From positions 1 to 32,814 of the IMG/VR virus record IMGVR_UViG_3300009154_000158: a stretch of 32,814 bases of DNA; one strand, given 5' to 3'. Positions 1-32,814 of this stretch are shown here, piece by piece; position 1 is the first letter of the stretch, and each line of letters opens with the position of its first letter. The notes beneath the pieces were generated by a model. That model was not told the origin of the DNA and ran no database searches. It worked only from the letters and a program-made list of their open reading frames with translations. The stretch is from a virus. The position numbers were made by a program, and so were the translations under genes.

Positions 1-411
1 CCGTTTGACAATGGCTTCACGATTAGGATGACTGTACAAACGGTTGTACAACTCAGATTTGGTGATGTAGTACGTTTGTACAAACGCTTCTTGGCGGTCC
101 AGATAAGGGGTATCTTCCCGCAATACCCCCATCGTGGCTGGCTCTACCATGTAAGGGTGAATGCCTTTGTTGATAACCAACTTGATAAATGTGCTGTTGT
201 AATCCAGCGCCCATGTCACGGCGGTGGAAAACACCTGGTCAGCATTACTGCTCAACCACTCGTCATTAAGCGCACGGGTCAAAGATGGAATCTTGTTATG
301 TTCCTCTTGAGGAACGGCTGCACCCAAATCAATACTGAACCTTGTGGTTTCTGCTGAATAGAGAAACGAGGTCAGCTGGTCGATGTGGGGAAAAATCTTG
401 TTGTACAAAGC
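1..411. repeat. Left copy of an imperfect end-to-end overlap
   Basis: Bases 1-411 align without gaps to 32404-32814. I count about 19 mismatches by eye (about 95% identity). The portal reading frame passes from base 1 into base 32403 without a shift, so the two ends describe the same locus. True terminal repeats copied during packaging are normally identical. The differences, mostly synonymous, therefore suggest that two co-occurring variants were joined. Confidence 0.93.
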
Positions 412-558
412 TGGTGATTCGTCTGGACCATTGCCAAACAAGTACCAGCTTCGCAGAGAAGCGTAATCTGCTTTTCTTTCCTCCCGTGACACCAGACACT
501 TCTGAATCAAATCCAGATAGAAAAACTCTCGGTCTAGTGGCTCGGTAGGAATTCTCAT
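1..558 (-). CDS. Portal protein, N-terminal part (runs off the left end)
   Basis: This is the start of the portal gene. It begins at ATG 558, overlaps the stop of the upstream gene (ATGA at 555-558), and stays open to base 1. Through the end overlap it continues in frame at 32403 and ends at 31336, giving a joined protein of about 541 residues. The portal forms the dodecameric ring at the capsid vertex, through which the terminase pumps DNA. Assignment rests on the position two genes after the large terminase and just before the scaffold and capsid genes, and on size and general character. I saw no short diagnostic motif. The N-terminal 186 residues are rich in aromatic and acidic residues. 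Confidence 0.85.
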   Translation of the reverse strand, partial: MRIPTEPLDREFFYLDLIQKCLVSREERKADYASLRSWYLFGNGPDESPALYNKIFPHIDQLTSFLYSAETTRFSIDLGAAVPQEEHNKIPSLTRALNDEWLSSNADQVFSTAVTWALDYNSTFIKLVINKGIHPYMVEPATMGVLREDTPYLDRQEAFVQTYYITKSELYNRLYSHPNREAIVKR

Positions 559-1010
559 TTGCTTACCTGTAAATTCTCGTGGTCGTTTACATAACTTGCG
601 GGTCTAGGACCTGTCAAGTTCCCCGTGTCTTTGGGCGAAATGCCAACAGATTCTCCATTAACCGATTTGAATTGTCCACCCATGACCGATTTCATGCTGA
701 TATTACCGCCACCGCCCCAAATGGCAGCGTCACCAGGTCGTGGACCCTTATCCTGTGGCTGTTCATTGTTGCGGGTAATGTAACCTGTCTGATGCTCTCC
801 CTCTTTGGTGGACTTGATGTCCGTCATCCCAAAGTCTAGGGCAAGGTTTTGAATAGTTTTATCAGCTTTTTTAGTTTTATCAGAACGTGTACCCACGGGC
901 TTAAGATGCACCACGCTGATTTCAGATTTGCAGTGCTTCATAGGGCATTGGGGTTCCCAAGCCTCAAAAATGCCGTGTGAATCGCAATAATAGTCTCTCA
1001 GTATGCCCAT
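555..1010 (-). CDS. Unknown 151-aa protein with N-terminal Cys/His cluster
   Basis: The gene is a small protein directly upstream of the portal, with a 4-base ATGA overlap. Residues C9, H12, C22 and C27 could form a zinc-ribbon-like knuckle. The middle is Lys/Thr-rich, and residues from about 95 onward are Gly/Ser/Pro-rich and probably disordered. I do not recognise the family. Its place between terminase and portal suggests a head-assembly or packaging accessory, which is inference only. It ends inside the portal start, so the two are very likely translated together. Confidence 0.8.
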   Translation of the reverse strand: MGILRDYYCDSHGIFEAWEPQCPMKHCKSEISVVHLKPVGTRSDKTKKADKTIQNLALDFGMTDIKSTKEGEHQTGYITRNNEQPQDKGPRPGDAAIWGGGGNISMKSVMGGQFKSVNGESVGISPKDTGNLTGPRPASYVNDHENLQVSK

Positions 1011-1012
1011 AG

Positions 1013-1399
1013 TTACCCTCTAAGTGCTTCGTTAAGGTCAAGTTCACTGTAATCATGGCGGTTGACCATTCCCACCTTGATTTTGATGCCATCAGCAGTC
1101 AAATTCAGCCTAGTGCTTGGCATGAGCGGCGGTATTGCCTGCTTACGGTAGTCCACAAACTTCTTGTGTCCATCCCGCATGACCCGCACATTCCCCTCTC
1201 GCCACTCTGTAAACGCTTTGTTAACCCGCAACTGCATGTATTCAGATAACGGTTCTGTCTCTGTAATGAAGATGGTCCACATCTTGTCAGGCGTTAAACC
1301 GCAGAGCTGGGCAAACAAAGCCATCGAAATGCCTCTGTCTTTGTCAGCCACAAAACGCTTCATCTGACGCATAAGCTCTTTCTTGGACAACACTTTCAT
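1013..1399 (-). CDS. Putative helix-turn-helix-like packaging-region protein
   Basis: This 128-residue protein is read from ATG 1399. A longer frame extends upstream, but that part overlaps the methyltransferase C terminus and looks non-coding in composition. Residues about 20-60 (ISMALFAQLCGLTPDKMW) resemble a helix-turn-helix: a short helix, a Gly-containing turn and a second helix. The C-terminal half is basic. It overlaps the end of the preceding methyltransferase gene by 56 bases and is followed by the zinc-knuckle protein. It could bind DNA, for example as a packaging-site or regulatory factor, but I cannot assign a named family. Confidence 0.72.
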   Translation of the reverse strand: MKVLSKKELMRQMKRFVADKDRGISMALFAQLCGLTPDKMWTIFITETEPLSEYMQLRVNKAFTEWREGNVRVMRDGHKKFVDYRKQAIPPLMPSTRLNLTADGIKIKVGMVNRHDYSELDLNEALRG

Positions 1400-2015
1400 T
1401 TTTTTCCAGTAAGAAGATGAGATTGCTTTCAGGAATAGGACTATCTTGGATTTGTAGCTCAAACGACATGTTGTGAACAGCCGTAACAAAAAACCCAGCC
1501 TTGGCCATCAACGCTGCCCACATATCAGCGGTGTGAATGCTGTAGTGATTAGGGTTGTACTCGTGCCTACGGGCGCAGCCAGGCGCAGGAACTTCTACGT
1601 ACATCTTGCCACCCAGCTTCATTACCCTGTTGAATTCGTACAAAGTAAACAGCGGGTAGGGAGAATGCTCTAGCGCATGTCTGCACCAGATGTAATCCAC
1701 GATGCGGTTTGGCACAGGCAAGTCTGACATGTCCGATTTCAAACAGCTGTGCCACTTTTCTCCGCAAGCCACAAGGTCATCATCACTAAGCGTCACGCCC
1801 ACCAAATTGGTGTAACCCTTTTCTTTCAAAATGTCCATAAACAAACCTTGCCCACAACCTATGTCTAGCACGTAAGCTGTCACAGGAACGTTTGCAGGCA
1901 CAAAAAAGTCTCTGACCACCTCTGGTATCAACTGAGAGTGAAAACCGCCTTCAGGCTCGCTGTAGACGCTTTTGAGGGCAAGCTCTGTGTAGTGCTGAAA
2001 CTTCTCTTCTCTCAT
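1344..2015 (-). CDS. Class I SAM-dependent methyltransferase
   Basis: This 223-residue protein has the Rossmann-fold signature of SAM methyltransferases. Motif I is DIGCGQG at residues 51-57, there is an acidic post-I strand region, and CRHALEH at about 111-117 matches the usual motif IV/V segment of the Methyltransf_11/25 type. The N-terminal 45 residues are a short helical cap. The substrate cannot be read from sequence. There is no DPPY or PCQ motif, so a base-modifying DNA methyltransferase is unlikely, and a small molecule, sugar or protein is more probable. It overlaps the terminase stop by 4 bases (ATGA) and lies inside the packaging operon, an unusual place for such an enzyme. Confidence 0.88.
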   Translation of the reverse strand: MREEKFQHYTELALKSVYSEPEGGFHSQLIPEVVRDFFVPANVPVTAYVLDIGCGQGLFMDILKEKGYTNLVGVTLSDDDLVACGEKWHSCLKSDMSDLPVPNRIVDYIWCRHALEHSPYPLFTLYEFNRVMKLGGKMYVEVPAPGCARRHEYNPNHYSIHTADMWAALMAKAGFFVTAVHNMSFELQIQDSPIPESNLIFLLEKNESVVQERAYASDEAFCG

Positions 2016-3763
2016 TGGTACATCCCTATACGTTTTAAGTAATCACTCACGTTCCTGCCAACAGAAAGCTGTTCAGGGGTGTAGTCATCCTGTGCTTGAC
2101 TGATATTGCGGGTGAGCTTCTGAGCAATCAGTCTTGGCTGCACCTGCTCTGCCCAAGCTACGGTTGCCAGTGCTGCGGCAATCACACGGTCATCTTTACT
2201 CCTGCCTGGCGCACCCAAAAAGCCGTCTTCCCTCACGATGGTCTTCATCTCCTCTAGCGTGTCCATGCTGCGTATCTTCATCATGCCCCGCTCAAAATAA
2301 TCTTTGTAGTAGTTGAGCATCCGCTCTTTTGTAGACGAGGTGGTCAGGAAACCTATGCTGTTGGTTGGTCCTCCCAGACTGTCGTTCCTGCGCCACAAGT
2401 AATTGGTCATGCTGCCCAGCACGTCCATCAAATCCCTGCCTGTAGCCCCTCCCACCGCTGCCGCCAGCCTTTTCAAATTCCGCATCTCGTTGAGTACCGC
2501 CTGACCTGGCCCGTTAATCTCTAGATTTAACGTGCTGTTCTTGTAAGCGCCAGCAAGATGGCATATCACCCACGCAAACTGATAAGTGTTCATTTCACTG
2601 GTGGCAAACTCAGCCACTTGGTCCATCCCGTCTGCATAGCAGCGAAAGACCTGTATGCAGAATCTGTCTGCCCAATCTGAACTTCCGTAAGCAGGGTCAG
2701 CACCAATCACGTAATAAGCCGTGTCTACAGGCTCCTCCCAAATCTTGAGTGTGCCCATACGTTCCGTGCTTTTCAGGACTTCTGTGTCTTGGAACAACTG
2801 CCCGAACACATAACGGTAGTGGTCAGGCAAAGACCTCTTAGCTTCCTTCGCAGCCTCCGTGCAACGGCTGTGTGAGAAGAAAGATGTGCCCGTCATCACA
2901 AAGGCATAGTCCTCTGTAGGAGGGAATTCCTGATACATCAGGTCTTCATCCTTGATGCCCTCGTGCATCTTCCATCTCCACCACGCCATCTGCCTGCTGT
3001 TGATTTCTACGCCGTAGAGCTTCTTGATGTCCTTCACCCACTCCTTCTCTTCAGAAGTCAGCTTGCCATCCCAGTACACCCTGTAAATGTTGCTTGCAGG
3101 GTCTACGCTGTAATACTCGTTACGCCACCAGCCACAAAAGATAGCTCTCTGGGTTTTGGCATGCTTGGCAGTCTTGTACATGTCGTGGAACATGTTGAAG
3201 CCCTGCGCCGTACTCTCGAACATGTACAACCTCTCAGGGTTCTTCTCTGCAAGAGAGGCAATCAAGGAAGCTAATCCCTCCTCGTTTCCCCACGAGGCGG
3301 CCTCAGTGCCATGTAGGTATGTAATAGCCTTACCCTGTCCCAATCGGGATTTATTGCCTGCAATCTGATAAAAAATTCGGCTTCTGTTCTTGAGGACCAT
3401 CTGGTTTCGGTTGTGCGCCACAAGCGGAATCTTGTACTCTTTTGGCAAACCCTCCATGTACATTGCCAGAGTTGAGCGGAACATGTCTCTGTTTTCCTCC
3501 GTATCCGCAACAAGAGTTCCCTGCCAACCAGGGTGCGTAAATTGCCAGTAAAGGTCGAGAGCCAGGCTAATGGTCGTGATGCCCAGCTGCCTGCCTTTAA
3601 GAATAACAAAAAAGTGAACATCCTCTTCTAAGCCTTTCGCAATCTCACTCATCACATACGTCTGAGTCCCCAGAAGTTTGCCCATCTTCTTCAGGCCCTC
3701 TTCCTTCGTCTCAATCTTCAATTCTGAGCAGAACTTGTAGAACTGCTGGAGGTCAAACTTCAT
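2012..3763 (-). CDS. terL: Terminase large subunit (DNA packaging ATPase/nuclease)
   Basis: This 583-residue packaging motor translocates DNA into the prohead and cuts the concatemer. The ATPase half carries a Walker A-like GRQLGITT at residues 57-64 and a Walker B region around 146-155 ending in HGTEA. A typical terminase segment, QEFPPTEDYAF, lies at about 278-288. The nuclease half starts with IGADPAYG at about 353-360, the first acidic metal ligand of the RNase H-like fold. A late GRSKDDR at about residue 535 fits the third acidic motif. Length is normal for the family. The start overlaps the previous stop (ATGA). I recognised no small terminase beside it. Confidence 0.95.
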   Translation of the reverse strand: MKFDLQQFYKFCSELKIETKEEGLKKMGKLLGTQTYVMSEIAKGLEEDVHFFVILKGRQLGITTISLALDLYWQFTHPGWQGTLVADTEENRDMFRSTLAMYMEGLPKEYKIPLVAHNRNQMVLKNRSRIFYQIAGNKSRLGQGKAITYLHGTEAASWGNEEGLASLIASLAEKNPERLYMFESTAQGFNMFHDMYKTAKHAKTQRAIFCGWWRNEYYSVDPASNIYRVYWDGKLTSEEKEWVKDIKKLYGVEINSRQMAWWRWKMHEGIKDEDLMYQEFPPTEDYAFVMTGTSFFSHSRCTEAAKEAKRSLPDHYRYVFGQLFQDTEVLKSTERMGTLKIWEEPVDTAYYVIGADPAYGSSDWADRFCIQVFRCYADGMDQVAEFATSEMNTYQFAWVICHLAGAYKNSTLNLEINGPGQAVLNEMRNLKRLAAAVGGATGRDLMDVLGSMTNYLWRRNDSLGGPTNSIGFLTTSSTKERMLNYYKDYFERGMMKIRSMDTLEEMKTIVREDGFLGAPGRSKDDRVIAAALATVAWAEQVQPRLIAQKLTRNISQAQDDYTPEQLSVGRNVSDYLKRIGMYQ

Positions 3764-4272
3764 TTAATCCCTAAATAACTTCGCACTTGATTGAGAATTT
3801 GCAGTTGTTCAGGGGTGTACATCTGTGCAGCATCAGGCCATTGATTAAACGTGTACCCACGAAACATTTCTGGCACACCCGTCATTTGTTTCCAATTTTC
3901 ATACGGGCGGTTTTCTCCAAAATTCTCTTGATGGTACTGATACCTTTTCTGCATCTTTATAGGGTCTAGCAAGCCCTCAAACTGCTCGTAATAGCCTTTT
4001 AGCTTTGGGTCGACACTAACACCATAGTGAGAAACATAATCGCCCAAAATGTCTTCAGGTGTTACGTTAGGGTTAAACACCTCAATGCCTGGTTTTCCAG
4101 CAGGAATGTAAACAGGTCGCTCTGTTTCCTCTGGGTGATAAAACTCAAGTTTCCTGTCTCCCTCTTGTGGGTTGTAGGCAAATGAAATGTCTTTGTTCGA
4201 CAAGTACGGATATTTGTTCTGAGCCTGCTGAAACATAATTTGACCCATCACATCATTGTCTATTTCTTCCAT
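3760..4272 (-). CDS. Unknown 170-aa protein upstream of terminase
   Basis: ATG 4272 is chosen because an AGGAG sequence lies four bases upstream. A longer frame to 4356 overlaps the previous gene and has no such site. The protein is acidic and rich in Tyr, Pro, Asn and Gln, with no membrane segment and no motif that I recognise. It overlaps the terminase ATG by 4 bases, so it is probably a packaging or structural accessory. Size and position would allow a small terminase, but no helix-turn-helix is visible, so I do not call it that. Confidence 0.82.
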   Translation of the reverse strand: MEEIDNDVMGQIMFQQAQNKYPYLSNKDISFAYNPQEGDRKLEFYHPEETERPVYIPAGKPGIEVFNPNVTPEDILGDYVSHYGVSVDPKLKGYYEQFEGLLDPIKMQKRYQYHQENFGENRPYENWKQMTGVPEMFRGYTFNQWPDAAQMYTPEQLQILNQVRSYLGIK

Positions 4273-4279
4273 ATTCTCC

Positions 4280-4522
4280 TCATCTTTTCCTTTGTTGCTC
4301 AAACGTGTCGAGCGGCCAACTCCCAATCTCCATACACACAGCTTTGTTCTTAGCACAAGAAATCAACTCCTTGTAAAACAACTCGCTGTACTTCTCCTTC
4401 CACTCCGCAGCCAACTTCCGCTTGGCAGAAGGCTTAATGCACTGTATGGCTCTCTGCATCTCCCTCTTTAACCTCATACGGGAGTTGTAAAGCTCTGTCA
4501 ACGTATCCGCATCTGTAGCCAT
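4280..4522 (-). CDS. Unknown 80-aa helical protein
   Basis: This is a short, basic, mostly helical protein with many Arg, Lys and Glu residues in its first 50 positions and two cysteines (C56, C63) in its C-terminal third. Its ATG at 4522 lies inside the end of the preceding gene in another frame, and AGGA precedes it closely. It ends 7 bases before the start of the next gene. I cannot assign a function. Like its neighbours it belongs to the first block of the leftward unit, ahead of the terminase. Confidence 0.68.
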   Translation of the reverse strand: MATDADTLTELYNSRMRLKREMQRAIQCIKPSAKRKLAAEWKEKYSELFYKELISCAKNKAVCMEIGSWPLDTFEQQRKR

Positions 4523-4652
4523 AGTTCCTAGCCTCTATCAAACCCGACAGTAAAACCAACTTCTCCACCTCGCTTTGGTAAAGCCTCTCCTCCAAGTCCA
4601 AACAGACCCGTCTCAGTTCATCTTCATTCAACCAAAGTAAAGCAGCTTCCAT
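4434..4652 (-). CDS. Unknown 72-aa protein overlapping the next gene by 89 bases
   Basis: The ATG at 4652 follows a clear GGGGGA ribosome site. Residues 1-40 look like a regular amphipathic helical hairpin rich in Leu and Glu. The last 29 residues lie in the same DNA as the start of the next gene (4522), read in a different frame, and may be a non-selected tail. The overlap is far longer than any other here, which typically run 1-4 bases. Either both frames are translated or the junction hides a frameshift. Function unknown. Confidence 0.62.
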   Translation of the reverse strand: MEAALLWLNEDELRRVCLDLEERLYQSEVEKLVLLSGLIEARNYGYRCGYVDRALQLPYEVKEGDAESHTVH

Positions 4653-4662
4653 ATATCCCCCG

Positions 4663-4887
4663 TTAATAAATCCTCCACACCCTCACTTGCTCTTTCTCCG
4701 TCCTTGTCGAGAACCGCCAACCCAACCTCCTACTTGCTCTGTAGTTGGCATTCAAAACCTTCTGCCTAGCCTCTACAGGCACTACAAAACTATCCCCCAC
4801 CTCCATCTCCTCATACGGATAGTCGTACACCACACGAGGCTTGGGAGCAGCAACATGCTTCTCTACCGCAATACTTGTTATCACCAT
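4663..4887 (-). CDS. Small conserved-looking phage protein, first gene of the leftward unit
   Basis: This 74-residue protein is read from ATG 4887, preceded by GAGGT seven bases upstream. The central EEMEVGDSFVVP and C-terminal RVWRIY segments resemble a widespread class of short phage proteins with a small beta-rich core and basic tail. As I recall they have no established role. It is the promoter-proximal gene of the whole leftward unit, with the terminator-like hairpin 4923-4950 immediately upstream. DNA binding is possible given the basic stretch at 47-62, but unproven. Confidence 0.78.
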   Translation of the reverse strand: MVITSIAVEKHVAAPKPRVVYDYPYEEMEVGDSFVVPVEARQKVLNANYRASRRLGWRFSTRTEKEQVRVWRIY

Positions 4888-4922
4888 ATATATACCTCAT
4901 CCAATACACGTATATTACAGAC

Positions 4923-4950
4923 AAAAAAAGGGAAGCGCAACGGCTTCCCT
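4923..4950 (-). terminator. Intrinsic terminator-like hairpin facing leftward
   Basis: On the minus strand an 8-bp stem (AGGGAAGC with GCTTCCCT, six-base loop) is followed directly by seven Ts. This is a textbook rho-independent terminator. It lies 36 bases upstream of the first leftward gene, so it would stop leftward transcripts that begin further right before they reach the late genes. A weak sigma70-like pair on the minus strand, TTGCGC at 4935-4940 and TAATAT at 4912-4917 with 17-base spacing, overlaps it and could be a local start. Confidence 0.7.
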
Positions 4951-5136
4951 AAATGGCAACTGCTTTACCAGCCAATAATGTAAATTTTTTTTGGGGTGGG
5001 CGCAATGTGGGGGTCACGCTCCACAGCCATCCAAACCCAAAAGCAAGGGCCACTGTGCTTGCTCTGAGCAGCTGCACTACGTCAACCAACCCCTACCCAT
5101 GCCAAGCATACGTGCATGCGTGTGATGGCATGCCAA

Positions 5137-5150
5137 CACGTCATGACGTG
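5137..5150. promoter_or_regulatory. 14-bp perfect palindrome, candidate operator
   Basis: CACGTCATGACGTG is a perfect inverted repeat. Two bases to its left lies another perfect palindrome, TGGCATGCCA (5126-5135), and a GCATGC core occurs at 5114-5119. Palindromes of this size are typical binding sites of dimeric regulators. No repressor gene was recognised, so the binding protein could be a host factor. Confidence 0.45.
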
Positions 5151-5280
5151 CCTACTACCCCGACCCCCCCTTGTTCCGCTATGGTGAACGATGGGTGGCA
5201 GTCCATGTCAGTAGACACTCACGTCTGTCTTACGTTTAGCGATAGTCTTTTTACTATCTTACTAACCACTATGATTAACA

Positions 5281-5308
5281 TTTACAATTAGACTATAGAC
5301 TATATACT
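5281..5308 (+). promoter_or_regulatory. Sigma70-like early promoter
   Basis: TTTACA (5281-5286) and TATACT (5303-5308) each match the sigma70 consensus at five of six positions and are 16 bases apart. Transcription would start near 5315, about 60 bases before the first rightward ORF. The -10 element lies within ACTATA direct repeats, which could bind a regulator. Use of host RNA polymerase fits the absence of a phage polymerase gene. Confidence 0.55.
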
Positions 5309-5322
5309 ATATAGAATATAGT

Positions 5323-5348
5323 TGTTGGCAGCAAAAACGCTACCAACA
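5323..5348 (+). other. Leader hairpin before the first early gene
   Basis: TGTTGG/CCAACA and AGC/GCT pair around one C/A mismatch, with loop AAAAAC. The hairpin would form in the 5' leader of the early transcript and ends 16 bases before the first GTGAGGTTCAC motif. It could stabilise the transcript or affect translation. There is no following T-run, so it is not a terminator. Confidence 0.4.
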
Positions 5349-5364
5349 TTTATCAACTACTAGA

Positions 5365-5375
5365 GTGAGGTTCAC
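5365..5375 (+). promoter_or_regulatory. Leader motif GTGAGGTTCAC, copy 1
   Basis: GTGAGGTTCAC stands directly before ATG 5376. It contains the Shine-Dalgarno core GAGGT and is an imperfect palindrome (GTGA, GGT, TCAC). Exact copies precede ATG 5468 and ATG 5727, and a variant precedes ATG 8156. Confidence 0.7.
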
Positions 5376-5459
5376 ATGCTTACATACATTGACTACGTTG
5401 TTATCGTGGCGTTTGTCTTTCTGATTCTCTCCATTCTTTCCTACTGCATTTCTAAGTGA
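5376..5459 (+). CDS. 27-aa single-span membrane peptide
   Basis: This short ORF has ATG 5376 with the GTGAGGTTCAC leader immediately upstream. The product is almost entirely one hydrophobic helix (residues about 7-24), with Asp6 before it and a Lys at the end. Its stop codon lies inside the next copy of the leader motif, so translation of the next gene is probably coupled. Being first in the early unit, it may act on the host membrane, but no function can be inferred from sequence. Confidence 0.6.
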   Translation: MLTYIDYVVIVAFVFLILSILSYCISK

Positions 5460-5466
5460 GGTTCAC
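5456..5466 (+). promoter_or_regulatory. Leader motif GTGAGGTTCAC, copy 2
   Basis: This exact copy has the stop codon TGA of the 27-aa ORF at 5457-5459 inside it. It provides GAGGT for ATG 5468, one base after the motif. Confidence 0.7.
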
Positions 5467-5467
5467 C

Positions 5468-5650
5468 ATGATTCAAGATACAGACAAGCAGAAAAAGCTC
5501 ATCGAGTGTGTGTACATAGCCACTAGTCTTCCTACAGATGTCATTAGGGAAGAGCTGATTGCAGAAGAGTGGGATGTCAAGAATGCAATTTGCAACCTGG
5601 TTCACGCATTCCCTTACCATGCAAAGTTTCAGGACGGTTGGTACAAGTAA
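5468..5650 (+). CDS. Unknown 60-aa early protein
   Basis: ATG 5468 is preferred over the in-frame GTG at 5456 because the leader motif with GAGGT lies directly before it. The protein is acidic and helical. It may form a UBA/CUE-like three-helix bundle (LIECVYIATSLPTDVIREEL, then EEWDVKNAICNLVHAF), but that is a visual impression only. It is followed by a strong hairpin at 5660-5683. No close family comes to mind. Confidence 0.7.
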   Translation: MIQDTDKQKKLIECVYIATSLPTDVIREELIAEEWDVKNAICNLVHAFPYHAKFQDGWYK

Positions 5651-5659
5651 GTGACAACT

Positions 5660-5683
5660 ACAAACCTCTCACGGGGGGTTTGT
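5660..5683 (+). other. Strong hairpin between early genes
   Basis: ACAAACC (5660-5666) pairs with GGTTTGT (5677-5683), and the stem can extend by U-G and C-G pairs towards the loop. A second small hairpin (ATTGC/GCAAT) follows. No T-run follows the first stem. It may be an attenuator, a processing site or an RNA-stabilising element between 5650 and the next gene. Confidence 0.4.
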
Positions 5684-5714
5684 GGATTGCCATTTTGCAA
5701 TCATTTACTTATGA

Positions 5715-5725
5715 GTGAGGTTCAC
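5715..5725 (+). promoter_or_regulatory. Leader motif GTGAGGTTCAC, copy 3
   Basis: This is an exact copy, one base before ATG 5727. Here no upstream stop codon is involved because the previous gene ended at 5650. The motif is therefore kept for its own sake and not only as a stop-start overlap. Confidence 0.7.
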
Positions 5726-5726
5726 A

Positions 5727-5936
5727 ATGAATATCCAACGATTTAACCCTGTCATTGCCTATCATGCCAAACATGAACATAGGGGTTGGTCCGAGGTTTG
5801 CCGTGAAAGGGCAGATTGGCCTGGCTGGAATAACACCGATGTTTCAATGATTAACGAAATGCTAGAACAAGGTGAAATGTGCGTAACCTTGGGCTGGAAC
5901 ATGTGGGAAGTGGTGCGTGAAACCGTTAGCACGTAA
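5727..5936 (+). CDS. Unknown 69-aa early protein, Trp-rich
   Basis: ATG 5727 is chosen because the leader motif is adjacent. The protein has six Trp residues, and its first half is rich in His, Arg and Trp. No membrane segment, Cys cluster or known motif is visible. It may be a small host-takeover protein like other early phage genes, by position only. Confidence 0.68.
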   Translation: MNIQRFNPVIAYHAKHEHRGWSEVCRERADWPGWNNTDVSMINEMLEQGEMCVTLGWNMWEVVRETVST

Positions 5937-5948
5937 AGCCCCTGCCTG

Positions 5949-5978
5949 GTGGCCCTTTCCTACTGTGGATAGGGTCAC
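5949..5978 (+). other. Hairpin in the 5937-6123 gap
   Basis: GTGGCCC (5949-5955) pairs with GGGTCAC (5972-5978) with one G-U pair and a 16-base loop. A second stem, GCCCCC/GGGGGC at 6079-6105, lies just before the ribosome site of the gene at 6124. No coding frame is credible in this 187-base gap. Confidence 0.35.
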
Positions 5979-6123
5979 ATATCAACTGCTACTGAAAACG
6001 GCCCCTAGTGGCTATAAACCCCCTGCTAAGACCCCTGCTAGGGATACGTTACCCCCTGCACCCTTTTAGAATGTTAACGCCCCCTGGTCGCTAGGGCTTG
6101 GGGGCTTACCACTGGAGACAACT

Positions 6124-6324
6124 ATGCAAAAGTACACACTGCCCCCTGGTCACAATGACACCACTAGACGTTTTCCTAGAACACTAGATGATGCATTCGG
6201 GTTGCACTATCCCCCTGATGATGAAGACAAGGCCCCTAACCTGCTAGACCTGGCATTGTCTGCCCTGGCAGCTTTCCTGCTGTACGCCCTTGTTGCTGGA
6301 ATGCTGCACTATGCGGGGTTGTGA
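6124..6324 (+). CDS. Unknown 66-aa protein with C-terminal membrane anchor
   Basis: ATG 6124 follows GGAG at 8 bases. Residues 1-38 are polar, with an FPRTLDDAF segment that resembles small phage proteins I have seen near early regions. Residues about 41-60 form a hydrophobic helix, so the protein is probably tail-anchored in the inner membrane. The gene itself contains two CCCCTG motifs. Its function is unknown. It is followed by a hairpin at 6332-6356. Confidence 0.68.
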   Translation: MQKYTLPPGHNDTTRRFPRTLDDAFGLHYPPDDEDKAPNLLDLALSALAAFLLYALVAGMLHYAGL

Positions 6325-6331
6325 AGAACTA

Positions 6332-6356
6332 GGGGTTTGCCAATCACGCAAGCCCC
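6332..6356 (+). terminator. Hairpin after the 66-aa gene, weak terminator
   Basis: GGGGTTTGC (6332-6340) pairs with GCAAGCCCC (6348-6356), nine pairs with one G-U, around a seven-base loop. The following CTTGT is a poor U-tract, so termination would be partial. It sits 7 bases after the stop codon and just before the sigma70-like promoter of the candidate small RNA. Confidence 0.45.
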
Positions 6357-6357
6357 C

Positions 6358-6386
6358 TTGTAATGGTTGCCCCTATCGTTTATAGT
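6358..6386 (+). promoter_or_regulatory. Sigma70-like promoter of a candidate small RNA
   Basis: TTGTAA (6358-6363) and TATAGT (6381-6386) are separated by exactly 17 bases. They match the consensus at four and five of six positions. Transcription would begin near 6393, shortly before the 74-base hairpin at 6416-6489. Confidence 0.5.
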
Positions 6387-6392
6387 CCGCAG

Positions 6393-6492
6393 CGTTGCCG
6401 TGAGAAGCATCAAGTAAGGCCATTTAATTCTACTCTCGCCCTTGGTTACAACTTAAGGGTTCTCACCGAGGGTAGAGCTAAGTGGCCTTTTT
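6393..6492 (+). ncRNA. Candidate structured small RNA of about 100 nt
   Basis: Between the promoter at 6358-6386 and a U-tract at 6488-6492 lies one long hairpin. AAGGCCATTTA (6416-6426) pairs with TAAGTGGCCTT (6479-6489). A 3x3 internal loop follows, then CTACTCTCG (6430-6438) pairs with CGAGGGTAG (6467-6475). A CCCTT/AAGGG stem (6439-6443 with 6455-6459) caps the apex. No ORF with a ribosome site is present on this strand. The arrangement of promoter, long hairpin and U-run is that of a free-standing small RNA, though a complex terminator is an alternative. It matches no RNA family that I recognise. Confidence 0.45.
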
Positions 6493-6647
6493 GTTGCCCC
6501 CATGACATCCGCACCCCTGGCGATACTAAGCACCCCTGACTGTGGTGGCGAGGGAGAAAAGCGGTTCAGCTTGACCCAAGGGGGACGGCTGCACGAGGGT
6601 TCTGCCCCAAGTGATAAACGACCAGTAGGCTGATGGTAGGTATGTTG

Positions 6648-6761
6648 CAGAGACAAATTCTCTGGGTCGATAAATAAAGCAGCAGACAGCATTAAGGGTA
6701 AAACCCCAATGCTGACAGCCCCCAGGCTGACGGTAGAGGACCGATAGATAGTAAACCTATC
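6648..6761 (+). other. Array of five consecutive hairpins
   Basis: CAGAGA/TCTCTG pairs at 6648-6664. CAGCATT/AATGCTG with inner GGG/CCC pairs at 6687-6714. CAGCC/GGCTG pairs at 6716-6729, CGGT/ACCG at 6731-6743 and GATAG/CTATC at 6747-6761. CGATAG (6742-6747) could instead pair with CTATCG (6769-6774). The last four stems are separated by one to three bases. The array lies upstream of the ORF at 6821 and could be a leader RNA, a second non-coding RNA or an origin structure. Confidence 0.5.
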
Positions 6762-6820
6762 ATCATCCCTATCGTAGCCCTTGTATTTCCGATTAAAAAG
6801 AGACGAAAAAGACAAACACT

Positions 6821-6964
6821 ATGACCTATGAGCAAGCAATAGAAATCCTAAATAAACACAAGGATGGTGAAGACTATCCCCCGTGGGTCATTACTGCTGC
6901 CCTGATAGCTACAGGCGATATGCCTATGGCAGACGATAGCGAAATACAATCTATAATCAACTAA
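6821..6964 (+). CDS. Unknown 47-aa acidic protein
   Basis: ATG 6821 to TAA 6964. The product is acidic and helical with a YPPWVITAALIATGDMP centre. No strong Shine-Dalgarno is visible (only AGAGA well upstream), so initiation may depend on the preceding RNA structure. Length and composition are typical of small early phage proteins. Function is unknown. Confidence 0.5.
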   Translation: MTYEQAIEILNKHKDGEDYPPWVITAALIATGDMPMADDSEIQSIIN

Positions 6965-6984
6965 TCTTCTAATAGAATGCAGGT

Positions 6985-7009
6985 GTCGCCCCCGCAGGAT
7001 AAGGGCGAC
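6985..7009 (+). other. Hairpin upstream of the Cys-rich gene
   Basis: GTCGCCC (6985-6991) pairs perfectly with GGGCGAC (7003-7009), with an 11-base loop. No T-run follows, so this is more likely a leader or processing structure than a terminator. Confidence 0.4.
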
Positions 7010-7037
7010 TTAACATCAACGAAAGGTAGTACCACAC

Positions 7038-7256
7038 ATGAAACTCTGCATACACTGCGTCCATTACTTGGACCACCCTGAGAGTAAAGACCCCCAACAC
7101 GGGCTTTGCGAGAAATCCCCTAGAACCATCTCTTTGGTTACAGGTCAGATAGAGAAACACCACGAGTTCTGCTCTACCTACCGCATCTCCACTTGTGGAC
7201 AGAAGGCTAGGTTTTTTGAACCTATCCTCGGTTTGGAGGTAACTGACGATGAGTGA
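7038..7256 (+). CDS. Small Cys-rich, probably zinc-binding protein
   Basis: This 72-residue protein has C4, C7, C24, C45 and C53, plus H21 and H42. CxxC at the N terminus with later Cys residues suggests one zinc site. It overlaps the start of the exonuclease gene by 8 bases, so it is probably translated with it. Similar short CxxC-starting proteins are common in phage early regions, but I know of no assigned role. It could be a DNA-binding accessory to the recombination genes that follow. Confidence 0.75.
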   Translation: MKLCIHCVHYLDHPESKDPQHGLCEKSPRTISLVTGQIEKHHEFCSTYRISTCGQKARFFEPILGLEVTDDE

Positions 7257-8145
7257 CTTCTCACCTGAATCTAGAAACTCTGCCTGGTGGTCAGGAGACA
7301 GCAGACTAGCTGCCCAAGGAAAGGCTAACGAGGCCATCCTACGCAAGCTAGGCAAGCTGGAAATCCCAGACCTTTCCCACATAGAAGCTGTGCAGATGGG
7401 TCATGTGATGGAGCCTGTTATAGGTTCACTCGCTGCTGACCAGCTCAAGATAGAGCTGACCAAGATAGAACATGAACTAACGCACAAGACCGAGCCTTGG
7501 CTGAAGTCTCATTTTGACTTTCATGGAGTAGAGAATGGCAAACCTATTCTTGTCGAGTGCAAGAACTACAACGCTGGCACACGCAACAAATTTGACGCTG
7601 ACACGAAGACTGTCCCTGATGCTGACTATGCTCAGATGCTCCACGAAGCCACGGTCTACGGCTGCGAAACTGTGTACTTGGCTATCCTTTTTGGTGGACA
7701 GGAATTCTTCTTGTGCGACTTCACGTTCACTGCTGAGCAAAAAGAGGAGCATGTCAAGCAATGTGCTGTCTATTGGAGTCACGTACAGGCAGGGACAACT
7801 CTACCGCCAGAGACACCTGAACAATGCAGGGTCATCTACCCTACCCACCTAGAAGCCTCTAAAACCGCTTCTAAGACCGTGGAAGAGGCTTGCGGGTATC
7901 TGCGCCGCATCAAAGACCAAATCAAAATCCTAGAGGCTCAGAAAGACAACCTAGAGACACTCATCATGGGCTATATGGGGGAATCCTCCCTGTTGTCCAG
8001 CATCGGCGGGGACACGCTCGCCACTTGGAAGAATGCCAAAACGTCAGAGAGGTTTGACAGCAAGCTCTTCCAATCTGCCATGCCAGAGGTTTACGAGAAG
8101 TTCGTTATCAATCAACCAGGCTCACGCCGTTTTCTACTTAAGTGA
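7249..8145 (+). CDS. YqaJ-type viral exonuclease (PD-(D/E)XK)
   Basis: This 298-residue protein is a likely 5'-3' DNA exonuclease of the YqaJ/lambda-Exo superfamily. It would resect double-stranded ends so that the annealing protein at 8377 can load. The nuclease core is visible: GHVMEP with E55, SHFDFHG with D90, then ILVECKN with E103 and K105 as the ExK pair, and Tyr127/Gln129 in the following helix. The C-terminal 80 residues form a coiled helix (EEACGYLRRIKDQIKILEAQ). ATG 7249 follows GGAGG. The stop codon lies inside the variant leader motif at 8142. Confidence 0.9.
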   Translation: MSDFSPESRNSAWWSGDSRLAAQGKANEAILRKLGKLEIPDLSHIEAVQMGHVMEPVIGSLAADQLKIELTKIEHELTHKTEPWLKSHFDFHGVENGKPILVECKNYNAGTRNKFDADTKTVPDADYAQMLHEATVYGCETVYLAILFGGQEFFLCDFTFTAEQKEEHVKQCAVYWSHVQAGTTLPPETPEQCRVIYPTHLEASKTASKTVEEACGYLRRIKDQIKILEAQKDNLETLIMGYMGESSLLSSIGGDTLATWKNAKTSERFDSKLFQSAMPEVYEKFVINQPGSRRFLLK

Positions 8146-8152
8146 GGTTGAC
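8142..8152 (+). promoter_or_regulatory. Variant leader motif GTGAGGTTGAC
   Basis: This differs from the three upstream copies by one base. It contains the exonuclease stop codon (TGA 8143-8145) and supplies GAGGT for ATG 8156. It lies more than 2 kb from the other copies, which argues against recent local duplication. Confidence 0.6.
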
Positions 8153-8155
8153 AAC

Positions 8156-8380
8156 ATGAGCAAATTTCAAAAACAAATTGATTTTCTTTTTGCCGTCAAC
8201 AACGCAGATATATCGGCTTTAGAAGATGCGAAAGCTACGCTTGAATACATGCAAGAACAACTGCATATTCAAAATAAATATATCAACGAATCTTTGGAGT
8301 TGATACAAGAGGCATTAAGTCAAGACCCTATGCCAACCATTAAAAAATTAGCCAAACATTTGAAAGCAGACTTCATATGA
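8156..8380 (+). CDS. Unknown 74-aa coiled-coil protein between exonuclease and RecT
   Basis: ATG 8156 follows the variant leader motif. The open frame extends further upstream only inside the exonuclease gene. The protein is predicted by eye to be all helical, with heptad-like Leu/Ile spacing from about residue 20 to 50. It is more AT-rich than its neighbours. Its ATGA overlap with the annealing protein gene suggests a joint role in recombination, perhaps as a partner protein, but no family is recognised. Confidence 0.72.
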   Translation: MSKFQKQIDFLFAVNNADISALEDAKATLEYMQEQLHIQNKYINESLELIQEALSQDPMPTIKKLAKHLKADFI

Positions 8381-9237
8381 GCAACATCGTTCCGTTTAAC
8401 GACATGCAGCAGATGGCAGAAGTTGCCGCTGCCAGCAAGATGTTCGGGTTCAAAAACACGCAGGAGGCTCTAGCCATCATGCTGCTATGTCAGGGGGAGA
8501 ATCTTCACCCTGCGGTAGCTATGCGGGACTACCACGTCATACAGGGCAGACCAGCTCTGAAAGCTGACGCAATGCTGGCAAGGTTCCAGCAAGCAGGAGG
8601 CAGGGTTGATTGGCAGGTCTACACAGACGCAGAGGTGACAGGCCTGTTCTCTCACCCTGCTGGAGGTAGCCTGAAGGTAAGCTGGACCCTAGCTCAAGCC
8701 AAGAGTATCGGCATTGCCAACAAGGACAACTGGAAAAACTACCCTAGAGCCATGCTCAGAGCTAGGTGCATTTCAGAAGGTATCCGTTCTGTCTACCCTG
8801 GCTGCGTAGTCGGTGTCTACACGCCGGAAGAAATACAGGACTACAAGGCTCCAGAAGCCCCTACAAGCCCCGTGAAAGACATGGGCATGGCAGAGGTAGT
8901 GGTAGATGACATTGCGACCTTGGAGAGTGATGTAGAGGCTCTGCTGCCGTTTGCCGTTCTCCTGCCAAGCGGAGAGGTCTACGCCAGCTTTGACAAGATA
9001 GAGGACTGGATGGAGTGCTATTCCGAGATGGTGGGCAAGATTCGCAGCTCTACCAAGCTCAACAGCGATGCCAAGAATGCGAAGGTCCAAGACTTTCGCA
9101 AAGCTAACGAGGCACAGCGTAAGAAGCTGGATGTCACGCAGATGGCTTTGTTGGCACAGTGGACTGCGGAGGAGAGCAAGACTGTCCCAAAGTCGCAGCC
9201 GCCAGTAGAGGAACTACACAACGAGAATCCATATTGA
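8377..9237 (+). CDS. RecT-type single-strand annealing protein
   Basis: This 286-residue protein resembles the RecT-like annealing proteins found beside YqaJ exonucleases. Characteristic segments are ALAIMLLCQGENLHPA (about 31-46), QGRPALKADAMLARFQ (about 55-70) and YPRAMLRARCISEGIR (about 121-136). With the exonuclease it would anneal single-stranded ends and help form concatemers. A polar tail from about residue 250 may contact a host SSB. It overlaps the preceding gene by ATGA and its stop overlaps a TTG of the next frame. The call rests on remembered family patterns. Confidence 0.85.
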   Translation: MSNIVPFNDMQQMAEVAAASKMFGFKNTQEALAIMLLCQGENLHPAVAMRDYHVIQGRPALKADAMLARFQQAGGRVDWQVYTDAEVTGLFSHPAGGSLKVSWTLAQAKSIGIANKDNWKNYPRAMLRARCISEGIRSVYPGCVVGVYTPEEIQDYKAPEAPTSPVKDMGMAEVVVDDIATLESDVEALLPFAVLLPSGEVYASFDKIEDWMECYSEMVGKIRSSTKLNSDAKNAKVQDFRKANEAQRKKLDVTQMALLAQWTAEESKTVPKSQPPVEELHNENPY

Positions 9238-9422
9238 ATCACCTGCTGGCGGGACAGAGTATCACGCCGCAGGAAGCTCTGCGGCTTTACGGGAGCATGA
9301 GACTTGCTGCACATATCGAAGTTTTTAGACGACAGGGACACAACATCTCTACAACGATTGTTAAGCAGGGTGGCACAGAGTACGGTAAGTACACATTACA
9401 TCGAAAGGAAACATATGAGTAA
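9159..9422 (+). CDS. Winged/helix-turn-helix DNA-binding protein
   Basis: The domain TQRESILNHLL, SITPQEALRLYGSMRLAAHI, EVFRRQGHNI matches the small phage HTH family (HTH_39-like): helix 1, a turn, a recognition helix around RLAAHI, then a short beta wing. GTG 9159 keeps helix 1 intact but overlaps the RecT gene by 79 bases. TTG 9234 would give a stop-start overlap but cuts helix 1. Neither has a strong ribosome site, so the start is open. It ends inside the next gene's start (9415). It may regulate the early unit or assist replication. Confidence 0.75.
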   Translation: MDCGGEQDCPKVAAASRGTTQRESILNHLLAGQSITPQEALRLYGSMRLAAHIEVFRRQGHNISTTIVKQGGTEYGKYTLHRKETYE

Positions 9423-9705
9423 CCAACATAGGGAAATGCCTGGCAGCGGGGTGCTGTTCTGGGAAGACGAGAACATGCGGAGGTCTGACAAGGCTCCTGA
9501 CTACAAGGGCTTTGTCCTGCTGGAGCATGACTACAAGGCTGGGGAGAAGCTCAAGCTGGGCGGGTGGGTGAAGCAGACCAGCGTAGGCAAGACACTCATC
9601 TCTTTGCGTGAAGATGCTTGGCAGAAGAAGCAGCAGATGGACAAAGAACCTAGAGAGGAAGTCCCTGCTTACCGTAAGCGCAAGGATGACGACCTGCCGT
9701 TCTGA
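9415..9705 (+). CDS. Unknown 96-aa early protein
   Basis: ATG 9415 follows AAGGAAA and overlaps the previous stop by 8 bases. The first 60 residues look like a small beta-barrel (GVLFWED, YKGFVLLE, LKLGGWVKQ, GKTLISLRED), followed by a charged Lys/Glu-rich tail ending in DDDLPF. An acidic, disordered C terminus with a final Pro-Phe is reminiscent of single-stranded DNA-binding proteins, and its position next to exonuclease and RecT would fit. This is an inference from shape, not from a recognised family. Confidence 0.72.
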   Translation: MSNQHREMPGSGVLFWEDENMRRSDKAPDYKGFVLLEHDYKAGEKLKLGGWVKQTSVGKTLISLREDAWQKKQQMDKEPREEVPAYRKRKDDDLPF

Positions 9706-10022
9706 TGGCTAAGCAGTCACCCACTCAGCGGTCACTGGAATACCTGCGAGAGCAGGGCTACCTGGTGGCAATAGTAGAACACTGGAATCCGTTTGCCCGT
9801 ATACGGCAGGACCTGTGGGGGTGGTGTGACTTGCTGGCAATCAAGAAGGATGAGGTGTTGGCGGTGCAGGTGACTGCCAGTGCTGTCAGCGAGAGGATTA
9901 AGAAGATACAGGCTTCCGAAACCGTGAGCCATGTACGAGATGCAGGTATCCGTATAGAGGTCCACGGCTGGAGGAAGAACAGCAAGGGTAAGTACGTTTT
10001 AAGAATAGAGGATATATCGTGA
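9705..10022 (+). CDS. Small PD-(D/E)XK-like nuclease or resolvase-like protein
   Basis: This 105-residue basic protein has an alpha-beta order typical of minimal PD-(D/E)XK nucleases: helix SPTQRSLEYLREQG, then RQDLWGWCDLLAI (D36, D42), then EVLAVQVTA where the usual ExK is replaced by Gln-x-Val. VRR-NUC and Holliday-junction resolvase-like proteins of this size have a similar layout. The missing Lys makes activity uncertain. It overlaps the previous stop (TGATG) and the next gene's GTG. A branch-processing role beside the recombination pair is plausible. Confidence 0.7.
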   Translation: MAKQSPTQRSLEYLREQGYLVAIVEHWNPFARIRQDLWGWCDLLAIKKDEVLAVQVTASAVSERIKKIQASETVSHVRDAGIRIEVHGWRKNSKGKYVLRIEDIS

Positions 10023-10765
10023 GCAAACATCATTTGTTAGTGGCTACTCCTATGTACGGCGGTATGTGTACAGGTTTTTATACACAGAGCATGTTGCAGC
10101 TTCCAGAGCTGATAAAAGAACGTGGGTGGGATATTTCTTTCTCGTTCATGTTTAACGAGAGCTTGATACAGAGAGCCAGGAATGCGCTGGTCAACGTCTT
10201 TATGAAGAAGGAAGAGTGTACTCACCTGCTCTTTATTGACGCTGACATCAGGTTTGACCCACATGACATTGTGACCATGCTGGAGGCAGACAAGGACATC
10301 ATCTGCGGCATCTACCCTAAGAAGGAAATCAACTGGCACAACGTAGACATGGCGGTCAAGCAGGGCTACCCGATAGAGCATCTCAAGCACTTCACGGGCA
10401 GCATGGTGGTTAACCTGGTGGATTACGAAGGTCAGGTCACTGTTCCAAGAATGGAGCCTGTAGAGATATTTGCTGGTGGCACAGGGTTTATGCTCATCAA
10501 AAGAGAAGTGTTCAATCAGCTAAAAGACAAAGTAAAAAGTTATGTCAATGATGTAGGCGAATTGTCTGGAACTTTGGGTCATGAACGTATCTGGGAATAC
10601 TTCCCTGTCTTCATAGAAGAAGGAACAGAGCGCCTGTTGTCAGAAGACTATGCGTTTTGCAAGATAGCCAGAGACAACGGCATCAAGATATGGGCAGCAC
10701 CGTGGGTGCATCTGGGGCATTTCGGGACCTACCTGTTTGAAGGTGGTCTGCTGCCTGCGCCGTGA
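10019..10765 (+). CDS. GT-A type glycosyltransferase
   Basis: This 248-residue protein starts at GTG 10019 inside the previous stop (GTGA). The N-terminal HHLLVATPMYGGM strand-loop is a nucleotide-sugar binding region. LLFIDADIRFD has the metal-binding DxD (D74-A-D76). A later acidic LLSEDYAFCKIARDNG segment fits the catalytic-base helix of GT2-like enzymes. It would transfer a sugar from an NDP-sugar, perhaps to phage DNA, to a host surface component or to a virion protein. Its place next to a DNA methyltransferase makes nucleic-acid modification worth considering but does not prove it. Confidence 0.85.
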   Translation: MSKHHLLVATPMYGGMCTGFYTQSMLQLPELIKERGWDISFSFMFNESLIQRARNALVNVFMKKEECTHLLFIDADIRFDPHDIVTMLEADKDIICGIYPKKEINWHNVDMAVKQGYPIEHLKHFTGSMVVNLVDYEGQVTVPRMEPVEIFAGGTGFMLIKREVFNQLKDKVKSYVNDVGELSGTLGHERIWEYFPVFIEEGTERLLSEDYAFCKIARDNGIKIWAAPWVHLGHFGTYLFEGGLLPAP

Positions 10766-10890
10766 ATGAGTTGGCTCTTTTCGCAGGCGCTGGTGGAGGA
10801 ATACTTGGGGGACACCTGCTCGGATGGCGAACCGTCTGCGCCGTTGAGTGGGAGCAATACCCAGCAAGCCAACAACCGAATGCAGGACAG
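10762..10890 (+). pseudogene. 5' remnant of a cytosine-C5 DNA methyltransferase
   Basis: The first 36-40 codons carry C5-MTase motif I (FAGAGG) and the acidic motif II region (CAVEWEQYPAS). They stop matching at about 10870, where the beta-class enzyme takes over. The 3' remnant with motif X is at 11594-11713. Together they mark a gene whose centre was replaced. Confidence 0.7.
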
Positions 10891-11580
10891 GGCGCACCAA
10901 TGAAAATAGAAATAGGGAATGCAACCCTGTATTTGGGTGACTGCATGGACATCTTGCCAACGCTGCAGAAGGTAGATGCGGTGATTACTGACCCGCCTTA
11001 TGGAATGGATTTTCAAAGCAATTACAGGATTGAAAAGCATTTAAAAATTGCAAATGACAAAAACGCTGATGTAGCTAATGATGTAATTGCTTGGGCTTTG
11101 GATAATGCTTTGCACTCGGTTTATGCCTTTGGAAGATGGGACAATATTTATGATTATCCAAAGCCAAAAAGCTTAATTACATGGGTTAAAAATAATTGGT
11201 CTATGGGCGATTTAAAACATGAACACGCGCGGCAAACAGAAGTTGCGTTTTTTTATGCAATGGAAAACCATTTTTTTCCCAAAGACCGACCTACCGATGT
11301 GATTGAATGGGTAAGAACGCAAAATTTTAACCATCCAACGGAAAAACCTGTTGGTCTTATGGCTAAATTTATTGAGTGGACAGACGGGGTAATTTGCGAC
11401 CCCTTTATGGGTAGCGGAACAACTGGCGTGGCAGCAATTCAAATGGGAAGAAAGTTTATTGGCGTAGAGCGTGAGCCTAAATACTTTGACATAGCTTGCA
11501 AACGCATAGAACAAGCCGTGGCACAGGGCCAACTGTTTGAACCCGAGCCACAAAAACAAGAACAGGTAAGTTTTTTATGA
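10762..11580 (+). CDS. Chimeric DNA methyltransferase: C5-type N terminus fused to a beta-class DPPY enzyme
   Basis: The frame starts at GTG 10762 within the glycosyltransferase stop. Residues 1-36 (LFAGAGGG, then LLGWRTVCAVEWE) are motifs I-II of a cytosine-C5 methyltransferase, but PCQ and ENV motifs never follow. From Met47 (ATG 10900) the sequence is a complete N6-adenine or N4-cytosine methyltransferase: DPPYGMDF at 77-84, HPTEKP at 191-196 and DPFMGSGTTG at 213-222. That motif order is the beta class. DNA from about 11000 to 11500 is clearly more AT-rich than its flanks. Met47 may be the real start of the active enzyme, as AGGACAGG lies upstream. Confidence 0.9.
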   Translation: MNELALFAGAGGGILGGHLLGWRTVCAVEWEQYPASQQPNAGQGAPMKIEIGNATLYLGDCMDILPTLQKVDAVITDPPYGMDFQSNYRIEKHLKIANDKNADVANDVIAWALDNALHSVYAFGRWDNIYDYPKPKSLITWVKNNWSMGDLKHEHARQTEVAFFYAMENHFFPKDRPTDVIEWVRTQNFNHPTEKPVGLMAKFIEWTDGVICDPFMGSGTTGVAAIQMGRKFIGVEREPKYFDIACKRIEQAVAQGQLFEPEPQKQEQVSFL

Positions 11581-11705
11581 TTCCCAAACACCAATATCCA
11601 ACGTGGGTAGAGTGGATCATGGGGTGGTCGCTAGGGTGGACAGACTTAAATCCATTGGAAACGGACAAGTGCCACTCTGTGCCGCTACCGCTTGGAGAAT
11701 CTTGA
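11577..11705 (+). CDS. 42-aa Trp-rich ORF overprinting the C5-MTase 3' remnant
   Basis: ATG 11577 overlaps the methyltransferase stop (ATGA). The product contains TWVEWIMGWSLGWTDLNPL, with five Trp in twelve residues. I recall VEWLMGWPxGWTDL-like strings at the end of some phage methyltransferases or as small proteins beside them. The same DNA in another frame reads RVDRLKSIGNGQVP, the C5-MTase motif X. Whether this ORF is translated is not known. The stop-start overlap with the upstream gene supports it. Confidence 0.5.
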   Translation: MIPKHQYPTWVEWIMGWSLGWTDLNPLETDKCHSVPLPLGES

Positions 11706-11713
11706 GTGACTAA
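11594..11713 (+). pseudogene. 3' remnant of a cytosine-C5 DNA methyltransferase (motif X)
   Basis: In the frame with codons starting at 11594, the DNA reads ISNVGRVDHGVVARVDRLK, then SIGNGQVPLCAATAWRILSD and TAA 11711-11713. GNGQVP is the phage form of C5-MTase motif X, and the trailing AATAW helix is the usual C terminus. No start codon stands in a plausible place (only GTG 11603), and the frame is not joined to the upstream gene. It ends 3 bases past the stop of the converging minus-strand gene. Confidence 0.75.
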
Positions 11714-11856
11714 CGCTTGGCTGTGCGCTTGCTCTTGCGGAAAGCCTCGGCAGTGGGATACCCTCTCTGCCCTGGCTTTTTAGCAGGCAAGCCTGCTTTT
11801 CGTCTCTTGTTGATGTTGTAGTACAACCCACGTTTAGCTTTAGGTGTATATGCCAT
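11710..11856 (-). CDS. 48-aa very basic protein, last gene of the leftward unit
   Basis: ATG 11856 overlaps the previous stop (TAATG) and the frame ends with TAG at 11710. About a third of the residues are Lys or Arg, with RRKAGLPAKKPGQRGYPT in the middle. Such peptides are common at the end of phage structural regions and may bind DNA or RNA, but I know of no assigned role. It converges with the rightward unit, and the last codons of the two sides overlap by 4 bases. Confidence 0.68.
   Translation of the reverse strand: MAYTPKAKRGLYYNINKRRKAGLPAKKPGQRGYPTAEAFRKSKRTAKR
11782..11800 (+). terminator. Possible terminator of the rightward unit
   Basis: AGCAGGC (11782-11788) and GCCTGCT (11791-11797) form a compact stem followed by TTTT. 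It lies about 70 bases beyond the last rightward frame, inside the converging 48-aa gene. The stem also has T-rich sequence on the other side, so it may work in both directions. Confidence 0.4.
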
Positions 11857-12089
11857 TACCTGCACCCCCATCTCTTTCTGGCTGCTTTGCCACGTTCACC
11901 CTTCCAGCTTTTACTGCGAGCGCAGAATGATTTATGCCTTGGGTTTTTTGGGTCTTTTGTCGGAGCTTTTAAGTTACTTCCTGCTCGTTTTGCTTTTGCT
12001 CGCCCTTTGGCTGTCAATCCTGCTCCACGGCTCACTGGGAGCTTTTCTCCTCTACCTACTGACAGACTGGGGAATTTCTTACGGGCCAT
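11856..12089 (-). CDS. 77-aa basic protein, DUF6321-like
   Basis: The segments GLTAKGRAKAKRAGSNLKAP (about 24-43) and HKSFCARSKSW (about 53-63) match, from memory, the phage family called DUF6321. The protein is strongly basic and has two Cys (C57, C76). Its stop and the next ATG overlap (TAATG). Its location after the endolysin is common for this family. The role is unknown. Nucleic-acid binding is likely from charge alone. Confidence 0.75.
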   Translation of the reverse strand: MARKKFPSLSVGRGEKLPVSRGAGLTAKGRAKAKRAGSNLKAPTKDPKNPRHKSFCARSKSWKGERGKAARKRWGCR

Positions 12090-12598
12090 TACGCCAACCT
12101 CTTACTCTGGTCTTCCACCTCGACTACTCTGCGGGTCCAACCTTTCCCGAAGTCGCCGAAGGTTGGCAGGCTTTCCAGAAACTTCTGTCGATGGTCTGTG
12201 AACCCCTCTATCACTTCTTGGACAGCTTTTGACTGAATTGCTTTTAGTGTGGCTGGACCTAGCAAGCCATCATCTTTCACACCCACCGTCTGCTGCAACA
12301 GGCGTATAGCCCTGCCAGGACCCGAATTGACAGCGCAATCAAACACGCACAGGTCCACACCAGCAGGCAGGTCATCACCCTTGACAGCATCCCAGTAGCG
12401 GGTTTTGTAGAGTGGCGCAACCACATAGGGCGTGAGATTTCGCATGTCATCTTCTGTAACCTGCTTTCCTAAATACGCCTCCCAAGTGGCTTTCGTCACA
12501 CCCAGATTGGTCATCCCACCTGGGTCTTTAGGATGATTGACAAAGCCACCTTCATGCTTGAGCAAGGCAGCAAGGGCAGCGTCAAAGTTCTCTCTCAT
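12089..12598 (-). CDS. Endolysin, GH108 N-acetylmuramidase
   Basis: This 169-residue enzyme degrades peptidoglycan at lysis. The N-terminal LLKHEGGFVNHPKDPGG has the family's catalytic Glu (E16) in the HEGG motif. LYKTRYWDAV and DLCVFDCAVNSGP follow in the usual order. The C-terminal half (DGLLGPATLKAI and after) matches the peptidoglycan-binding part that accompanies GH108. There is no signal peptide, so it needs the holin at 12595-12999 to reach the wall. Start overlaps the holin stop (ATGA). Length is typical. Confidence 0.93.
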   Translation of the reverse strand: MRENFDAALAALLKHEGGFVNHPKDPGGMTNLGVTKATWEAYLGKQVTEDDMRNLTPYVVAPLYKTRYWDAVKGDDLPAGVDLCVFDCAVNSGPGRAIRLLQQTVGVKDDGLLGPATLKAIQSKAVQEVIEGFTDHRQKFLESLPTFGDFGKGWTRRVVEVEDQSKRLA

Positions 12599-12999
12599 TT
12601 TCTGGCCTTCATGTCGATGATTTTCTCAAGAGTGCGTCCACCAAAGTAGAAGCTCATGATGAGCATACCCCACTGCCCAAGCAACTGTACGTAAGACTCG
12701 TTGGTGTCTTTGCCGAAAGCAGACATCATGGCAAACGTGAAATAGCCTCCCAGGATGGCTATAAGGGTCATGGGGCGTATGTTCTTGGACAGCCAGCTGT
12801 CGCTGCTCATATCCGCTTTTAGACGGTCTGTGAGGTTGTTCTGCTCTGTCTTGTAGAGGTCAGTCTCGTTAGCCATCTTTGCAAGCTCACCATTCTGGGC
12901 AAGCTCTGCAAGTTTGAGTTGTGCTTCTGCCTTTGCCTGCGGGTCAGGGATTAACTTATCAACAAGTTTTCCACCAAGGTTTAGGAGTGCGTCTAGCAT
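12595..12999 (-). CDS. Holin (3TM / GTA-holin-like)
   Basis: This 134-residue protein has an amphipathic N terminus (LVDKLIPDPQAKAEAQLKL) and hydrophobic segments at about 76-94 and 104-121, followed by a basic tail. The DKLIPDPxAK start and the arrangement match the family known as holin of 3TMs or GTA holin. It would form the membrane lesion that releases the endolysin. It overlaps the endolysin gene by ATGA and follows the spanin-like gene, giving a compact lysis cassette. Confidence 0.85.
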   Translation of the reverse strand: MLDALLNLGGKLVDKLIPDPQAKAEAQLKLAELAQNGELAKMANETDLYKTEQNNLTDRLKADMSSDSWLSKNIRPMTLIAILGGYFTFAMMSAFGKDTNESYVQLLGQWGMLIMSFYFGGRTLEKIIDMKARK

Positions 13000-13001
13000 G
13001 T

Positions 13002-13325
13002 TTATTTCCCGCAGGTGTGTTTAGCACGTTCTTCAAGTATGGCAATCTTCTGCCTGTTGTACTGGATGTCGTCCCTGTTCTTTTGAATCTCTAGAGACAG
13101 GTCTTGGCGCAGACGTTCACGGGCAAGCTCGGCTCCTGTGTTGGTCGCCTGCTTATTGTCAGACGTAACCACTAAGCTGATTTTGCTGTTTGGAACAGTC
13201 ACTTCATGGCTCAAGCTAGACAAAGCTGACATTAGATAAACGACACACGTAAACAGCAGAGGCAAGATAGCAAACGTGATTTTCTCAATCAACGCTCCTT
13301 TTGCGCTATCTTTCTCCTCAGACAC
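13002..13325 (-). CDS. Spanin-like membrane protein with coiled coil
   Basis: This 107-residue protein starts at GTG 13325. It has one N-terminal membrane helix (about 16-35) and a periplasmic coiled coil (about 66-103, rich in Glu, Arg and Gln, IQKNRDDIQYNRQKIAILEE), ending in CGK. This is the architecture of an inner-membrane spanin (Rz-like). No nested Rz1-like lipoprotein frame was recognised, so the outer-membrane partner is missing or unrecognised. Its place before holin and endolysin supports a lysis role. Confidence 0.65.
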   Translation of the reverse strand: MSEEKDSAKGALIEKITFAILPLLFTCVVYLMSALSSLSHEVTVPNSKISLVVTSDNKQATNTGAELARERLRQDLSLEIQKNRDDIQYNRQKIAILEERAKHTCGK

Positions 13326-13333
13326 TACAGACC

Positions 13334-13684
13334 CTATGCCATGCCTTCGCCAGGGGTCACATACACAATACCTGTGCCTGTGGCTGCAATGGCAGAGACA
13401 TAGAGAGAACTAGCGGCGGTGTTTGCCGACTGTTTTTGTGCAGTAATAATGATTGTCTGATTGTTGTGCAGCACTACTCCATATGCAGGAGTACCCGCAA
13501 CAGGAATTACAACATCATCCGTACTTGCTGTGCCCACACGAATAAACACTTCTGCGGCTGTGCCGTTGTGTATTCTGAGTTGGTTACAAGGGCTATCCGA
13601 AAGAATAGAAACCGTATTAGCCGAAGTGGTTACGTTAATACGGGTTGTTTTACCTTGTATTTGAAAAGGTATGTTGTTAGCCAT
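13334..13684 (-). CDS. Beta-rich structural protein, paralogue of 21803-22132
   Basis: This 116-residue protein is rich in Thr, Val, Asn and Ala and ends in VYVTPGEGMA. It shares CNQLRIHNG, VFIRVGTASTDD and the final VTPGEGM with the 109-residue protein at 21803-22132 (GNQYRIINS, VFLGYGAASGD, VYITPGDGM), so the two are probably diverged copies. A virion surface or tail-decoration role is likely. Start and the previous stop overlap (TGATG). Confidence 0.78.
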   Translation of the reverse strand: MANNIPFQIQGKTTRINVTTSANTVSILSDSPCNQLRIHNGTAAEVFIRVGTASTDDVVIPVAGTPAYGVVLHNNQTIIITAQKQSANTAASSLYVSAIAATGTGIVYVTPGEGMA

Positions 13685-13899
13685 CAGTACACCTTCTTGC
13701 CACCACCAGAGGTAGGAGACTCCTTGCGGGTGAAGTAGTCGTTAGGGACATCGTTCTTGAAGTTCCATACGGATTGAAAGCCACCAGCAGGCAGCTTGCC
13801 AGAAGTGTGTTCTCCTGGGGGGCAGAGCTTACCCTCTGTAATGCCTGTGCCTATACGCATCATCAACTTAGTTGTCTTTACTTTCGGTAACATGTCCAT
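13684..13899 (-). CDS. Unknown 71-aa protein
   Basis: This is a small basic protein with many Gly, Pro and Lys residues (KLCPPGEHTSGKLPAGG) and a C-terminal SGGGKKVY. No membrane segment is present. It overlaps the end of the two-span membrane protein gene by 32 bases and the next gene by one base. It is probably a minor virion protein. Function is unknown. Confidence 0.7.
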   Translation of the reverse strand: MDMLPKVKTTKLMMRIGTGITEGKLCPPGEHTSGKLPAGGFQSVWNFKNDVPNDYFTRKESPTSGGGKKVY

Positions 13900-14095
13900 T
13901 ACGAGACTCCTTTGCTTTCACTACAAGATAACTGAAAACTGTGAAGATGGCTAGTGTCGCCACCCTCTCCCACTCGCCTGCCCACAGTGTGTAGCTGGTC
14001 AGGCCACAACACATCATCAGAGCCAAAATCGTGATGAGCCTGTCGGTAATGACCTCTAACGCCAGGCGAAGAAACTTTACAAGAGTAGCGTCCAT
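13868..14095 (-). CDS. 75-aa two-span membrane protein, possible second holin or antiholin
   Basis: ATG 14095 is preferred over ATG 14107 because GGAG lies six bases before it. Two hydrophobic segments (about 20-39 and 44-60) are followed by a polar, charged tail. Size, topology and location about 1 kb before the holin and endolysin fit a small class II holin or an antiholin. Without a recognised family this stays tentative. Confidence 0.65.
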   Translation of the reverse strand: MDATLVKFLRLALEVITDRLITILALMMCCGLTSYTLWAGEWERVATLAIFTVFSYLVVKAKESRNGHVTESKDN

Positions 14096-14127
14096 GTTTA
14101 TCTCCATATAACGGGATAATCATGTTA

Positions 14128-14340
14128 TCACTTCTCCTCATCTTCTTCTAGTCCTAGAAAGCCACTTCCCCACTCATCATCACTCATCTTGAGCTTCAAA
14201 GCCTCTAGCTTGAGCGCCCTGTCTGCCACACGCATCTTGTCGTTAATCGTGGCAGTAGGGTCAGCCATGACCTGCTTGAGCAAGTCTGTGATGGCTGTCT
14301 CCAGCTCTGGGTTGATGCCCTTCTCTTTCTTGCGACTCAC
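14128..14340 (-). CDS. 70-aa helical acidic-tail protein, possible small packaging factor
   Basis: It starts at GTG 14340 inside the previous stop (GTGA). It is helical, with a basic N terminus (SRKKEKG), an amphipathic middle (TAITDLLKQVMADP, KMRVADRALKLEALKLK) and DDEWGSGFLGLEEDEEK at the end. In some short-tailed phages the small terminase is a protein of this size far from the large subunit, near lysis genes. That makes it a candidate, but I cannot confirm the family. Confidence 0.7.
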   Translation of the reverse strand: MSRKKEKGINPELETAITDLLKQVMADPTATINDKMRVADRALKLEALKLKMSDDEWGSGFLGLEEDEEK

Positions 14341-14462
14341 CGCTTGCTCTTACGCTGTGGGCGTGTTTGTTTAGGTTTGAGCGCACGTTGGGCAGACCTG
14401 CTGCCTGCAAGCTCATTCTCTCCACCCTTACGGGCTTCTCTCTCTTCTCTTGTTTCGTTCAT
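14337..14462 (-). CDS. 41-aa basic peptide
   Basis: ATG 14462 to TGA 14337. The peptide is rich in Arg, Lys and Glu, with REEREARKGGENE at the start and KPKQTRPQRKSKR at the end. It fills the gap between the 470-aa gene and the GTG-started gene and overlaps the latter by 4 bases. No ribosome site is obvious. The exact fit of both junctions supports it. Confidence 0.6.
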   Translation of the reverse strand: MNETREEREARKGGENELAGSRSAQRALKPKQTRPQRKSKR

Positions 14463-14465
14463 GGT

Positions 14466-15878
14466 TTACTCCTCAGTTTGAAATGGACGGGTAACAGTAC
14501 CTGCGGCAAGTCCTGCGGGAACGTTGGCAACGCCTGGACCTAACGCTCTAGTGGTCGTTGGTTTTTGACCTATATTTCTTTGTACAGCACGAGCTTGTCG
14601 AGTTTGCAATCCCGTGAGTTTTCCAGCAAGGTCTGTTCCTGTTCCCAGAACTTTGCCTAAAATGTCTTGCCCCTCTGTGCCAGCTTTGCCTGCACTTTCC
14701 CACATGGCTCTGAGCTGCAAGTCTCGACCCAGCTTGGCAAGGTCATCTATCTCTTGACCTGTTCTGCGAGCCACGCCACGGTCATAACGCATCATATTAC
14801 CCAGCTTGTCCAAACTGACATCACCGCCTTTGATTCCACCCGACTTGTACAAGTCTTCCAAAATAACAGTGTTTCTGTATTGAGGTCTGATAACGTCTAG
14901 TTGCTTGGCAATTTGGGGATGGTTTTTAGCAATGGATGAATCTATGACATCCACTAAGTTATAGATTTCTCTTGCGTTTGACGCAGAGGTAGACCTTGCC
15001 CGTTCTGTCAATGCATTACGAATGCGTTGCAAAGCCTCACCTTCAATTCCAAAAGTGTTGGGCATAGCACCTTTTCTGTTGGCAAGAGCTTGAAAATTTT
15101 TGATGATTTCATCTGCGGTTTGAGCTACAGAAGACACCCCCGCCACGTTTGGCAACTGTGCCTCCATAGAACGTATTTGGTTCAACGCATCAACAGCGTC
15201 TTTGTCAATGTTGAAAACCTTGCCTTTGTATAGGTTGTCAAATTGACCTCCAAGGTCCTTAAGACGTTCTCCAATAAAAGGAGCATCAATCTCTTTGACC
15301 TGCTTGCCCGTGCCTTTAGAAGCAAGTTCGTTGGCAAGAGTTTGGTTCTTTTCCGCAAAAAAGGTTGCGCCTTTTGAGCCTGCTGGTTCAGACTGTCTCA
15401 CCTGTGATGGAGAGAGTTTGAAACCTAATTTTTCTGCGGCTTTTGCTGAAGCCTCTCTAGTTGCGGTGGGAACACCCAAAAGCATACGTGTGCCGCCACG
15501 TACCAATCCAGGCAAAGAAGTTCCCAACCCACCAACAAGTTCACCCGCAGTTTGATAACCGCTGACCTCTTCTCTTGGCTTTTCAATGCCTAATTTCTTT
15601 AAGCCAGCCTCTGCCTCTTTGATAGTTGGGAATATGGTTTCTCGTCCCATAACTTGGTCACGTTGACCTTTTTCCCTCAATCCCATCATTTCTGGGACAT
15701 CGTAAGCTGCAAACTTTTCTAGCTCACCCAGACCGCCAGCAAATCCTGTGGCTGCACCATACAGACCTGCTTTTGTTTTTTCACCAAAAGTAGGCTCTTC
15801 TGGTGGTGGTCGTGACTGACTTGCCTTTTGCTTACGCAGGCGCAACAGTTCTAGTTCTTCCTGTTCACTTAGAGCCAC
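14466..15878 (-). CDS. Large internal/ejection-type virion protein (470 aa)
   Basis: It starts at GTG 15878 with GGAGAAG upstream, overlapping the previous gene by 14 bases. The N terminus is charged and helical. Residues about 35-60 are Gly/Ala-rich (GLYGAATGFAGGLGEL) and could associate with membrane. The middle (KLSPSQVRQ to FDNLYKGKVFNID) is helical. The last 40 residues are Thr/Gly/Pro-rich. In short-tailed phages, a run of three or four large, low-complexity helical proteins after the tail genes forms the internal core that is ejected into the host. I infer that role by position, size and composition. Confidence 0.68.
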   Translation of the reverse strand: MALSEQEELELLRLRKQKASQSRPPPEEPTFGEKTKAGLYGAATGFAGGLGELEKFAAYDVPEMMGLREKGQRDQVMGRETIFPTIKEAEAGLKKLGIEKPREEVSGYQTAGELVGGLGTSLPGLVRGGTRMLLGVPTATREASAKAAEKLGFKLSPSQVRQSEPAGSKGATFFAEKNQTLANELASKGTGKQVKEIDAPFIGERLKDLGGQFDNLYKGKVFNIDKDAVDALNQIRSMEAQLPNVAGVSSVAQTADEIIKNFQALANRKGAMPNTFGIEGEALQRIRNALTERARSTSASNAREIYNLVDVIDSSIAKNHPQIAKQLDVIRPQYRNTVILEDLYKSGGIKGGDVSLDKLGNMMRYDRGVARRTGQEIDDLAKLGRDLQLRAMWESAGKAGTEGQDILGKVLGTGTDLAGKLTGLQTRQARAVQRNIGQKPTTTRALGPGVANVPAGLAAGTVTRPFQTEE

Positions 15879-17325
15879 TTAGCTTCTCCTCTAATTCCCG
15901 CAAACGTTTTTCATCTTGCTCGGTAAATCCAGAGCCACCAGAAATAGGTTTAGCAGCCGATTCACCTAAAGTTTGTTTGCGAGGGGCTTTTGCTTCTTTG
16001 TAAGCACGAGCAACATCTGTTGTGGTGTAAGGAATAACTGCGTTAATCCTGTTGATAAGTGTTTCTGCTGATTTAATCTGACCAGGGGTTAATGCGCCAG
16101 CTTCAATAGATGGCAAGATGTTCTCAATAGCAATACGCTTGATGTCAGCCAACTTGCCTGCGACTTTATAGGGGTCATCCACTCCAGCGTTAATGTAAAC
16201 ACCGCTTTGCAGTTGTTGGGCAAGAGAAACCAAACCTGTTGCTAAACCACTAGATTCAATAGCCGCCAAGTTTCTACCGATACCAGACAGGTAAGTGTTC
16301 ATCAACTCTGCGTCTACAGACGAAATCTTCCGTCCGAGCTGGTTTCTAATTGCATTCACCATACCGTCTTTGGTTTGCAAATTAGGCAACCATCCTGTGG
16401 TTGCGCCTTCTGGTAACGACACAATAGATTCCAGCGCAGAAGAAACGCCGCCTAATGCATTTATCGCCCTTTGCATTCTTGCCTGCTCTTGTGTTTGCTT
16501 TTGTTGAACCTGCTGCTTTTGTTGCAAACGAAAGCGTCTTTCCTCTTCTTTGGCAATCCTGTCGTCCTGGGCTTTTTGCAAAGAGTTGTTGAGGTTTATC
16601 ATTTTGTCTAAACCTTTATGCAAACCCTTGATTTGATTAAGCGTAGCAATGTTGCCTTGCCTGTCGTTCATGGCTTTGAACAACGGTGAGTTTGCTTTTG
16701 CCAACGCTACTGTAATGGCTTGCTCACCAGCTTCTTTGTCGTATTGTTTGAGTTTTACCGCTTCCTCAAACTCTTTCTCTAAAGTCTTTACTGCTTCCTG
16801 CATGACCTTAAAGTTCTTGTCAAACTCAACTTGTTCTTTCTTGTACAAGTCAGCACGGCCTTTTTGGTAGCCTTCTAACATTCCATTCATCGCACCCAGC
16901 GCACCTACAGATGCCTGTTTGCCGCTGCCACCCATCGCCACGCCAATGACGTTGATGAGAGAAAACATGGCAGCTAAGTCTTTAGCGTTGTCTTTTGTGG
17001 GCGCAAACTTTGCGTTGGCAAGGTTTTCTCTTGCTTCTTTTAACTTTTTGCGCTCATCAAGACCTTCAATCTCTGTTTTCATTTTGGTGGCAAGCTCACC
17101 TCGCATTTCAGCTTCTGTGGCTTTTTCCTGACGCTTGGCTTTCTCAATCTCAACTTCAGCCTTACCGACATCTTCCTCTGCTTTTTTTTCAGCAGCCATC
17201 AATTCCTGCATAGGAGCTGCGTATTCTTCTGCTCCTATGTAACCTTTAGGTGCAGGACGGGCTTTGCCCATAAATTTAGTTGTGATGGGCAAGTTGGGCA
17301 TTCCAACAATGTCTTTGAGAGCCAT
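15865..17325 (-). CDS. Coiled-coil internal virion protein (486 aa)
   Basis: ATG 17325 is preferred over GTG 17328 because GAGGGG lies six bases before it. It overlaps the previous stop (TGATG). Long stretches from about 45 to 120 and 170 to 270 are charged heptad-type helices rich in Ala, Glu, Lys and Gln (for example EERRFRLQQKQQVQQKQ). A more globular region of about 280-440 contains SGLATGLVSLAQQLQ. The C-terminal end returns to a charged helix. It is probably part of the ejected internal core. No enzyme motif was found. Confidence 0.7.
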   Translation of the reverse strand: MALKDIVGMPNLPITTKFMGKARPAPKGYIGAEEYAAPMQELMAAEKKAEEDVGKAEVEIEKAKRQEKATEAEMRGELATKMKTEIEGLDERKKLKEARENLANAKFAPTKDNAKDLAAMFSLINVIGVAMGGSGKQASVGALGAMNGMLEGYQKGRADLYKKEQVEFDKNFKVMQEAVKTLEKEFEEAVKLKQYDKEAGEQAITVALAKANSPLFKAMNDRQGNIATLNQIKGLHKGLDKMINLNNSLQKAQDDRIAKEEERRFRLQQKQQVQQKQTQEQARMQRAINALGGVSSALESIVSLPEGATTGWLPNLQTKDGMVNAIRNQLGRKISSVDAELMNTYLSGIGRNLAAIESSGLATGLVSLAQQLQSGVYINAGVDDPYKVAGKLADIKRIAIENILPSIEAGALTPGQIKSAETLINRINAVIPYTTTDVARAYKEAKAPRKQTLGESAAKPISGGSGFTEQDEKRLRELEEKLSGSK

Positions 17326-18356
17326 CACGCACCCCTCTGTTGCTGTGCGGTTTCAGGAGCAACACCGTACAAAACACGGGCTATGTTGGTGTAATAGCTG
17401 CCTGTCAGTTGGTTCACATACTGGTCAGCCTGCATACCTGTGCGTATAGCTCCTAGAGCTATCTGGTCACCTATGCCTGAAATCTTCAGGCCTAAGTCAT
17501 ATTGCTGCGCCAACAACTGCTGACGGAAGTTTTCTATCTGCTGCTGCGATTGCGCCACGCCCACACCGCCTCTACGCTGTGCTTGCTGTGCCGCTTGTGC
17601 TTGTACTGCTTGCAGGGACTGCTGTGCTTGTGGAGTAAGTTCGCCACGCTGAGCCTGTGCTTGCAACTGCAAACCTTGCTGACGGTAAGGGGCGGCAACC
17701 GCTTCTATTTCTTGCCGACCTTGCTGTGCGCCTTCTCTGGCTGCTGCGGTTTGACTGCGACCCAGCAGACCTGACACACCTGCAACACCTAATCTTGCTA
17801 GAGTGTCTTTAGATAAACCCGTTGATTTTGACAGGCTGTCCATCATAGATGGTTCAGGCGTAGGTTTAGGCGCTTCACCTGTTGGACCTACTCTGCCTGC
17901 AAGCATTTGCAATTCTGGGGTTGTGGTTGGTATGCCTGCTGCTTGGAATGCTGCTCTTTCGTCTGTTTGTGGCTGGTCTTTAAAGTATTGAAAATACTGG
18001 TTTGCGAAATCAGGACCCAAAGACACATCTGTGTCGCCTCTAATTGGAGCTTGTGCCGTGGATACAGACGGAGTTTCTGTTTGATTTACAGGAGTATTAA
18101 GTTCTGGCGCTTCTCCATAAACATTTTCTAAATCAGGAGATGGTGTCAAAACTTCTGGGATGGAATCATCTTGAAAAGACGGAATGCCTGTGTCTGCATG
18201 TGGCCTTCCACTACCACCACGCTGTTTTAGGACGCTGGCTTCTTCTGGCGTAATGTAAGCTAGCATGTGACCTTCTGGAGCTTTTGCTTGCAGAAGACGA
18301 GCAATCTTGCGGACATCACCGCCCATGCCTGTAAGTTTTTTCAGTGCTGATGCCAT
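17325..18356 (-). CDS. Gln/Ala-rich internal virion protein (343 aa)
   Basis: ATG 18356 stands one base after the previous stop codon. The N-terminal 60 residues include a helix and a Gly/His region. Residues 60-180 are Pro/Thr/Ala-rich and probably disordered. From about 190 onward it is a long Gln/Ala helix (LQAQAQRGELTPQAQQSLQ and neighbours). The C-terminal IGDQIALGAIRTGM region is conserved-looking. It probably belongs to the ejection machinery together with its two neighbours. This is inferred from context. Confidence 0.68.
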   Translation of the reverse strand: MASALKKLTGMGGDVRKIARLLQAKAPEGHMLAYITPEEASVLKQRGGSGRPHADTGIPSFQDDSIPEVLTPSPDLENVYGEAPELNTPVNQTETPSVSTAQAPIRGDTDVSLGPDFANQYFQYFKDQPQTDERAAFQAAGIPTTTPELQMLAGRVGPTGEAPKPTPEPSMMDSLSKSTGLSKDTLARLGVAGVSGLLGRSQTAAAREGAQQGRQEIEAVAAPYRQQGLQLQAQAQRGELTPQAQQSLQAVQAQAAQQAQRRGGVGVAQSQQQIENFRQQLLAQQYDLGLKISGIGDQIALGAIRTGMQADQYVNQLTGSYYTNIARVLYGVAPETAQQQRGA

Positions 18357-18357
18357 G

Positions 18358-20343
18358 TCATAGTCCTAACGCATCTTTAAGACGCAGTGATGCCTCATTC
18401 CAAACTTGCTCTCTCTCTTTGCCTGACTGCACGCTTTCAATCTCACCAGCGGGACGAATAGCTGCTAATGCTTGCCCTAAACTTGCTTGCGGATAAGCGC
18501 CGAAAGTACCCAAATTTACTACGTTTTTACTTGTAGTTGTGCGTTTACCTGATGTACCTATTGTTGTGGTCGGTGTTTTTTTGTCGGTTTTGTCAGTCGT
18601 TCCTGGCTTGTTCTCTCCACCTGCATAGATACCCACATAATCTCTTTTATCCCCGCTTTCATCTCCACCATCTCCACCATCTCCACCACCAAGACCCTCA
18701 CCACCAGGTCCTACGCCAGGTCCTATGCCAGGTCCTACGCCAGGACCAACACCTGGACCAGTTCCAGGTCCTACACCAGGCCCCACCCCAGGTCCGACAT
18801 TAGTACCTCTTCCTGGAGCGCCACCTGGACCAGACGTGTCTCTAGCAGGTGTGCTTCCTCCTCTAAATCCACTGACAGTTCCTTCTGGAATCACAATGTT
18901 GGGTGTGAAGCCTTGATCTGGCAACGTGCCCCCCGACAAGCCTGAAAACTTGCCAGAAAAGAAGTCAGAATATTGAGCAGGTGTTTGTGCTTGACCAGTT
19001 GTTTGATTTCCAGCGCCGCCGCCACCAACACCGCCTCCGCCATCACCGCCTGTAGCTCCCGCAGTAGCTGCAGGTCTAGCTTCTCCAACAACAGGATTGT
19101 TGACAACTTTTTGGACAATGTTATTAGCAGCTTGCTTTTCTTGTTCAGTTGCTTCTGGGTTTTTGAGAATGTTGTCACGCCACAAAATGACTTCGTTGAT
19201 AGCTTGATCTTTTTGTTCAGCGCCGTCAAAAGCAAATATAACGAAATTTTCAGACTGTGGCCCTGTAGTGCCTGTTCCAAAAACAGTTGCTTTCCCGCCC
19301 AAAGCTGTAGGTGTAGTGCCGTAAGCAAAAATAGAACCGTATTTATCAAAAAATCCAGCAGGTGTTTCTGTTGCGTTTTTGTCTAAGTTAGCTTTGAGAA
19401 AACCAGTTACTACAGGGTCTGTTGGAACTATTTTAGCTTCAGTTCTTGGCAAGTCAGGACTTGTGCTTGTACCGCTGACCTCTACTCTAAAAGCAGAACC
19501 AACAACATTTCCTTGTTGATCGAAAATTATTACCCTAGAGTTGCTTGGGTCAGAAACCCTATAGTTTCCATCAACGTCAACTCTTACGGAATCAGGGATT
19601 GCGTTGCTTAGATTTTTTAAGTCTGCCGCTACATCTCTTGCAACTGGAGTTGTAGATGGCGTTGTAAGAGCAGCATCAGCTGGACCTGCAACAAGAGTGC
19701 CCGTCCCTTGTGCGACAGTAGACGGAGCTGTAACGCTAGGTGTTTGCGCTTGGCTTTTATAGTAATCTCGAGCTGTTTGATTGGCGTATGAGCCTATTCC
19801 AGATATTGCCGCCTGTTGAGCATTTCCAGTAGTTAGTAGCGTACCAGCCGCCGCTTGCCCTGCTCTTATTAAATTTGGGTCTGTGTCAGAAGGAAGATAT
19901 GGAGCTGCATAATTGCCTATAACACTACCTCCAGCACCACCAGCAGCTGAAATTAAAATATCTGGCAACCCTCCACCTCTAGCTGCTGTAGAGGCCGCAC
20001 TACCAGCGGCACTAGCTACCGCGTCTGCAAGTATTGGGCCTGCTCCCGCACTGGCTGCTGCATTACCTGCATATCCACCCGCTGTTTGACCTACTTCAGC
20101 GACAATTGCCGCTCTTGCAATATCTATTACGGTTCCCCCATTCATAGCTGCTACAGCAGCAGAGGCAACAGGTAATGGAACTCCCGTCACCGCAACAACA
20201 ACTGCTGTTTCAATAACGGGAAGTAAAGGACGAGCACCTTCAACAAAATTTCCAGCTGCTTGTGCAGGATTAGAAGCAACATCAACTACCGCTTGTACAG
20301 GATTGCTTAAAACTTCTTTTATAAATCCACCGATGCTACACAT
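18358..20343 (-). CDS. Large Ala/Gly-rich virion protein with a collagen-like GPGVGPG tract
   Basis: This 661-residue protein begins MCSIGGFIKEVL. Residues about 1-170 are Ala/Gly/Val-rich with several hydrophobic helices (VIETAVVVAVTGVPLPVASA and others), as expected for a membrane-active ejection protein. A middle part (about 250-400) is more globular. Residues about 430-560 are Gly-rich and include seven or more GPGxGPG units (DNA 18707-18800) and then GGDGGDGGDE. No enzyme motif was seen. It is the largest of the internal-protein block and may line a conduit across the host envelope. This is inference. Confidence 0.7.
   Translation of the reverse strand: MCSIGGFIKEVLSNPVQAVVDVASNPAQAAGNFVEGARPLLPVIETAVVVAVTGVPLPVASAAVAAMNGGTVIDIARAAIVAEVGQTAGGYAGNAAASAGAGPILADAVASAAGSAASTAARGGGLPDILISAAGGAGGSVIGNYAAPYLPSDTDPNLIRAGQAAAGTLLTTGNAQQAAISGIGSYANQTARDYYKSQAQTPSVTAPSTVAQGTGTLVAGPADAALTTPSTTPVARDVAADLKNLSNAIPDSVRVDVDGNYRVSDPSNSRVIIFDQQGNVVGSAFRVEVSGTSTSPDLPRTEAKIVPTDPVVTGFLKANLDKNATETPAGFFDKYGSIFAYGTTPTALGGKATVFGTGTTGPQSENFVIFAFDGAEQKDQAINEVILWRDNILKNPEATEQEKQAANNIVQKVVNNPVVGEARPAATAGATGGDGGGGVGGGGAGNQTTGQAQTPAQYSDFFSGKFSGLSGGTLPDQGFTPNIVIPEGTVSGFRGGSTPARDTSGPGGAPGRGTNVGPGVGPGVGPGTGPGVGPGVGPGIGPGVGPGGEGLGGGDGGDGGDESGDKRDYVGIYAGGENKPGTTDKTDKKTPTTTIGTSGKRTTTSKNVVNLGTFGAYPQASLGQALAAIRPAGEIESVQSGKEREQVWNEASLRLKDALGL
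18707..18800 (-). repeat. Tandem GPGVGPG-coding repeat
   Basis: The DNA repeats a 12-base unit of the type CCAGGTCCTACG (plus strand) about seven times with third-base variation. It encodes Gly-Pro-Gly-(Val/Thr/Ile) units. It is a coding low-complexity tract and may vary in copy number by slippage. Confidence 0.8.
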
Positions 20344-20344
20344 A

Positions 20345-20788
20345 TCATGCCTCCACTATTGCTTGCATATAAGAACGACCGTCTTGGTCTATGCCTTGGG
20401 CTTCTATCTTGTAATTTAATCCAGACATTTGCATAGCTTTTGCCACTTGCGGGTTGTGTATCAAAAACTTGGCACGTTTAAAGCCAGCTTTTTTTCCAGC
20501 TTCTGTAAACTGCTGAACGCTGTCCATGAAGTCTCGTGGTCTGTCTGCCGTTTCCATGCTCACAACATCCATCATGCCGTTGCCCATGTTTTGATACATA
20601 AACAAGGTGTTGTTGGCTCTCATCACACGAAAGTTGGGGTCTGACCTTACTTTGTCTCCTAAAGCCTTAATGATGGTATTGACATCAACACCCAAGTTCT
20701 CAGCAATAGGTTGCAAAATTTCTTCAACCTCAAGCCTTTTGCTTTTTTGACGTTCTTTTTTGACTTGACCTAAAACTTCGTTGTCCAC
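20345..20788 (-). CDS. Unknown 147-aa protein at the head of the internal-protein block
   Basis: It starts at GTG 20788 with AGGAG at a good distance, one base after the previous stop. The N terminus is a basic helix (KKERQKSKRLEVEEIL). The C-terminal 70 residues alternate helices and strands (DFMDSVQQFTEAGKKAGFKRAK, then YKIEAQGIDQDGRSYMQAIVEA) and could be a small alpha/beta fold. In some short-tailed phages a small acetyltransferase-like protein sits at this place, but I cannot see its motif here. Confidence 0.72.
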   Translation of the reverse strand: MDNEVLGQVKKERQKSKRLEVEEILQPIAENLGVDVNTIIKALGDKVRSDPNFRVMRANNTLFMYQNMGNGMMDVVSMETADRPRDFMDSVQQFTEAGKKAGFKRAKFLIHNPQVAKAMQMSGLNYKIEAQGIDQDGRSYMQAIVEA

Positions 20789-20789
20789 A

Positions 20790-21128
20790 TCACACTCCTA
20801 ATCTAGCGGCAATTTGTTGGTGAATGGTGAGATGAACACCCAGCCAATCATAAAAATCATCCTCTACATTCCAATCAGCATCTAGCAGTTGAAACGGATT
20901 GTCTAAATTCAAAATGGTTGCGAATGACTGATGTTCTTGGTTGTGCACAAACAACCAGTCATCTAGCTGCCTGGTGTCAGCGTCCGTAATAGGGTACTTA
21001 GGGACAGCAATACCTCTGTCAGCCAAAATTTCGTAAAACAACTGGTGCTGCAACCCATTTTCAAACAGCATTCTTCCTAGACCGTCCACATCGCCAAACT
21101 CTACGGTGGACAAGTCATCAAAGTTCAT
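20790..21128 (-). CDS. Unknown 112-aa acidic protein
   Basis: This acidic protein is rich in Asp, Leu and aromatic residues. Two similar segments, VHNQEHQSFATILNL (about 65-79) and VHLTIHQQIAARLGV (about 98-112), suggest an internal duplication. Its stop lies one base from the next gene's GTG, and its start overlaps the previous gene by 4 bases. It is probably a minor tail or core component. The family is not recognised. Confidence 0.72.
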   Translation of the reverse strand: MNFDDLSTVEFGDVDGLGRMLFENGLQHQLFYEILADRGIAVPKYPITDADTRQLDDWLFVHNQEHQSFATILNLDNPFQLLDADWNVEDDFYDWLGVHLTIHQQIAARLGV

Positions 21129-21346
21129 TTGTCAGCTTTCTTGTCCAGTTTGTCAAAAATTTGCTTACAAATGTCTTTCAGTTCATCTATATCTCTGCGG
21201 TAATCGTCTTTGCTGACGTAACGCACATGCACGTCTTCTATCCTGTCTTCCAAACGTGTGAGGCTTTTTGTGATGTTGTTCAGCACCCAGCCTGCCAAAA
21301 AACCAGCACAGCTGACAACAATATTGAAAATTTGTTGGTTATCCAT
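21125..21346 (-). CDS. 73-aa membrane-anchored coiled-coil protein
   Basis: ATG 21346. A short N-terminal membrane segment (about 6-23, IFNIVVSCAGFLAGWVL) is followed by a charged coiled coil to the C terminus (LTRLEDRIEDV, DELKDICKQIFDKLDKK). This shape is common for small phage lysis accessories, but here the gene lies among tail genes, 8 kb from the lysis cassette. It overlaps the next gene by 4 bases. Confidence 0.72.
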   Translation of the reverse strand: MDNQQIFNIVVSCAGFLAGWVLNNITKSLTRLEDRIEDVHVRYVSKDDYRRDIDELKDICKQIFDKLDKKADK

Positions 21347-21347
21347 G

Positions 21348-21800
21348 TTAAACAGCGTAGTAAGGGACTTTTACAACCGTGCCATTAAGGTTGACTTGTA
21401 TAAAACCAGCAGGCTGCAGAGGCAAACTTGCTATTCCATATGTGGCATTTGCGGTGGTGGTAGAGGTGACATTCACCGCCTGCACATTCATCGTGCCGCC
21501 CGTAATGGTGACGTTGTTGGAATTTTGTGTAGACATCGTGCCAAGGCCAGACACTGCTGTGTTGGCAATAGCAATAGTGACATTGGCGGCAGCTGTAAGT
21601 CTTCCTTGTGCGTCTACAGTAAAAGTAGGAACCGTGTTGGCAGAACCATAAGCAGCCGCAGTCACCGCTGTATTGGCAAGAGAAACCGTACCTGTGGTGG
21701 TGATAGGGCCACCAGTTAATCCCGTGCCCGTGCTGACTTGTGTAACTGTTCCGCTACCGTTACCACCACCGCCACCAATTGTTACTACAGTCTTTAACAT
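21348..21800 (-). CDS. Tail-fibre-like beta-repeat protein (150 aa)
   Basis: The segment GTVTQVSTGTGLTGGPITTTG, followed by TGTVSLANTAV and TFTVDAQGRLTAAANVTI, is the repeat signature of many phage tail-fibre shafts. The N terminus has a Gly run (GGGGGNGSG), and the C terminus is a short globular cap. It is probably a small accessory fibre or the distal part of a split fibre. It directly follows another beta-rich protein, so several fibre components are co-expressed. Confidence 0.8.
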   Translation of the reverse strand: MLKTVVTIGGGGGNGSGTVTQVSTGTGLTGGPITTTGTVSLANTAVTAAAYGSANTVPTFTVDAQGRLTAAANVTIAIANTAVSGLGTMSTQNSNNVTITGGTMNVQAVNVTSTTTANATYGIASLPLQPAGFIQVNLNGTVVKVPYYAV

Positions 21801-21802
21801 GA

Positions 21803-22132
21803 TTACATCCCGTCACCAGGCGTGATGTACACGGTGGCATTACCGCTAGATGTAATGCCTGTGAAGTAAGCGTTAGGGACAAACGTCAAAATTTCGTCTG
21901 TGCCTGCCAACAAAGGAAAAGCGGGGCCGCTGGAAGTTACGACTGTAGCGTTGTTGGTTGCATCACCAGAGGCTGCTCCATATCCCAAAAACACGGTCAC
22001 ATTGCCTGAGTTGATGATGCGATATTGGTTGCCACCAAGGGTGCTAGACGCACACTGAACAGCAGATGGAGCAGTGGTTGCAGCTAGAAACGTAACTGTA
22101 TTGCCCGTTTTTGTAAATGCTTGTATTCCCAT
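21803..22132 (-). CDS. Beta-rich structural protein, paralogue of 13334-13684
   Basis: This 109-residue protein is rich in Thr, Ala, Gly and Val and ends VYITPGDGM. The match of its end and its GNQYRI and VFLGYGAASGD segments to the protein at 13334-13684 indicates duplication. It overlaps the previous stop (TAATG). It is probably a small virion decoration or fibre-associated domain. Confidence 0.78.
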   Translation of the reverse strand: MGIQAFTKTGNTVTFLAATTAPSAVQCASSTLGGNQYRIINSGNVTVFLGYGAASGDATNNATVVTSSGPAFPLLAGTDEILTFVPNAYFTGITSSGNATVYITPGDGM

Positions 22133-22491
22133 TACGTCACCTCAATCCAAGAAATTGTTGATTCATCCCATAAGTAATTTTTTTCATCCGCAGGTAATGG
22201 CACAGGGGCTTCCCATTTGCAGTAAGTTTCGTTTAGAACCCAGCTTGCAAACGGCTTTTCAGGAATAAAAGCGTCACGCCCAGAATCATACGTGTACCCA
22301 ATTCCAGCATAGTTTTTACGAATGTTGGCGTTATAACTGGTTTGTTTCCAATTACCACCCAAAAGGTTTTGGCAAAAGGCTGCGCCAACAGCTTCACATT
22401 CGTTTCCATTTTCGTCTTTGCAATCATTGTTGTGAACCACAATAACTTGCAACACCACATTGTTTTCATTGAGTTGTGCAAAGTGAGCCAT
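22132..22491 (-). CDS. 119-aa virion-associated protein, unknown family
   Basis: ATG 22491 is chosen because GAGGAAG precedes it and the longer frame overlaps the Gly-rich gene. It begins MAHFAQLNENNVVLQVIVVH. Several short proteins I recall from phage tail regions start the same way. It has four Cys (C25, C33, C40 and C96), several Trp and an acidic end. It may be a fibre chaperone or small structural component. Confidence 0.75.
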   Translation of the reverse strand: MAHFAQLNENNVVLQVIVVHNNDCKDENGNECEAVGAAFCQNLLGGNWKQTSYNANIRKNYAGIGYTYDSGRDAFIPEKPFASWVLNETYCKWEAPVPLPADEKNYLWDESTISWIEVT

Positions 22492-22499
22492 GTGCTTCC

Positions 22500-23339
22500 T
22501 CAGAAAGTAATTGAACCAGAAGATGTCCACTTGTAAATGCGGTATCCACCAGTTGTTGTAACGGTAGGAGAACCCGTTGTAGATGCAGCCAAGCTATAAG
22601 TGTCTACATAGCGAATGATGACAACACCAGAGCCACCAGTTCCTCCGCTTTTACTTCCAGCCGCTCCACCACCGCCGCCGCCGCCAGTGTTTGCAGTTCC
22701 AGCCGTTCCAGCGTTATCTCCCGAACCCGAACCTCCACCACCTGTACCACCTGTACCACCTGTACCTGCACCTGCAGCGGTTCCGCCTCCACCTCCTCCA
22801 GCATAAGTCGTTGAAGACCCTGAAATACTTGAGGCAGTTCCATTACCGCCATTACCACCAGAACCTGATGAGCCAGTTTGACCTACTGCTGATGCTCCTC
22901 CACCGCCACCTGCATTTGAGCTAAAACCTAAACCGCCATCATTTCCTTGCCCCGCAGTCCCAAGACCTTGTCCACTAGAGTTGTTTCTTGTTCCACCACC
23001 AGAACCACCATTACTTCCAGATTCAGTACCTGTTGCTACGTTATTCGCACCAGCACCACCGCCTTTGGATGTGATGGAACCAAAAACAGAGTCATTTCCA
23101 TTTTGACCATAAGGAGAACCCGAACTTGCCGCACCACCAGCGCCGACAGTGACCGTGATAGGAGAGCTTGGTGTTACTGAATAACCAGTTGCCGTGAGAA
23201 AACCTCCAGCTCCAGCGCCACCACCATGATTTGTACCGCCACCACCACCTCCAGCAACTACAAGGTATTCAACTGTTGGAGGAGGGTTGCTTGGAGCTTG
23301 AACAAAGCCCATCAAAATTGCTTGCTGAATTCCACTCAT
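22500..23339 (-). CDS. Glycine-rich tail adhesin-like protein (279 aa)
   Basis: ATG 23339 overlaps the fibre stop (ATGA). After an N-terminal helix (MSGIQQAILMGF) comes EYLVVAGGGGGG, then about 190 residues that are mostly Gly, Ser, Ala and Thr in short Gly runs. It ends GGSGVVIIRYVDTY and a small beta cap. YLVVAGGGGGG and GVVIIRY mark the Gly-rich tail-protein domain. Poly-Gly type II helical bundles of this kind form receptor-binding tips (gp38-like adhesins) in some T4-like phages. A receptor-binding role is therefore likely, by analogy and by the position after the fibre gene. Confidence 0.8.
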   Translation of the reverse strand: MSGIQQAILMGFVQAPSNPPPTVEYLVVAGGGGGGTNHGGGAGAGGFLTATGYSVTPSSPITVTVGAGGAASSGSPYGQNGNDSVFGSITSKGGGAGANNVATGTESGSNGGSGGGTRNNSSGQGLGTAGQGNDGGLGFSSNAGGGGGASAVGQTGSSGSGGNGGNGTASSISGSSTTYAGGGGGGTAAGAGTGGTGGTGGGGSGSGDNAGTAGTANTGGGGGGGAAGSKSGGTGGSGVVIIRYVDTYSLAASTTGSPTVTTTGGYRIYKWTSSGSITF

Positions 23340-24454
23340 GTCAAGCCGTTCCCTGAAATAATCCAAGTTGTTGAAGTCATTTTTACGGCAGTCGCTGTGC
23401 CATATTGAGCTAAAGAACGTGTGCCTGTTGTGCCTGCACTAGACAAATACATCGTGTCAGTTGTAATTGCAATGCTGACCACCTGTGAAGTCATATTGAT
23501 AAAACTGATAGCCGTACCTATTGGGTATGCAACACTAGAGTTTGCAGGAATAGTAAATGTGCGAGCATTTGCGTCTGTTGATGGATGAAATATTGCTTTA
23601 CCAGCATCTGCTAAAACAAGAGTGTAAGCAGCAGATTGACTGTTTATAGGAATATTAAGAAAACCAACTGAATTTGTACCGTCAGCAGTACAGTTGCTTA
23701 AATTTCCGCTGGTTGGTGTTCCCAACACAGGCGTTGTAAATGATGGGCTGGTTGCAAGCGCAACGACTGTACCTGAACCTGTGGTTGTGTAAGACGTACC
23801 CCATGCTGAGCCTGTAGAGTTGGCAATACCAGCCCCAGGATATGCAAAAGCTGATGGTGTTGATGAAACCCAAGCTGTACCGTTAGATGTCAGCACGTTC
23901 CCGTTAGTACCAGGCGCTACAAATGCAACGTTGCTTGTGCCGTTACCTATCAATACGTTGTTAGCCGTTAAAGTAGTCAAACCTGTGCCGCCTTGTGCAG
24001 GCGTGATAGGCGTTGAAACCGAGCTAATCGTGGCGTTGGTTAACGTCAAGTTGCCAACAGAAGTTGCTGTGCCACCCAAAGCAATCGTGGTGTTACCTAT
24101 AGTGACGTTACCAGTAGCGGCAGCTGGCGCTTGACTAAGCCACGTTGTGCCATTGCTGGTCAAAACATTTCCGTTAGTTCCTGGAGCTAAAAAAGCAACA
24201 TTACTTGTCCCGTTTCCTATCAACACATTGTTTGAAGTGAGAGAAGTTACACCCGTACCGCCTTGCGCTGGAGTGATTGCGGTAGAAACACTGCTAATCG
24301 TTACATTAGCAAGTGTCATGTTGTTGAGAGTGCCTACCGTGTTGCCAAGCTGAATGGCGGTATTGCCCAACGTAATCGTGGTAGCAAAGTTGTTGTCCAG
24401 TTGGGACAGAGGAATGGCAGCAGTTGCAGTGCCAAATGTATAAGGAACAGCCAT
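23336..24454 (-). CDS. Tail fibre with two tandem 90-residue modules
   Basis: The 372-residue protein begins PYTFGTATAAIPLSQLDNNF, a common N-terminal fibre attachment segment. Residues 27-108 and 117-198 are near-identical modules (each with TPAQGGTG, LIGNGTSNVAF and APGTNGNVLTSNGT) with a period of 90 residues. The C-terminal 150 residues form another domain (PINSQSAAYTLVLADAGKAI, then FTIPANSSVAYPIGTAI) that resembles fibre-tip domains. It should attach to the tail through its N terminus and lead to the adhesin encoded next. Confidence 0.88.
   Translation of the reverse strand: MAVPYTFGTATAAIPLSQLDNNFATTITLGNTAIQLGNTVGTLNNMTLANVTISSVSTAITPAQGGTGVTSLTSNNVLIGNGTSNVAFLAPGTNGNVLTSNGTTWLSQAPAAATGNVTIGNTTIALGGTATSVGNLTLTNATISSVSTPITPAQGGTGLTTLTANNVLIGNGTSNVAFVAPGTNGNVLTSNGTAWVSSTPSAFAYPGAGIANSTGSAWGTSYTTTGSGTVVALATSPSFTTPVLGTPTSGNLSNCTADGTNSVGFLNIPINSQSAAYTLVLADAGKAIFHPSTDANARTFTIPANSSVAYPIGTAISFINMTSQVVSIAITTDTMYLSSAGTTGTRSLAQYGTATAVKMTSTTWIISGNGLT
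23861..24376 (-). repeat. Tandem duplication in the tail-fibre gene
   Basis: Two modules of about 246 bases (24131-24376 and 23861-24106), offset by 270 bases, encode the repeated fibre segments. The proteins are nearly identical in the second half of the module, while the DNA differs at many third positions. The duplication is therefore not very recent. Confidence 0.82.
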
Positions 24455-24455
24455 G

Positions 24456-26678
24456 TTAGAACCTCACTCTTAATTCATGTTCAAACTCTATCGTATTTAA
24501 CACAAAGCCAGCAGAATTGCTAGTCATGGTTAAGCCTAAATACTTACCGTATTGTTGAGCATCTGACTTGTAAAGCGCATAGCCACTACTCGTCAACCAA
24601 CCTATTGTTTGTGAGCTATTGTTAACCCAGGTCAAAGTTGTGCCCACATTGTTAAACCATACAACTGCGTTGTTAAGCGTGTATGTTGGGCTGCTACCAC
24701 TTTCGCTGTCTACCGTCACTTGAAAAGAAGCGGGACTTGTTAACGTAGCTTCAATACCAAACTTTAATGCTTGCTTTGTCCTGATAGGGTCTTTCATAGG
24801 AGACAAAGCTGTTCTTACCGTGCTGCTGACGCTTGATGTTGCATTGGCATACAGCCTAAAAAGAGCTGTTCCTGACACGCCATACAGATTGATATTTCCA
24901 GAAAGAGGAGCTGAAGTGACAAAGTTCAACGTTCCTTGGCTAGTGATAAACCACTTTTTTTCAAAGAAAACAGCCTGCACATAGCGACTTCCCGTACTAA
25001 AAGTCGTAGGAAAACTGCTGTCAAGGTAAAAATTGAATGCCGCACACAAGATGTTGTTTAGCAACACCTGTCCACCCGTGATGGGCTTTGTAAAGTCTAT
25101 GTACGGGAAGATGCCATCAAGAGGGTCCGAAATTTTACTGGTTGTAGAACCCACAAGGGCATACATACCGTAATCGTTCATAAACAACAAAGAACGGAAA
25201 TACGGAAAAATGGCGTAAGTTCTTTTGCTGCCCACGCTGGCACTTACGTTGGTGTTGGTAAATAGAGTTACACCAGCAGTAGTTACCCGTAAATCAGAAA
25301 TGACGTTGATGCTGTCATCTCCAAAAATGTACAAAAAGTTGTTGGCAGAAATGATGGCCTGTATGTTGCCGTGCAACGTGCTGTCTGTTAAAACAAAGCT
25401 GCCAGCAGATACAGATGTGAAATCAGAGTAACTTCCAGCTGCACTGTAGTACAACGTTCTGCCTGCCGCCACCCAAACACGACCAGAAAACGTAGCAATG
25501 TCTACGATTTGATCTAAGTTAGTGACCGCTATTGCTACAGCATTACTTCCACCGCCACCTGTAATGGTCACAGATGTGTTGCTGGTGTACCCAGAGCCAG
25601 GGTTAGTCATAATGACTTGCGTAACTTGACCGCCGCTCAAAATGGCTGTACCAGCAGCACTAGACCCAGAACCCGTAATGTTTACAACTGTATTGGCAGC
25701 ATTGGTGTAACCAGAGCCGCCGTTGGTAATTTGCACCGCCACAGTGCCTGTTTTAAATGTATTGAAGCTGGCAATAGCGGCTGCGTTATTTCCCCCGCCT
25801 CCCGTAATTGTGACGTTAGGTGCGCTTGTGTAACCCGTGCCTGCGTTTGTAAGCGTAATGCTATTTACAGAACCCGTACTGACTACAGCTGTTGCGGTTG
25901 CAGCTCCAGATGTAAATGTGACGCTAGGCGCAGTTGTGTAGCCAGAGCCAGGATTCGTAATGACTACGGCAACAACCACCCCACCAGAAACAGTAACGCC
26001 AGCTTCAGCTCTTATGCCGCCCACCAAGTCTGGAGCGCCAATAATTACGTTGGGAACAATGGTGTAGCCACTGCCTCCTGATGTAATGTTGATTCTTGCA
26101 ATGCCACCAGAACCCGTTGTGATGGTTGAGACTGCAGTTGCTTGCTCTCCACCTGTTTCATTAGGAGCGCCAATGGTTACGGTTGGCGCTGTTGTGTATC
26201 CGCTTCCTGGGTCCGTGATTCCAATCACGCCCACAGAACCTATAGAAACAACATTGTTTCCATTCCAGTTGTACAAACCTTTAGACGGGTCACCAATAAT
26301 TACACGGTCATTTTTGTATTGGGCAGTCGTTACGCCCGACCCAGAAAACGTGCCAGAAGAGGCAATATTTCCCAAAGATGAGCTGGTTAAATTGTAGTAT
26401 TCGGCTCTGCCATTGCTCTCAAACGCAAGTAAGTAATCACTAACATTGATACTTGCGGAGGTTAGCACCGTAACCGCATTTCCAAAATTTACGGCAACGT
26501 TTGCAGCGTTAAGAGATGATTGTCCTGGAACAATTTTGATGTTGCCAAACCCGATGGGCATGGCGTTCTCTATCCACCCAAACTCGTCTTCATCAATAGC
26601 CGTTCTGTTGGCTTTGGTGTTTAAGCCCTTGAAGTTTTTGATGACAGCATAGGACTTTTTTTGCTCTGCTGCTGCCAT
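24456..26678 (-). CDS. Tail nozzle/hub-like protein with six inserted GSGYT repeats
   Basis: This 740-residue protein begins VIKNFKGLNTKANRTAIDEDEFGWIENAMP. Such a start is typical of short-tail nozzle or hub proteins (P22 gp10-like beta-propellers). The propeller appears to resume at about 385 (IVDIATFSGRVWVAAGRTLYY) and run to the end. Between about 150 and 385 lie six repeats of about 40 residues, each with (P/G)GSGYT followed by a TVTI-type strand (near 158, 202, 244, 281, 321 and 361). These look like an exposed add-on array. The protein should sit below the adaptor encoded by the preceding gene. Confidence 0.8.
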   Translation of the reverse strand: MAAAEQKKSYAVIKNFKGLNTKANRTAIDEDEFGWIENAMPIGFGNIKIVPGQSSLNAANVAVNFGNAVTVLTSASINVSDYLLAFESNGRAEYYNLTSSSLGNIASSGTFSGSGVTTAQYKNDRVIIGDPSKGLYNWNGNNVVSIGSVGVIGITDPGSGYTTAPTVTIGAPNETGGEQATAVSTITTGSGGIARINITSGGSGYTIVPNVIIGAPDLVGGIRAEAGVTVSGGVVVAVVITNPGSGYTTAPSVTFTSGAATATAVVSTGSVNSITLTNAGTGYTSAPNVTITGGGGNNAAAIASFNTFKTGTVAVQITNGGSGYTNAANTVVNITGSGSSAAGTAILSGGQVTQVIMTNPGSGYTSNTSVTITGGGGSNAVAIAVTNLDQIVDIATFSGRVWVAAGRTLYYSAAGSYSDFTSVSAGSFVLTDSTLHGNIQAIISANNFLYIFGDDSINVISDLRVTTAGVTLFTNTNVSASVGSKRTYAIFPYFRSLLFMNDYGMYALVGSTTSKISDPLDGIFPYIDFTKPITGGQVLLNNILCAAFNFYLDSSFPTTFSTGSRYVQAVFFEKKWFITSQGTLNFVTSAPLSGNINLYGVSGTALFRLYANATSSVSSTVRTALSPMKDPIRTKQALKFGIEATLTSPASFQVTVDSESGSSPTYTLNNAVVWFNNVGTTLTWVNNSSQTIGWLTSSGYALYKSDAQQYGKYLGLTMTSNSAGFVLNTIEFEHELRVRF
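25524..26231 (-). repeat. Six-copy beta-repeat array inside the nozzle gene
   Basis: Repeat units of about 36-44 codons centre on GSGYT (AGTGYT in one copy) and TITGGGG or TVTIG strands. At DNA level they share blocks such as GTGTAACC near GAGCC(A/G) on the plus strand. Confidence 0.8.
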
Positions 26679-26680
26679 GA

Positions 26681-27535
26681 TTAGTAGGGTGAAGAGTAAG
26701 GGTCAGGAATTCTACGGGTAAACGTGCTGTTTAGAGCTGCTTGTACATGTTTGGCGTACTCTTGTTTAAAGATTTCCGCCTCACCGTAAGATTGCTCTTT
26801 GTATTTGGCCTTGTAAGCCGCATAAAACTGCACAGGTGTAGTGTAGGGGTCCACAATTTGGTCAGTCACACTGGGATTAGACCCAGATAACGCTGTTGGC
26901 AAAATAATGGTGTCTACTTCTATAGCGTAGCTTTGGTCTGGAATTGGGCCTATGTACAACTGCCCTTGTCCATACGTAGAAAAGCACACGGGCCTGCCTA
27001 CGTAGTTTTGCCAATAGCGCAACTGAGCGTTGAAGTTAGTCCACGGCAAGTAGCGCAGCGGAATACGACTGTTGCCCCAATACAACGTAACGTTGAGAAC
27101 ATCCAACGTATACAAAGCATTAGGCAAAGCGCCCAAACTGATAACTTCACACGGCGAGTCATACTGGAACACCATGCCTGTACTTCCAGACACGGTAAAA
27201 GTCGTGCTAGGTGGGTAGGCTTGGTTACCGTAAGGGTAGGGAGGGACTGTACTTCCCAACGTGCCGCCCGTAACGACCTGGTAAATAAAGATGCCAGAGA
27301 ATACAAATTGTCCAGCAGTCAAAGTTGTGCCTGCCGCCCACTGTATTGCTGCCACACCTGTACTAGACAGGGGTGTGTAAGTCACCTGCAAGGTTCGCAG
27401 ACAGCCAGTATCCCTGACTGTTCTCTCACGAGCCTCGTTGATGTAATCTGTTAGTTCAGAATCGGACCAGAAAACGCCATTGGCATCGTGCAACAGCCGC
27501 TGAACTTGCGTAAGATAAGTCGAGAGGGTTGCCAT
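26681..27535 (-). CDS. Head-tail adaptor (P22 gp4 / T7 gp11-like) with an inserted beta module
   Basis: This 284-residue neck protein follows the portal ring. The N-terminal YLTQVQRLLHDANGVFWSDSELTDYINEARERTVRDTG helices (residues 7-44) are the usual adaptor start. The C-terminal part (QFYAAYKAKYKEQSYGEAEIFKQEYAKHV, about 238-266) forms the matching helices. Residues about 66-126 (AGQFVFSGIFIYQVVTGGTLG, then FTVSGSTGMVFQY) look like a separate small beta domain of the kind seen on tail fibres. It would connect the portal to the nozzle protein encoded next. Confidence 0.85.
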   Translation of the reverse strand: MATLSTYLTQVQRLLHDANGVFWSDSELTDYINEARERTVRDTGCLRTLQVTYTPLSSTGVAAIQWAAGTTLTAGQFVFSGIFIYQVVTGGTLGSTVPPYPYGNQAYPPSTTFTVSGSTGMVFQYDSPCEVISLGALPNALYTLDVLNVTLYWGNSRIPLRYLPWTNFNAQLRYWQNYVGRPVCFSTYGQGQLYIGPIPDQSYAIEVDTIILPTALSGSNPSVTDQIVDPYTTPVQFYAAYKAKYKEQSYGEAEIFKQEYAKHVQAALNSTFTRRIPDPYSSPY

Positions 27536-27548
27536 TTAGCGTCCATAA

Positions 27549-27887
27549 TTAGGCGGCTTTGGAATTGACCTTTCCCCCTGCGGATTTTTCAATCCGCAAG
27601 GGTATTACGCCAACCGCCGAGGGTAACGAGCGGTTCTGTTCGGGAGGTTGCTCAGAAATTTTAAACTTTGCAAGCCTCTCTAGTCCTTCTTCAAGTTCAC
27701 TGTGAAGACGTATAAAGCCCAAATAGGACAAATACTTCTCTTTATTGGAATCCATGTAACCAAAAATGTGTTTTACAGCTCCTAAAGGAACCTGAACGGT
27801 CTTGCCTTTAGGAAACTTGTAATCTGCAAAAGCGAAAGAGGCTTCTAAGTCCTTATCGCTTTCGTTGGTTACCCAGACCTCACTCAT
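27549..27887 (-). CDS. Unknown 112-aa protein between decoration and adaptor genes
   Basis: This acidic-to-neutral protein begins MSEVWVTNESDKDLEASFAFADYKF. A beta-rich first half (about 1-50) is followed by a helical segment (SELEEGLERLAKFKI) and a disordered tail. Its location between capsid and adaptor genes fits a head-completion or capsid-associated protein. It overlaps the previous gene by 4 bases. Confidence 0.78.
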   Translation of the reverse strand: MSEVWVTNESDKDLEASFAFADYKFPKGKTVQVPLGAVKHIFGYMDSNKEKYLSYLGFIRLHSELEEGLERLAKFKISEQPPEQNRSLPSAVGVIPLRIEKSAGGKVNSKAA

Positions 27888-28300
27888 AGCGTTACAACGT
27901 CACCGAAAACCGTAATATCAACTGCATTGTTGGCTGCGGCTGCTGTTCCAACATACACATACAAGGAACCAGAGTACACAGTAGATGCCGCTGCGGTTGA
28001 CAGAGGCAAATCTTGGAACTTGGTAGAGCCTGTAACGGTTGTTAGAGCGGCTGCGTTGGTCACTGCATTGGATGTGTTTCCATCTGAGCTAGTCAAAATG
28101 GTCACATTTGCAAGAGCAACGCTGCCAGTAGCACCAGCTACGGTCACACGGCGAACGATGTAAGACGTATTGTTGTTCTGAGCAAGTGTGGCAACTGCAT
28201 TGCCTGTTGCACCCAAATAAATAGGAAAACTTAAAGGTGTGCAAACAGCAAAGTTGCCAAACTGGTCAGGATAGAACGAGCCTACATGATTCGCATTCAT
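27884..28300 (-). CDS. Head decoration/fibre candidate (138 aa)
   Basis: This beta-rich protein is full of Ala, Thr, Val and Asn and has no Lys. It has repeated strand-loop units (NVTILTSSDGNTSNAV, AASTVYSGSLYVYVGTA, VDITVFGDVV). Proteins like this immediately after the capsid gene often decorate the head surface. It overlaps the next gene by ATGA. The role is inferred from position and composition. Confidence 0.75.
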   Translation of the reverse strand: MNANHVGSFYPDQFGNFAVCTPLSFPIYLGATGNAVATLAQNNNTSYIVRRVTVAGATGSVALANVTILTSSDGNTSNAVTNAAALTTVTGSTKFQDLPLSTAAASTVYSGSLYVYVGTAAAANNAVDITVFGDVVTL

Positions 28301-28312
28301 GCCGTACCCCTA

Positions 28313-28642
28313 TTATGAGTTGTAAGTACCGCTGGCGGCTTGACCACCATTGGATGCGTACAAGGTAATAGTAGGAGTACCAGCCAATACGTTGGCACGG
28401 TAGTTGGTTCCATCACTCCAAATCAAACCGCTGGTGTTGTTGGCAAGAGCCACAACCCATGTGGGACTAGAAATGTTGTTGCTGGTGTTCATCTCAATAG
28501 TCACGTTAGCGGTTGCTAACACTTGATAGAAGCCAGCAGGAACGATGGCGGTAGCATTGCCGAGCGACTGAGGCTGGAGAAAAGCACCAGCGGTGTTCGT
28601 TGCGGCATTTGCCAGTAGGATTTTATTTGCGCTTAAAGACAT
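28313..28642 (-). CDS. Head decoration/fibre candidate (109 aa)
   Basis: It directly follows the capsid gene (13 bases). It is rich in Ala, Asn and Thr, with strands PAGFYQVLATANVTIEMNT and SPTWVVALANNTSGLIWSDG. The likely function is a capsid decoration or stabilising protein. It is similar in style to the next gene's product but not clearly homologous. Confidence 0.75.
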   Translation of the reverse strand: MSLSANKILLANAATNTAGAFLQPQSLGNATAIVPAGFYQVLATANVTIEMNTSNNISSPTWVVALANNTSGLIWSDGTNYRANVLAGTPTITLYASNGGQAASGTYNS

Positions 28643-28654
28643 GGTGTGTACTCC

Positions 28655-29656
28655 TTACAGTGAGAGGTAGTTGTAACCAGTCACCTTGGTCATGGCTTTA
28701 GGTTTGACGTTGATTAACTCAGCAATCATCAAAACTGCGCCAACATAACCAATCTGCCAGTTGGGAAGTGTAGATTCAAAGCCTGTGAACACAAACGAGC
28801 CTTGTTCGTGGATGTACAGAGACAGGTAGTTGGTGTTGATGAAGTACATCGTACCTTCAGGGCAGTATGGGTCTGGGTAGATAGGTACGCCAGCAACCAT
28901 CAATGCACGGAAAGCAGCTTGAGGACCGTTAGGGTCACCGTCAAAGCCAGAGCCAGGGGTGATGACATACTGCTCTTGGCCCACAAAGTCTTGAGCCAAC
29001 AGGGTCCAAGTACCAAAACCGCATACACCGAAAGAAGGCATTTCAGCGCCGTTCTTCACTGTGCCAGAAATGTACTGCAATACGTTCTGACGTGTGGGGT
29101 TCACAGAGCCAGCAGCGTATTGTTTGGATTGCCACCAAGTGTAGGTAGAGCGGTCAATGTTGCCGTAAGTGCCAGAAGAGGCAATCGCAGCAGGCAGACC
29201 GATAAATTGTTGAGTGTTGGTGGTGTTGTTGTACAAGGCTGTAGCCATTGCGTCCATCATCACGTTGGTCGCATCGTTCATGCGAGCTTCGATCAGAGGA
29301 ATAATCGCTGCGTCCTGCTGTACTGCGCCCTCCATGCCCAGGAAAGGCACAGGAGAAATCATCAATTTCAGGTCGTATTCAGCGTTGTATGCGCCTTGCT
29401 GGACTGAAGGCTGGGCAAAAGAGCCAGAGTAGTCAGACCACTGTGCGTTCACAAACTGAGCGCCCTGCACGGGTACGGTTACAGAAGAGACACCACCAGA
29501 AGCCTGCTGACTGTTAGCAATCAGTGCAGCCATCAAGGGTGTCGAGTTATAAAGCTGGACAACCAGCTTGGGAATAAAAGCCCTACGAGTAACGTAGGTC
29601 AACTCTGTAAATTGAGATGACCCTGTTGCTGGTAGGATGCCGCCGCCAATAGCCAT
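28655..29656 (-). CDS. Major capsid protein (HK97-fold type)
   Basis: This 333-residue protein has AGGAGG directly before ATG 29656. The context is diagnostic: portal, scaffold, this gene, decoration genes, adaptor. Sequence supports it with an N-terminal helical arm (FTELTYVTRRAFIPKLVVQLY), beta strands with many Gln, Ser and Val residues, and a long spine-helix region (LIEARMNDATNVMMDAMATALYN). The C-terminal VGAVLMIAELINVKPKAMTKVTGY is the last P-domain strand. No protease gene or cleavable N-terminal domain is visible, so a separate scaffold is used. Confidence 0.9.
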   Translation of the reverse strand: MAIGGGILPATGSSQFTELTYVTRRAFIPKLVVQLYNSTPLMAALIANSQQASGGVSSVTVPVQGAQFVNAQWSDYSGSFAQPSVQQGAYNAEYDLKLMISPVPFLGMEGAVQQDAAIIPLIEARMNDATNVMMDAMATALYNNTTNTQQFIGLPAAIASSGTYGNIDRSTYTWWQSKQYAAGSVNPTRQNVLQYISGTVKNGAEMPSFGVCGFGTWTLLAQDFVGQEQYVITPGSGFDGDPNGPQAAFRALMVAGVPIYPDPYCPEGTMYFINTNYLSLYIHEQGSFVFTGFESTLPNWQIGYVGAVLMIAELINVKPKAMTKVTGYNYLSL

Positions 29657-29694
29657 AAGGCCTCCTATTTACAGATTAAAAAAACAATACCCTC

Positions 29695-30225
29695 TTACAA
29701 CCCAATAGGCCTGCTAGGTTTCCGCAGGTCATTGAGAGCCTTTGCCGCTTCATTACGAGCTGCTGCTGCGGGATTCTTCCAGTAACTTGCTAAATCAAAC
29801 TGCTTGACAGCTGAAGGGTTGTAACCAGAAGAAGTCGGCACAGCGGCCTGCTTCATCCAAGCGTGATATTCCGCTGCTGTCTCGTGGTTGTTGATGCCAC
29901 GCTCCAGCATAATTTTTTCGACTTCAGCAATCTCGTCTTCAGAAGAAATCTTGCCCTTTTTCAAAAGATTTTGTCTACGCTTGTTAAGTTCTTCAACAGC
30001 GTCCCGCTCACGTAGCTTGGCTTCTAGTTGCTGCACACGCTCTTCAGACCTGCTGACAGCTTTGTGTGTGTAGTCTTCCATATCCAATTCTGGAATAGGC
30101 AAGTCAGGCTTGACTCTTTTGGTCATCCGCAAAAATTCTTTGCGAGTGTTTGGGTTTTCAGCAAGTGTTTGAGCCAGCGCAGCCAACTCGTCACGAGCTT
30201 CTAAGGACAGATTTTCTAAAGACAT
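29695..30225 (-). CDS. Scaffolding protein
   Basis: This 176-residue acidic to neutral helical protein lies between the portal region and the capsid gene. The centre (about 55-110, SRSEERVQQLEAKLRERDAVEELNKRRQNLLKKG) is a long coiled coil. The C-terminal 25 residues are basic (ARNEAAKALNDLRKPSRP), as in scaffolds that contact the capsid protein by a basic helical end. It would guide prohead assembly and then leave. Confidence 0.83.
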   Translation of the reverse strand: MSLENLSLEARDELAALAQTLAENPNTRKEFLRMTKRVKPDLPIPELDMEDYTHKAVSRSEERVQQLEAKLRERDAVEELNKRRQNLLKKGKISSEDEIAEVEKIMLERGINNHETAAEYHAWMKQAAVPTSSGYNPSAVKQFDLASYWKNPAAAARNEAAKALNDLRKPSRPIGL

Positions 30226-30244
30226 GATTACCCTCTAGTCTTGG

Positions 30245-30427
30245 TTAAATAACTTTTTTGCCGTCACCAGGCTTCTGGACAGCCATGCCAGTTTTGCCAA
30301 CCTTGTTAGAGGCCGACAAACCGCCAAGCTGAGAAAAGCGAGGTGTATTGGTTACAACACCGTGCTGCTGATTGTTATCAGTAGGACGGCGAGGGGCTGC
30401 TGCGCCACGGGGTTTGAACAAATCCAT
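30245..30427 (-). CDS. Unknown 60-aa Gly/Pro-rich basic protein
   Basis: Between scaffold and the Met/Pro-rich gene. The protein is basic and probably disordered (LFKPRGAAAPRRPTD, then VGKTGMAVQKPGDGKKVI). ATG 30427 is preceded by GGAAAC, a weak ribosome site. Possibly a minor head component. No family is recognised. Confidence 0.65.
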   Translation of the reverse strand: MDLFKPRGAAAPRRPTDNNQQHGVVTNTPRFSQLGGLSASNKVGKTGMAVQKPGDGKKVI

Positions 30428-30436
30428 GATGTTTCC

Positions 30437-30907
30437 TTACATTGGGGATGGTGAAGGTGCGCCACCTTGCGGAGGCATACCAGGAATCGGCGCTTGTGCC
30501 ATCGCTCTTCCTTCAGGCGTTGCGCCACCTGCCTGTGGAAGCGTCTGTAGCATCTGAAGTATCTCAGATTGCTGCAATTCGTTGGTTTTGCTCTTTCTTG
30601 GACCCATCAAACCTGTCAGTTGACGGATAGCAGCCAGTGCCTTCTGTCCTTCTACGGATTCAGAGCCAAGAGCAGGCAAGGATTGTTCCAGCAAATCCAT
30701 TGCCATGCCAATGTTAATCATGGCAGCTTCTTTTGTACCCATTTTGGGTTCGGGAGTGGACATGGGAGAAGCCATTGGAGGAGCTTCTGCCTCTGACATA
30801 CCGCCTGTGTCTGCCATGCTTGGCATATTGACAGAAGATGGATCGCCGCCACCCGCACTGCGGGAGCCTTTCATCAATTCCATCAACTTATCGGCAGGTA
30901 CACTCAT
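30437..30907 (-). CDS. Met/Pro-rich head-assembly protein (156 aa)
   Basis: ATG 30907 is chosen because AAAAGGAG lies just upstream. An in-frame extension to 30946 has no such site. Residues 15-55 and 125-156 are rich in Met, Pro, Ala and Gly and probably disordered. A helical core (AAMINIGMAMDLLEQSLPALG) spans about 61-105. Its position between portal and scaffold suggests a head-assembly accessory or second scaffold. Confidence 0.72.
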   Translation of the reverse strand: MSVPADKLMELMKGSRSAGGGDPSSVNMPSMADTGGMSEAEAPPMASPMSTPEPKMGTKEAAMINIGMAMDLLEQSLPALGSESVEGQKALAAIRQLTGLMGPRKSKTNELQQSEILQMLQTLPQAGGATPEGRAMAQAPIPGMPPQGGAPSPSPM

Positions 30908-31001
30908 AACCACTCCTTTTCGGCGTTTGTAAACACTTACAAACATCTTGTCAATAGGTGGGGTGAGTTTATGTCAGCACCCCATGACAAACCCTTACGG
31001 A

Positions 31002-31094
31002 TTACTTGCGGCTTTTACGGCCTTTGCGAGCTTTACGCATGGTCTTCTCCAGGTTAGAGGCGGCGACCTTTTGGTTAGGGGAAGGAAGCCACAC
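31002..31094 (-). CDS. 30-aa basic micro-ORF (GTG start) with internal ATG
   Basis: GTG 31094 with AAGG upstream gives MWLPSPNQKVAASNLEKTMRK and a basic end. ATG 31040 with GGAG upstream would give only 12 residues (MRKARKGRKSRK). The Arg/Lys-rich end resembles its two upstream neighbours. Both starts have ribosome sites, and neither is proven. Confidence 0.4.
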   Translation of the reverse strand: MWLPSPNQKVAASNLEKTMRKARKGRKSRK

Positions 31095-31120
31095 CCCTTT
31101 TCCCTTGCGGGGGAAACCTA

Positions 31121-31165
31121 TTAACGGCGGGTCTTGCGACTACGCTTCATTTTGCGTCCGTACAT
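31121..31165 (-). CDS. 14-aa Arg/Lys micro-ORF
   Basis: MYGRKMKRSRKTRR is preceded by a perfect AAGGAG at 7 bases. Seven Arg/Lys peptides of this type are often missed by gene finders. The ribosome site is the strongest in this region, which argues for translation. Confidence 0.5.
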   Translation of the reverse strand: MYGRKMKRSRKTRR

Positions 31166-31183
31166 GGCAGCTCCTTAGTGGGT

Positions 31184-31336
31184 TTAACGGCGGTTGTAGT
31201 CACGTTGACTACGCCCAGAAGTGTTTTTAATCCCTGTCTGACGGTAAGTCAAGCTAGGCATTTGTTCACCACGCTTTAATGAGCCAGTGGTTACTTTCGG
31301 TTGGTCAGCACGAGGCTGTACTTGTTGCGTTGCCAT
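31184..31336 (-). CDS. 50-aa basic protein overlapping the portal stop
   Basis: ATG 31336 overlaps the portal stop by one base (TGATG), and the frame ends in TAA at 31184. The peptide is Gln/Arg-rich, with TQQVQPRADQPKVTTG at the start and GRSQRDYNRR at the end. Translation by coupling to the portal is likely. Its role is unknown. Confidence 0.65.
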   Translation of the reverse strand: MATQQVQPRADQPKVTTGSLKRGEQMPSLTYRQTGIKNTSGRSQRDYNRR

Positions 31337-32814
31337 CACTCTTCTCCTTTTGGTTCAGGTTTTTGCTGCGCTTGTGGAGCCTGTGGTTGCTGTTGTTGCT
31401 GTTGCTTCTCTTCCATCTTTTTCAGACGGTCTTTCAGCAGCTGCTTCATAGGTGGGTCCAGCATATCCAGCAAAGATTCCTTGTCAATGACACCTGCTTT
31501 GAACAAATTAAAGGCAAGTGTACGCTGGTCTTCTGTAAAGATGGGTGAATTGGAGTGAGCGTCCACTTTCACCACAAAATCACTTGTAAATTGCTCTGCA
31601 ATAAACGGAACACCGTTGATGTCTTTGAAATGCGTGTTGTTGTAAGACTGCATACACTTCAAATACAAAGTTGCGAGCTTTTCTAGGCTGTCTTCTATTA
31701 TCAGCGCCCGTTTTTTGGCTCTGCTAGACCCTAAACGTGCAAGTTGGCTGGCGTGACCGCTGCTACGCACCCCTTGTTCGCCTCTGCCTTGCAAAACGCT
31801 AACAATTCCTGACGCTTCTTCAAACATCAAGTCGATTTCACCTATTTCACGAAACAAATCTGGTGGAATTTGTGGGGCTAACTTCTCTACTTTTGCGCTT
31901 GGCATGTCGGTTGCCAGCAAGCCACCCGCCCTGTTAAGGGCAAAATTCTTCTCATCCATGATGCCTGTAAAGCCAATCAACGCTGTAGGCGGTGAAACTT
32001 GCTTACTTAGCAGGTCCAAAATCTCTGCCATACGCTTGTTGCGTAGCTGTTGCAGGAAAATTAGACGTTGTACTTCTGACATACCCCAGAAGTAGTCGTA
32101 CAGAGGGTTAGGGCATATCTGTACAAATGGGCACTCGCCCTTTAGAAATACAGTTTCGCCTGGTCTATCGTAAATAATGACATCTGGGTCTGCTTTGGTA
32201 ACGACTTGATAGTCATTGGTGTCGTCATTCCACACCCACAACTCAGTCATTTCTACCGTATCTTCCGCAACCGTGGCCTTGTAGCGGTTCATGCCTGCAA
32301 GGTCGAGGTTCACGTTACCGTACATCGTGGGATTAGATTGGCTCAAAATGATGCGCTCAATCCCGTTGGCTATCTCTGTACGCTCGTGCTGGGTACTCTC
32401 GACCCGTTTGACAATGGCTTCACGATTAGGATGACTGTACAAACGGTTGTACAACTCAGATTTGGTGATGTAGTACGTTTGTACAAACGCTTCTTGGCGG
32501 TCCAGATAAGGCGTGTCTTCCCGTAACACCCCCATCGTGGCTGGCTCTACCATGTAAGGGTGAATGCCTTTGTTGATAACCAGCTTGATAAATGTGCTGT
32601 TGTAATCCAGCGCCCATGTCACGGCGGTGGAGAACACCTGGTCAGCGTTGCTGCTCAACCACTCGTCATTAAGCGCACGGGTCAGTGAAGGAATCTTGTT
32701 GTGTTCCTCTTGAGGAACGGCTGCACCCAAATCAATACTGAACCTTGTGGTTTCTGCTGAATAGAGAAACGAGTGCAGCTGGTCAAAGTGAGGGAAAATC
32801 TTGTTGAACAAAGC
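31336..32814 (-). CDS. Portal protein, C-terminal part (5' end lies across the join)
   Basis: This open frame covers about 490 residues and continues upstream into the copy at 1-558, so the Met near 32811 is internal and not the true start. The body is the expected mixed alpha/beta portal sequence. The C terminus is a charged helix followed by a Gln run and a Pro/Gln-rich tail, as is common in the disordered end of phage portals. The stop at 31336-31338 overlaps by one base the ATG of a 50-residue ORF (TGATG). The product should sit at the packaging vertex and contact terminase, scaffold and the neck adaptor encoded at 26681-27535. Confidence 0.85.
   Translation of the reverse strand, partial: ALFNKIFPHFDQLHSFLYSAETTRFSIDLGAAVPQEEHNKIPSLTRALNDEWLSSNADQVFSTAVTWALDYNSTFIKLVINKGIHPYMVEPATMGVLREDTPYLDRQEAFVQTYYITKSELYNRLYSHPNREAIVKRVESTQHERTEIANGIERIILSQSNPTMYGNVNLDLAGMNRYKATVAEDTVEMTELWVWNDDTNDYQVVTKADPDVIIYDRPGETVFLKGECPFVQICPNPLYDYFWGMSEVQRLIFLQQLRNKRMAEILDLLSKQVSPPTALIGFTGIMDEKNFALNRAGGLLATDMPSAKVEKLAPQIPPDLFREIGEIDLMFEEASGIVSVLQGRGEQGVRSSGHASQLARLGSSRAKKRALIIEDSLEKLATLYLKCMQSYNNTHFKDINGVPFIAEQFTSDFVVKVDAHSNSPIFTEDQRTLAFNLFKAGVIDKESLLDMLDPPMKQLLKDRLKKMEEKQQQQQQPQAPQAQQKPEPKGEE
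32404..32814. repeat. Right copy of the imperfect end-to-end overlap
   Basis: This is the partner of bases 1-411, with an offset of 32403. Where the copies differ, this one encodes PHFDQLHS against PHIDQLTS, and FNK against YNK. The remaining differences look synonymous. A closed genome would be about 32,403 bp. Confidence 0.93.

Follow-up and report, generated by a model that had tools for sequence, protein, structure and literature searches.

A tailed phage from freshwater, represented by a 32,814-base virus record (IMGVR_UViG_3300009154_000158, analyzed over its whole length and referred to here as the window), very probably carries a recombinant gene in which a donor segment from a different phage lineage replaced the interior of a cytosine-C5 methyltransferase (C5) gene, giving a predicted adenine-type beta-class enzyme with scraps of the C5 gene as passengers. 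The established part of this explanation consists of both parental lineages, both junctions, the lost C5 core, the intact beta frame and an inner mosaic. This is a clear case, apparently recent and the single one so far, of phage genes joined inside one another.

Results

Edges of a C5 methyltransferase gene without its core

The open reading frame at 10762-11580 starts with GTG and encodes 272 aa, with C5 motif I at its start followed by a full beta-class enzyme. The first-pass annotation had described a C5 gene emptied of its middle and refilled with a beta-class methyltransferase, and comparison at the DNA level supports this and names both parental lineages. Queries covering 10740-10885 and 11570-11720 were searched by blastn against fetched viral loci (numbered with L). 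The 5’ remnant (10762-10869, plus strand) comprises 36 codons, from motif I FAGAGG (10780-10797) through VEWEQYPAS; from 10757/10762 to 10869 it is 93.8% identical to the intact C5 gene of L264 (E 3e-44), whose enzyme has the same first 36 residues. Matches to many other intact C5 genes were about 90-94% identical, and nearly all stopped at 10869. The 3’ remnant (11598-11713, plus strand, frame 11579) encodes GNGQVP and AATAW; its positions 11598-11705 are 91.7% identical to L175 (E 9e-39), L087 matches at 87.7%, and the best matches overall range from 84 to 92%, nearly all beginning at 11598. The boundaries at 10869 and 11598 thus recur across dozens of intact C5 relatives.

Profile searches agree with both assignments: the N-terminal edge matches PHROG C5 family 363 (E 3e-7) and, at profile positions 3-33, PF00145 (E 0.033, under the curated cut-off), and the 3’ edge matches PHROG C5 family 32758 (E 1e-9). 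The claims that motif I and a C5 C-terminus, the latter placed at 11594-11713, flank the gene therefore hold as DNA homology. The catalytic PCQ (IV) and ENV (VI) motifs are absent from 10762-11713, as had been reported, and of the 96 C5 N-edges and 101 C-edges that the fetched loci contain, only those of the window lack the C5 middle.

The two edges no longer belong to one protein. GNGQVP (11657-11674) and AATAW are read in another frame after the stop codon, within 11579-11713, so that motif X and the C-terminus are not in frame with motif I as in PF00145. With the 3’ remnant out of frame and downstream of a stop codon, the product is not a three-part fusion; the other conserved frame of this remnant, from the ATG at 11577, reads YPTWVEWIMGWSLGWTDL. 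There was no significant excess of decay in the C5 edges, which depart at 0 of 64 (5’) and 2 of 60 (3’) near-invariant positions; for the C-edge, an equal or greater frequency of departures is seen in 13 of 81 other genes. With so little decay, the event looks recent.

A complete beta-class enzyme with an inner mosaic

The 5’ remnant is in frame with a beta-class DNA methyltransferase gene, yet this gene is complete (10900-11580, plus strand, 226 aa) and has its own ATG at 10900. DPPY (10990-11001), HPTEKP (11332-11349) and DPFMGSGTTG (11398-11427) follow one another in the frame of the 10762-11580 ORF, as the first-pass annotation had read them. The enzyme matches PF01555 (N6_N4_Mtase; E 4.5e-21, 76.2 bits against a cut-off of 26.7), the same family is found in the centre of the longer ORF (E 9e-21), and the order typical of it, DPPY, specificity region and then the FxGxG SAM motif, is seen in the sequence. 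It is 61-85% identical to 17 relatives, all of which start at the window’s internal ATG. That residues 1-46 might be a normal part of the beta enzyme, which would have spoken against a refilled C5 gene, was considered and ruled out, since the homologues begin at the internal ATG and do not contain these residues. In an alignment of 18 sequences the window enzyme keeps every invariant column (the stretches chosen from L006 and L013 have a stop codon within them), and judged by its sequence the enzyme is apparently a working one. The DPPY motif suggests adenine as the methylated base and hence a predicted m6A-type enzyme. In a predicted structure of the 272-aa form (mean pLDDT 69.8) the fold begins at residue 47, whereas residues 1-44 are disordered (pLDDT < 50); low confidence over the leader is expected, as the alignment has no homologues for residues 1-46. 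M1.HpyAVI and CcrM are matched in the PDB by sequence and fold.

The beta gene is itself a mosaic. L071 matches its outer parts (10861-11006 and 11398-11594) at about 92% identity but has a centre that is unrelated at the DNA level. For the central part (11000-11400) the match is L001, at 82%, and in L001 it is the outer parts that are less similar. The relationship changes over at two conserved motifs, DPPY and DPFMGSGTTG, which border the specificity region. The inner segment (11007-11397, plus strand) is this AT-rich region, lying between DPPY and the SAM motif and closest to L001. AT-richer DNA had previously been taken as the mark of the insert, but the AT-rich tract, at roughly 10950-11400 (GC about 0.32-0.42 per 100 bp), is the core of the beta gene; we rejected its borders as insert borders, as it corresponds to the inner specificity region. 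By these comparisons the tract is the trace of a further exchange, this one within the beta gene. Such replacement of a specificity region, bounded by DPPY and the SAM motif, in beta-class methyltransferases of phages (window 11007-11397, L071) is an observation in its own right.

These layers could also be read as an adaptive, serial and nested replacement of methylation specificity, in which a C5 gene received an adenine-type gene inside it and this in turn a new specificity region at the motif borders, with the C5 start retained as a working expression leader. Both reading frames of the C5 start still feed the new gene. We regard this stronger version as unlikely and prefer a recombinant gene whose C5 parts are passengers.

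Junctions between the two parents

The 5’ junction (10859-10869, plus strand) is ACCCAGCAAGC, a sequence common to the C5 parents (TACCCAGCAAGCGTAC) and the donor types (L324 ACCCAACAAGC, L071 CCAGCAAGC). Across it the window reads TACCCAGCAAGCCAACAACC, and the donors read ACCCAACAAGCCAAT (L324) and CGCCAGCAAGCCAAC (L071); 8-11 bp are held in common between both parents. At the 3’ junction the donors read CACCAATACGT, the C5 parents CTGAACCCAACGTGG and the window CACCAATATCCAACGTGG, with almost no common sequence. Homology-driven exchange therefore fits this join poorly, and illegitimate joining fits it better. Outside the window, the exact 5’ scar occurs only in L071, without a C5 gene beside it. 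The exact pair of junctions was seen in one contig only, although near-identical records may be missing from the searches. L337, the sole IMG/VR match for the layout of a C5 start followed by a beta start, was rejected as a chance match and is not a chimera.

Junctions confined to a single contig raise the question of whether the assembler joined reads of two phages into a gene that is not real. The window has a terminal direct repeat of 411 bp (1-411 and 32404-32814) and is probably, by its sequence, a circular or terminally redundant genome; the copies of the repeat are 95.4% identical, and this 5% difference means that the sample had related strains and that the assembly mixes them. However, such an artifact would have to account for two independent junctions with overlaps of 8-11 bp and at most a few bp, which would lie under usual assembly k-mers, and for a beta ORF that is intact. 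L071, which comes from a different sample, also shows the donor block with nearly identical ends. We consider an assembly chimera very unlikely, and a true recombinant gene remains the preferred reading.

The insert is a piece of a donor neighbourhood

The insert (10870-11596) is larger than the beta gene and contains the tail of a donor gene, the complete beta gene and the start of a donor HNH-nuclease gene. About 30 bp come from the upstream donor gene, as its C-terminal ~10 codons (10870-10903, plus strand), ATGA-coupled to the beta gene; a matching tail is found on full-length genes of ~108 aa in L264, L324 and L327. About 17 bp come from the HNH gene, of which the first ~6 codons are present (11577-11596, plus strand; MIPKHQ and TA), and a longer HNH gene, MIPKHQYVRSRKLLKLV..., is carried by L261/L328, L324 and L327. 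In L264 the order is a ~108-aa gene with the same kind of tail, a beta gene and an HNH gene beginning MIVKHKYIRSKKLLKL, and L261/L328 have the same order with MIPKHQYVRSRKLLKL as the HNH gene. In L324 and L327 the ~108-aa gene and the HNH gene are directly adjacent, without a beta gene. As the window holds pieces of both donor neighbours, what was inserted is a stretch of phage DNA rather than a gene on its own. On the donor side, the beta gene behaves as present/absent cargo between the ~108-aa gene and the HNH gene, with ATGA overlaps (L324:3640-3760 and L327:5100-5230 compared with L261).

The donor block (10861 to 11594) is also found in L071, from another sample, where its ends are nearly identical but the surrounding genes are unrelated, and this recurrence might suggest a mobile methyltransferase cassette that has defined ends and inserts into other genes. 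The ends, however, derive from two neighbouring genes, which L324/L327 have complete and side by side, and the 5’ part matches the native tail RTQQANNRMQDK. The block is without a recombinase gene, no terminal repeats were seen by eye, and the C5 middle was lost, not merely interrupted. We consider a mobile cassette very unlikely as well, and recombination between two phage genes remains the preferred reading.

Proposed course of the exchange

We propose that the C5 interior, from codon 37 to roughly 37 codons before the end, was lost and the donor segment put in its place, through an exchange that would have relied on about 8-11 bp of common sequence for the 5’ join and on essentially none for the 3’ join. 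Short-homology or illegitimate recombination is our best reading of the event. RecE-like and RecT-like genes are present upstream in the window phage, and phage recombinases of the Rad52-like kind generate mosaics from diverged sequences (PMC3945230); from these two points we infer that the phage’s own RecE/RecT-like proteins perhaps aided the exchange. Translation of the beta enzyme would begin at its own ATG, coupled via ATGA; a 272-aa form, whose 46-residue leader would be of no use, is perhaps made as well. The enzyme would methylate adenine on the phage DNA in place of 5-methylcytosine, and the C5 scraps would be passengers. Phage orphan methyltransferases such as M.Phi145I and M.Phi93I of lactococcal 936 phages protect DNA from restriction enzymes (PMC4190342), and by analogy the anti-restriction turnover raised in the first-pass annotation is plausible, with a protective role assumed for the beta enzyme.

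That the C5 ends instead serve the beta enzyme in a functional multi-part methyltransferase, for example as DNA-binding or expression parts, is likewise very unlikely: the 5’ remnant is in frame and unchanged at 64 near-invariant positions and the GTGA and ATGA start/stop overlaps are kept, but little decay is equally expected from a recent event, the 3’ remnant lies after the stop and out of frame, motif I without PCQ and ENV cannot act as a C5 enzyme, and residues 1-44 model at pLDDT below 50.

The locus in related phages

The phage’s terminase is 76% and 73% identical to those of two uncultured circular phages from Manatee Spring. Upstream of the recombinant gene lies a gene (10019-10765, plus strand) that matches PHROG 1574 (E 4e-49), with weak glycosyltransferase-like similarity (Anp1, E 3e-4); a gene of this type is the neighbour in 80 relatives, and its TGA overlaps the GTG of the recombinant gene (GTGA). 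Downstream is a minus-strand gene (11710-11871). In the closest relatives (L081-L086, L089, L095 and L101) the slot between them is empty and the upstream gene’s stop abuts the minus-strand gene directly, with L081 reading GCGCCT and then TAACGCTTGGC across the join; in some, the gene next to the 11710-11871 gene abuts the stop instead. Other relatives have differing cargo in the slot, including several genes encoding small methyltransferase-like proteins. The boundary between the two flanking genes (window 10765/11710, L081-L160) is thus a variable cargo slot.

L087 is the sole relative with both an intact C5 gene and the upstream gene, and its C5 gene lies in the same gene cluster, two genes upstream of the slot. 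The in-place swap proposed in the first-pass annotation is only partly supported: given the empty slot in the closest relatives and the position of the C5 gene in L087, an earlier intact C5 gene at the slot is no more than possible. The chimera may have arisen at another place and been brought in as a finished gene.

A second reading frame in phage C5 genes

In phage C5 genes the +1 frame contains an ORF of nearly full length (MSWLFSQALVE...NPTWVEWLMGWPLGWTDL), which in intact relatives runs from an ATG four bases past the C5 start to near the gene end (examples are L087:2596-3477, L264:2087-2797 and L330-L336). Its start is visible in the window (10766-10903, plus strand), where MSWLFSQALVEEYL... 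runs in frame into the donor tail (...QQANNRMQDRAHQ, then the stop) and ends in the ATGA overlap with the beta gene; both C5 frames are broken by the chimera. The +1 frame is open over >90% of its length in 76 of 77 distinct C5 genes, against 0.9 expected from synonymous-codon shuffles, and stops per stretch number 0-3 against an expected 3.9-143. In codon-pair permutations of C5 genes, +1 stops are at 0.19 of expectation and amino acids are conserved beyond expectation (mean Z 2.2). In three other genes of phages, used as controls, the same frame has stops at 0.87-1.05 of expectation and Z near 0. On these statistics the +1-frame ORF is under coding selection. Its product resembles PHROG 1008, and the same arrangement is seen in named phages of Salmonella, Acinetobacter, Microcystis and Pseudomonas, where the main frame alone is annotated; the ORF is apparently widespread and unannotated.

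Discussion

The recombinant gene is an unusually readable fossil, in which the parents, the two junctions and an inner exchange are all identifiable. It indicates that phages can change the methylated base via recombination inside genes, as opposed to whole-gene swaps. Where a DPPY gene has short C5-like edges, these can be remnants and may mislead automatic annotation. The chimera may prove less valuable than the conserved second frame of phage C5 genes.

The small subunit of M.EcoHK31I is nested out of frame, and this enzyme is likely, by analogy, a precedent for the +1-frame ORF of phage C5 genes, whose product is possibly an out-of-frame partner subunit of the same kind. M.EcoHK31I is a two-polypeptide C5 methyltransferase (PMC3404938). 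The likeness is one of gene layout, in that the relatives of the gutted C5 gene have a second conserved ORF in the +1 frame; in the window both frames are broken.

The beta enzyme shares with CcrM, M1.HpyAVI and M.RsrI (PF01555) the motif order of DPPY, specificity region and FxGxG, along with sequence and fold matches, but no characterized relative is close enough to assign its target motif. Like the orphan methyltransferases of 936 phages, it is a solitary adenine-type gene carried as variable cargo (PMC4190342); the 936-phage genes, however, sit between genes, whereas that of the window is embedded in what is left of a methyltransferase gene from a different class. The exchange of divergent phage segments also resembles the mosaicism made by Rad52-like recombinases, and the window phage has RecE/RecT-like genes (PMC3945230; PMC2327257). 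In contrast to that mosaicism, the junctions in the window lie inside genes and have 8-11 bp or almost no common sequence.
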